From a virus: DNA of 36,834 nt. Positions 1-36,834 of this stretch are shown piece by piece. The position numbers and the translations under genes are program-made. Positions within the stretch are counted from its first letter, which is position 1, and each line of letters opens with the position of its first letter. The stretch lies in the IMG/VR virus record IMGVR_UViG_3300030098_006480, positions 1-36,834 of that record; one strand, given 5' to 3'. The notes under the pieces are model-generated. The model was not told the origin of the DNA and searched no databases. It saw only the letters and a list, made by a program, of their open reading frames with translations.

Positions 1-3000
1 ATTGTATTTAGTGGTGGTATAACCAAAGCATCTCACGATGATAAAAATGTTAGCCTTCAAATTGAGGATAAGTCTTATTTGCATCTTAAAAACACACAGC
101 TACCATCTAAAGGCTTTAATGATACAGATATAGATTTATTTGATAAATACCTAAATAAGCCTGTTCCAATGGTCTATGGGAGAGTAGATAGAGCTCCAAC
201 TATAGTAGGTGCAAAAGATTTGATAGAAGATGGTGAGAACTATAGAGGGGTTGTGTTTAAAGCAGATTGGTATAATTTACGAGAAAATATCAAAGCAGAA
301 TTTAATTCTTATGGGTCTAGAGTTGGAGATGGTATGGGTGGTAAATATATATTTTCTGCACATTTATATAAGTTTGACAATGACCATATCCCTATTACCC
401 ATAGATATGAAAAAAAAGAGGCTAACACTCCTAATAATTTTAGTGATGATGGATATATTAGGCAATATGCTCACAATGATACAAAAAATGAAATACATTT
501 ATTACGGAAAGGTATGAGGCTTCTTGAAAGCCCTAAGAATTATAACAGCTTGATTGATTTAGAAATAAATAGAGCTTCTTGGTCAGACACTACTACTCAA
601 TCTCATGATAAAATAGAATATCCACATTTAATAACTGAAATCGCTAGGCAATTCTCAAAAAAGGTTGATGATTCTATAGCCTTTATACATCATCCTGTAG
701 ATTCAAATACTTTAACTACAATATGGAATGGTGGTAGTTTAGATAATATAACTGAAACAAACGAATCAGGTCAAACAAGTAGAATTTTATATGTTTCCAA
801 TCTCTTTCCTGACCATACAGGAACTGTTCAATCTAGTGAGGAAGTATCGAATTATGATTTAATAACTGCAATTCAATCAGGACTTGCTTTAGAGGCTACA
901 AACTCAAGTAGTGTTGAAGTTAATAATTACATACCATTTACTTTAGACAATAGACTTGAAAATATGGACAGTAGAAGTTCAGGTATTGGTTTTAGTATTT
1001 ATAACGATTTAAATGGAGATGATTCAAGTCATTCAGGGATAAGGTTGAAATTAATCCCTTTAAACTTTTCTGTAGATTGTAGAACTTTTTTCCTTATGGA
1101 GGCAAGTCAGTTTTGCTATGAAACTAGTAATCTTGCATCTAATTTAAATCCAAATAGTCAACCTTCTAGGGATTTGTTTGGGTTGTGGTGCTCAGACGAA
1201 TTGAAATGGAATCGAAGCTCAAATGAAGACGGTGGTCGAGGTTTTTACGATGACCATGCTTTTTGGTCAGGAGCTCACTATATTAATTCAAATACAAAAA
1301 ATACATGGGTTCAGCAAAATGATGGTTTAGCATCAGGGGAGTACCCATCAGAGAAAGATAATAGAGGTCAAGGATTAGGCAGTAGAATATCTTTTGATTC
1401 TTTTAATAAAACTGACTTTTCAGATAAGATTTATTTTGGATACTCAACAGGGCTGACAAGTGTTTCTGAATTGAATAGTGAGCAGAACGATAATTTATTT
1501 TTCGATTCAGGAACTTCACAAAGTTTTGGTCGAACATTTAGACATAAAAAAGAAATAATTTTAAGATATTTATTTATGTTTCATCAGGCTGCTGTTGAGT
1601 TTAAAAGAGATGCTAGTTTTTTTATAGATACATCAGGAAGGTCGGATTATGATTTTGCTAACATATTAAAGATACAACATCCTTCTATTGGTTCTTCAGT
1701 TCAAGACTCTATGAATTATAATTCTTGTGGTCTGATTTATCATATGCTAGATGTGGAGGGAGTTGTTGATGTAAAAGATATAGACTTTGGATCTTATGAG
1801 AAGGCTTATAGTTATTTTGAAAATTATGATATCAGGACTGAATTTAGTCAGAGTGAGTTTATTCCTTCGGACAAACTTATCGAAAATATAACTAAAAATC
1901 TTCCTTTGTTTTTATCTTATAATAATAAGAATCAAATAAAATTTAATATAATACAGAAAAGCTATATTAAAGATGATTATGACAATAGCTTTGAAATTAG
2001 AGTACAAGATTTAATAAGATATAAATTCACAAGAAAAGATGCAGAAAAAATAGCTACAAAAATAAAATATAAATATAATTATGACTATGGAAGCAAGGAA
2101 ACTAATAAGGTATATGAGTATTCACTATCATCTAAGTATGATGATGATTATTTTGACTTTTATGGCATTCCAAATAATCACTCTAAAAGTAGCTTAGAAA
2201 TTGAAGATAGATTTGTAAGAGATGAAAACACAGCTAAAAGTCTTGCAGAGAGTATTTTGCACGACAATGCGAATGACCATTTAGAATTAAGTCTTGACCT
2301 ACCTGTTCGGTATTTTAATTTAGAGGTGGGAGATTTGATTCATTTTAAAGAAATACCCCAAAATATTAAGCCTTTTGGAGTCGATATTAGGGTTGCTACA
2401 AATTCTAACAAAATAGTTCGATATCCTTTATTCATAATAACTTCAACAAAAAAAGGCATTTCTAAAATATCAATACAAGCGACACAACTTCATGCTTCTA
2501 TAGATATAGGAAAGTTTAGAGATGATAATTTAGCTGAGAGTTGGATTTCTGAAGAGTTTTCAAATTTAATAGGGTTAGACACTACTTACTTAAAAAATCA
2601 AATAGATAAAAGCTATATAGTATCTGAAATACCTCAAATACTGGGATGTACAAATCCAAATGCTCTCAATTATAGTGCTGATGCCACAGTAGATGATGGT
2701 AGTTGTGTGCTTCAAGAAGATATAAATTCTACCTGTGCTCATCCTTATGCTCAGAATTATAATGGAGACAACCTTTCTGAATATTTACCTTCACCAAATA
2801 ACGAAGGATGTGTTATAACCTATTTATCAGATTCAATATTGGACTTTTATATAAATTTAAACTTGCAAGATGATTTTATTGCAGGATTAACAACTCAAGG
2901 ATTAGATGATAGCTCTTCTCTGCATATTCCTTTTTCTGAGGCTATAAATCTTTCAAATGTAGAGCAAAACTATTTAGAGAATGATTATAAATATATTGAA

Positions 3001-3670
3001 ATCATGATAAATTCCATGGCTATATTTCAAGGCAATGAAGGAGCTTATCCGAACATGGATACAGCCAATATAAAATGGGGTGTTAAATTTTTAGATAAAG
3101 AGTTGAATATAAAAGAGATATTGATAAATGACAATGAAAATAATTATCCTTTTGATTTTACAGGTTATTTAGATACGGATGAATATATTCCATCAGGTAT
3201 TTTATCAGAGTTCAGAGTATCAAGACTAAACCTTCCTCTGTTATCAGGAAGTGAAGATTATATAGATAATCAGGGAAATGCATATTCTAAATATGCACTA
3301 CTTCACTATCTATGGAAAGAGTATGACATGGTTGAGTTAGAGGAGCTTGTTGATATTGGGAATAGACCTTATGCTTATTTTCAAATTACTGCCTTTATTG
3401 AAAATATTGGATATCAATCCAACCTTCAAAACCACACATTTTCTTTTTATATTAAAGTTCCATATCCTGAAGAAGTTATTGGAGCAACCATACCTCAACT
3501 GCACGAAGGAATAACAGCAAATGGAGATGTTAATTTTGACGGTATTACCAATGTTTTAGATGTGGTTCAAACTGTTAATTATGTATTAGGTAATATAGAT
3601 TTTACAGATGAGCAATTAATCGCTGCAGATATAAATAAGGATGGGATTGTTAATATTTTAGATGTAATAA
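1..3670 (+). repeat. Left-end copy of diverged terminal repeat (tail-tip gene allele A)
   Basis: This segment aligns along its whole length with 33030-36834. The first 77 bases are identical to 33030-33106 and the last 79 (3592-3670) are identical to 36756-36834. Between these flanks the copies differ by many substitutions and several in-frame indels. The positions match a contig that entered an allelic bubble by one branch and left by the other. Confidence 0.85.
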
Positions 3671-3696
3671 CTGTTGTTCAAACCCTTTTAGACTAG
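1..3696 (+). CDS. Tail-tip / baseplate-hub protein, allele A (5' end outside window)
   Basis: The frame is open from base 1; no start is needed inside the window because the homologous copy at the right end shows the true N-terminus about 129 codons upstream. The middle part (about nt 2280-2500) has the 'LPVRYFNLEVGDLI...' and 'PLFIITSTKKGISK' stretches typical of siphophage tail-associated or host-specificity proteins. Near nt 2644-2706 is a Cys motif of the form GCTNPxAxNYxxxAxxDDGSC, followed by a related CAHPYAQNY...C segment. The C-terminus (about nt 3520-3693) is a dockerin type I-like pair of calcium-binding repeats (DVNFDGITNVLD and DINKDGIVNILD). It likely sits at the tail tip and contacts the host; receptor binding is inference. 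If the genome closes on itself the protein is 1360 residues. Confidence 0.75.
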   Translation: MVFSGGITKASHDDKNVSLQIEDKSYLHLKNTQLPSKGFNDTDIDLFDKYLNKPVPMVYGRVDRAPTIVGAKDLIEDGENYRGVVFKADWYNLRENIKAEFNSYGSRVGDGMGGKYIFSAHLYKFDNDHIPITHRYEKKEANTPNNFSDDGYIRQYAHNDTKNEIHLLRKGMRLLESPKNYNSLIDLEINRASWSDTTTQSHDKIEYPHLITEIARQFSKKVDDSIAFIHHPVDSNTLTTIWNGGSLDNITETNESGQTSRILYVSNLFPDHTGTVQSSEEVSNYDLITAIQSGLALEATNSSSVEVNNYIPFTLDNRLENMDSRSSGIGFSIYNDLNGDDSSHSGIRLKLIPLNFSVDCRTFFLMEASQFCYETSNLASNLNPNSQPSRDLFGLWCSDELKWNRSSNEDGGRGFYDDHAFWSGAHYINSNTKNTWVQQNDGLASGEYPSEKDNRGQGLGSRISFDSFNKTDFSDKIYFGYSTGLTSVSELNSEQNDNLFFDSGTSQSFGRTFRHKKEIILRYLFMFHQAAVEFKRDASFFIDTSGRSDYDFANILKIQHPSIGSSVQDSMNYNSCGLIYHMLDVEGVVDVKDIDFGSYEKAYSYFENYDIRTEFSQSEFIPSDKLIENITKNLPLFLSYNNKNQIKFNIIQKSYIKDDYDNSFEIRVQDLIRYKFTRKDAEKIATKIKYKYNYDYGSKETNKVYEYSLSSKYDDDYFDFYGIPNNHSKSSLEIEDRFVRDENTAKSLAESILHDNANDHLELSLDLPVRYFNLEVGDLIHFKEIPQNIKPFGVDIRVATNSNKIVRYPLFIITSTKKGISKISIQATQLHASIDIGKFRDDNLAESWISEEFSNLIGLDTTYLKNQIDKSYIVSEIPQILGCTNPNALNYSADATVDDGSCVLQEDINSTCAHPYAQNYNGDNLSEYLPSPNNEGCVITYLSDSILDFYINLNLQDDFIAGLTTQGLDDSSSLHIPFSEAINLSNVEQNYLENDYKYIEIMINSMAIFQGNEGAYPNMDTANIKWGVKFLDKELNIKEILINDNENNYPFDFTGYLDTDEYIPSGILSEFRVSRLNLPLLSGSEDYIDNQGNAYSKYALLHYLWKEYDMVELEELVDIGNRPYAYFQITAFIENIGYQSNLQNHTFSFYIKVPYPEEVIGATIPQLHEGITANGDVNFDGITNVLDVVQTVNYVLGNIDFTDEQLIAADINKDGIVNILDVITVVQTLLD

Positions 3697-3703
3697 GAGA
3701 TAT

Positions 3704-4498
3704 ATGAATATACTTAAATATGGAGAGGGAGTTGCATTTTTAGAATCTAATGATAATATCTTAGGATTAGAGTTGGATATTACATCTCAAATGCAATCTG
3801 AATCTTTATTAGGTGAGGGGTTTTTATTCTCAGGAAATAAGAATAAGATAATAATTGCATCTCTGAACAATAAACCTTTGGACAATAAGGAGCTTTTTAA
3901 GTACAATGGGGTTTTAAAAATAAATTCTGTAATTGCAGGTGTCATGTTAAATGGCAAGGCTGTAAAAGTTAGTGTTTCGGCTCAATCTTCTGAAGTTGAA
4001 ATGCTTATCAACAATTCTAACACTTTGGTTAATAGTAGCAATATCAGTATGGATATAAATGAAAACATTCCTGCATCGCCTGTAAATGTTAATAAGCAGC
4101 TTGTATGTGTAACTAACAATCTATCAACGGAAGGTGGTGAGTTTTACTTTAAAAATGGGGTTGAATATTTAGGTGATTATCATTTGTATGGGAATTTAAA
4201 AGCTATGACAGGTGCAACTCGTTCTGATTCGTCTGAGTTTATTTACAGAAAGGATGCTTTAGATAAATTAGAGCAGCAAAATATAAGAGAAGAGTTTGAG
4301 ATAAAACCTGTAGTTCAAGAATTAAAATTAGAAGATTTGGGCGATACTGAAGAAACCAAAACCAAAGATATGAAGGGTAAATTTATTAAAACAGCGATAG
4401 TTAAAGTTAAAGATAAAGTAAAACCTCAAAAGTCAGTTATAAAAGGGTTGGAATCTAAGCAGGTTGTGAAGAAAGATATTAAAGGAGGAAAATATTAA
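3704..4498 (+). CDS. Virion-associated protein downstream of tail tip
   Basis: 264 residues, with SD AGGAGA overlapping the stop codon of the tail-tip gene. The middle carries 'GGEFYFKNGVEYLGDYHLY...MTGATRSDSS', a pattern I associate with small structural proteins of uncultured marine phages (from memory, not searched). The last 60 residues are Lys-rich and low in complexity. No enzymatic motif, signal peptide or membrane segment is visible. Its place between the tail tip and another virion-like gene suggests a tail-fibre or baseplate accessory role, which is inference. Confidence 0.5.
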   Translation: MNILKYGEGVAFLESNDNILGLELDITSQMQSESLLGEGFLFSGNKNKIIIASLNNKPLDNKELFKYNGVLKINSVIAGVMLNGKAVKVSVSAQSSEVEMLINNSNTLVNSSNISMDINENIPASPVNVNKQLVCVTNNLSTEGGEFYFKNGVEYLGDYHLYGNLKAMTGATRSDSSEFIYRKDALDKLEQQNIREEFEIKPVVQELKLEDLGDTEETKTKDMKGKFIKTAIVKVKDKVKPQKSVIKGLESKQVVKKDIKGGKY

Positions 4499-5502
4499 TG
4501 GCTTTTCAAGATGTGGTAACACCAAGATTTTATATAAACTATTTAGAATGGATTTTAAATAATTATAAAACAGGAACTCCAAAATTGGGAGATGATGAAA
4601 ATAGCGATTTAATTAAATATGCAAGTCTTAGCAATAGGTCTGCCTTAAAAGCTTCTGAAGGAAATATAAGTATAGAATATCCTATAGAGGATGAATCCTT
4701 AACAACATCAAACCCTATATTTGAGAAGATTAAATTTGCATATCTCTTAGGAAATAAAAGTGATAATCCTTTGAGTTGTTCAATATCAATAAATGAATCA
4801 CAATTAACTTTTACAAGTTTGTTAGATGAGCACACCGATGTTGATAATGGCTCTTTTAGTTCTCCATATAATGGATGGGAAATTATAGGAGCTACAGGAG
4901 GCTTACCTGACGATGAAGTTATCACCTCGATTAAATTTACTTTTAGTGGTAGTGATTCTTTCGAGTTGAGCAACATAGGATTTGGTGGTTATTTCGATAT
5001 GATGCACTCGCCTGAGTTAGATTTAACCTATTCAAAATCATACGATGGAGTTCAAAAACAAAAATCTATGGGTGGAGCAACTTTAGTTAATTATAATTAC
5101 CTTAGACCACCTGCCTTTGGAAATGTCGGATACTTCGAACTATCAAATGCAGATAATCCTTTGAATGTTCCTACACGAACAGGTAGAAGAAATTATCAAT
5201 TAAACTTTAAATACCTAGAAAATTCTACAACTAAAGATAGCTTATTCCCTCAATCTGAGAATTTATACACCATCGATAACGGTCTTACACAGAATGATGC
5301 TCTATATGATGATAATTCGTTTTATGGAAATGTAATCCATATGACTCAAGGTGGCACAATACCATTCATATTTCAAGCAGATAATAGCAATTTTAGTGGA
5401 GATATGTTTAGTGTGTGTACCTTTGACCAAAAAGATTTCAACTTCAAGCAGGTTGCACCATCAGTATATGATTGTTCTTTAAAAATAGTGGAGTCGTGGT
5501 AG
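4498..5502 (+). CDS. Probable tail fibre / distal tail structural protein
   Basis: 334 residues. The start overlaps the previous stop (TAATG) and has a strong AAAGGAGG site, so it is translationally coupled to its neighbour. The sequence is rich in Ser, Asn, Asp and aromatic residues with predicted beta strands, typical of virion structural proteins, and has no catalytic motif. It is the last gene of the rightward late transcript before a convergent hairpin at 5503-5522. I do not recognise a family; a structural tail role follows from position only. Confidence 0.5.
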   Translation: MAFQDVVTPRFYINYLEWILNNYKTGTPKLGDDENSDLIKYASLSNRSALKASEGNISIEYPIEDESLTTSNPIFEKIKFAYLLGNKSDNPLSCSISINESQLTFTSLLDEHTDVDNGSFSSPYNGWEIIGATGGLPDDEVITSIKFTFSGSDSFELSNIGFGGYFDMMHSPELDLTYSKSYDGVQKQKSMGGATLVNYNYLRPPAFGNVGYFELSNADNPLNVPTRTGRRNYQLNFKYLENSTTKDSLFPQSENLYTIDNGLTQNDALYDDNSFYGNVIHMTQGGTIPFIFQADNSNFSGDMFSVCTFDQKDFNFKQVAPSVYDCSLKIVESW

Positions 5503-5522
5503 TTAAGACCTTCTTGGGTCTT
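5503..5522. terminator. Bidirectional hairpin between convergent operons
   Basis: Inverted repeat AAGACC / GGTCTT with a 6-base loop lies exactly where the rightward virion operon and the leftward recombination operon meet. It overlaps the stop of the leftward NinB-like gene. The flanking T and A runs are short, so intrinsic termination is plausible but weak. Confidence 0.45.
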
Positions 5523-5841
5523 TAATAGGGAATCCTAATTCGGCAGCTTTAAAAACTATTTTATCTAAATAGTCGCTAAATTCATTTTCTGATAGCTCTG
5601 TGGTACTATCAATCATAAATTCATTCTTGAAAATCTTATGTAATTCCTTAGAGTAATACCCTAGTTGTGGTGCTAGGTCATCAAGCATCGCCCAATATAA
5701 GTTATTTTGCCTGTTATTGCGAATATTAGAGGGTTTTATGAAGATATTGACCTCACCATCAAGTGTGGCTAAAAAGTCCTTTAAACCCTTAGAATCGTGC
5801 CAACTTATAACTCCATCTTTTACTTTAGCTGCGAACTTCAT
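5503..5841 (-). CDS. NinB-like recombination protein
   Basis: 112 residues. 'KPSNIRNNRQNNLYWAMLDDLAPQLGYYSKELHKIFKNEF' matches the NinB pattern, in which an R..QN..YW.....IA signature is followed by a helix with HK.F. A later segment (SENEFSDYLDKIVFKAAELGFPI) resembles the C-terminal helix of the family. NinB proteins bind single-stranded DNA and act with phage annealing proteins. This gene is last in the leftward recombination operon and overlaps the upstream nuclease gene by an ATGA junction. The assignment rests on motif recall; a shorter DUF-type relative is possible. Confidence 0.55.
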   Translation of the reverse strand: MKFAAKVKDGVISWHDSKGLKDFLATLDGEVNIFIKPSNIRNNRQNNLYWAMLDDLAPQLGYYSKELHKIFKNEFMIDSTTELSENEFSDYLDKIVFKAAELGFPIKDPRRS

Positions 5842-6389
5842 ATAGAAATTGATTTGCTTGACATTGTATTAATATTTTTTAAAACCTCATTTTCTCTTTT
5901 TGTCCATATCCTTTCTTCTAAAGACATCAAATCTTGACCTCTCACTAGTGTTAGAACATCTTTTCTCCCAACTCTTGAATATTTTTTATACAAAGCCTGT
6001 TGCTTATTTTCTACAATCTCATCTTTGATGTATTTTTCTACAAACTTAACAATTTTACATCTATCAACGAGCACCCAATGATTAACAAACTCAAATGCTA
6101 TAATATCTGCTTCTCCATAAAGCCAACCTTTATTACCTTGAACATTCTTTAATTCAATCCAATAAAAATCATCTTTCATTCCCATAGTAATTTTTTTTGA
6201 GCTTTTTACATCAACTGTTATTTTTTTAGTATCAGGTTTGGCTTGAATCCAAAAATCAATATGCTTATACATATCTTCTTCTTTTGTGGATTTTACTACC
6301 TTCATATTTTTAACTTCTTCGACAAACTTTTTAAACCTATCCTCTGCTGCATATCCGTAATTGTAATCATTTTGGTACTTTTTATTCAT
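5838..6389 (-). CDS. PD-(D/E)XK-type nuclease-like protein
   Basis: 183 residues. A plausible restriction-endonuclease-fold core is visible: E16 in a first helix (AAEDRF), D45 in HIDFWI, and D60-V-K62 in ITVDVKSS, with a following FYWIELK strand. The spacing suits a small PD-(D/E)XK nuclease acting on branched or foreign DNA. The C-terminal third is basic and helical. It overlaps the HNH gene upstream and the NinB-like gene downstream, so it belongs to the DNA recombination module. The substrate is unknown. Confidence 0.5.
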   Translation of the reverse strand: MNKKYQNDYNYGYAAEDRFKKFVEEVKNMKVVKSTKEEDMYKHIDFWIQAKPDTKKITVDVKSSKKITMGMKDDFYWIELKNVQGNKGWLYGEADIIAFEFVNHWVLVDRCKIVKFVEKYIKDEIVENKQQALYKKYSRVGRKDVLTLVRGQDLMSLEERIWTKRENEVLKNINTMSSKSISI

Positions 6390-6663
6390 TTATAAAATAC
6401 CCTTTTAGATACCACCAAGCATCTCGCCATAAATTAATATTGTATTTTTCTTGTATTCCTTCAATTCCAAAGTTATGCCTTTCTATGTGATGCTTCCGAC
6501 ATAAAGGAACACACGAATAATCTTTTAAACCTGATTTATTAGCACCACCCATCCCTCGTGCATTTAAGTGGTCTGCATCACAGGGTTGCCTACCACAGAC
6601 ACAGCAGGGTTGCTTCTTTATATATTCAATGTATTTAGAAGGGTGTGCCATCCCAAGGCTCAT
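6382..6663 (-). CDS. HNH nuclease-like protein (DUF968/Ref-like zinc finger)
   Basis: 93 residues. It contains CCVCG near the N-terminus, then DADHLNARGMGGANKSG, a Lys-Asp turn, and VPLCRKHHIERHNFG. The Cys pair, the 'DxDH' and the 'CxxHH...H' together form the zinc site and beta-beta-alpha-metal core of the compact HNH group found in phages, including DUF968 and P1 Ref-like proteins. It probably nicks or cleaves DNA during recombination. The start at M1 gives a short overlap with the upstream gene; M5 is an alternative. Confidence 0.7.
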   Translation of the reverse strand: MSLGMAHPSKYIEYIKKQPCCVCGRQPCDADHLNARGMGGANKSGLKDYSCVPLCRKHHIERHNFGIEGIQEKYNINLWRDAWWYLKGYFINE

Positions 6664-6949
6664 CGTAATTATCTTGCTTTTTTCTAAAAATTATAACCCC
6701 ACCTTCATTTCTAACAAGCTGAGATATGTCCATATGTTGATGCTCTGCTAAGTTCTTATAACAATCATCTCTAATTTTAGGGTCTAGATATTCATTGACG
6801 AATCTCTCTATTATCATAAGATGTTTAACTCTTACTAATAAATCTTCACCAAAAGTTCCTAACATTTCTGTTAGTTTTGATATAATTTCAGAACTCTTAC
6901 AATCGACAGTAGCTTTATAAACTCCAACTACATAATTAGAATCACTCAT
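6635..6949 (-). CDS. Conserved-looking small protein in recombination operon, function unknown
   Basis: 104 residues beginning MSDSNYVVG. A longer reading exists, but AAGGAGGA lies 3-4 bases before the ATG at 6949, so I chose that start. The protein is mixed alpha/beta with no Cys and no clear motif. It overlaps the start of the HNH gene downstream and the end of the resolvase upstream, implying coupled translation with the nuclease set. No function is assigned. Confidence 0.6.
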   Translation of the reverse strand: MSDSNYVVGVYKATVDCKSSEIISKLTEMLGTFGEDLLVRVKHLMIIERFVNEYLDPKIRDDCYKNLAEHQHMDISQLVRNEGGVIIFRKKQDNYDEPWDGTPF

Positions 6950-7260
6950 TTTTCCTCCTTTAATTTTTGTATTTCTGCCAACCAATCCTCAAATGGCATA
7001 ATAATATAAGGAATTCCTCTGTTTTCTCTAACCACTTGAGCATCTACATCTTTTGTAGGGTAAATCCAATTTGGCAGTTTTTTGCGAATTTTAGCTTGGA
7101 TTTTATAATCATCATCTATAACAACATCAACCTCTTTTACCAAGCCCATGCTTCGACCATCACTACCCCAACACCTCTGAGCTTTGATTCCCCAAAATTT
7201 ACAGATTTTAACTATTTCCCTCTCGAATCTGCTACCTTTGTCTTTAGATTTATTTGACAT
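6946..7260 (-). CDS. Hjc-like Holliday junction resolvase
   Basis: 104 residues. The start at 7260 is preferred over 7266 because AGGAG sits 7 bases before it and only 1 base before the earlier ATG. It has KGSRFEREI (catalytic Glu), then R..GS.GR, EVDVVI (catalytic Asp), and YKIQAKIRKKLP, where Gln-x-Lys replaces the usual Glu-x-Lys. These are the Hjc-type resolvase motifs in the expected order and spacing. It would resolve branched intermediates produced by the ERF annealing pathway before packaging. The Q for E change is worth noting but is seen in related nucleases. Confidence 0.65.
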   Translation of the reverse strand: MSNKSKDKGSRFEREIVKICKFWGIKAQRCWGSDGRSMGLVKEVDVVIDDDYKIQAKIRKKLPNWIYPTKDVDAQVVRENRGIPYIIMPFEDWLAEIQKLKEEK

Positions 7261-7319
7261 ATTCATACTCCTATTATAAGTTTATATTGTGTCTTATGGC
7301 AAGTTTTTTTTACGAAAAG

Positions 7320-7619
7320 TTATTTTTCATTGAGCTTTTTAAGTTCTTTTTTATGCTTTTTTTCCCAATATCTCTTCCTAAATTTTCTTTCTAAAAAATT
7401 ATCATCAGAATTATAATATTTTAAGGTGTATTTTTTAGGCTCTTTTAGAGTTCTTCTTTCAGCAACCTGAAATTCTTCTTTGTGCCATTGTCATAAAAGT
7501 CCAACATTTTCATGCTCACCATCATAATAAGGATTTGCACAATTACTCAACTCAATTCCAATCGGAAATGTTGCTAGAAATATAATGGTGATGTAAATAT
7601 CAGTCGGCATTTTCTTCAT
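7320..7619 (-). pseudogene. Small membrane protein gene with an in-frame TGA
   Basis: From ATG at 7619 the frame encodes 42 residues (MKKMPTDIYITIIFLATFPI...) with one membrane or signal-like segment, then hits TGA at 7491-7493. The same frame stays open for 56 more codons to TAA at 7320, giving a Lys/Arg-rich tail (WHKEEFQVAERR..., ending KKLNEK) with no start codon of its own. TGA ends several other genes here, so it is not recoded genome-wide. The choices are a TGG-to-TGA change, stop readthrough, or a 42-residue protein with a chance open extension. The ATG overlaps the end of the zinc-ribbon gene upstream. Confidence 0.45.
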
Positions 7620-7761
7620 CAATATTATAATAAACTTCTACATTTGTAGGGCATTTTTCACAATGAAGATTAGATACAATTCCATTTCCATCTAAGCCAT
7701 AATCCTCAAAATCAAAATCACCACCCCATATTAAATCCGTATTACAATGCCAACACTTCAT
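7600..7761 (-). CDS. 53-residue zinc-ribbon microprotein (KCWHC family)
   Basis: The protein begins MKCWHCNTDLIWGGD and has a second pair HCEKC about 30 residues later, giving a C-x2-C...C-x2-C zinc ribbon. It ends in an acidic tail. I recall very similar small proteins as common hypotheticals in cyanophages and other marine phages (memory only). The ATG overlaps the stop of the basic microprotein upstream (ATGA). Its role is unknown; a nucleic-acid or protein-binding zinc ribbon is the reasonable guess. Confidence 0.7.
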   Translation of the reverse strand: MKCWHCNTDLIWGGDFDFEDYGLDGNGIVSNLHCEKCPTNVEVYYNIDEENAD

Positions 7762-7877
7762 TCTCTATCCCTCTGTTTAAACTTTTTAACTTGATTGGCA
7801 GTTCTGCCTATTTTTTTAAGGTGCAAGTTCTTTTTCCTTTTTTCTTGTTTCTTGATTTTCGACTTCTTGTTCGGCAT
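7758..7877 (-). CDS. 39-residue Lys-rich microprotein overlapping its neighbour
   Basis: It starts MPNKKSKIKK and is almost half Lys/Arg. It is read in a different frame from the 3' end of the gene at 7816-8094, overlapping it by 62 bases, and its TGA overlaps the ATG of the zinc-ribbon gene. GGAG lies 11 bases before the ATG. The coupling argues that it is translated; the A-rich composition means chance openness cannot be excluded. Confidence 0.4.
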   Translation of the reverse strand: MPNKKSKIKKQEKRKKNLHLKKIGRTANQVKKFKQRDRE

Positions 7878-8094
7878 TTCTTTTTTTTCTCCAAATTTTT
7901 TGTTGAGTGTTGTATTTTTTTCTTTCTCTGACCCTCCAATTACTTGAATCATCAGAGTGGTATATAGGTTCTAATATCTTTCTCTCTACCCACCAACATC
8001 TGCCATTGTCAGAATAATCTTTTGAGGCTTTTACATATACTTGATTTCTCGACAATCCTCTGTATTCGACTCTAGTTATAAATCTCGGCATCAT
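7816..8094 (-). CDS. GRCWW-motif small protein, paralog 2
   Basis: 92 residues starting MMPRFITRVEYRGL, with SD AAAGGAG. It shares EYRGL...DYSDNGRCWWVE.KI with the gene immediately upstream (8091-8318), so the two form a tandem duplicated pair. Its C-terminal 40 residues are highly basic. Its ATG overlaps the stop of its paralog (ATGATG). I do not recognise the family. Confidence 0.6.
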   Translation of the reverse strand: MMPRFITRVEYRGLSRNQVYVKASKDYSDNGRCWWVERKILEPIYHSDDSSNWRVRERKKYNTQQKIWRKKRNAEQEVENQETRKKEKELAP

Positions 8095-8318
8095 TTTCTC
8101 CTTTTAAATCCGTTTCTGTATGTATTTGTACAACATAATTTCTCTTTAATTTTCAATTCAATCCACCAACACCTACCATTGTCGGAATAATCTAGCGCTG
8201 CCTGTTTAATCATATCTGATGTTCGCAACCCTCTATATTCCTCTCTATATAAAAACCTTTCTTTCTTTTTTTTAACTGACTCTTCAAACCTTAATTTCTG
8301 CAATTCGCTTTTATTCAT
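8091..8318 (-). CDS. GRCWW-motif small protein, paralog 1
   Basis: 75 residues. The core EEYRGL...AALDYSDNGRCWWIELKI matches the downstream paralog over about 35 residues, while the N-terminus (MNKSELQKLRF) is unrelated. A GGAG site precedes the start. The Cys-Trp-Trp cluster in a conserved block suggests a folded micro-domain. Function unknown; the context is early phage accessory genes. Confidence 0.6.
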   Translation of the reverse strand: MNKSELQKLRFEESVKKKKERFLYREEYRGLRTSDMIKQAALDYSDNGRCWWIELKIKEKLCCTNTYRNGFKRRK

Positions 8319-8319
8319 T

Positions 8320-8538
8320 CTATCTCCGTTTCTTTTTAAGGAATTTATTGCCCAAACCTTCTCTTATGGCACAATTATTGCAAACAATACCCAACAACAA
8401 CCTGTTATTATCTTCATCTTTCTGAATAATTGAATACCAACGATAAAAATTGGCTTTCATTTTATACTTACCACAACACTCACAAGCCCTTGATGTTTTA
8501 CTATTAAACAAAACTGACTTGGAAATATCTTCAGTCAT
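8320..8538 (-). CDS. Zinc-binding small protein
   Basis: 72 residues. ACECCGKY near residue 18 and VCNNCAIREG near residue 53 form two Cys pairs spaced like a treble-clef or zinc-ribbon fold, and the C-terminus is KKKRR. It overlaps the coiled-coil gene upstream by 8 bases. Probably a nucleic-acid-binding accessory protein; no family recognised. Confidence 0.55.
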   Translation of the reverse strand: MTEDISKSVLFNSKTSRACECCGKYKMKANFYRWYSIIQKDEDNNRLLLGIVCNNCAIREGLGNKFLKKKRR

Positions 8539-8845
8539 TTTTAGGCAAAATTTCTTCGAGAGTTTTTTCTGCTATGTGCATAGGGTCGTTAGAATCTTTT
8601 ATAGTCAATAGACCTTCAACTGCAACTCTAAGCCTTTCTTTAAGATTCTCTAATCCTAACTTTTCAAGGTTTTGAATCCTCAAATCGCAACGATACAAAT
8701 CCTCTCGAACTTCTTCATTCTGCCTCTTCCACCACTCAATCTCCATATTTAACTTATCAACCTGTTGTTTGTAGGATAAGATTTCATAGTTGTTTTTTTG
8801 AATAGTATCGTCTAACCTTTCTATTATTTTATCTTTATTGCTCAT
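8531..8845 (-). CDS. Coiled-coil protein
   Basis: 104 residues, largely one amphipathic helix (IIERLDDTIQKNNYEILSYK through LGLENLKERLR), with a short globular C-terminus. Such proteins are common between phage replication genes. It overlaps the 3' end of the replication-like gene by 11 bases. Function unknown. Confidence 0.55.
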   Translation of the reverse strand: MSNKDKIIERLDDTIQKNNYEILSYKQQVDKLNMEIEWWKRQNEEVREDLYRCDLRIQNLEKLGLENLKERLRVAVEGLLTIKDSNDPMHIAEKTLEEILPKND

Positions 8846-9338
8846 TAATAACCTTTTTTCTAGTTAATAGTTTGCTATTACAACATTTGCTATCTTGATT
8901 ATAAACAGGATTTGCTCTAGGGTTGTAAAAGTCTGACTTGTTGCAAGTTTCACACCACAATATAACAGAATTTCCACTAGTATCATACTTATAATCAATT
9001 TTTGTAGGTTGAGCCTTAGCACTATCAACTGCTTTCTTCAACCAATTATTAATAAATCTATCTAATCTTGATTTTGCTCTATGTGTGTTAGATAATAACC
9101 AACTTTTTGATTCTTTTAATTGTAAATCAATATCAATATTAGGATAAGCCTCTTTCAATGAGCCTTTCCAAGATTCATCGATAGAGCTATAAAATTTTTC
9201 TATTTTTTCTGCATAAGGTAGGGGTTTATTAGGTTTGTTTTGTTTTTTAAGATAAAGACTCGTGAGATGGGCATATACTTTTTCGGCATCTACCCACCTC
9301 TCCCCCTTCGAGTCTTTTATTAAGATTTCAAACCCCAT
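8835..9338 (-). CDS. Replication-associated protein, possible initiator or helicase-loader type
   Basis: 167 residues. The central segment (WKGSLKEAYPNIDIDLQLKE, then SWLLSNTHRAKSRLDRFINNWLKKA) has the pattern W...YP.....E...WL.....K.....I.NWL. I recognise this from the C-terminal part of phage replication proteins. Near the C-terminus are WCETCNKSDFYNP and CCNS, which may bind zinc. It starts directly after the stop of the 9339 gene (TAAATG) and is upstream of no identifiable helicase. The role is inferred from the motif alone. Confidence 0.4.
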   Translation of the reverse strand: MGFEILIKDSKGERWVDAEKVYAHLTSLYLKKQNKPNKPLPYAEKIEKFYSSIDESWKGSLKEAYPNIDIDLQLKESKSWLLSNTHRAKSRLDRFINNWLKKAVDSAKAQPTKIDYKYDTSGNSVILWCETCNKSDFYNPRANPVYNQDSKCCNSKLLTRKKVINEQ

Positions 9339-9608
9339 TTAAAAAGGTAAATCCTTTTCTGTGTACTTCTTAGGATTCGAAGTATTCGTAGATTCAAATG
9401 GCTTTTCATAAGGCTCATTAATACTCATGCTTATATAAGGCTTCATTTCGCCTGTTATTTTACATTTATATTCCCTGTTCCAAGCAGAAAAAGAAACCTT
9501 TTTCCCCCATATTGTTCCACGACCTGTGTAATCGGGATGTTTAGGCTCTTGTTTTTTATCATTTTTATATAAAGCTCCTGAATCCCTGTCTTTGTATTTA
9601 TTATCCAT
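9339..9608 (-). CDS. Small protein beside the annealing gene, possible ssDNA-binding accessory
   Basis: 89 residues: DRDSGALYKNDKK, then GRGTIWGKKVSFSAW and KPYISMSI, an alternating strand pattern resembling small OB-like or DUF736-like phage proteins that sit next to annealing proteins. It has a strong SD (AAAGGAG). The acidic tail EKDLPF resembles the acidic C-terminal tips of single-stranded DNA-binding proteins, which is suggestive only. Confidence 0.5.
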   Translation of the reverse strand: MDNKYKDRDSGALYKNDKKQEPKHPDYTGRGTIWGKKVSFSAWNREYKCKITGEMKPYISMSINEPYEKPFESTNTSNPKKYTEKDLPF

Positions 9609-9617
9609 TGTTCTCCT

Positions 9618-10124
9618 TTATGTTAAACTTGTTTTACCCGATGCAGTATTCCCATCGTCATCGTGTTGTGCTAAACCACACATTGCTGCCAACCCGTACC
9701 TTCTGCCATATGTTACTGCACTCCCTACTGCTTGAGCATCTTTCTTGACAATAGGAAGCCTTAGTTCGCTTTTTAACCATTCTCCCGATTCGTGTAATAG
9801 TGTAGTTGTTATATAAAAGCCATTACTCAAAGTGCAAAACCGACTACCTTGAATCACAGAAAGACCATTTTTTGTTAATACAGGAAATGATGCTTCAATT
9901 AAAGCATATAGGTCGGCATACTTACTTTTAAAATAAGGGTTGTCGCTATTTTTTTGAACACCTCTTAATTCTGACTGAGATTTAGACAAAGCTTTCGCTA
10001 TTTTAGATATAGTGGTAGATTTCCACTCTTCTAAATTATCCTCTTTAGCCAAATACATATCATCGTTATAAGATGGCTGATGATTCAAATCACTCATAAA
10101 ATCTCTATCTTCTTTTTCTTTCAT
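9618..10124 (-). CDS. erf: ERF-family single-strand annealing protein
   Basis: 168 residues. The family signatures are clear: NPYFKSKYADLYALI (62-76), KNGLSVIQGS (85-94), TTTLLHESGEWL (106-117), KKDAQAVGSAVTYGRRYGLA (127-146) and DDDGN (155-159). ERF proteins form rings on ssDNA and promote annealing, here probably for recombination-dependent replication or genome circularisation. The SD is AAAGGAG. It sits just downstream of the Cro-like regulator and upstream of the small OB-like protein. The length is close to a minimal ERF domain. Confidence 0.9.
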   Translation of the reverse strand: MKEKEDRDFMSDLNHQPSYNDDMYLAKEDNLEEWKSTTISKIAKALSKSQSELRGVQKNSDNPYFKSKYADLYALIEASFPVLTKNGLSVIQGSRFCTLSNGFYITTTLLHESGEWLKSELRLPIVKKDAQAVGSAVTYGRRYGLAAMCGLAQHDDDGNTASGKTSLT

Positions 10125-10135
10125 TTATTTCTCCT

Positions 10136-10321
10136 TTATTGTAAATCTTCAACAGGAACACGAAAAAAACTCGCCAATCTTTGAAGATTCAATTCACTCG
10201 GTTTCCTTCTACCTGCCATTAAATGTGAAAACTGACTTATAGAAATACCTGTAAGCCTAGCAATCTCTTTCTTTTTAAATATAGAATCATTGATTCTTTT
10301 TATAGTATTTTCAGTAAACAT
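10136..10321 (-). CDS. Cro/XRE-type DNA-binding regulator
   Basis: 61 residues from ATG 10321. GGAGG lies 5 bases before that codon, whereas the upstream ATG at 10333 overlaps the SD itself, so I chose the internal start. KKEIARLTGISISQFSHLMAGRRKP is a textbook XRE helix-turn-helix. It heads the leftward recombination operon and faces the iteron/operator region, so autoregulation and control of the operon are likely. Confidence 0.85.
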   Translation of the reverse strand: MFTENTIKRINDSIFKKKEIARLTGISISQFSHLMAGRRKPSELNLQRLASFFRVPVEDLQ

Positions 10322-10484
10322 TTTGTCCTCCATTTGATTGTTAATTTAAATATAATTTTTTTTATGTGCAAATAAATTTATTACTCTCCTCGTGAGAATG
10401 TAAATTAATCTTATATTTAACACAATGTACATATCTTGTACGGATAAAAAAGTTTTATTTTTTGTATAGGTTGATGTATAGGAT
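10322..10484 (-). promoter_or_regulatory. Promoter/operator region of the leftward regulator-ERF operon
   Basis: AT-rich leader. On the minus strand TTGCAC is followed 17 bases later by TAAATT, a weak promoter candidate. Further upstream, GTAC-atatctt-GTAC (about 10427-10441) is an operator-like dyad. Direct proof of either site is lacking. Confidence 0.3.
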
Positions 10485-10547
10485 TAGTTTCCATACCCCG
10501 AAACTCAATTTCCGACACCCGAAACCTAGTTTCCGACACCCGAAAAA
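10485..10547. repeat. Three tandem 21-bp iterons
   Basis: Three end-to-end copies (10485-10505, 10506-10526, 10527-10547). Copies 2 and 3 share the core TTTCCGACACCCGAAA; copy 1 reads TTTCCATACCCCGAAA. Each core has TTTC/GAAA arms, so a protein dimer could bind each one. The exact 21-bp period puts the copies on one face of the helix. They are candidate replication iterons or operators for the neighbouring XRE protein. Confidence 0.75.
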
Positions 10548-10954
10548 AAGAATTGGGGTTGTTTAAATAAATTATTTTGTTTTTTAAAAAAATGTTTTAT
10601 AAGTTTTGAGTTGAAATATTAGTTTATTTCTCCAAGATTGGATGGTGGGGTGAGAGCTTCACCATTCTCCCCTTCTTATAGGTTTGGTTACTACACTTTT
10701 GGCTATAAGAAGTTTGGCTCTACCAAAAGGGGTTCTGACACAGAGCAAAGGTTTAGCGAAAGAGGTATGACCTGTCAGTTAGAGGAAATTCTCAAAAAAA
10801 ACCCTCTCGCATTTGATTAAATTTCTGATTGAATGTATTCGATGATAGCTTGGTCAAGTTTGGGCAAGAAATGAATAGAGCTGCTTACCACTATTGCTAG
10901 GGGTAGGGATAGCTCTATTCAAATCCAACTTAGTAAGAATGGGCAATAGTATTA
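10548..10954. other. Gene-poor structured region, possible origin or non-coding RNA
   Basis: No convincing gene. 10561-10630 is nearly pure A/T. 10641-10810 is richer in G/C and dense in dyads. ATGGTG/CACCAT lies near 10642-10665. CTTCTTATAG (10672-10681) pairs with CTATAAGAAG (10703-10712), and CTTTTGG inside that loop (10696-10702) pairs with CCAAAAG downstream (10723-10729), an H-type pseudoknot. CCCC/GGGG can enclose them. CTGACA/TGTCAG and AGAGG/CCTCT follow. A 60-codon TTG-started frame across it lacks an SD and looks fortuitous. Confidence 0.5.
10873..10920. terminator. Large hairpin downstream of the leftward micro-gene operon
   Basis: GAATAGAGCT and AGCTCTATTC form a perfect 10-bp stem, with an inner TACC/GGTA stem. 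It lies 35 bases past the stop of the membrane micro-gene at 10955. On the minus strand it is followed by ATTTCTTG rather than a long U run, so it may be a terminator, an mRNA end stabiliser, or part of the structured block next to it. Confidence 0.4.
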
Positions 10955-11077
10955 TTAATCTACAAGGCTTTTAAATATATCATAAATTATAGAGATAATA
11001 ATATTAAAAACCTCAACTATTAATCCTATTGAAAGAAAGAATAAAAATATTAAACCTAAAAAAATAATTTCATTCAT
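10955..11077 (-). CDS. 40-residue hydrophobic membrane microprotein
   Basis: MNEIIFLGLIFLFFLSIGLI opens a protein that is almost entirely hydrophobic, with one long or two short membrane helices. Its ATG overlaps the stop of the 29-residue gene upstream (ATGA). No family recognised; an inner-membrane location is likely. Confidence 0.5.
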   Translation of the reverse strand: MNEIIFLGLIFLFFLSIGLIVEVFNIIISIIYDIFKSLVD

Positions 11078-11163
11078 TTCTTATACCACCACAAAAGAAA
11101 ATCCATTACTGCCCAAACCACAACTAACACACAAAGAACTATAATTGCTATTTTTCCTAACAT
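11074..11163 (-). CDS. 29-residue single-pass membrane microprotein
   Basis: MLGKIAIIVLCVLVVVWAVM continues into a short aromatic, basic tail (LLWWYKK). It has one membrane helix. An AAGGAGG site lies within the end of the upstream zinc-ribbon gene, so all three micro-genes form one coupled unit. Function unknown. Confidence 0.55.
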   Translation of the reverse strand: MLGKIAIIVLCVLVVVWAVMDFLLWWYKK

Positions 11164-11286
11164 TTATTTATCCTCCTTTTTAGGTTTAGGATAACAATCT
11201 TGACATGAATCACAATCATATTCTGTGTCAAAATACATCTGTTCCTTAGTAAATCCACCACCACAATTAACACACATATATTCCAT
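11164..11286 (-). CDS. 40-residue Cys-rich zinc-ribbon microprotein
   Basis: It begins MEYMCVNCGGGFTKEQM and continues with YDCDSCQDCYPKPKK, giving two or three Cys pairs consistent with one zinc ion. An AAAGGAG site lies 7 bases before the start. It heads the three-gene micro-operon that ends at 10955. Function unknown. Confidence 0.55.
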   Translation of the reverse strand: MEYMCVNCGGGFTKEQMYFDTEYDCDSCQDCYPKPKKEDK

Positions 11287-11309
11287 TTTATTTCTCCTTT
11301 TTAACTAGA

Positions 11310-11340
11310 GGGTAGGGGAGGAATCGAACCTCCCATAACC
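11310..11340 (-). other. tRNA T-arm-like hairpin without a full tRNA
   Basis: On the minus strand GGAGG-TTCGATT-CCTCC has a 5-bp stem and a loop fitting the TTCRANY consensus exactly, followed by a C-rich stretch like an acceptor 3' strand. The matching 5' acceptor strand and D arm are absent upstream. It could be the tRNA 3' part carried in an attachment site, a tRNA remnant, or a simple hairpin. No integrase gene is visible. Confidence 0.35.
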
Positions 11341-11431
11341 ATTCTTTTATATTATAATTAGTAGTTTATTTTTTCACATTTCATTATTTGATTATTATGA
11401 TTTGTGATATAAAAGAAGCTACCCTAACAAC

Positions 11432-11695
11432 TTATTTAAAAATATCGAAAGCCTCTGAATTCCAAATAGAGCTTTGTCTATCTTTAACACCTTCTAATCT
11501 ATATAGCACCCATTTTTTACCATCTTCATTCCGTTTATCTGTTGAATTGATAATTAGGCCTTTTTCGTGCCTTAATGTGTGTATTATAGCCGAAAGTCGT
11601 GTTATGCTATACTTTCGTATAGCCTCCCAAGATGTGATAGTCTTAAACTCGTTTAAATGGTTTAAAACTATTTCTAATTGAGATTGTTTAGCCAT
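11432..11695 (-). CDS. Winged-helix DNA-binding protein
   Basis: 87 residues. KTITSWEAIRKYSITRLSAIIHTLRHEKG is a helix-turn-helix followed by a wing (LIIN...KKWVLYRLE). This is the small winged-helix type common in phage early regions. The SD is AGGAGG, 5 bases before the ATG. It probably regulates early transcription or helps replication; the target is unknown. Confidence 0.7.
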   Translation of the reverse strand: MAKQSQLEIVLNHLNEFKTITSWEAIRKYSITRLSAIIHTLRHEKGLIINSTDKRNEDGKKWVLYRLEGVKDRQSSIWNSEAFDIFK

Positions 11696-11706
11696 TTGAA
11701 CCTCCT

Positions 11707-11979
11707 TTAGTTTTTGTCATCATCTAATTGATTTTTTTCTTGCTCTAGGTTTAATAAATCACTATCAATTTCTCGTTGCCTATCAGAATATTGATTGTCA
11801 TCTTCATAACCATATTCAGTAAGAATGTCATTCAACTCTGCATTTTCTGATGTTAATACAACAATTTTCTTTTTGAGTTTTTTAATTTCTTGTTCTAACT
11901 CAATAATTGTATCAGAAAGTTTGTTGATGTGTCCATGCTGACTAAAACTACCTTCTAACATTTGTTTCATTTTGCCCAT
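11707..11979 (-). CDS. Acidic coiled-coil protein
   Basis: 90 residues. Heptad-like Leu/Ile spacing runs through LSDTIIELEQEIKKLKKKIV, and the C-terminus is very acidic (EIDSDLLNLEQEKNQLDDDKN). The SD is AAAGGAG. It lies between the winged-helix gene and a membrane protein. Function unknown; probably an oligomeric early protein. Confidence 0.55.
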   Translation of the reverse strand: MGKMKQMLEGSFSQHGHINKLSDTIIELEQEIKKLKKKIVVLTSENAELNDILTEYGYEDDNQYSDRQREIDSDLLNLEQEKNQLDDDKN

Positions 11980-12045
11980 TTTATTCTCCTTTGTTTATAA
12001 TAAATTTTTAGGGTTTTGTGTGAGGATAACCCATAACCTCTGTTA

Positions 12046-12258
12046 TTATTTCTTATATTGTAGGTTCAACCATAACCAAAATATAGAAACTCCATAACAC
12101 ATCATAAATAATATCAATGATATAATTATATTCATAACATCGTGATTATAGAACAAGCTATAATATAAATGTCTGATTAGATTTATAGTGGACATTAGCA
12201 TCATAGACACCACAGAAATCCACATCAATTTTATAATTGTATTATCGTTAAATATCAT
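12046..12258 (-). CDS. Small two-helix membrane protein with structured RNA leader
   Basis: 70 residues. Two hydrophobic segments (MWISVVSMMLMSTINLI and IIISLILFMMCYGVSIFWL) flank a short basic, aromatic loop. The SD is TAGGAG. Its leader contains the first three-way-junction element (12283-12329). No family recognised; an inner-membrane location is likely. Confidence 0.55.
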   Translation of the reverse strand: MIFNDNTIIKLMWISVVSMMLMSTINLIRHLYYSLFYNHDVMNIIISLILFMMCYGVSIFWLWLNLQYKK

Positions 12259-12282
12259 TTTTTTTCTCCTAGTTTATATAGT

Positions 12283-12329
12283 TCCTCTGTTGGATACGAC
12301 TCCAATTAAATAATCATATTATCAGAGGA
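12283..12329 (-). ncRNA. Three-way-junction leader RNA, copy 1
   Basis: Read on the minus strand. P1 is TCCTCTG/CAGAGGA, P2 is ATAAT-ATG-ATTAT, and P3 is TTGGA-GTCGTA-TCCAA, which abuts the P1 3' strand. It sits 25 bases before the ATG of the 12046-12258 gene. Copy 2 at 12517-12562 has the same architecture and the same P3 loop but different stem sequences. Confidence 0.65.
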
Positions 12330-12336
12330 TTTATTA

Positions 12337-12492
12337 TTATTTAGCTTCAATAAGTGCTACTTTTATAGCATCTTTTTTATTCATATTTGTATAAAAATAA
12401 CCATTTTTAATAGGATATTTTTTATTGTTTATATATACTTTATAGCCCTGAGTATATCCAAAATATGAAACTTTTTTTGTTTTTATTTTCAT
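12337..12492 (-). CDS. 51-residue basic small protein with structured RNA leader
   Basis: It starts MKIKTKKVSYFGYTQGYKVY, is rich in Lys and Tyr, and ends with a helix (MNKKDAIKVALIEAK). It looks like a small alpha/beta domain. The SD is TAGGAG within a shared TATATAAACACTAGGAGAAAA leader block. The second three-way-junction element lies just upstream. Function unknown. Confidence 0.6.
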   Translation of the reverse strand: MKIKTKKVSYFGYTQGYKVYINNKKYPIKNGYFYTNMNKKDAIKVALIEAK

Positions 12493-12516
12493 TTTTTCTC
12501 CTAGTGTTTATATAGT

Positions 12517-12562
12517 TCCTCCATCAGATACGACTCTGATAAATTGACAAATCAATGGAGGA
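12517..12562 (-). ncRNA. Three-way-junction leader RNA, copy 2
   Basis: Read on the minus strand. P1 is TCCTCC/GGAGGA, P2 is ATTGA-TTTG-TCAAT, and P3 is ATCAGA-GTCGTA-TCTGAT. Compared with copy 1, all three helices changed sequence while keeping pairing; the GTCGTA loop, the flanking GA/TC and the 3' block GGAACTATATAAAC are unchanged. The P1 3' strand GGAGGA resembles an SD, so P1 may hide it. It lies 24 bases before the ATG at 12492. Confidence 0.65.
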
Positions 12563-12569
12563 TTTATTA

Positions 12570-12746
12570 TTATGAAATAGCCCTAATTTCTGAAACTAAT
12601 CGCATTACCTTAAATTCAACTTTCCAACTTAAAGACAAGTCTAAATGATTTACAATCCAATGATAACAGGATTTATAATTATTAAAGTCTTTAAAGTATT
12701 TTTCATCGTTGGTTTCATTATATATTTTATACATTTGTCTATTCAT
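12570..12746 (-). CDS. 58-residue small protein
   Basis: It starts MNRQMYKIYNETNDEKYFKD and includes YKSCYHWIVNHLDLSLSWKV, a mostly helical small protein. The leader shares the TATATAAACACTAGGAG block with the two downstream genes but lacks the three-way junction. It has an AAGG...CCTT hairpin there instead. No family recognised. Confidence 0.55.
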   Translation of the reverse strand: MNRQMYKIYNETNDEKYFKDFNNYKSCYHWIVNHLDLSLSWKVEFKVMRLVSEIRAIS

Positions 12747-12816
12747 TTTATTTTCTCCTAGTGTTTATATAAATTTTTTGTGTTTTTTTAAGGAAAACAC
12801 CGAAAAACCTTTAAAA

Positions 12817-13119
12817 TTAATAAGAATTTCTTATTATTTGCTTTAGTTCGTTAGTATCTTTTTTTATTGTGTCTGTTGTAGGTCTTGCTTGTGTCTGTTG
12901 TTTAGATGTTGAAACGGAATATTTATTACCATTTTCAAGCCATTGATTTGACTTAAAATCATAAACATACATAGGAAAGTGCTCCCCGTATGAATAAACA
13001 ACATATAAAACACAATTTGAATTTTTATCTGTGTAAGACCTTGCAAAAACATTATTTGCATTAAATTCAACTTTTTGTGATACTAATTCAGAACATTTGT
13101 AATTACTTATTTTTACCAT
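12817..13119 (-). CDS. Conserved phage early protein (GNKYSVSTSKQ type)
   Basis: 100 residues. YVVYSYGEHFPMYVYD, then NQWLENGNKYSVSTSKQQTQARP, is a pattern I recall from many small hypothetical proteins of phages (a short beta domain in which 'TSKH..Q..P' is conserved). The SD is AAGGAG. It is the first gene of the leftward early transcript. Role unknown. Confidence 0.6.
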   Translation of the reverse strand: MVKISNYKCSELVSQKVEFNANNVFARSYTDKNSNCVLYVVYSYGEHFPMYVYDFKSNQWLENGNKYSVSTSKQQTQARPTTDTIKKDTNELKQIIRNSY

Positions 13120-13349
13120 TTTCTTACTCCTTTATTTAATTAAATCTTTGATTGTGAGAGGGTGGCGAGTAAACCACCCTCCCCAACCTTAAACAAGGAG
13201 GAGAAAAAAACATTTTCGAATTAAACCCGATGTTCAATCGGGAGAGTGTTCCGAACTATTCAATTAACTCCACACCCTAAACAATATGTCAAAAAACATC
13301 AATGCAATAAAGAACCAATTCAATTAACTATGTTAATCTAAGTAATTAA
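13120..13349 (-). promoter_or_regulatory. Leader region of the leftward early operon with two hairpins
   Basis: GAGGGTGG-cgagtaaa-CCACCCTC (13158-13181) is a perfect 8-bp stem. CCCGAT-gttca-ATCGGG (13226-13242) is a 6-bp stem. Neither is followed by a clear U run on either strand. They lie in the presumed 5' leader of the early transcript and may be operators or mRNA structures. Confidence 0.4.
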
Positions 13350-13809
13350 TTTAATATATGTCAAGTATTTTTTACACTATATGAACAGAGAATGTCAATT
13401 AAATGCATATTTAAACCCGAATAAAACCCGAACCAATGTATCAAAGTACTATATATATGTATAAAAACAATAAAACAAGCTTTAAAGCTATATTTTAAGC
13501 TTTATATGATTAAATTAAAAATTAACTGAATAAGACAAAAACCATACCACACTTCAAAATTAAAATCTACAATTTTCATAGCAAAATATTTAACATATGC
13601 AAGATATTTCTTAAAAAAGTTACTTCATGCGAATTATTTTTAATATATGCAAGTCTTTTCTAAAAAATATTTATAATTTAAACCAATATCTGATAGAGGC
13701 AAGGATTAAATAGGGGTATAGGGGGATTTTCTGAAAATAGGTTTTGTGGGTCTATATTCCCCACAAAATAGAAGTAGTTACTATGAAAAAATAATATTTT
13801 GAAATAACT
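13350..13809. promoter_or_regulatory. Divergent control region with three direct repeats and a hairpin
   Basis: No gene. TTTAAyATATGyCAAG-like repeats occur at 13350-13365, 13589-13603 and 13639-13653; on the minus strand they read CTTG(A)CATATRTTAAA. Copy 1 contains TTGACA and could be a leftward -35 box with TTAGAT 17 bases on. TTTTGTGGG/CCCACAAAA (13742-13768) is a 9-bp stem just before the small terminase gene. Two AAACCCGAA motifs lie at about 13424-13440. Confidence 0.45.
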
Positions 13810-14463
13810 ATGAAGATGAGCTATATTTTATCTATGAAGGAATTAGCTAAAATCGATAAAAAAGCCCAAGCAATAGAGTTATTAGCATTGAGTCCTGATG
13901 TAAAACTCAAAGATATAGCTGAAAAGCTCGAAATAGCCCCTGAAACCTTATCAAGATGGAAAAGAGAGCCTCAGTTCGTTGATGCGATTTACGACCGTTA
14001 TATGGTCGAATTTGGCTCTGAGCTTCCTCATGTCTTAAAAGCGATGATAAGGGAGGCTAAATCAGGGAATGTTCAAGCAGGTCGTTTGGTGTTGGAGCAT
14101 AGTGGTAAATTGGTGAAGAATGTGAATCACACTTTAGATAGTCCGTTTGATAAATGGTTGAAGCAGAATGTAGTTGATGGTGAGATTGTGAATCAAGACA
14201 CTTTAAAGGCTGCTGAGATTACATATGAGGAGTTGCCACCTAGAAAAGAAGAAAATGCAGCAGTTAGGGCAAAAACTGAGCATAGAAAATTACGAGAAGC
14301 TGCTGAAAAGAGTGCATATAATGCAAAACAGCGAGAATGGTATAATTGGAAAAAGAGGGCTAAAAAAGCAGGAGTTGAGCCTTTACCTGCACGAAGACCG
14401 ACCAAAGGTCAGCGAGAAGATTGGATTAAAGAGATTATCGCAAAAGAAAAAGGTATTAAATAA
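13810..14463 (+). CDS. terS: Terminase small subunit
   Basis: 217 residues. An N-terminal helix-turn-helix (VKLKDIAEKLEIAPETLSRW) is followed by a helical oligomerisation-like segment (MIREAKSGNVQAGRLVLEHSGKL), typical of phBC6A51-type small terminases, then a basic Lys/Arg-rich C-terminal third. It would recognise the packaging site and recruit the large subunit. No good SD precedes 13810; ATG 13816 or 13834 are alternatives. Unusually it runs toward, not with, the large terminase and portal genes; its stop overlaps the stop of the MuF-like gene by 8 bases. Confidence 0.75.
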   Translation: MKMSYILSMKELAKIDKKAQAIELLALSPDVKLKDIAEKLEIAPETLSRWKREPQFVDAIYDRYMVEFGSELPHVLKAMIREAKSGNVQAGRLVLEHSGKLVKNVNHTLDSPFDKWLKQNVVDGEIVNQDTLKAAEITYEELPPRKEENAAVRAKTEHRKLREAAEKSAYNAKQREWYNWKKRAKKAGVEPLPARRPTKGQREDWIKEIIAKEKGIK

Positions 14464-14956
14464 AGATTATGTCGTCTATAGGGATATATTCAGGAATTAA
14501 TTGATTGTAGCACTTGTGATTGTTATCACAGATACCTGTGCTTGGCAGTCCAATTTTTTTCCAACTTTCATACAACAATCTTAAGTCTTTTCGAATAGTA
14601 CATTCGTGGCAAGGAAGATTTGATGATATTCTCACCCACCTATATTTTAACTTATACCCATAAACGGAATACTGTCCTCGCCAATATCCTTGCAAAGTTG
14701 CAGATACAATTCCTCGCTTAATTGTATTTTTAAATCCTCTGAAGGCAGCTCTACCATCGGATACATCTCGTCTGAGTATTGATAAGATTTTTGAATCTCC
14801 AACACCTGCTGCTCTAAGACTTTCAACCTTTTGCTCAAGCTCTGTTGCAAATATATCGACTCCATAAGATATTTTGATTGTTTCCCTCGAAATGATTTTT
14901 GCATCGTTTTTCTTAATATCTTTCGAATTTTCTTCCTCATAACTATCCTCCATCAT
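14456..14956 (-). CDS. MuF-like head morphogenesis protein
   Basis: 166 residues. The C-terminal zinc-like block PCHECTIRKDLRLLYESWKKI followed by GLPSTGICDNNHKCYNQLIP matches the Mu gpF-type pattern (PCxxC......W...GLP..G..C...C.C.L.P). Upstream is R..F.NTIKRG. MuF-domain proteins sit near the portal and aid capsid assembly or are ejected with DNA. It is shorter than full MuF proteins, which often carry 250 or more residues. Its ATG overlaps the previous stop (ATGA). Confidence 0.7.
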   Translation of the reverse strand: MMEDSYEEENSKDIKKNDAKIISRETIKISYGVDIFATELEQKVESLRAAGVGDSKILSILRRDVSDGRAAFRGFKNTIKRGIVSATLQGYWRGQYSVYGYKLKYRWVRISSNLPCHECTIRKDLRLLYESWKKIGLPSTGICDNNHKCYNQLIPEYIPIDDIIFI

Positions 14957-15435
14957 TTCATTCTAAACCTTCTATCTATCAAATTTTTCATAAATCTTCT
15001 TTTAAATCTTTTTACTGTTTCTTTTCGCTGCTCTTTTGCTATAATAAATCTTCTTTGAGGAACTGTAATGCCTCCAATTTCAGCCATACCTTTATAAGTA
15101 GGTATTTTTTTTGGTTTAAACCCACCTTTTCGATTGTGATATATACCATATTTCAGCATTTCAAGACCCTCTTTTGTAGCTTTGATGCTATTATATAAAG
15201 CACCTGTGAATTTCAAAGGCTTTGTTCCTGTTCCTGATGCGATTCCTTTTTTATTTTTCCACCTTCTAATAGATATTGTTGATTTTGCTAACGGAGGTGT
15301 TAATCCTGAGTCGATAGCTTTCTTTGATTGCTTTTCTGAATCTTTAGCAATATCAAATATAGATGATTTTATAATTTTGTTAAGATTTCTATTTAATTTA
15401 TTAAAGCTAAAGTTCATCTTTATCTGTAAGTTCAT
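14953..15435 (-). CDS. Mu gpG / HK97 gp10-like virion morphogenesis protein
   Basis: 160 residues. A helical N-terminus is followed by GTKPLKFTGALYNSIKA and, near the end, VPQRRFIIAKE. This is the order seen in phage virion-morphogenesis and neck proteins (L..TG.L..S.......PxRxF). A location between portal and MuF-like genes fits a head-completion or neck role. AAGGA lies 9 bases before ATG 15435; ATG 15417, which overlaps the upstream stop, is an alternative. Confidence 0.6.
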   Translation of the reverse strand: MNLQIKMNFSFNKLNRNLNKIIKSSIFDIAKDSEKQSKKAIDSGLTPPLAKSTISIRRWKNKKGIASGTGTKPLKFTGALYNSIKATKEGLEMLKYGIYHNRKGGFKPKKIPTYKGMAEIGGITVPQRRFIIAKEQRKETVKRFKRRFMKNLIDRRFRMK

Positions 15436-15655
15436 AAGCGAGTTCCTTTCCTAGTTTTTTAGCTTTTAAGTATCGAGGGATACATTGCTCAACCATCAGC
15501 TCTTCTGCGACTCTTTCAGCCCACTCTGAAGGATTTGCTAATATATCTTCAATATTATCTGTGAACTTTATATTAAAGTTGTGGAGCTTCTTCAACTCCT
15601 GTACTGACTTCTTGACTTTCAGAGAGTTTTTTGTTCTTTTCCTTATTTTGGTCAA
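15407..15655 (-). CDS. Small protein between portal and neck genes
   Basis: Up to 82 residues if the TTG at 15655 is used. That start overlaps the portal 3' end by 83 bases, so a shorter product from TTG 15595 (62 residues) is possible; neither has a good SD. The C-terminal part (PSEWAERVAEELMVEQCIPR to YELTDKDEL) is helical and acidic and ends exactly at the following gene. Role unknown; probably part of head assembly. Confidence 0.5.
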   Translation of the reverse strand: MTKIRKRTKNSLKVKKSVQELKKLHNFNIKFTDNIEDILANPSEWAERVAEELMVEQCIPRYLKAKKLGKELAYELTDKDEL

Positions 15656-16880
15656 TTAATGTCTGAGCCTCCTGTAAGGTTAAATCCTTATTATATTCTA
15701 CTAATAATGCTGCCTCAGTTACAAGGTTTAATTGTAATCTGTGATTATCCCATAAGATTTGGTCTTGAACTGTCTTCGGATATTCAGGCTCATTGAAATC
15801 AATCCCAAATTTAGCAGGAAGTGAAACATTGTTAGATTTTGCAATCGCTTTTTCGACCTCATACATTTCATATTCATACATCTTCCATATAGATACATCA
15901 TCCTTAAAATCACGATGATACTCTAAATCTTTTATCATAAGGCTAATTCCTGATGGAACTTCGCCACCTGTTTGCGACCATTGTACCCACATATGATTAT
16001 TTTGAGCAACCATTTCTACTTCAAACTTTATAGATTCTATTATTTTCTTACTATCGCCTTTTGGAGCTACAATATCATAAGTAGCACCTTCAGGCAATTC
16101 TAAAGTAGTATCAACACCAACTCTTTGGATTCCTGACATATCTGCACCTGTAACAACAGGCTGACCAAAAGATTGAAATCTTTGACCTAACTTCATCTCG
16201 GTAAAAGAAATATTTATATGCTCATTGGCATTTATAAGGTCATTTGCTCCTGCTACGAAAAATTGGTCAGTTTGAGGCTCTCGATGGGTAAATATAAAAG
16301 GCAGCCTTCCATAGCTGTGCACTCCATTTTGAAGAATGTTTCCATCAGAATCAACTATAACCCACGACTCTTTATCCCATATCATATACTGCATTTCATC
16401 GACTCTTGTAGCATCATCTACAAAATTAAATAACGGATAAGAAAGAGCAGTTGGAACGAAAGGGTCTGAATCAAAAAAAGGGTAAAAATAATAGACAGGT
16501 CTATAATCAAACATAGGAGATTCTTGATTTCCGTTCCAAACTACTCTTGTTGCGAGAGTACCGATAAGTCTTGTCATTCTTTCAATATGCTTCATTCTAA
16601 CATCTTTCAATGCAGTTAATTGGTCATATTTATTAGAAACATTTCTTTTTGCTCCAATAGTGTAAATACGACTCGCCTTATTGATAAATCTTTTTGTAAT
16701 ATTTGCTTCATATGGAGGTAATTGATTGAAAGCTTCTGAGTCAAATAATTTTTCAATATATTGACCTGTATTATTACCTTCATAATAATCTAAAAGCTTT
16801 TCAACATAATTTTCTCTACCTTCTTGATATTTTATTTTTAAATTTTTTAATGATTCTTCTATATATAGTTCTGCTGCCAT
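15573..16880 (-). CDS. Portal protein
   Basis: 435 residues. Identified by order (directly after the large terminase on the same strand) and by sequence: an N-terminal helical segment, YEANITKRFINKASRIY, the stem-like region NANEHINISFTEMKLGQRFQ, and EVPSGISLMIKDLEYHRDF, all typical of siphophage portals (SPP1/HK97 type). A dodecamer at one capsid vertex forms the DNA channel. The SD is AAGGAAGAG. The size is within the family range. Confidence 0.85.
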   Translation of the reverse strand: MAAELYIEESLKNLKIKYQEGRENYVEKLLDYYEGNNTGQYIEKLFDSEAFNQLPPYEANITKRFINKASRIYTIGAKRNVSNKYDQLTALKDVRMKHIERMTRLIGTLATRVVWNGNQESPMFDYRPVYYFYPFFDSDPFVPTALSYPLFNFVDDATRVDEMQYMIWDKESWVIVDSDGNILQNGVHSYGRLPFIFTHREPQTDQFFVAGANDLINANEHINISFTEMKLGQRFQSFGQPVVTGADMSGIQRVGVDTTLELPEGATYDIVAPKGDSKKIIESIKFEVEMVAQNNHMWVQWSQTGGEVPSGISLMIKDLEYHRDFKDDVSIWKMYEYEMYEVEKAIAKSNNVSLPAKFGIDFNEPEYPKTVQDQILWDNHRLQLNLVTEAALLVEYNKDLTLQEAQTLIDQNKEKNKKLSESQEVSTGVEEAPQL

Positions 16881-18194
16881 TTATCTCTTCCTTATTTTAA
16901 CTTCTCTATCTTTAATTGGGAAACGATTCACAAAGAAGAATCGAATCATATCACCACCATGGTCATGGTATCCATCTTTCATTGAAACAGGTTTTAAATC
17001 TTGCGACTCAGGGTATCTTAAAGCCTCCAAGTCTTCTGCCATCCCTTGACATTTTTTATCTAAATGCAATCGCCTTAATCCTGTTGCACTTTCGATAAAA
17101 CTACGAACATGGGTTTCGCCTGATGCTTTATCACGAGATATTTTATCTCTAACCCATTTAACTACAATTCCCTTCCTTCTAAAAATCTCTATATCACCCA
17201 AACCTGACTGACCCTGAACTTGCATACCTGCAGGGTCGCCATAATATTCAGTTGTATTATAACCCTTTTTCAAAATCATTTCAACTAATTTATCTGTTTT
17301 TACATTTTGTTCGTGCATAATTTCATCAATCATATTAATGTGAGTGATTCCTCCCACTTTATAAGTCTGAAACCATCCTACAGACGGCATCCTATATCCA
17401 AAATCAATCGAACAATAAGTCGGCAGACTTGAGTTGTAAGGGAAATATCCCATATCAAGGGCTCTGCTAAACGGATAAACTTTACCTGCAAAAGTAGTAA
17501 ACTGAGCTCCATATTCTTGTTCAAAAACCTCTCTTGACATATTTCTTTTTCGTTCTTGGATAACACTATTTTCCAATCCGTCAGGGTAGGCATGATGGTT
17601 TTCCCAAGCAGGAGCTGTATGCGACTCCCACTCCTCATCTTTTTTGCCCAATAAAAATTTATCATATAACCAATTAAACCCTTGTGGAGTCGAAATAAAT
17701 ATAGCCTTTCCGTTCCTTCGACCAACTGCAGGAGAAACATACATATCCCAAATTTCTTGCTTCATCTTAGCAGCCTCATCAAGTATAACTAAATCATACT
17801 CATCACCCACCAATGAATCAGGGTTGTCTGCAGAAAGACCTTCTATTGTTGAGTTCCAAGTGAATCGAACATATTGGTCTTTCTCTGAAGCTTTGGCTAC
17901 ATCCTTCTTGTTTGGGATAACCATTGTTCTCCATATTTCATCAAATAGTAATTTAGATTTTCTGTAAGACAGTCCAATTAAGGCGACTTTTTTATTAGGG
18001 AGAGAAGCATAAAATGAAGCTTCTTTTGCAGAGGCATAAGTCTTGCCATACCCACGACCACAAATTATTACAAAAAATCTAGCTGTATTTTTTTCAGGAA
18101 AATGTAACTTGCTTTGACCTTTATGAGGACTGTATCCCTGAAAGTCAAACCATTCCTTCTTAAATGTTAATATATTTTGAGATTGTGATTGCAT
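16881..18194 (-). CDS. terL: Terminase large subunit
   Basis: 437 residues. ATPase: Walker A GRGYGKT (46-52), Walker B LVILDEAA (135-142), coupling STP (168-170). RNase H-like nuclease: D264 in CSIDFGY, D320 in YYGDPAG, D415 in HGGDMIRFFF. All key residues are present, so the motor should be active. It pumps DNA into the prohead through the portal encoded directly downstream. No SD precedes ATG 18194. The gene points away from the scaffold and capsid genes, as part of an inverted block. Confidence 0.95.
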   Translation of the reverse strand: MQSQSQNILTFKKEWFDFQGYSPHKGQSKLHFPEKNTARFFVIICGRGYGKTYASAKEASFYASLPNKKVALIGLSYRKSKLLFDEIWRTMVIPNKKDVAKASEKDQYVRFTWNSTIEGLSADNPDSLVGDEYDLVILDEAAKMKQEIWDMYVSPAVGRRNGKAIFISTPQGFNWLYDKFLLGKKDEEWESHTAPAWENHHAYPDGLENSVIQERKRNMSREVFEQEYGAQFTTFAGKVYPFSRALDMGYFPYNSSLPTYCSIDFGYRMPSVGWFQTYKVGGITHINMIDEIMHEQNVKTDKLVEMILKKGYNTTEYYGDPAGMQVQGQSGLGDIEIFRRKGIVVKWVRDKISRDKASGETHVRSFIESATGLRRLHLDKKCQGMAEDLEALRYPESQDLKPVSMKDGYHDHGGDMIRFFFVNRFPIKDREVKIRKR

Positions 18195-18303
18195 AAAATT
18201 TAATAAAAACTTGCAAAAACCAACCCTATTAAGTTAAGTTATGTCTGTAGATTATGCAAGAATTTGCAAAATTAAATTATTATTTACAAAATAGGAGGGC
18301 AGT
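18195..18303. promoter_or_regulatory. Divergent promoter region between large terminase and scaffold
   Basis: 109 AT-rich bases separate oppositely transcribed late genes. TTGCAA occurs on the + strand twice (about 18212 and 18263). The scaffold gene has a strong AGGAGGG site; the terminase has none. Precise -10 and -35 boxes are not convincing. Confidence 0.35.
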
Positions 18304-18840
18304 ATGTCCGAAGAGAAAGTAGTAGCAAACGAATCAGTAGAGGAGAATGTTGCACAGGTTGAGGCTCAAGAGTCGCCCACTCCTGACCCTTTAATAGCAG
18401 AAGCTAAAAAATACAGAAAAAGGGCACAACTCGCTGAGTCTAAAATAGCAGAGCTAGAAAAGAAGTTTGAAGCTCAAGAAAATGCTAAATTAAAAGAAAA
18501 TGAGGAATTTAAAACTCTAGCTGAGAAATTAGAAGCTGAAAATGCTTCCTTGAGAGGTGTGAAAGAGGAGCACAAAGCGATGATTTCTAAAAGAAAAGAT
18601 GATTTACTTTCTAAATTGCCTGAAGATAAGCGAGAACAATTCAAAGACAAAGATTTAGATGTCTTAGAATTTATGGTTTCGGAAATGACTTCCAAGACTC
18701 CTTCAGAGCCGAATGTTCATAATCAGGTTAGAAACAATAAAGATTTGCCTGAAGATTGGACTAAACTCAGCCCTGAAGAGCTTAGGAAGAATTGGAATTT
18801 CTATTTCAACCGAGCTTTAAATAGAAATAAAAAAAATTAA
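18304..18840 (+). CDS. Head scaffolding protein
   Basis: 178 residues, highly charged and helical. An acidic N-terminus (EESPTP-like) leads into a coiled coil (YRKRAQLAESKIAELEKKFE onward), then LPEDKREQFKDKDLDVLEFM and a basic C-terminus (NRALNRNKKN). This is the usual layout of a siphophage scaffold lying directly before the major capsid gene. The basic C-terminus would bind capsid protein. No protease domain is visible. Confidence 0.75.
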   Translation: MSEEKVVANESVEENVAQVEAQESPTPDPLIAEAKKYRKRAQLAESKIAELEKKFEAQENAKLKENEEFKTLAEKLEAENASLRGVKEEHKAMISKRKDDLLSKLPEDKREQFKDKDLDVLEFMVSEMTSKTPSEPNVHNQVRNNKDLPEDWTKLSPEELRKNWNFYFNRALNRNKKN

Positions 18841-18895
18841 TTACTCTGACTGAAGGTCTTTTTGACAGTTGAGGGATGAGAAATAGGAGCTAAAA

Positions 18896-19759
18896 ATGGC
18901 TTATTTAGATACAACTACAGGTGCTGCTTTTATACCTGAACTATGGGCAGAGCCTATATATAAATACTTTGAAGCAAACCTTAAACTAAGAAACTCAGTT
19001 GATGATTATTCAGCGATGGTTAAAGGTGCAGGTGATACGATTAATATTCCTAAAATCGCTATGGATGGAACAAATGATAAATCTGTTTCTACTGCAGTAA
19101 CATTTTCTATAAGTGGTACAGAGGGAAGTGTTGCTTTAGCTATTAATAAACATAAATATCTTGCTAATATTTTTGAAGATATGGCATTGATTCAATCTAA
19201 CTCAGACTTAATCTCAAAATATACTAAAATGATGGGAGAGTCTTTAGCTAGAGTTGTTGAAGATGATTTGTGGGCAGAGCTTGATGGCTTCCAAACAAGT
19301 CAAGACTTATCTGCAGCAAACAGGGTTCAAGCTGATGATTTAGAGGCTGTTTTAAACAATCTTTATTCACAGGATATAGACCCTAATACTTGTTCGTTCA
19401 CAGTTAATAATAACATATTATCTGATATGCTTAACCCTAGTGGTGGTATTGCTCAATACTTCATCAGGCAGGATGCAGTTGGTGATGGTAGTGGGTTAAA
19501 AACAGGTGCAGTTGGCTTGATATATGGAATGGATGTTTTTTATTCTCGTTCTATATCTTCATCAACAGCTGATGGAACTAAAGTTGGTGCAGTTTATCCA
19601 TCTAATGCTTGTGCTTTTGCAGCTCAACAAGATGTTAGAGTTCAAGCTCAATATGATGTTGAATACATAGGTACTAAAGTTGTTACTGATATGATTTATG
19701 GTGCTAAACTTATAGATGAATCAGGACACTTAATGGGCTTAAATGTAACTAATCCTTAA
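18896..19759 (+). CDS. Major capsid protein
   Basis: 287 residues. It opens with the AAFIPELWAEPIYKYFEANL segment and continues with GDTINIPKI, an A-domain-like centre, and a C-terminal VQAQYDVEYIGTKVVTDMIY. This matches the HK97-fold major capsid proteins that follow a separate scaffold. The compact size and lack of a long N-terminal delta domain fit that arrangement. The SD is AGGAG. A very stable hairpin lies just after the stop. Confidence 0.85.
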   Translation: MAYLDTTTGAAFIPELWAEPIYKYFEANLKLRNSVDDYSAMVKGAGDTINIPKIAMDGTNDKSVSTAVTFSISGTEGSVALAINKHKYLANIFEDMALIQSNSDLISKYTKMMGESLARVVEDDLWAELDGFQTSQDLSAANRVQADDLEAVLNNLYSQDIDPNTCSFTVNNNILSDMLNPSGGIAQYFIRQDAVGDGSGLKTGAVGLIYGMDVFYSRSISSSTADGTKVGAVYPSNACAFAAQQDVRVQAQYDVEYIGTKVVTDMIYGAKLIDESGHLMGLNVTNP

Positions 19760-19774
19760 TAGTTAGTGTTAATC

Positions 19775-19802
19775 ATATAGGGGAGGGAAACTTCCCCTAT
19801 AT
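19775..19802 (+). other. GNRA-capped hairpin after the capsid gene
   Basis: ATATAGGGGAGG and CTTCCCCTATAT form a 12-pair stem (one G-U) closed by a GAAA tetraloop. No U run follows, so it is more likely an mRNA 3'-end stabiliser or processing site that keeps capsid mRNA abundant than an intrinsic terminator. Confidence 0.65.
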
Positions 19803-19819
19803 AAAACAGGAGATAAAAA

Positions 19820-20002
19820 ATGGCTTATATGAAACATCCTACTCAAGGATTTATTAGAGAAGTGAAAGATGCTTCCCCTGATATTATTAAACAATTAGAA
19901 ACACATGGTTGGTATAAATGTCAAGCTCGTAACGATGCAACCCCTTATAAAGAACCTACAAAAAAGAAGACTACTAAAAAATCATCCAAAAAGGAAGATT
20001 AG
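19820..20002 (+). CDS. Small basic-tailed protein after capsid
   Basis: 60 residues: MAYMKHPTQGFIREVKDASP, then a short alpha/beta region (QLETHGWYKC), then a Lys/Thr/Ser-rich tail. The SD is AGGAG. It resembles small head-associated proteins that follow capsid genes in marine phages, but I cannot name a family. Confidence 0.55.
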   Translation: MAYMKHPTQGFIREVKDASPDIIKQLETHGWYKCQARNDATPYKEPTKKKTTKKSSKKED

Positions 20003-20003
20003 G

Positions 20004-20162
20004 ATGGCTAGGTCAGGTCATGAGAATACAGTAACAGGTCAAAATAGAGTTGTTCGCAAAAAAGGCGATTTAACAGGTTCAGGAAAAGGTGATTGGCTTA
20101 GAATTGATGTTACAGACGAAAAATATAAAGAAAATTATAATAGGATATTTAAAAAGAAATGA
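20004..20162 (+). CDS. 52-residue small basic protein
   Basis: MARSGHENTVTGQNRVVRKK, then GDLTGSGKGDWLRIDVTDEK. AGG lies just before the ATG, and the stop overlaps the next ATG (ATGA). Probably virion-associated by position. Unrecognised. Confidence 0.5.
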   Translation: MARSGHENTVTGQNRVVRKKGDLTGSGKGDWLRIDVTDEKYKENYNRIFKKK

Positions 20163-20326
20163 AAGATTTAGAATCTTACCAACAGAAGTTAAAAGCTATA
20201 CTTACTAAAATCGAATCACTCAATAAAGAAAAGAATCAGCTAACTCAAGAAGCTATTGAAATTCAGGGTGTTATTAAGTATATTAACCAAAAGGAAAAAC
20301 CTAAAAATGAGCAAACTCCTAAATAG
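20159..20326 (+). CDS. 55-residue coiled-coil microprotein
   Basis: MKDLESYQQKLKAILTKIES begins a single amphipathic helix, with a Lys/Pro tail. It overlaps the upstream gene by ATGA and its 3' end overlaps the first 20 bases of the endolysin gene in another frame. Function unknown. Confidence 0.5.
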   Translation: MKDLESYQQKLKAILTKIESLNKEKNQLTQEAIEIQGVIKYINQKEKPKNEQTPK

Positions 20327-20711
20327 TATAAAGCATCACGAAGGATTCCGAAGCAAGGTGTACAAGTGCAGTCTTGGGTTTGACACGATTGGCTATGGGA
20401 GTGCTATAAAAGATTTAGTTTTAGACGAAGACATTGCATCTTTAATTCTTGAAAGAAAGGTAGATAAATTAGTCAAAGAGTTGGATAAGAAGTTTGACTG
20501 GTATGGAGATTTACCTGAAGAAGCTAGAGATGTTGTAACCGAAATGTGTTATCAGTTAGGGGTAACAGGTTTTTCTAAATTTAAAAAAACAATAAGCTAT
20601 TTAAAAGATGGTGAATGGGCAGACTGTGCATACGAGATGCTTGATTCTCTTTGGGCGAGGCAAACACCTCAACGAGCTAAAGAATTAAGCAATAGAATAA
20701 AAGAACTGTAG
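20307..20711 (+). CDS. Endolysin, T4-type lysozyme (GH24)
   Basis: 134 residues from ATG 20307. A longer open frame exists, but lysozyme homology begins here. HHEGFRSKVYKC...FDTIGYG aligns without gaps to the T4 active site: Glu12 (T4 E11), Cys21 (T4 D20) and Thr27 (T4 T26). The Asp-to-Cys position is an accepted variant of the E-8-D/C-5-T motif, so it should still cleave peptidoglycan. No signal-anchor segment is seen at the N-terminus, so release needs a holin; membrane protein genes follow directly. Confidence 0.9.
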   Translation: MSKLLNSIKHHEGFRSKVYKCSLGFDTIGYGSAIKDLVLDEDIASLILERKVDKLVKELDKKFDWYGDLPEEARDVVTEMCYQLGVTGFSKFKKTISYLKDGEWADCAYEMLDSLWARQTPQRAKELSNRIKEL

Positions 20712-20718
20712 GAGATTT

Positions 20719-20907
20719 ATGGATTCGTTGAAGGCTTATTTAAGTCATCCAAACACAGGATGGATAAGCTCCTTTACAGGGGTTGGATTTTCACTTTTAG
20801 ACATAGAAATTTATTTAAGGATACTAGGATTAAGTATTGGTGTGATTATTGCTCTAATGAACCTATTTTGTAGGTTAGTGGGTAATAAATGTTGGTTTTG
20901 TAAATAG
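20719..20907 (+). CDS. Small membrane protein, holin candidate 1
   Basis: 62 residues with a hydrophobic stretch (WISSFTGVGFSLLDIEIYLR, then ILGLSIGVIIALMNLFCRLV), one or two membrane helices, and a Cys-rich end (GNKCWFCK). The SD AGGAG overlaps the endolysin end. Being next to the endolysin makes a holin or antiholin role plausible but unproven. Confidence 0.5.
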   Translation: MDSLKAYLSHPNTGWISSFTGVGFSLLDIEIYLRILGLSIGVIIALMNLFCRLVGNKCWFCK

Positions 20908-20918
20908 AGAGCTGAAAT

Positions 20919-22124
20919 ATGATATGTCCTCATTGTTATTCGAATCTTACGAAGAAGAACGGTTCGAGAAAAAATATTACAGGAGAAGTTAAACAAGCAT
21001 TTCATTGCAGAAATTGTGGTAAAAACTTCTCAGAAACAATCCGACACGAAGAAATTGTTACTCAGAATGTTCGACTTGCGAAGCAGAAACAAGCCTTACA
21101 GGATTTAAACCGAATTGAACGAAAATCTTTTAGAGAAAATGCAAGAGTAGAAAATGCAGTCGAAGCTTACTCTAAAGAACTTGTTGAAATCTTTAAAAAG
21201 AAAAATCTAAGCAAATTAACTAAAACACATAGAAATAATAATAAAGCTGTAGGAGTTATACAGTTTAGTGATGTGCATTTCAATGAGCTTGTGAGCCTTG
21301 AGAGCAATAAATATGATTTTACAATAGCTTCTCAAAGGTGCAGATATTTCGTTTCACAAGCAAAAAAATACTTTAAATGTAATAATATTAAAAATGTGAT
21401 GATTGCACTTACAGGAGATTTATTAAATTCAGATAGAAGGCTTGATGAATTATTAAGTATGGCTACAAATAGAGCAAAAGCAACATTTTTATCTGTTGAT
21501 ATATTACAACAAGTGGTATTAGATTTAAACAAAGATTTTAATGTGAATGTTGCTTGTGTAACAGGGAACGAAGGTCGTGCAAAGCCTGAATTGGGTTGGG
21601 TGGACTTGATGGCTACCGACAATTATGACTACACGATTTTTCAACTTTTAAAGTATTTATTTAAAGGTAGTAAGGTTACATTTGTAGAGGGCGACCCTTT
21701 AGAGTTAGTGGTTAATTTAGCAGGGCAGAACCTGCTTATGATTCATGGTCATGGCTCTATAAGTTCGGCAGGGCTTGAGAAGTCGATAAACCAAATAATA
21801 GGTAGGTATGCACTTAAAGGATGCACTATTGATTATGTTATATTCGGTCATGTTCACTCTGCAAGGGTTGGTGATAATTATTCAAGAAGCTCTTCTATGG
21901 TTGGTGCAAATGATTATTCGGATAAAGCACTCAATCTTTCAGGAAGGGCTAGTCAGAACTGTTATATTTTTTATAATAACGGTAACAGGGATGGGATTAA
22001 AGTTGATTTACAAAATATTAAGAATTTTGAAGGTTATAAAATAGATGAATCTTTGGCTGCCTACAATGCTAAAAGTCATTCTAAAACAAAGCAGAAAAAG
22101 GTGGTTTTTGAGGTCGTTGTTTGA
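20919..22124 (+). CDS. Zinc-ribbon / metallophosphoesterase fusion protein
   Basis: 401 residues. Residues 1-40 form a zinc ribbon (CPHC at 3-6, CRNC at 30-33, with GKNFSET) of the kind found at the N-terminus of IS1 InsA-type proteins. A charged helical linker follows. From residue 112 on there is a calcineurin-like phosphoesterase with DVH (118-120), GDLLN (166-170), GNEGR (216-220, where GNHE is usual), HGH (276-278) and GHVH (310-313). It should bind two metals and act as a phosphodiesterase, perhaps on nucleic acid recruited by the ribbon. It is oddly placed inside the lysis region. Confidence 0.8.
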   Translation: MICPHCYSNLTKKNGSRKNITGEVKQAFHCRNCGKNFSETIRHEEIVTQNVRLAKQKQALQDLNRIERKSFRENARVENAVEAYSKELVEIFKKKNLSKLTKTHRNNNKAVGVIQFSDVHFNELVSLESNKYDFTIASQRCRYFVSQAKKYFKCNNIKNVMIALTGDLLNSDRRLDELLSMATNRAKATFLSVDILQQVVLDLNKDFNVNVACVTGNEGRAKPELGWVDLMATDNYDYTIFQLLKYLFKGSKVTFVEGDPLELVVNLAGQNLLMIHGHGSISSAGLEKSINQIIGRYALKGCTIDYVIFGHVHSARVGDNYSRSSSMVGANDYSDKALNLSGRASQNCYIFYNNGNRDGIKVDLQNIKNFEGYKIDESLAAYNAKSHSKTKQKKVVFEVVV

Positions 22125-22387
22125 TGGATTTTTTGATGATATTGGAGCAGTATGGAGTTCCCATTGCTGTAGCTATCGCTTTCGGCTTTTTTATTTGGAA
22201 GCAGAATCAGTTTATCCAAAACGATTTATCTCAAGATTTGAAAGACAAGTTTGAAAGGTTGGAAGGTATTATAATAGGATTGATAAATGCACAGAAGAAG
22301 CATAGCATAGATTTAAAAGGCTTGACAAAAAGTTATCAAACTATTGTAGATGTTATTACTAAAATTATTAAAAAGGAGAATAAGTAA
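22124..22387 (+). CDS. Small membrane protein, holin candidate 2
   Basis: 87 residues from ATG 22124, which overlaps the phosphoesterase stop (TGATG). There is one N-terminal membrane helix (VPIAVAIAFGFFIWKQ), then a charged helical tail. The layout recalls single-span BhlA/UviB-like holins. The assignment is by shape only. Confidence 0.5.
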   Translation: MDFLMILEQYGVPIAVAIAFGFFIWKQNQFIQNDLSQDLKDKFERLEGIIIGLINAQKKHSIDLKGLTKSYQTIVDVITKIIKKENK

Positions 22388-22669
22388 ATGGATTTTTTAA
22401 CACAGAACATAGGATTAATTTCAGGTGTTTCAGCAACAGGTATCGTTCTATGGGTATTAAAGAAAGTTCCTAATAGTGCAATAGCTTCTAATGTTGAAGG
22501 TGTGTTTTTTAAGCTAGGGAAAGCTGTTACTTTAGGTATGACATCTAAGGGTTCGCCTGTTAAGAAGTTTTGGAATAAAACTATTGAGCCTTGGTTTATT
22601 GACCTATTGGACAATATTTTTGTATCTGCTTTCAAGGGATTGGTAGCAGGATTGAGAGTTGATAAATGA
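22388..22669 (+). CDS. Small membrane-associated protein, holin candidate 3
   Basis: 93 residues. An N-terminal hydrophobic helix (NIGLISGVSATGIVLWVLKK) is followed by amphipathic, Gly-rich segments (SAFKGLVAGLRVDK). An AAGGAG site lies just before it, and it abuts the previous stop. It is likely part of the lysis cassette; function not proven. Confidence 0.5.
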   Translation: MDFLTQNIGLISGVSATGIVLWVLKKVPNSAIASNVEGVFFKLGKAVTLGMTSKGSPVKKFWNKTIEPWFIDLLDNIFVSAFKGLVAGLRVDK

Positions 22670-22893
22670 TACCATTCTTTCTAAAGATATTAACACCGAA
22701 AGTTCTAAAGCAGATTATGGAATATGTCTTTGAAAAGAACGATTTAGACTACAAAGTTGATGGATTGATAGAAAGGGTGGATAAAGTAGAAAAAGACTCG
22801 CATCCACCTGTTTTTACTCAAAGAAGATATGAATCTATAGTTGATGACATTGAAAGTATTAAAAAACAGCTAAAAAAGAGGAATAAGAAATGA
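22666..22893 (+). CDS. Small helical protein of the lysis/appendage junction
   Basis: 75 residues. A hydrophobic start (MIPFFLKILTPKVLKQIMEY) leads to a coiled-coil-like, charged remainder including EKDSHPP and ending KKRNKK. The ends overlap both neighbours (ATGA). It could be membrane-associated; no lipobox or clear spanin features. Unrecognised. Confidence 0.45.
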   Translation: MIPFFLKILTPKVLKQIMEYVFEKNDLDYKVDGLIERVDKVEKDSHPPVFTQRRYESIVDDIESIKKQLKKRNKK

Positions 22894-23669
22894 GTTTTAC
22901 AGGAAAATCAATTTCAGCAATATTCAAAGATTTGCTTCATATGGATAACTCAAATACAGGTATATCCTCTACTGCTAAAGTAATTAAAGATGGTGATGGG
23001 AATTCTTCTGCTTTGAGTATAAGCGATGATACTGTGAAAGTTAAACCTATCAATGATGATACAACTGAAGTTTTTACTGTTACAAATAAATCAGGAACAA
23101 GTGTATTTAGTGTTGATAGTTCTAATAGTATTGTTAGAGGTGGTGTAAGTGGATTTAATTATATGAATACTCAGTTCACCACATTTGCAATAAGGGATTT
23201 TAGTCCTGTAGCAGGAGCTCATTATCCGATGTCTTGGATACCATATTTTCACGATGCAAGTTCTTCTGCGATTAATCCTCAAGCTATTGGCACAGGAGGC
23301 ACTCCTGACACATCTTTAACTATTTCAAGTAATGCTCACGATTGGATTCATTGCATTTGGATTCCTAGTGCTAATATAAATGTAGAATCGATTAAAGTTT
23401 TATTGGCAGCAGATGCTTCTGTTAGTGTGAAGTTTTTTGTTAGAAGTTATGATATAAATAATTCAGGTGCGACTGCAGGAGATTTGACGAATGGAGCAGA
23501 AGTCTATTCAAGTGCAACTCATGCTGTAGCTGCAAATTCAGTTTTACAGTCATCTCAATCTATTGATGTTGATGTGGCGAATGGAAAAGCAATTATAGTA
23601 AGTGTTGAAAATGAATCAAGCACAGATGATATTTCTTGTGTGGCAACTTTAAGGTGGCATTTAACATAA
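22890..23669 (+). CDS. Phage appendage protein (MSFTGKSI type)
   Basis: 259 residues. The N-terminus MSFTGKSISAIFKDLLHMDN, with DGDGNSSALSISDDTVKVKP soon after, matches a module I recall at the N-terminus of many marine-phage tail-fibre-like proteins; it probably attaches to the virion. The C-terminal half is a beta-rich domain (AHDWIHCIWIPSANINVESI through ISCVATLRWHLT), probably a carbohydrate- or protein-binding head. It is coupled to the next gene (TAATG). Confidence 0.6.
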   Translation: MSFTGKSISAIFKDLLHMDNSNTGISSTAKVIKDGDGNSSALSISDDTVKVKPINDDTTEVFTVTNKSGTSVFSVDSSNSIVRGGVSGFNYMNTQFTTFAIRDFSPVAGAHYPMSWIPYFHDASSSAINPQAIGTGGTPDTSLTISSNAHDWIHCIWIPSANINVESIKVLLAADASVSVKFFVRSYDINNSGATAGDLTNGAEVYSSATHAVAANSVLQSSQSIDVDVANGKAIIVSVENESSTDDISCVATLRWHLT

Positions 23670-25297
23670 TGAGAGAATTGAGATTAAATAGAGAGATTAA
23701 TCCTAACGGTCAGATTTTAAGAGATGACAAGGGTAATCTTACAGGTATTTCCCTATCTTCAGATTTAGTTAAAATTCGAAATTTAAGTATTGACACTTTA
23801 ACTTCTTCTACAGGAACAATACCTACAGAGGGCTCTTTATATTTTGAAGGTAGTGAGGGGTTGAGGTTTAATTTGGTTGATTCTTTTACAGAGAAATCAG
23901 GGGCTCTTACAAGTTTAGGTGATGTAGCTGTAGGAATGAATAGATGGGCAAATGCCGCGACTCAGTTTTGGATTTATGAGCCCATTGCAAGTCCTGTAGA
24001 TTATTTTAATATAACGGTTCTTGCTAATGGTGCTACATCAATAAGTACAATTGATATTGCAGGGAGTGATGCCTCTTTAAGCCTTAGTTCTGATGGCGAT
24101 TTAAATTTTTCTCCATCAACAGGAGATGTTTTAATTCCAAGTACAGTATCTGAAAAACCTCAATTAACTTTAAAGAATACAACCAATGATACAAATGGTT
24201 CTTCAATTAAATTCTTAAAAGATAAAGGTTCTGCTGCAGCAGATAATGATATTATTGGAAGCCTTACATTTTATGGAGATAATGATGCACAGCAAGAAAC
24301 ACAGTTTGCAAGTATTGTGTCCTCTATAGCAGATGCATCAGATGGAGTTGAAGGTGGAAAATTAGAGTTTCAAGTAGCATCTCACGATGGTGAGATTGTT
24401 ACAGGCTTATCACTAACCGATGGAAGCGCAGAAGATGAAATAGATGTTACTATAGCAAGTGGAGCAGCTTCTGTTACTACTGTAGCAGGTCATCTATCTC
24501 CTCAAGGTGCTATAAATTTAGCTCAAGATATGTATCTTACTGTTGGAAATGTAGAGGATTATATATATGGAGATGGTTCTGAAATTTATATTGGAAAAGA
24601 TGGTAGTGATATTGTTACATATAAAGATGCTGAAATACTTCAAGAAGTACCATTGAAAATTGTAGAGGCAGCTAGTGCTGTTGCTGATACTGCATCTTAT
24701 GGTCAGATATGGGTAAAAACAGCTACACCGAATGAATTATATTTTACTAATGATGCAGGAAATGATATACAATTAACAAGTGGTAGCAGTATAGCAGGAG
24801 GTGGTGGTGGTGGTAGCACAACTTTAGTATGGCATCAAACTATTGGTGGTTATAGATTGAACAATACTTCAACTAGCAGTTATTATACATTTTATAGATT
24901 TTGGAATGAAAATTGGGGTAATTTAGATTCATCTCCTACTAATATAAATACTTATGATGCTTATGCAAGTTTTATGATAACTCCTGCAGCAGGAACTTTA
25001 ACAGGTATAAAAATTGTTGGCAGGGCTTCAGATACAGGGTTTGATGACCCTTTTAAGTTTTATATGTTTAAAGGTACTGTTGCCAATGATGCTACCTCAG
25101 TAACTTGTACTGCAATAGCAACAACATCTGCAATTACACCAACAACATCAGGTAGGACTTTTACACACAATGAAAGCTTTAGCTCTAGTAATTCATTTAG
25201 TGCAGGAGATTCTTTGTATATATGGTTAAAAAAAGATTCTAATTCAGGGAATCAAGATTTATATTTTAATATAACAGTATTTGGAGAGTATAGTTGA
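23669..25297 (+). CDS. Large adhesin / tail-fibre-like protein with Gly hinge
   Basis: 542 residues from ATG 23669. An N-terminal repeat-like beta region contains LSLSSDGDLNFSPSTGDVLI and PQLTLKNTTNDTNGSSIKFL, typical of trimeric fibre shafts in marine phages. A GGGGGG hinge (about nt 24798-24815) separates a C-terminal beta domain of about 160 residues (TTLVWHQTIGG... to FNITVFGEYS). The hinge plus terminal domain suggests a receptor-binding tip; the target is unknown. Confidence 0.65.
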   Translation: MRELRLNREINPNGQILRDDKGNLTGISLSSDLVKIRNLSIDTLTSSTGTIPTEGSLYFEGSEGLRFNLVDSFTEKSGALTSLGDVAVGMNRWANAATQFWIYEPIASPVDYFNITVLANGATSISTIDIAGSDASLSLSSDGDLNFSPSTGDVLIPSTVSEKPQLTLKNTTNDTNGSSIKFLKDKGSAAADNDIIGSLTFYGDNDAQQETQFASIVSSIADASDGVEGGKLEFQVASHDGEIVTGLSLTDGSAEDEIDVTIASGAASVTTVAGHLSPQGAINLAQDMYLTVGNVEDYIYGDGSEIYIGKDGSDIVTYKDAEILQEVPLKIVEAASAVADTASYGQIWVKTATPNELYFTNDAGNDIQLTSGSSIAGGGGGGSTTLVWHQTIGGYRLNNTSTSSYYTFYRFWNENWGNLDSSPTNINTYDAYASFMITPAAGTLTGIKIVGRASDTGFDDPFKFYMFKGTVANDATSVTCTAIATTSAITPTTSGRTFTHNESFSSSNSFSAGDSLYIWLKKDSNSGNQDLYFNITVFGEYS

Positions 25298-25398
25298 TGG
25301 AAAGGATTAGTTATGAGGATGGAAAGGACTCTATTGAAACTTTACAAGAATTGATTGACAAAATTAATGAGATAGTTGATTGGATAAATTCACAATGA
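25297..25398 (+). CDS. 33-residue acidic helical microprotein
   Basis: MERISYEDGKDSIETLQELI followed by DKINEIVDWINSQ, one amphipathic helix. Its ATG overlaps the adhesin stop (TGATG) and its stop overlaps the next ATG. Chaperone-like small proteins often follow fibre genes; that role here is a guess. Confidence 0.45.
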   Translation: MERISYEDGKDSIETLQELIDKINEIVDWINSQ

Positions 25399-25541
25399 TT
25401 GATTTAATTGACACAGACGAAAAGAAGCAGCATTGGTTAAATATTTATAAATCTTTACCTCAAGGTGAAAAAGAAGCTTTTGAGGCATTGCAAGAGATGC
25501 CACAGTTTAAAGAAGTCGTAGAATATTGTAAACAGAATTAG
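25395..25541 (+). CDS. 48-residue small helical protein
   Basis: MIDLIDTDEKKQHWLNIYKS, then LPQGEKEAFEALQEMPQFKE. It is coupled by ATGA to the microprotein before it. Acidic and helical, of unknown function. Its placement between two virion genes suggests an assembly helper. Confidence 0.5.
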   Translation: MIDLIDTDEKKQHWLNIYKSLPQGEKEAFEALQEMPQFKEVVEYCKQN

Positions 25542-25550
25542 GAGAATAAA

Positions 25551-27134
25551 ATGGCAAATTACACAGCAAATTTGGAAATCACAACTGCTAGAGGAGAGAG
25601 ATTGTCTGCTTCTAAGTCAGGTGATTACAATGAAGTTTTCAATTTAAGGAATGAGGTGGATAATAGCGATGCTTTCATCACACTATTAAAAGGTGGTGAT
25701 TCTATTGCACAATCCACTTTGAGAGAATGTAAAAGTATAATTATTAAGAATACAGGCAATGTTGGAGCTGAGATTCAATTTCAATTAGAAAGTTGGAGTG
25801 CTGCAACTCCTGATACAAATGGAGCAGTTGCATATCACACTCATCTTTTAGGAGCAGGGGATTTTTTATACCTACCAAACTTTAGAAGTGTGGATTACTC
25901 GTCTGACACTTCTGCAGGGTTAGGTGCTACTTTGACCAACAAAGCTCCTGCTGATGTTAATAGTGGTGCTTTATATGTAGATACGGGAGTTGATTTAGGT
26001 GCAAACTTAGAAGATAGTGAATCTGCTATAACTGTTACTGATTTAGCAGTCTTTAAAGTTGGAGATTTGGTTCAGGTTGGAATAAACGATACCACAGCAA
26101 CTAGAATAGAGGTTATGAGAGTAACTGCTATGAGTGGCACAGATGGTAGTGGTACTTTAACTTTAGATAGAGCTTTATACGGAACATCTAAAGCAGATAA
26201 GGATTCACAGACCAACGGAACAAATGGTGCAGTAAGTGGAGCAAATGTTTATTTCCCATTTTTCAACACAACTTCAAATTACAATGCTTATTCTACCTTA
26301 CAAACAGATTCTAATGGAAGGCTACATATTAAAAATCTAACAGGATATGGGCGATATGCAGATTTGGTTGCAGATGGCTTTGTTCCATCTAGTTTGAGTG
26401 GGAAATTTTATCGTGCAGGGTATCAAGAACTCGGTCTTTCTGATGTAACTTCTTCAACTCATTCAGGTTTAGCAGCTTCAACTACCTATTATTTCAGTAT
26501 TGCAGTTGATGGTGGTTCTGCTTATGCAGCAACATTCACTACTGACAGTTCGAACTTAAATTTTGGTGGTAGAAATGGAGTTATACAAAAAATTCAAGAT
26601 GTTTTAGATGCAGCTTATTATACTGCAGGTAATTTGTTTCAGAAAAAAGTTTTTGTTTCGATTGTAAATGGAGATATTAGATTTACATCAGGTCAAAGAC
26701 TTTCAACTTCTGCTATTGCCTTAACTCAAAACACAGCAGGTACTGCAACCGAAGATGAGTTCTTTGATGGCACAAATGCAATCGGAAGAATTCCTGCTTC
26801 CCCTGAAGGTGCAGTTGAAGCTAAGTTACCTGATGATGTGGTTTATGATGCAAAAACAAATGTTTCAAGACCTAATACAGCAGAGTTGTTTTATGAGGAT
26901 GGTCATGGAAATATAAGAGGTGTATGTTCAGGGAGATTTTATCACGAAACAGGTGAACTTTTATTAACAGGATGCCCACCAAATGCAAACTTTGTATTTT
27001 CTATTAATTATGGTAGTGCTCATGCAGGTGGAAATGAATTTTCTGCAGCGACAGGTAATTGTATTTTAGAGATTGGTGGTCGTTCAGTAAATCAAAAAGT
27101 AAATACAACAATAGAAATATTAGGCTTAAATTAG
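25551..27134 (+). CDS. Virion structural / appendage protein
   Basis: 527 residues. Beta-rich, with YTANLEITTARGERLSASKS at the start, an IFKVGDLVQVG-like turn region (VTDLAVFKVGDLVQVGINDT), a fibronectin-like patch (GLAASTTYYFSIAVDGGSAY) and a conserved-looking end (CILEIGGRSVNQKVNTTIEI). The SD is AGGAG. No catalytic motif. Probably an abundant virion surface or fibre protein; family not recognised. Confidence 0.6.
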   Translation: MANYTANLEITTARGERLSASKSGDYNEVFNLRNEVDNSDAFITLLKGGDSIAQSTLRECKSIIIKNTGNVGAEIQFQLESWSAATPDTNGAVAYHTHLLGAGDFLYLPNFRSVDYSSDTSAGLGATLTNKAPADVNSGALYVDTGVDLGANLEDSESAITVTDLAVFKVGDLVQVGINDTTATRIEVMRVTAMSGTDGSGTLTLDRALYGTSKADKDSQTNGTNGAVSGANVYFPFFNTTSNYNAYSTLQTDSNGRLHIKNLTGYGRYADLVADGFVPSSLSGKFYRAGYQELGLSDVTSSTHSGLAASTTYYFSIAVDGGSAYAATFTTDSSNLNFGGRNGVIQKIQDVLDAAYYTAGNLFQKKVFVSIVNGDIRFTSGQRLSTSAIALTQNTAGTATEDEFFDGTNAIGRIPASPEGAVEAKLPDDVVYDAKTNVSRPNTAELFYEDGHGNIRGVCSGRFYHETGELLLTGCPPNANFVFSINYGSAHAGGNEFSAATGNCILEIGGRSVNQKVNTTIEILGLN

Positions 27135-27143
27135 GAGATAGAT

Positions 27144-27230
27144 ATGCCATACGGAAAAGGAACATATGGGAAGAAGCGAGGCAGACCTTCTAAGAAGAAA
27201 TCTGTAAAACCTAAAAGAAGGAGAAGGTAA
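27144..27230 (+). CDS. 28-residue AT-hook microprotein
   Basis: MPYGKGTYGKKRGRPSKKKS followed by an Arg/Lys tail. GRP flanked by basic residues is the AT-hook core, which binds the minor groove of A/T-rich DNA. AGGAG precedes it, and its stop overlaps the next ATG. I recall similar tiny basic proteins in other phages (memory only). Its place among virion genes suggests a DNA-packing or internal virion peptide. Confidence 0.65.
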   Translation: MPYGKGTYGKKRGRPSKKKSVKPKRRRR

Positions 27231-28189
27231 TGGCTACAGCACCAACTTATTGCACACATAAAGAATTAAAGCGAGTCTTCCCTCAGATTAGTGAATTTGA
27301 TGCTAAAATTCAGATAGTGGGTTGGGAAGAAACAGGTACACCTAATTTATATTTAGCACGAGATGCAGGATTAGTATCTATCTTATTTGCAGACGGAGAG
27401 GATTTAGGCGACCCTGAAGCAAATAGTGGTGTTGTAAATGTAAATGGAGAATGGTATTATGATTCTGCTTTAGATACTGTTTATTATTTTAATAGTGCTT
27501 CAAATCCTAATAATATGCTAATGGAAGCAGGTGAGGATTTTGCAACTATGATTACTCAGTACAGAGCAGATGCTAGTCGTTATTTAGATTCTAAATTAGA
27601 CCCAAATCTTCCTCGTGAACAACTTAAAGATAAAGAGGGTAATTACGATTATATTATAGTAAGAACAACAGCTTTAGTGGCAGCATCGTTTTTAATTAGA
27701 ACTCAAGACCCAACATCTGAAGTTGCAACATCTCTCATGGAAGAAGCCGAGGGAAATATAAAGTCATTGAACGAAGGTGGTGCTGCACTATCTTGGCAAA
27801 CATCAAGGGATTCATCTAAGGGTGTATTAAGGGATGTTACTTACACATCAGGTCAAATAAGACCTGTAGATTTTAGAGGAAGAGCAGGTGGTGTTGATTA
27901 TGACTTGGTTAAATTGAAAGTAATCACAGGTGGGGTTATTGGAACTGCTACATATAGTGTGTGGGTTAAAGATTCTGATGGCTTGAAAAATCATCAAGTA
28001 GTTACTGAAGAGAAAATTACAGGTGATTATCAGCAATTAGCCTATGGGTTAGAAGTTAGATTTAGTGGTAGCACAGACACAACTGAAGCTACTGCAAACA
28101 ATGAATGGGAAGTTGAGGTGGTTGGTAGATATGAAGAAACTGACACTTCAAGTGTTAAGTCAGTTAGAAATAGTAGGTGGAATAGATAA
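27230..28189 (+). CDS. Head-tail connector-like protein
   Basis: 319 residues. The N-terminal part (TYCTHKELKRVFPQISEFD) and a helical centre (ITQYRADASRYLDSKLDPNL; DYIIVRTTALVAASFLIRTQ) look like the helical bundle of phage adaptor proteins (HK97 gp6/SPP1 gp15-like). They are extended by insertions and a beta C-terminal domain. It precedes the tail-terminator-like gene, as adaptors do. Longer than a typical adaptor; moderate confidence. Confidence 0.5.
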   Translation: MATAPTYCTHKELKRVFPQISEFDAKIQIVGWEETGTPNLYLARDAGLVSILFADGEDLGDPEANSGVVNVNGEWYYDSALDTVYYFNSASNPNNMLMEAGEDFATMITQYRADASRYLDSKLDPNLPREQLKDKEGNYDYIIVRTTALVAASFLIRTQDPTSEVATSLMEEAEGNIKSLNEGGAALSWQTSRDSSKGVLRDVTYTSGQIRPVDFRGRAGGVDYDLVKLKVITGGVIGTATYSVWVKDSDGLKNHQVVTEEKITGDYQQLAYGLEVRFSGSTDTTEATANNEWEVEVVGRYEETDTSSVKSVRNSRWNR

Positions 28190-28623
28190 TGCCTGTAACA
28201 TTTACAAATAATTGGAAAAATATTTTAGATAAACTGTCAAATATCCTTAGAACTGAATATAAAGGTTCTGTGCCTGTTTATAAAGGTGATTCAAATAGAG
28301 GTGGAACTCAATTTATTCGATTGATTCCTACAGGTTCATCCTTATCTGAATACAACACTAATTCAGAAACAAGAGAATTTGCTATCCTTGTTCAGTATTA
28401 CTATAGTAATAAAAATATTAAAGATACAGCTTTAGACCATATATTAAGAATGGTTTCAAGAACGGAGGCATTGATTCACGATAATATTACTATGACACTA
28501 TCTGATTCTTCGACAGCTTTTAATTGTAGATTTGAAAGCACAGAATTAAATACAGGAGATGAAGAAGGGTTGTATTTAGTTGAATGGGAATGGCGATGTC
28601 AGCATTTATCAAATTTAGATTAA
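28189..28623 (+). CDS. Tail terminator / completion-like protein
   Basis: 144 residues: NNWKNILDKLSNILRTEY, then RLIPTGSSLSEYNTNSETRE and FAILVQYYY, a helix-then-strand order typical of tail terminator proteins (lambda gpU-like). It ends with LYLVEWEWRCQHLSNLD. Its position directly before the tail tube gene supports this. It is coupled to the upstream gene (TAATG). Confidence 0.55.
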   Translation: MPVTFTNNWKNILDKLSNILRTEYKGSVPVYKGDSNRGGTQFIRLIPTGSSLSEYNTNSETREFAILVQYYYSNKNIKDTALDHILRMVSRTEALIHDNITMTLSDSSTAFNCRFESTELNTGDEEGLYLVEWEWRCQHLSNLD

Positions 28624-28632
28624 GGAGTTGAT

Positions 28633-28818
28633 ATGAAAATAAAATTAATAAACAAAGATAAGCCAATAACTCAAACATGGTGTTTTTTAAACACAGGTTA
28701 TTGCTCTAGTATTATTGAACAAATTAATTCAGGGAAGCAGATTAAGGTGGATAGATTGCCAAAACCTGCTTTAGAATATGTACAGGAAGTTAAAACTAAA
28801 AAAAATGGAGGTAAATAA
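28633..28818 (+). CDS. Small protein before the tail tube
   Basis: 61 residues: MKIKLINKDKPITQTWCFLN, with a hydrophilic Lys-rich end. The SD is AAGGAG and the stop overlaps the tail-tube ATG. Unrecognised; probably a tail or connector accessory. Confidence 0.5.
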   Translation: MKIKLINKDKPITQTWCFLNTGYCSSIIEQINSGKQIKVDRLPKPALEYVQEVKTKKNGGK

Positions 28819-29834
28819 TGGCTGTTAATTCTAGCACATATTCCCCAAAACAATTTTCTTTTTTGATAGCAGAACAGGATGATTGGGGAACTTTAAATCC
28901 AAACTCAGGTGGTTCTCCTGACAATGCTTATTTAGCAGTAGATGTGGATTCTGTTGGAAGCCCATCTTTAAATATAAATCAGGTTCTTGAACCAAGAACA
29001 GGAAGCAGAGCTTTACAAGCAACTGACTTCTTTCAAGATAATAAAACAAAAGTAATAGAAATGTCTGTTTCAGGTACAGCAACAACAGAGGTTTTGGACT
29101 TATTATTAGGTAATATTACACAAGGAGATACTGTTCCTTATTTAATAACCTCTGCAGCAGCAGTTCAAAATATGACAAGTGCAACTGCAAATCAAACTGC
29201 AAATCAATTACTTTCTATTGTGTACAGCTCTCCTGCAAGTGGTCATACATTGGCTATGAAGGATTGTTTTTGTACTGCAATATCTTTTAATGGTGATGCA
29301 GGAACTGAAGGTGGCAGAATTAAGTTCTCAGCGACCTTTAAAACAGGAAGTGTTCCTTCTTTGGATAATAGTGCTATATCGATAGATACTGCAATATCTT
29401 CTAATAATTATTATATGAGTAATTGGGATGCAGACGATAGGATTGTGGCAGGACATTCAAATGTATTAGTTAATTCTTTTACTTTAAATGTTGAAAATGA
29501 TGTAACTTTCGCAGGTGCAACAGCAACAGGTTATGAGGTGGCTGCAAGAGTTGGAGAGGTTTCGGCTACTGCAGACTTTAATATTAAATATGACGACAAT
29601 ACAGATGTTATGTTTAAAAATTTTCACGACCAAGTAACAGGAGCATCAGAGGGTGCAACTCTTATGGCGACTGATGACACTCCAAGCGATGGAGAGTTTG
29701 AGTTTCAGTTCGAAAGGTCTGTTATAACAAGTGTTGCTTTGTCTGAAGGTGATATGATGATGTTAGATGTATCTGTAAAAGCTGTTGGTGCAGGGATTGG
29801 CTCATCTACAGCATTGTTTGAAATATCTTGTTAA
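28818..29834 (+). CDS. Major tail tube protein
   Basis: 338 residues. It has the N-terminal 'QFSFLIAEQDDWGT' strand, SPSLNINQVLEPRTGSRALQ, and later SFTLNVENDVTFAG with ATADFNIKYDDNTD, matching the tail-tube fold of siphophages, with strands that stack into hexameric rings. It directly precedes the chaperone pair and tape measure, as expected. GGAGG precedes it. It is somewhat longer than a minimal tube protein, so an extra surface domain may be present. Confidence 0.75.
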   Translation: MAVNSSTYSPKQFSFLIAEQDDWGTLNPNSGGSPDNAYLAVDVDSVGSPSLNINQVLEPRTGSRALQATDFFQDNKTKVIEMSVSGTATTEVLDLLLGNITQGDTVPYLITSAAAVQNMTSATANQTANQLLSIVYSSPASGHTLAMKDCFCTAISFNGDAGTEGGRIKFSATFKTGSVPSLDNSAISIDTAISSNNYYMSNWDADDRIVAGHSNVLVNSFTLNVENDVTFAGATATGYEVAARVGEVSATADFNIKYDDNTDVMFKNFHDQVTGASEGATLMATDDTPSDGEFEFQFERSVITSVALSEGDMMMLDVSVKAVGAGIGSSTALFEISC

Positions 29835-29848
29835 TAAAGGAGTAATAC

Positions 29849-30136
29849 ATGGAACTAAAACTCTCTAGTGGTAAGAAAGTTAAAATAAAAAACCTAACCT
29901 TAGATGAGAGAGATGAACTATTGGATTCTGTGAAATACGAGTTTGACAAAGATGGGAAACCTTTAGGTTTTGTGATGGAAAATGCAACTGCAACAAAATG
30001 GCTAAGACTTGCTATTGATGGGGATAACTCAGATAAAACCCTATTAAAATTTACACCTGCAGAAAAAATTGAGGTGTATAGAAAAATGCAAGAAGCTATT
30101 TTTTTGGGGGAAAAGAAAGCCTCTGCATCGAAATAA
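29849..30136 (+). CDS. Tail assembly chaperone, short form (gpG-like)
   Basis: 95 residues: MELKLSSGKKVKIKNLTLDE opens a small acidic, helical protein, the usual start of phage tail assembly chaperones. The SD is AAAGGAG. It sits between tail tube and tape measure, where gpG is found. Its 3' end carries a slippery site, so part of the ribosomes should shift into the -1 frame to make the long form. Confidence 0.75.
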   Translation: MELKLSSGKKVKIKNLTLDERDELLDSVKYEFDKDGKPLGFVMENATATKWLRLAIDGDNSDKTLLKFTPAEKIEVYRKMQEAIFLGEKKASASK

Positions 30137-30549
30137 ACTTCCTTTGGAAGCATTGTGGAGGCTGTCGTTATCATAATTTCCCTTATAAGGCAGATTTACC
30201 TATAAGGATAGATGGTGAATACCCTACTTGGGAATTTGCAAGTACGGATGATATATGGAAAGTAATAGACTTACTTAAACAGGAGGTGCTTGATATGAGA
30301 GAAAAAGGTAAAGATTTTGACCTTGCTTCTTCTATTTATGCACAGATACCATTCTTTGCCTGTACAAATAGCATTTATTCAAGAGAAGCTCAAAGAGATA
30401 TACAAAGGTATGTTTATTGCAGCGATAGTGGGATTCCTGCGTATAAAGGTTCTTATGGTGAGCAACCTGCTAAATGGATAGATAAATACTTTTTAATTAA
30501 AAGAATATTAGCAAATAAGGAAAAGGATAAAGATGGCAGACCAAGCTAA
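29849..30549 (+). CDS. Tail assembly chaperone, long form by -1 frameshift (gpGT-like)
   Basis: The zero frame reads ATT TTT TTG GGG GAA. The heptamer T-TTT-TTG at 30100-30106 allows both tRNAs to slip back one base. The -1 frame is open without interruption from 30100 to the TAG/TAA-type stop at 30549, adding about 147 codons (GKESLCIEINFLWKHCGGCR... to KDKDGRPS). The product would be about 233 residues. This matches the conserved G/GT frameshift of long-tailed phages and explains the apparent gap at 30137-30285. Confidence 0.75.
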
Positions 30550-32641
30550 GATACAAGTTAAATTTGAAGCTGTTGGTGCGAAGGCTCTTGTTCATGCAAT
30601 AAAACAACTCCATGCTTCGCAAGTTTTAGTAGAAAAAGGTGCTAGAGCTTACAATCGAGAGTTAAAAAAATTAAATATTAATCAAAAAAAACAACAAGAG
30701 TTTGCAATATTTGGAACTAAAAATAACCGACTACTTTCTAATAGCTTTGCAACTCTTCGTTCTAAATTACTATTAGCTGCATTTGCTACAGCTTTATTTA
30801 CAAGAACTGTAGGTGCAGCAATTCAAGCAGCCTCAGAGCAGCAACTAGCAGAGTTAAAGTTAGAAAATGCTTTAGGCAGGGTATCGCTTTCATTGTTAGA
30901 AAATGCTTCAGCTTTACAGCAAGTTACTCGTTTTGGAGATGAGGCTATAATTTCAGTTCAAGCTCTTATTGGTTCTTTTATAAGAGATGATGATGTTATA
31001 AAATCTCTAACAGGAGCTACATTGGATTTAGCTGCTGCCAAAGGGATGGATTTAACTGCTGCAGCAGACTTGGTTGCCAAAAGTGTAGGTTCTTCTACAA
31101 ATGCTTTAACTCGATATGGTATTTCTGCAAATGGAGCTGCAAAGTCCACAGAAAGAGCAGAAAGTATAGTAAAAAATATTTCTATATTGTATGGTGGAGC
31201 TGCAAAGAAAGAAGCAGAGGGGTATGCAGGAACTATCGATGGTATGAAAAATGCACTAGGAGATGCTGCCGAGGCTATCGGTGATTTACTTGCACCTTCT
31301 GTTATTTTTATCGCAGAACTATTTAAATCTGCTGCACAAGGTATTGAGTTTTTTACAGATAGGCTTGATATAATGATGGGTAAGGTTGATAAATATTCTA
31401 AAGTTAATAAGATGGCATCAGATAGCAATAAGAAGTTTCAAGATACATTGAACTCTATGACTATGGAAGAGTTAGAAAATTTGGAAATTGGAAAAGAAAT
31501 TTCTAAACAGAAGGAGAAAGATTTAACTGACACAGAGAAAATATTAGAGAAAATCAGGAAAGAACAAGCACTTAAGAAAGAGTCTGAAGTTATCAACGAA
31601 ACAGAAATGAATTTTTTGGATAAGTTTTCAGGGAAACAAGAGAGGCAGAATAAGCTTAAACAGAATACAATTCAAACGATAAGCGCAGGTTTAGCCTTAG
31701 ATAGCGATACAATAAAAATTCAAGATAAAATATTATCACAAGCAGACGATGAAACTCTTAAAAAAACAGCAAATCTTGAAGCTTTAAACCAAGAAATTGA
31801 AGTAAAAAGAAACTTAAACAAAGAAACGAATATAGAGATTGATGTTAAAACTAAAAATGCATTACTTGATGCTGAAAAAGAAAGACGAAGAGCTACTGCA
31901 CAAGAATTAACACAAAAAACTATCTTAGGTCAAGTAGGATTAGCAAATGCAACAAGAACATGGATAGAGGCAAATGAAGAGGCTTTTGAATCTACAGAGG
32001 CTTATGAACTTGCTTTAGGTGGATTGCAATCTGTATTAAAAAAACAACAAATTGCACAATTCCAATTAGCATCAGGAGCTATATCCTCCTTTGGTCAATT
32101 AGCAGAAGCTGCAGGAGCAGGAGCACAATCAGTTGCAAATATACAAGCAGCAGCAGCAGTAGTAGATGCTATAGCTGCAGCGATGAGCTCAAGGGCACAA
32201 ACAGCTAAGATTTTACCACCCCCTGCACCTGATATTGCTTTTGGAGTATCTCTTGTTTCAGGTCTTGCTAAAGCTGCGATGATAAGCCAAGCTGCAGGTA
32301 AGGTTAAATCAGGGAGTGTTAGTGGAGCTTCAAGTGGTGGAGGTACACGACAGATTGTATTTGGGCAACCTGCCCCACAATTTGCAGATGGAGGTTTAAT
32401 TGGTGGAAGACCTCATTCACAAGGTGGAACAATGATAAATGCAGAGAGAGGTGAGTTTATTATGTCAAAAAATGCAGTTGATTCTATTGGTCTTGACACT
32501 TTGAACAACCTTAATCAAGGTGGAACTGCAGTAACTGTGAATGTTTCAGGGAATGTGATGACACAAGATTTCGTAGATAACGATTTAGCAGATGCAATCA
32601 AAGATGCTGTCCGAAGAGGGTCAGACTTTGGGTTAGGATAA
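30533..32641 (+). CDS. Tail tape measure protein
   Basis: 702 residues. A helical N-terminus is followed by a hydrophobic segment (LLLAAFATALFTRTVGAAIQ), a long Ala/Lys/Glu-rich coiled region, and a C-terminus with FADGGLIGGRPHSQGG and ERGEFIMSKNAVDSIG, common in tape measures. By the usual ~0.15 nm per residue rule the tail would be near 105 nm. It overlaps the end of the GT frame by 17 bases, consistent with chaperone-coupled assembly. It is followed directly by the tail-tip gene. Confidence 0.9.
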   Translation: MADQAKIQVKFEAVGAKALVHAIKQLHASQVLVEKGARAYNRELKKLNINQKKQQEFAIFGTKNNRLLSNSFATLRSKLLLAAFATALFTRTVGAAIQAASEQQLAELKLENALGRVSLSLLENASALQQVTRFGDEAIISVQALIGSFIRDDDVIKSLTGATLDLAAAKGMDLTAAADLVAKSVGSSTNALTRYGISANGAAKSTERAESIVKNISILYGGAAKKEAEGYAGTIDGMKNALGDAAEAIGDLLAPSVIFIAELFKSAAQGIEFFTDRLDIMMGKVDKYSKVNKMASDSNKKFQDTLNSMTMEELENLEIGKEISKQKEKDLTDTEKILEKIRKEQALKKESEVINETEMNFLDKFSGKQERQNKLKQNTIQTISAGLALDSDTIKIQDKILSQADDETLKKTANLEALNQEIEVKRNLNKETNIEIDVKTKNALLDAEKERRRATAQELTQKTILGQVGLANATRTWIEANEEAFESTEAYELALGGLQSVLKKQQIAQFQLASGAISSFGQLAEAAGAGAQSVANIQAAAAVVDAIAAAMSSRAQTAKILPPPAPDIAFGVSLVSGLAKAAMISQAAGKVKSGSVSGASSGGGTRQIVFGQPAPQFADGGLIGGRPHSQGGTMINAERGEFIMSKNAVDSIGLDTLNNLNQGGTAVTVNVSGNVMTQDFVDNDLADAIKDAVRRGSDFGLG

Positions 32642-32642
32642 T

Positions 32643-35600
32643 ATGATAGAATTACCAACAAGTTTACAAAGCCATATACAATCAAATAACACCAAATTAT
32701 TTCCTTTAGTTATTATAAAATTAAAGGATAAATATTTAGGATTATCAACAAAGAGATATGATGTCAAGTTGGGAGATGGTAGTTATTTCAATTTCAAACC
32801 TTTAATCGCCAAAGATATTACTATATCTCAAAGTATTGATTTAAAAGCATCTAAGTTTAAAGTATCAACAATTAACCTTTCTATATCTAATTTTATATTT
32901 GAACAGACACGATTCTCTGAATATTTCGAGGATTATTCTATGCTTCAAAGTGATGTTGAGATTTTCTTTGGTGTTGATGGTCAGGTTGGAGATTTTACAG
33001 AGGATTATAAAGAAATAGAAAATGCAACGATTGTATTTAGTGGTGGTATAACCAAAGCATCTCACGATGATAAAAATGTTAGCCTTCAAATTGAGGATAA
33101 GTCTTACTTAAACCTTAAAAACACACAGCTACCCTCTAAAGGATTTGATGATACAGATGCAGAGCTGTTTGATAAATACTTAAACAAGCCTATTCCTATG
33201 GTATATGGAGATGTTGATAAAGCTCCTACAGTTGTAGGTGTAAAAGATTTAATTGAAAATGGTGAGAATTATAGAGGGGTTGTATTTAAAGCCGATTCTT
33301 ATAATTTGAAATCAGTAGATAACGAAGAGAGTTTTGAATCTTATGGTTCGAGAATAGATGATGAAACTAAAAAGGGTGGAAAGTATATTTTTTCTTCTTA
33401 TTTATACAAGCACGATGGAGGTCATATTCCTATTACTCACAGATATGAGAGGAAAGGTACTGACGACCCTACAGATTTTAGCGAGGATGGATATGTAAGG
33501 CAGTATATTCACAATGAATCGAAAAATGAAATACATTTATTAAAAAAAGGGATGAGGCTTCTTGAAGCACCTAAATCTCATGCGAATTTGCTAGATAGTC
33601 AAATAACTATAGGTTCTTGGAATGGAGCTAATCTCAATGATGACCCTACTGTAAAAACTGAAGCACATAAAAAAATTACATATCCTCATTTAATAACAGA
33701 AATACCTAGAGAATTTTCTAAAAAAACAGACGATAGTATTGCTTTCATACATATCCCCCATGGGAATGAGCTTTCAGGAGAAGATGCTGCAACAGGAGCA
33801 AGTAATACTGCAAACCCAACAGGTTTTAGGACTTACAATTATAACACAGGTGCATTTGGCGATAACTTTTACAAACAAACCTTTAAGATATTATATGAGT
33901 CAAATATTTTTGTTAGCTATGCTAGTGGCTCACAGTCTGAAAATGGAAGTGTAGTTAGTGAAGACTCAATAGCTAATTATGACGAAGAGATAGCAACTGA
34001 AGCAGGTCTTTGCTTAACAGCTGAAAGTTCTTTTACTAACGAGGTTAATTCTCACGAAAATTTTACCTTAGATGACAGATTGGAAGTTCCAAACAGAAGT
34101 TCAGGGATTGCGATGAGCATATGGAATCATAAGGTTGGAAATGACTCTACTCATGCAGGGATACGATTAAAGTTAATACCATTGGATTTTTCTTTAGATT
34201 GTAGGACTTTTGTTTTTATGGAGGCATATCAACTTTGCTATGCTAAAAAAAGCACAGCAGAGGTGATTCCTTCAAGAGATTTTTTTGGAGTTTGGTGTTC
34301 TGATGAATTGCAATGGTGCACAGGTTCAGATAATAATGATGGTCGTAAGTTTGAAGATGAGCATGGTGTGTGGCAAGGTGCTCACTACATAGAAGATTCT
34401 AAATGGAAAAAGCAAAACGATGGTCAGGCTTCAGGTCAATACCCTTCGACTATAACAGATATACATCAAGGATTAGGAAGTAGGATTCCTTTTGATGCTT
34501 TTAACAAGACTGATTTTTCAGACAAGATTTACTTTGGATATTCAACAGGATTAACAAGTGTTGATGGAACTCACGATGATATATACTTTGATAATTCTGC
34601 AGGTTCTCGTGGGTCTGTATCAGGAACGAGTAATTATCCGTTGTATAACGATATAAATGGAGGTCATAGAAAAGAATTAATACTTAAAAGTTTGTTTATA
34701 TTTCAACAAGCTGCAGTTGAATTTAAGAGAGATGCTGAATATTTTATAAGTACAAAAGGTCGTTCAGATGTAAATGGTTCAACAAAACTTAAAATTGAAC
34801 ATCCCTCTTTGGATGCTGATTATGAAGAGGCTGATAGTTTTAATCCTTGTGCACAGATATATCATGCTTTAGATGTAGAAGGAATCGTTAGCACTTCAGA
34901 GATAGATTATAATTCTTATAAAGAATCATATGATAGGTTGTCAGGAATATTAACTGCTTTCAGTCAGAGTGAATTCACCTCTTCAGATAGTTTTATAGAA
35001 GAGATAACTAAAAATATTCCTTTATTTTTATCTTATAATAATAAAAATCAAATCAAATTTAATGCTTTAAAGAAATTCTACACTACATCTGATTATAATG
35101 ATAGTTTTGAAGTTAAAGTTCAAGATTTAATATCTTACAAGTTTACACGAAAAGATGCAGAAAATATTACAACTAAAGTAGTGTTTAAGTATAAGTATGA
35201 CTACGGAAAAAATGAAACAAGAAAAACTAATGAAATTACTCTACCTGTTGAATATGATGATGATTATTTTAATTTCTATGGATTGCCAAACGACCACTCT
35301 AAAAGCACTTTAGAGATTGAGGATAAGTTTATTAGAGAGCACAATTCTGCAAGTAATGCTGCAAAAAGGATTTTATATAACAATGCAAACGACCATTTAG
35401 AATTAAGTCTTGACCTCCCTGTTAGATATTTTAATTTAGAGGTGGGAGATTTGATTAGCTTCAAAGAGCTTCCTCAAGGGATTAAGCCTTTTGGAGTTGA
35501 TATTAGAGTTGTTTCAAACCCAAACAAGATTATTCGCTATCCATTGTTTATAGTTACATCAACAAAAAAAGGAATATCTAAAATATCCTTACAAGCAACA

Positions 35601-36834
35601 CAGCTTCATGGGTTAATGAGTATGTCTAACTTCAAGCTAAATCCTAATTATTATGGATTAAATGGATTTATATCTCAAGATTTTGCAGATGATATAGGAG
35701 TTGATGTAGATTATTTGGAATCTCAAATGCAAAAAAGTTATGATATTTTTGCTCCATATGTTCCTATATCAGGATGTACAAATCCTAATGCTATTAATTA
35801 CAATCCTAATGCAGATACAGATGATGGTAGTTGTGTTTTTTCTGAAGATATAACTTTACAATGTGCTCACCCTTATGCAGAGAATTACAATGGAAGCAAT
35901 CTTTCTGATTATATTCCTTCTCCAAACAATGAGGCTTGTAATATAAATTACCCATCATATACAAATTTAGATTTTTTCTTTAAAGCAAAGCTTCAGGAGC
36001 TTGGTGGTGCTATTTATACAAACCCTGATTTCGGTGAGAGTGGGGTTCTTTATTTGCATAATACTCAAGAGCTTGAAGATAAATCATCTATGCACCTTCC
36101 TTTTGGTCAGGCTGTAGATTTTTCTCCCTACGAGATGAATTGGGAATCTGATGTTTGGGATACTATATCTTTAATACTTGCAGTTGAAAACACAAATCCT
36201 CAATCAAATACCTATAATATAGATTTAGATACAGCAGTTATTAAATGGGGTATTAAATTTTTAGACAAAGAATTGAACATAAAAAAAAGGCTTTTAAAAG
36301 ACAATGAAAATAATTACCCTTTTGGTTTTACAGGTGATTTGGATGTTGATGATTATATCCCCTCTAATAGTTGCTCTCAATCAAATCAATTAAGCATCCC
36401 TCTTTTTGCAGGTAGCTATGATTATGAAAATCCTAACGGAGGGTACTATTTTAAATATGCTTTACTTCACTACCTATGGAAAGAATATGATATGGTTGAT
36501 TTAGAAGAACTTGTTGATATTGAAAATAGACCTTATGCTCACTTTCAAATAACAGCTCTTGTTGAAAGTATAGGCAATGATGGTAATTTACAAGACCACA
36601 CATTTTCTTTTTATATTAAAGTTCCATATCCTGAAGAGGTTATTGGAGCAACCATACCTCAACTGCACGAAGATGTGGTAGCAAATGCAGATGTTAATTT
36701 TGATGGAATCACTAATGTGTTAGATGTGGTTCAAACTGTTAATTATGTATTAGGCAATATAGATTTTACAGATGAGCAATTAATCGCTGCAGATATAAAT
36801 AAGGATGGGATTGTTAATATTTTAGATGTAATAA
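32643..36834 (+). CDS. Tail-tip / baseplate-hub protein, allele B (3' end outside window)
   Basis: Starts at ATG 32643 right after the tape measure stop (SD AGGAT). The first 129 codons (MIELPTSLQSHIQSNNTKLF...; YDVKLGDGSYFNFKPLIA) are the N-terminal part missing from the left-end copy. After that it aligns along its length to 1-3670 in frame, with the same hub-like centre, Cys motif (GCTNPNAINY...DDGSC) and dockerin-like C-terminus. The frame is open to the last base. If joined to 3671 it would be 1405 residues, 45 longer than allele A. N-terminal and central parts are conserved; surface-like segments vary most. Confidence 0.75.
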   Translation, partial: MIELPTSLQSHIQSNNTKLFPLVIIKLKDKYLGLSTKRYDVKLGDGSYFNFKPLIAKDITISQSIDLKASKFKVSTINLSISNFIFEQTRFSEYFEDYSMLQSDVEIFFGVDGQVGDFTEDYKEIENATIVFSGGITKASHDDKNVSLQIEDKSYLNLKNTQLPSKGFDDTDAELFDKYLNKPIPMVYGDVDKAPTVVGVKDLIENGENYRGVVFKADSYNLKSVDNEESFESYGSRIDDETKKGGKYIFSSYLYKHDGGHIPITHRYERKGTDDPTDFSEDGYVRQYIHNESKNEIHLLKKGMRLLEAPKSHANLLDSQITIGSWNGANLNDDPTVKTEAHKKITYPHLITEIPREFSKKTDDSIAFIHIPHGNELSGEDAATGASNTANPTGFRTYNYNTGAFGDNFYKQTFKILYESNIFVSYASGSQSENGSVVSEDSIANYDEEIATEAGLCLTAESSFTNEVNSHENFTLDDRLEVPNRSSGIAMSIWNHKVGNDSTHAGIRLKLIPLDFSLDCRTFVFMEAYQLCYAKKSTAEVIPSRDFFGVWCSDELQWCTGSDNNDGRKFEDEHGVWQGAHYIEDSKWKKQNDGQASGQYPSTITDIHQGLGSRIPFDAFNKTDFSDKIYFGYSTGLTSVDGTHDDIYFDNSAGSRGSVSGTSNYPLYNDINGGHRKELILKSLFIFQQAAVEFKRDAEYFISTKGRSDVNGSTKLKIEHPSLDADYEEADSFNPCAQIYHALDVEGIVSTSEIDYNSYKESYDRLSGILTAFSQSEFTSSDSFIEEITKNIPLFLSYNNKNQIKFNALKKFYTTSDYNDSFEVKVQDLISYKFTRKDAENITTKVVFKYKYDYGKNETRKTNEITLPVEYDDDYFNFYGLPNDHSKSTLEIEDKFIREHNSASNAAKRILYNNANDHLELSLDLPVRYFNLEVGDLISFKELPQGIKPFGVDIRVVSNPNKIIRYPLFIVTSTKKGISKISLQATQLHGLMSMSNFKLNPNYYGLNGFISQDFADDIGVDVDYLESQMQKSYDIFAPYVPISGCTNPNAINYNPNADTDDGSCVFSEDITLQCAHPYAENYNGSNLSDYIPSPNNEACNINYPSYTNLDFFFKAKLQELGGAIYTNPDFGESGVLYLHNTQELEDKSSMHLPFGQAVDFSPYEMNWESDVWDTISLILAVENTNPQSNTYNIDLDTAVIKWGIKFLDKELNIKKRLLKDNENNYPFGFTGDLDVDDYIPSNSCSQSNQLSIPLFAGSYDYENPNGGYYFKYALLHYLWKEYDMVDLEELVDIENRPYAHFQITALVESIGNDGNLQDHTFSFYIKVPYPEEVIGATIPQLHEDVVANADVNFDGITNVLDVVQTVNYVLGNIDFTDEQLIAADINKDGIVNILDVI
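33030..36834 (+). repeat. Right-end copy of diverged terminal repeat (tail-tip gene allele B)
   Basis: Aligns with 1-3670: identical at 33030-33106 and 36756-36834, diverged in between, in the same frame throughout. The window ends exactly where the 3' identical flank ends in the copy at 3670, as expected if the true continuation is 3671 onward. Confidence 0.85.

Follow-up and report, generated by a model that had tools for sequence, protein, structure and literature searches.

Two leaders of adjacent micro-genes in a phage genome are copies of one covarying folded RNA, and the earlier note's suggestion that selection acts on their RNA structure is well supported by comparison of the two sequences, because six base pairs have changed in a compensatory manner and none is broken. 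We propose that the leaders represent an orphan intercistronic cis-acting RNA module in the early mRNA, which would be specifically recognized and would tune the translation or decay of the downstream micro-gene; we give this reading a probability of roughly 0.45. "Early" is used here, for the operon and for the micro-genes, as a label taken from position and gene size only.

Arrangement of the leaders in the operon

The sequence analyzed, referred to below as the window, is the whole 36,834-base virus record IMGVR_UViG_3300030098_006480 (positions 1–36,834). It belongs to a tailed phage, in which the large terminase, small terminase, major head protein and tape measure were recognized. Both leaders are located in an operon that runs leftward on the minus strand and consists of very small genes; all the strings named by the earlier note are present on this strand. 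The order on this strand is 100-aa gene, 58-aa gene, leader A, 51-aa gene, leader B, 70-aa gene and then more small genes, and the span 12259–12569 consists of leader B, the 51-aa gene (12337–12492) and leader A. The features are as follows.

12817–13119, minus strand: 100-aa gene, first in the operon in the order read
12570–12746, minus strand: 58-aa gene, upstream of leader A; a weak homologue adjoins the homologue of the 51-aa gene in the related locus G012 (E 4e-4)
12493–12569, minus strand: leader A, intercistronic between the 58-aa and 51-aa genes; 98.9 bits with covariance model R1
12337–12492, minus strand: 51-aa gene, downstream of leader A; homologues in viral contigs at 52–70% identity
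12259–12336, minus strand: leader B, intercistronic between the 51-aa and 70-aa genes; 102.1 bits with covariance model R1
12046–12258, minus strand: 70-aa gene, downstream of leader B; hydrophobic protein, no relative found
12517–12562, minus strand: junction of leader A; P1 12562–12556/12523–12517, P2 12555–12552/12547–12544, P3 12539–12535/12528–12524, loop GUCGUA 12534–12529
12283–12329, minus strand: junction of leader B; P1 12329–12323/12289–12283, P2 12322–12319/12313–12310, P3 12305–12301/12294–12290, loop GUCGUA 12300–12295
12506–12519, minus strand: fixed block GGAACTATATAAAC of leader A, whose GGA is the end of P1, followed by the SD CTAGGAG
12272–12285, minus strand: fixed block GGAACTATATAAAC of leader B, followed by the SD TAGGAG
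12564–12572, minus strand: three in-frame stops TAATAATAA at the end of the 58-aa gene, one base ahead of P1 (direct reading)
12331–12339, minus strand: three in-frame stops TAATAATAA at the end of the 51-aa gene, one base ahead of P1 (direct reading)
12751–12777, minus strand: a further, third copy limited to the 3′ block (TATATAAACACTAGGAGAAAA; block UAUAUAAACACUAGGAGAAAA), before the 58-aa gene and without the junction; 21.3 bits with R1

Each leader contains GTCGTATC and GGAACTATATAAAC once, and neither sequence is present elsewhere in the window; ACUAUAUAAAC is fixed in both leaders after P1 and before the SD, in keeping with the earlier note's description of a fixed block after P1 and a fixed SD context. 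The tandem in-frame stops TAATAATAA, which that note missed, also belong to the fixed block in both copies. The stop, the junction and the SD follow in the same order and at the same distances in both copies, and at both sites the module is placed exactly between the triple stop and the next SD. The contig has no other good repeat like the two leaders, which match at 79.5% over 83 nt (E 5e-12). The RBS block itself is repeated three times in this virus, with the folded junction attached at two of the three places.

Compensatory change and predicted folding

Leaders A and B, aligned by plain MAFFT, are diverged copies of one 74-column element. They have a common architecture consisting of P1 (7 bp), P2 (4 bp) and P3 (5 bp), with the hexaloop GUCGUA on P3 identical in the two copies, as had been claimed. 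P1 is UCCUCUG/CAGAGGA in copy B and UCCUCCA/UGGAGGA in copy A, while P3 is UUGGA/UCCAA in copy B and UCAGA/UCUGA in copy A. The earlier observation that the helices differ and yet keep pairing holds for all 16 pairs, which are intact in both copies (32 of 32 cells pair); six of the 16 are changed on both sides, two per helix, and none is broken. The part that does not hold fully is P2, which is insecure in copy B. These six fully compensated pairs account for 12 of the 14 differences within the junction. When the 3′ partners are slid by one to three columns, pairing falls from 100% to 31–48%.

A neutral simulation, in which an equal number of substitutions was placed randomly on one copy, broke a mean of 5.2 pairs. 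The probability of no broken pair was 6–7e-4 (0.06–0.07% of trials), and the combination of no broken pair with at least six double changes occurred in 0 of 200,000; the structure was picked after the sequences were seen, which makes these P values optimistic, and the margin is still large. Over the element, differing columns are more frequent among paired positions (12 of 32) than among unpaired ones (2 of 28; Fisher p 0.006). Within the junction alone, 2 of 14 unpaired columns differ and the contrast between paired and unpaired columns is not significant (p 0.17).

The predicted pair probabilities in leader A are 0.9–0.98 for P1, 0.55–0.77 for P2 and 0.64–0.84 for P3. In leader B, P1 is near 1 and neither P2 nor P3 reaches 0.1, since another inner hairpin is in competition with them: the minimum-energy fold of copy B has the inner hairpin AUAUGAUU/AGUCGUAU instead of P2 and P3 (−14.9 kcal/mol), as against −12.5 kcal/mol for the three-way junction as drawn and −13.2 kcal/mol for P1 and P3 without P2. 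The covariation indicates that P1 and P3 are secure, with P2 likely but weaker. The leaders are only moderately more stable than shuffled sequences (z −1.2 to −2.6), and it is therefore covariation rather than energy that carries the case. The predicted ensemble leaves the SD largely unpaired (0.72–0.82 in A and 0.5–0.95 in B); the default state would therefore not be one of SD sequestration.

Known RNA classes and related phages

Neither leader matched Rfam at gathering, in agreement with the earlier note, which could place them in no known class. The best weak match was to freshwater-2 RNA (RF02980), for copy B only (22.2 bits, E 0.94, gathering 49.9). We rejected this candidate: its score is below the gathering threshold of 49.9 bits and is driven by the ribosome-binding site, and an unrelated leader in the window (13117–13198) scores 19 bits against freshwater-2 from the RBS alone. 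The likeness consists of a structured leader directly before a AGGAGAAAA...AUG start region, together with a weak UAUG...CGUA resemblance in copy B only, whereas freshwater-2 is composed of three successive hairpins and copy A is absent from the matches. Downstream-peptide and glnA riboswitches are short RNAs that occur ahead of very small ORFs in phages or cyanobacteria, and it is in this niche alone that they are similar to the leaders. No covariance-model match to the Downstream-peptide/glnA glutamine riboswitch was obtained at gathering or up to E 10, which fits the earlier remark that its signature is not visible.

The Rfam self-cleaving ribozymes (hammerhead, twister, pistol and others) likewise gave no covariance-model match. 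A hammerhead-like CUGAUG in copy A was rejected, as it is missing in copy B and has no Rfam ribozyme match. A leader peptide was also rejected (copy B has only AUG AUU AUU UAA without an SD, and copy A has none), as was an intrinsic terminator or attenuator: there is no G+C-rich stem plus U tract, neither leader appeared in the terminator scan, and P1 is followed by ACUAUAUAAAC. Terminator and sigma-70 promoter readings in the region showed no excess over shuffles. The two copies share one feature with phage translational operators, namely a conserved loop on a stem of variable sequence, upstream of the SD of the gene that would be controlled. The portions of the literature on phage structured RNAs available to us contained nothing pointing to the element. 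We regard the element as a new, orphan motif within a familiar type, the structured phage mRNA leader, and as a credible candidate rather than an established class, because there are only two copies on one contig.

A search for further copies was made by several routes. Pattern scans of viral_contigs for loop, P1 and flank gave matches that failed the P1/P3 pairing scan, and a viral_contigs scan for the 3′ block with SD gave zero matches. Among the matches from one of the loop, P1 and flank scans, from the 5′ flank with P1 (viral_contigs) and from the genome_contigs patterns, the best covariance-model E was 0.57 and none was convincing. BLASTN searches with the single leaders (phages) and with the two together (plasmids) returned only short A/T-rich or SD-only matches. 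Relatives were collected as 42 terminase loci and 43 loci found by the 100-aa gene; terL had no relative in genome_contigs. Covariance model R1 found no third copy in approximately 1.5 Mb of loci and none in 44 whole related records, for which a positive control outside the window does not exist; within the window it gave two true matches, the remainder being mirror-strand and SD-only noise. Patterns, the pairing scan, BLASTN and the covariance model thus revealed no further homologue, the outcome that the earlier note had named as counting against its proposal; within the sequences searched, the element is confined to a single virus.

Homologues of the 51-aa gene at 52–70% identity are present in five loci. 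In G012/L030, the 58-aa gene (weakly, E 4e-4) and the 51-aa gene both have homologues, which are adjacent and in the same order, with a gap of approximately 15 nt and no junction, and in G022 the upstream sequence is likewise unrelated. Because the same gene pair in a relative has a 15-nt gap and no element, the element is lineage-specific and was gained (or lost) between conserved genes, and the module is therefore dispensable in that relative.

We note that related phages repeat phage-specific RBS blocks before several early micro-genes, as identified by self-comparison (L030 15901–16143, L079 11212–11661 and L279 3723–4642); examples are ATAAAACAAAGGGGAAACAATG and AUAAAACAAAGGGGAAACAAUG in L030, and AUUAUAAAAAGGAGAAAAA in L079. 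Repetition ahead of early micro-genes is common to these phages and the window virus; however, the blocks in the relatives are short and unstructured, and a folded junction is attached in the window virus only. The repeated blocks suggest a lineage-specific homogenization of translation start regions.

Possible roles of the leaders, and other features of the contig

The data favor a sense-strand RNA element, because complementarity has been kept amid sequence change and because the position is fixed to stop and SD. The leaders would then be paralogous copies of a cis-acting intercistronic module in an early polycistronic phage mRNA. The upstream ribosome would terminate beside P1, and the SD would lie in an open A/U-rich stretch past the junction, the structure thus insulating the two cistrons. 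A phage- or host-encoded protein or nuclease may recognize the GUCGUA loop and the single-stranded segments and would thereby, much as at the T4 gene 43 operator, determine how the downstream micro-gene is translated or how its mRNA decays. The concentration of differences in paired columns is the pattern expected if the helices serve only as a scaffold and the single strands are read. Against specific recognition, the conservation of the loop could partly reflect a recent common origin, since the contrast within the junction alone is not significant (p 0.17). Further limits on recognition are set by the two copies being on one contig with no homologue among the searched sequences, by the relative that has the gene pair but not the module, and by the competing fold of copy B.

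The T4/RB69 gp43 operator is a hairpin with a conserved loop approximately 40 nt upstream of the start codon, in which the recognized sequence reaches the RBS (PMC3014915). The leaders resemble it in being phage mRNA structures with a conserved loop upstream of a start codon. The operator is, however, a single hairpin for a polymerase gene and has a known binder, whereas the leaders form a junction, occur twice, serve micro-genes and have a putative binder. A bolder version of our proposal, which we consider unlikely, is that the leaders define a new class of phage regulatory RNA, in which a phage protein dedicated to the invariant GUCGUA loop (or a small ligand) would read it and so coordinate several early micro-genes, with the module copied between cistrons.

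The control of phage early micro-genes, most of which lack annotation, has hardly been studied. Being limited to one uncultured contig, the element does not yet answer a long-standing question. Paralogous covarying leaders in one genome indicate that post-transcriptional elements can arise between conserved early genes within a lineage, and the leaders offer a compact, testable candidate target for a phage RNA-binding regulator.

The main rival to specific recognition is a passive insulating or stabilizing hairpin, a reading that we regard as possible, if somewhat on the unlikely side. Here any stable hairpin would act as a spacer that blocks 3′–5′ decay or read-through by ribosomes, with no specific partner, and the identical loop and flanks would result from recent duplication. 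Unrelated weak hairpins are also found in other intercistronic gaps of the operon, the repeated RBS blocks of the relatives imply that copying of blocks between cistrons is common in the family, and the non-significant contrast within the junction is in its favor; but a three-part layout is not needed for mere stability, and single-stranded columns are depleted in differences overall.

The remaining readings are less likely. That the leaders are processing sites, at which an endonuclease such as RNase III or T4 RegB, both of which process phage early mRNA, would cut in or beside the junction and separate the cistrons, is improbable. The leaders are intercistronic, and both SDs, as well as copy A in its P1, contain GGAG, which RegB cuts when intergenic (PMC3014915); T4 RegB sites are similarly GGAG sequences in translation initiation regions between early cistrons. 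These sites, however, need an unpaired GGAG with an A-rich stretch after it and involve no structural junction, and folding of the RNA shields it from RegB (PMC3014915). There is no GGAG in P1 of copy B, the leaders do not match the RegB consensus GGAGRAYARAA over its full length, and the helices are short for RNase III.

Ligand sensing is unsupported, and a riboswitch, with a metabolite bound at the junction governing the downstream SD, is very improbable. The leaders do have a junction with conserved single-stranded segments ahead of the SD, a 5′ strand of P1 (UCCUC) complementary to SD-like sequence, and two competing folds in copy B. On the other hand, UCCUC pairs with the true SD at about four positions only, the default state is predicted to have the SD open, no Rfam class fits, the downstream micro-proteins have no metabolic link, and riboswitches are normally widespread, which the leaders are not. 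Equally improbable is a DNA-level element, an integron attC-like site that flanks a gene cassette, serves recombination or binding, and has its complementarity kept by single-strand DNA folding. Two copies do flank one micro-gene, the block is present or absent between relatives and folding is possible on both strands. However, the stem ends, which are GTTCCTC/GAGGA by direct reading, lack the attC R-box pair GTTRRRY...RYYYAAC, DNA recombination would not need the constant position and orientation relative to stop and SD, and the contig has no second cassette array.

Other features were observed elsewhere in the contig. At 11302–11471 (minus strand), just upstream of a 40-aa gene, there is a tRNA-like non-coding element that has an acceptor-like helix (GGGUAG/CUACCC), a hairpin of 11 bp (UUCUUUUAUAU/AUAUAAAAGAA) and a hairpin resembling a T arm (GGGAGG-UUCGAUU-CCUCCC), and that folds at −30.4 kcal/mol; ARAGORN found no tRNA in it, and Rfam only a T-arm, a tmRNA fragment at 12.8 bits. 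A non-coding stretch of approximately 300 nt at 10660–10960 (minus strand) contains several strong hairpins, for example GAAUAGAGCU...AGCUCUAUUC and CUUCUUAUAG...CUAUAAGAAG, and is possibly a phage small RNA; it has no Rfam match. Tandem near-repeats GGGTGTCGGAAACTAGGTTTC / GGGTGTCGGAAATTGAGTTTC / GGGGTATGGAAACTAATCC at 10480–10545 (minus strand) lie upstream of a 65-aa gene (10136–10333) that appears HTH/Cro-like by eye, making the repeats operator candidates. Finally, positions 1–3670 and 33030–36834 (plus strand) are two diverged paralogous stretches with 69–82% identity, the second reaching the contig end; the first is an ORF of 1205 aa that carries a dockerin type I domain at its C-terminus, an apparently unusual feature in a phage.
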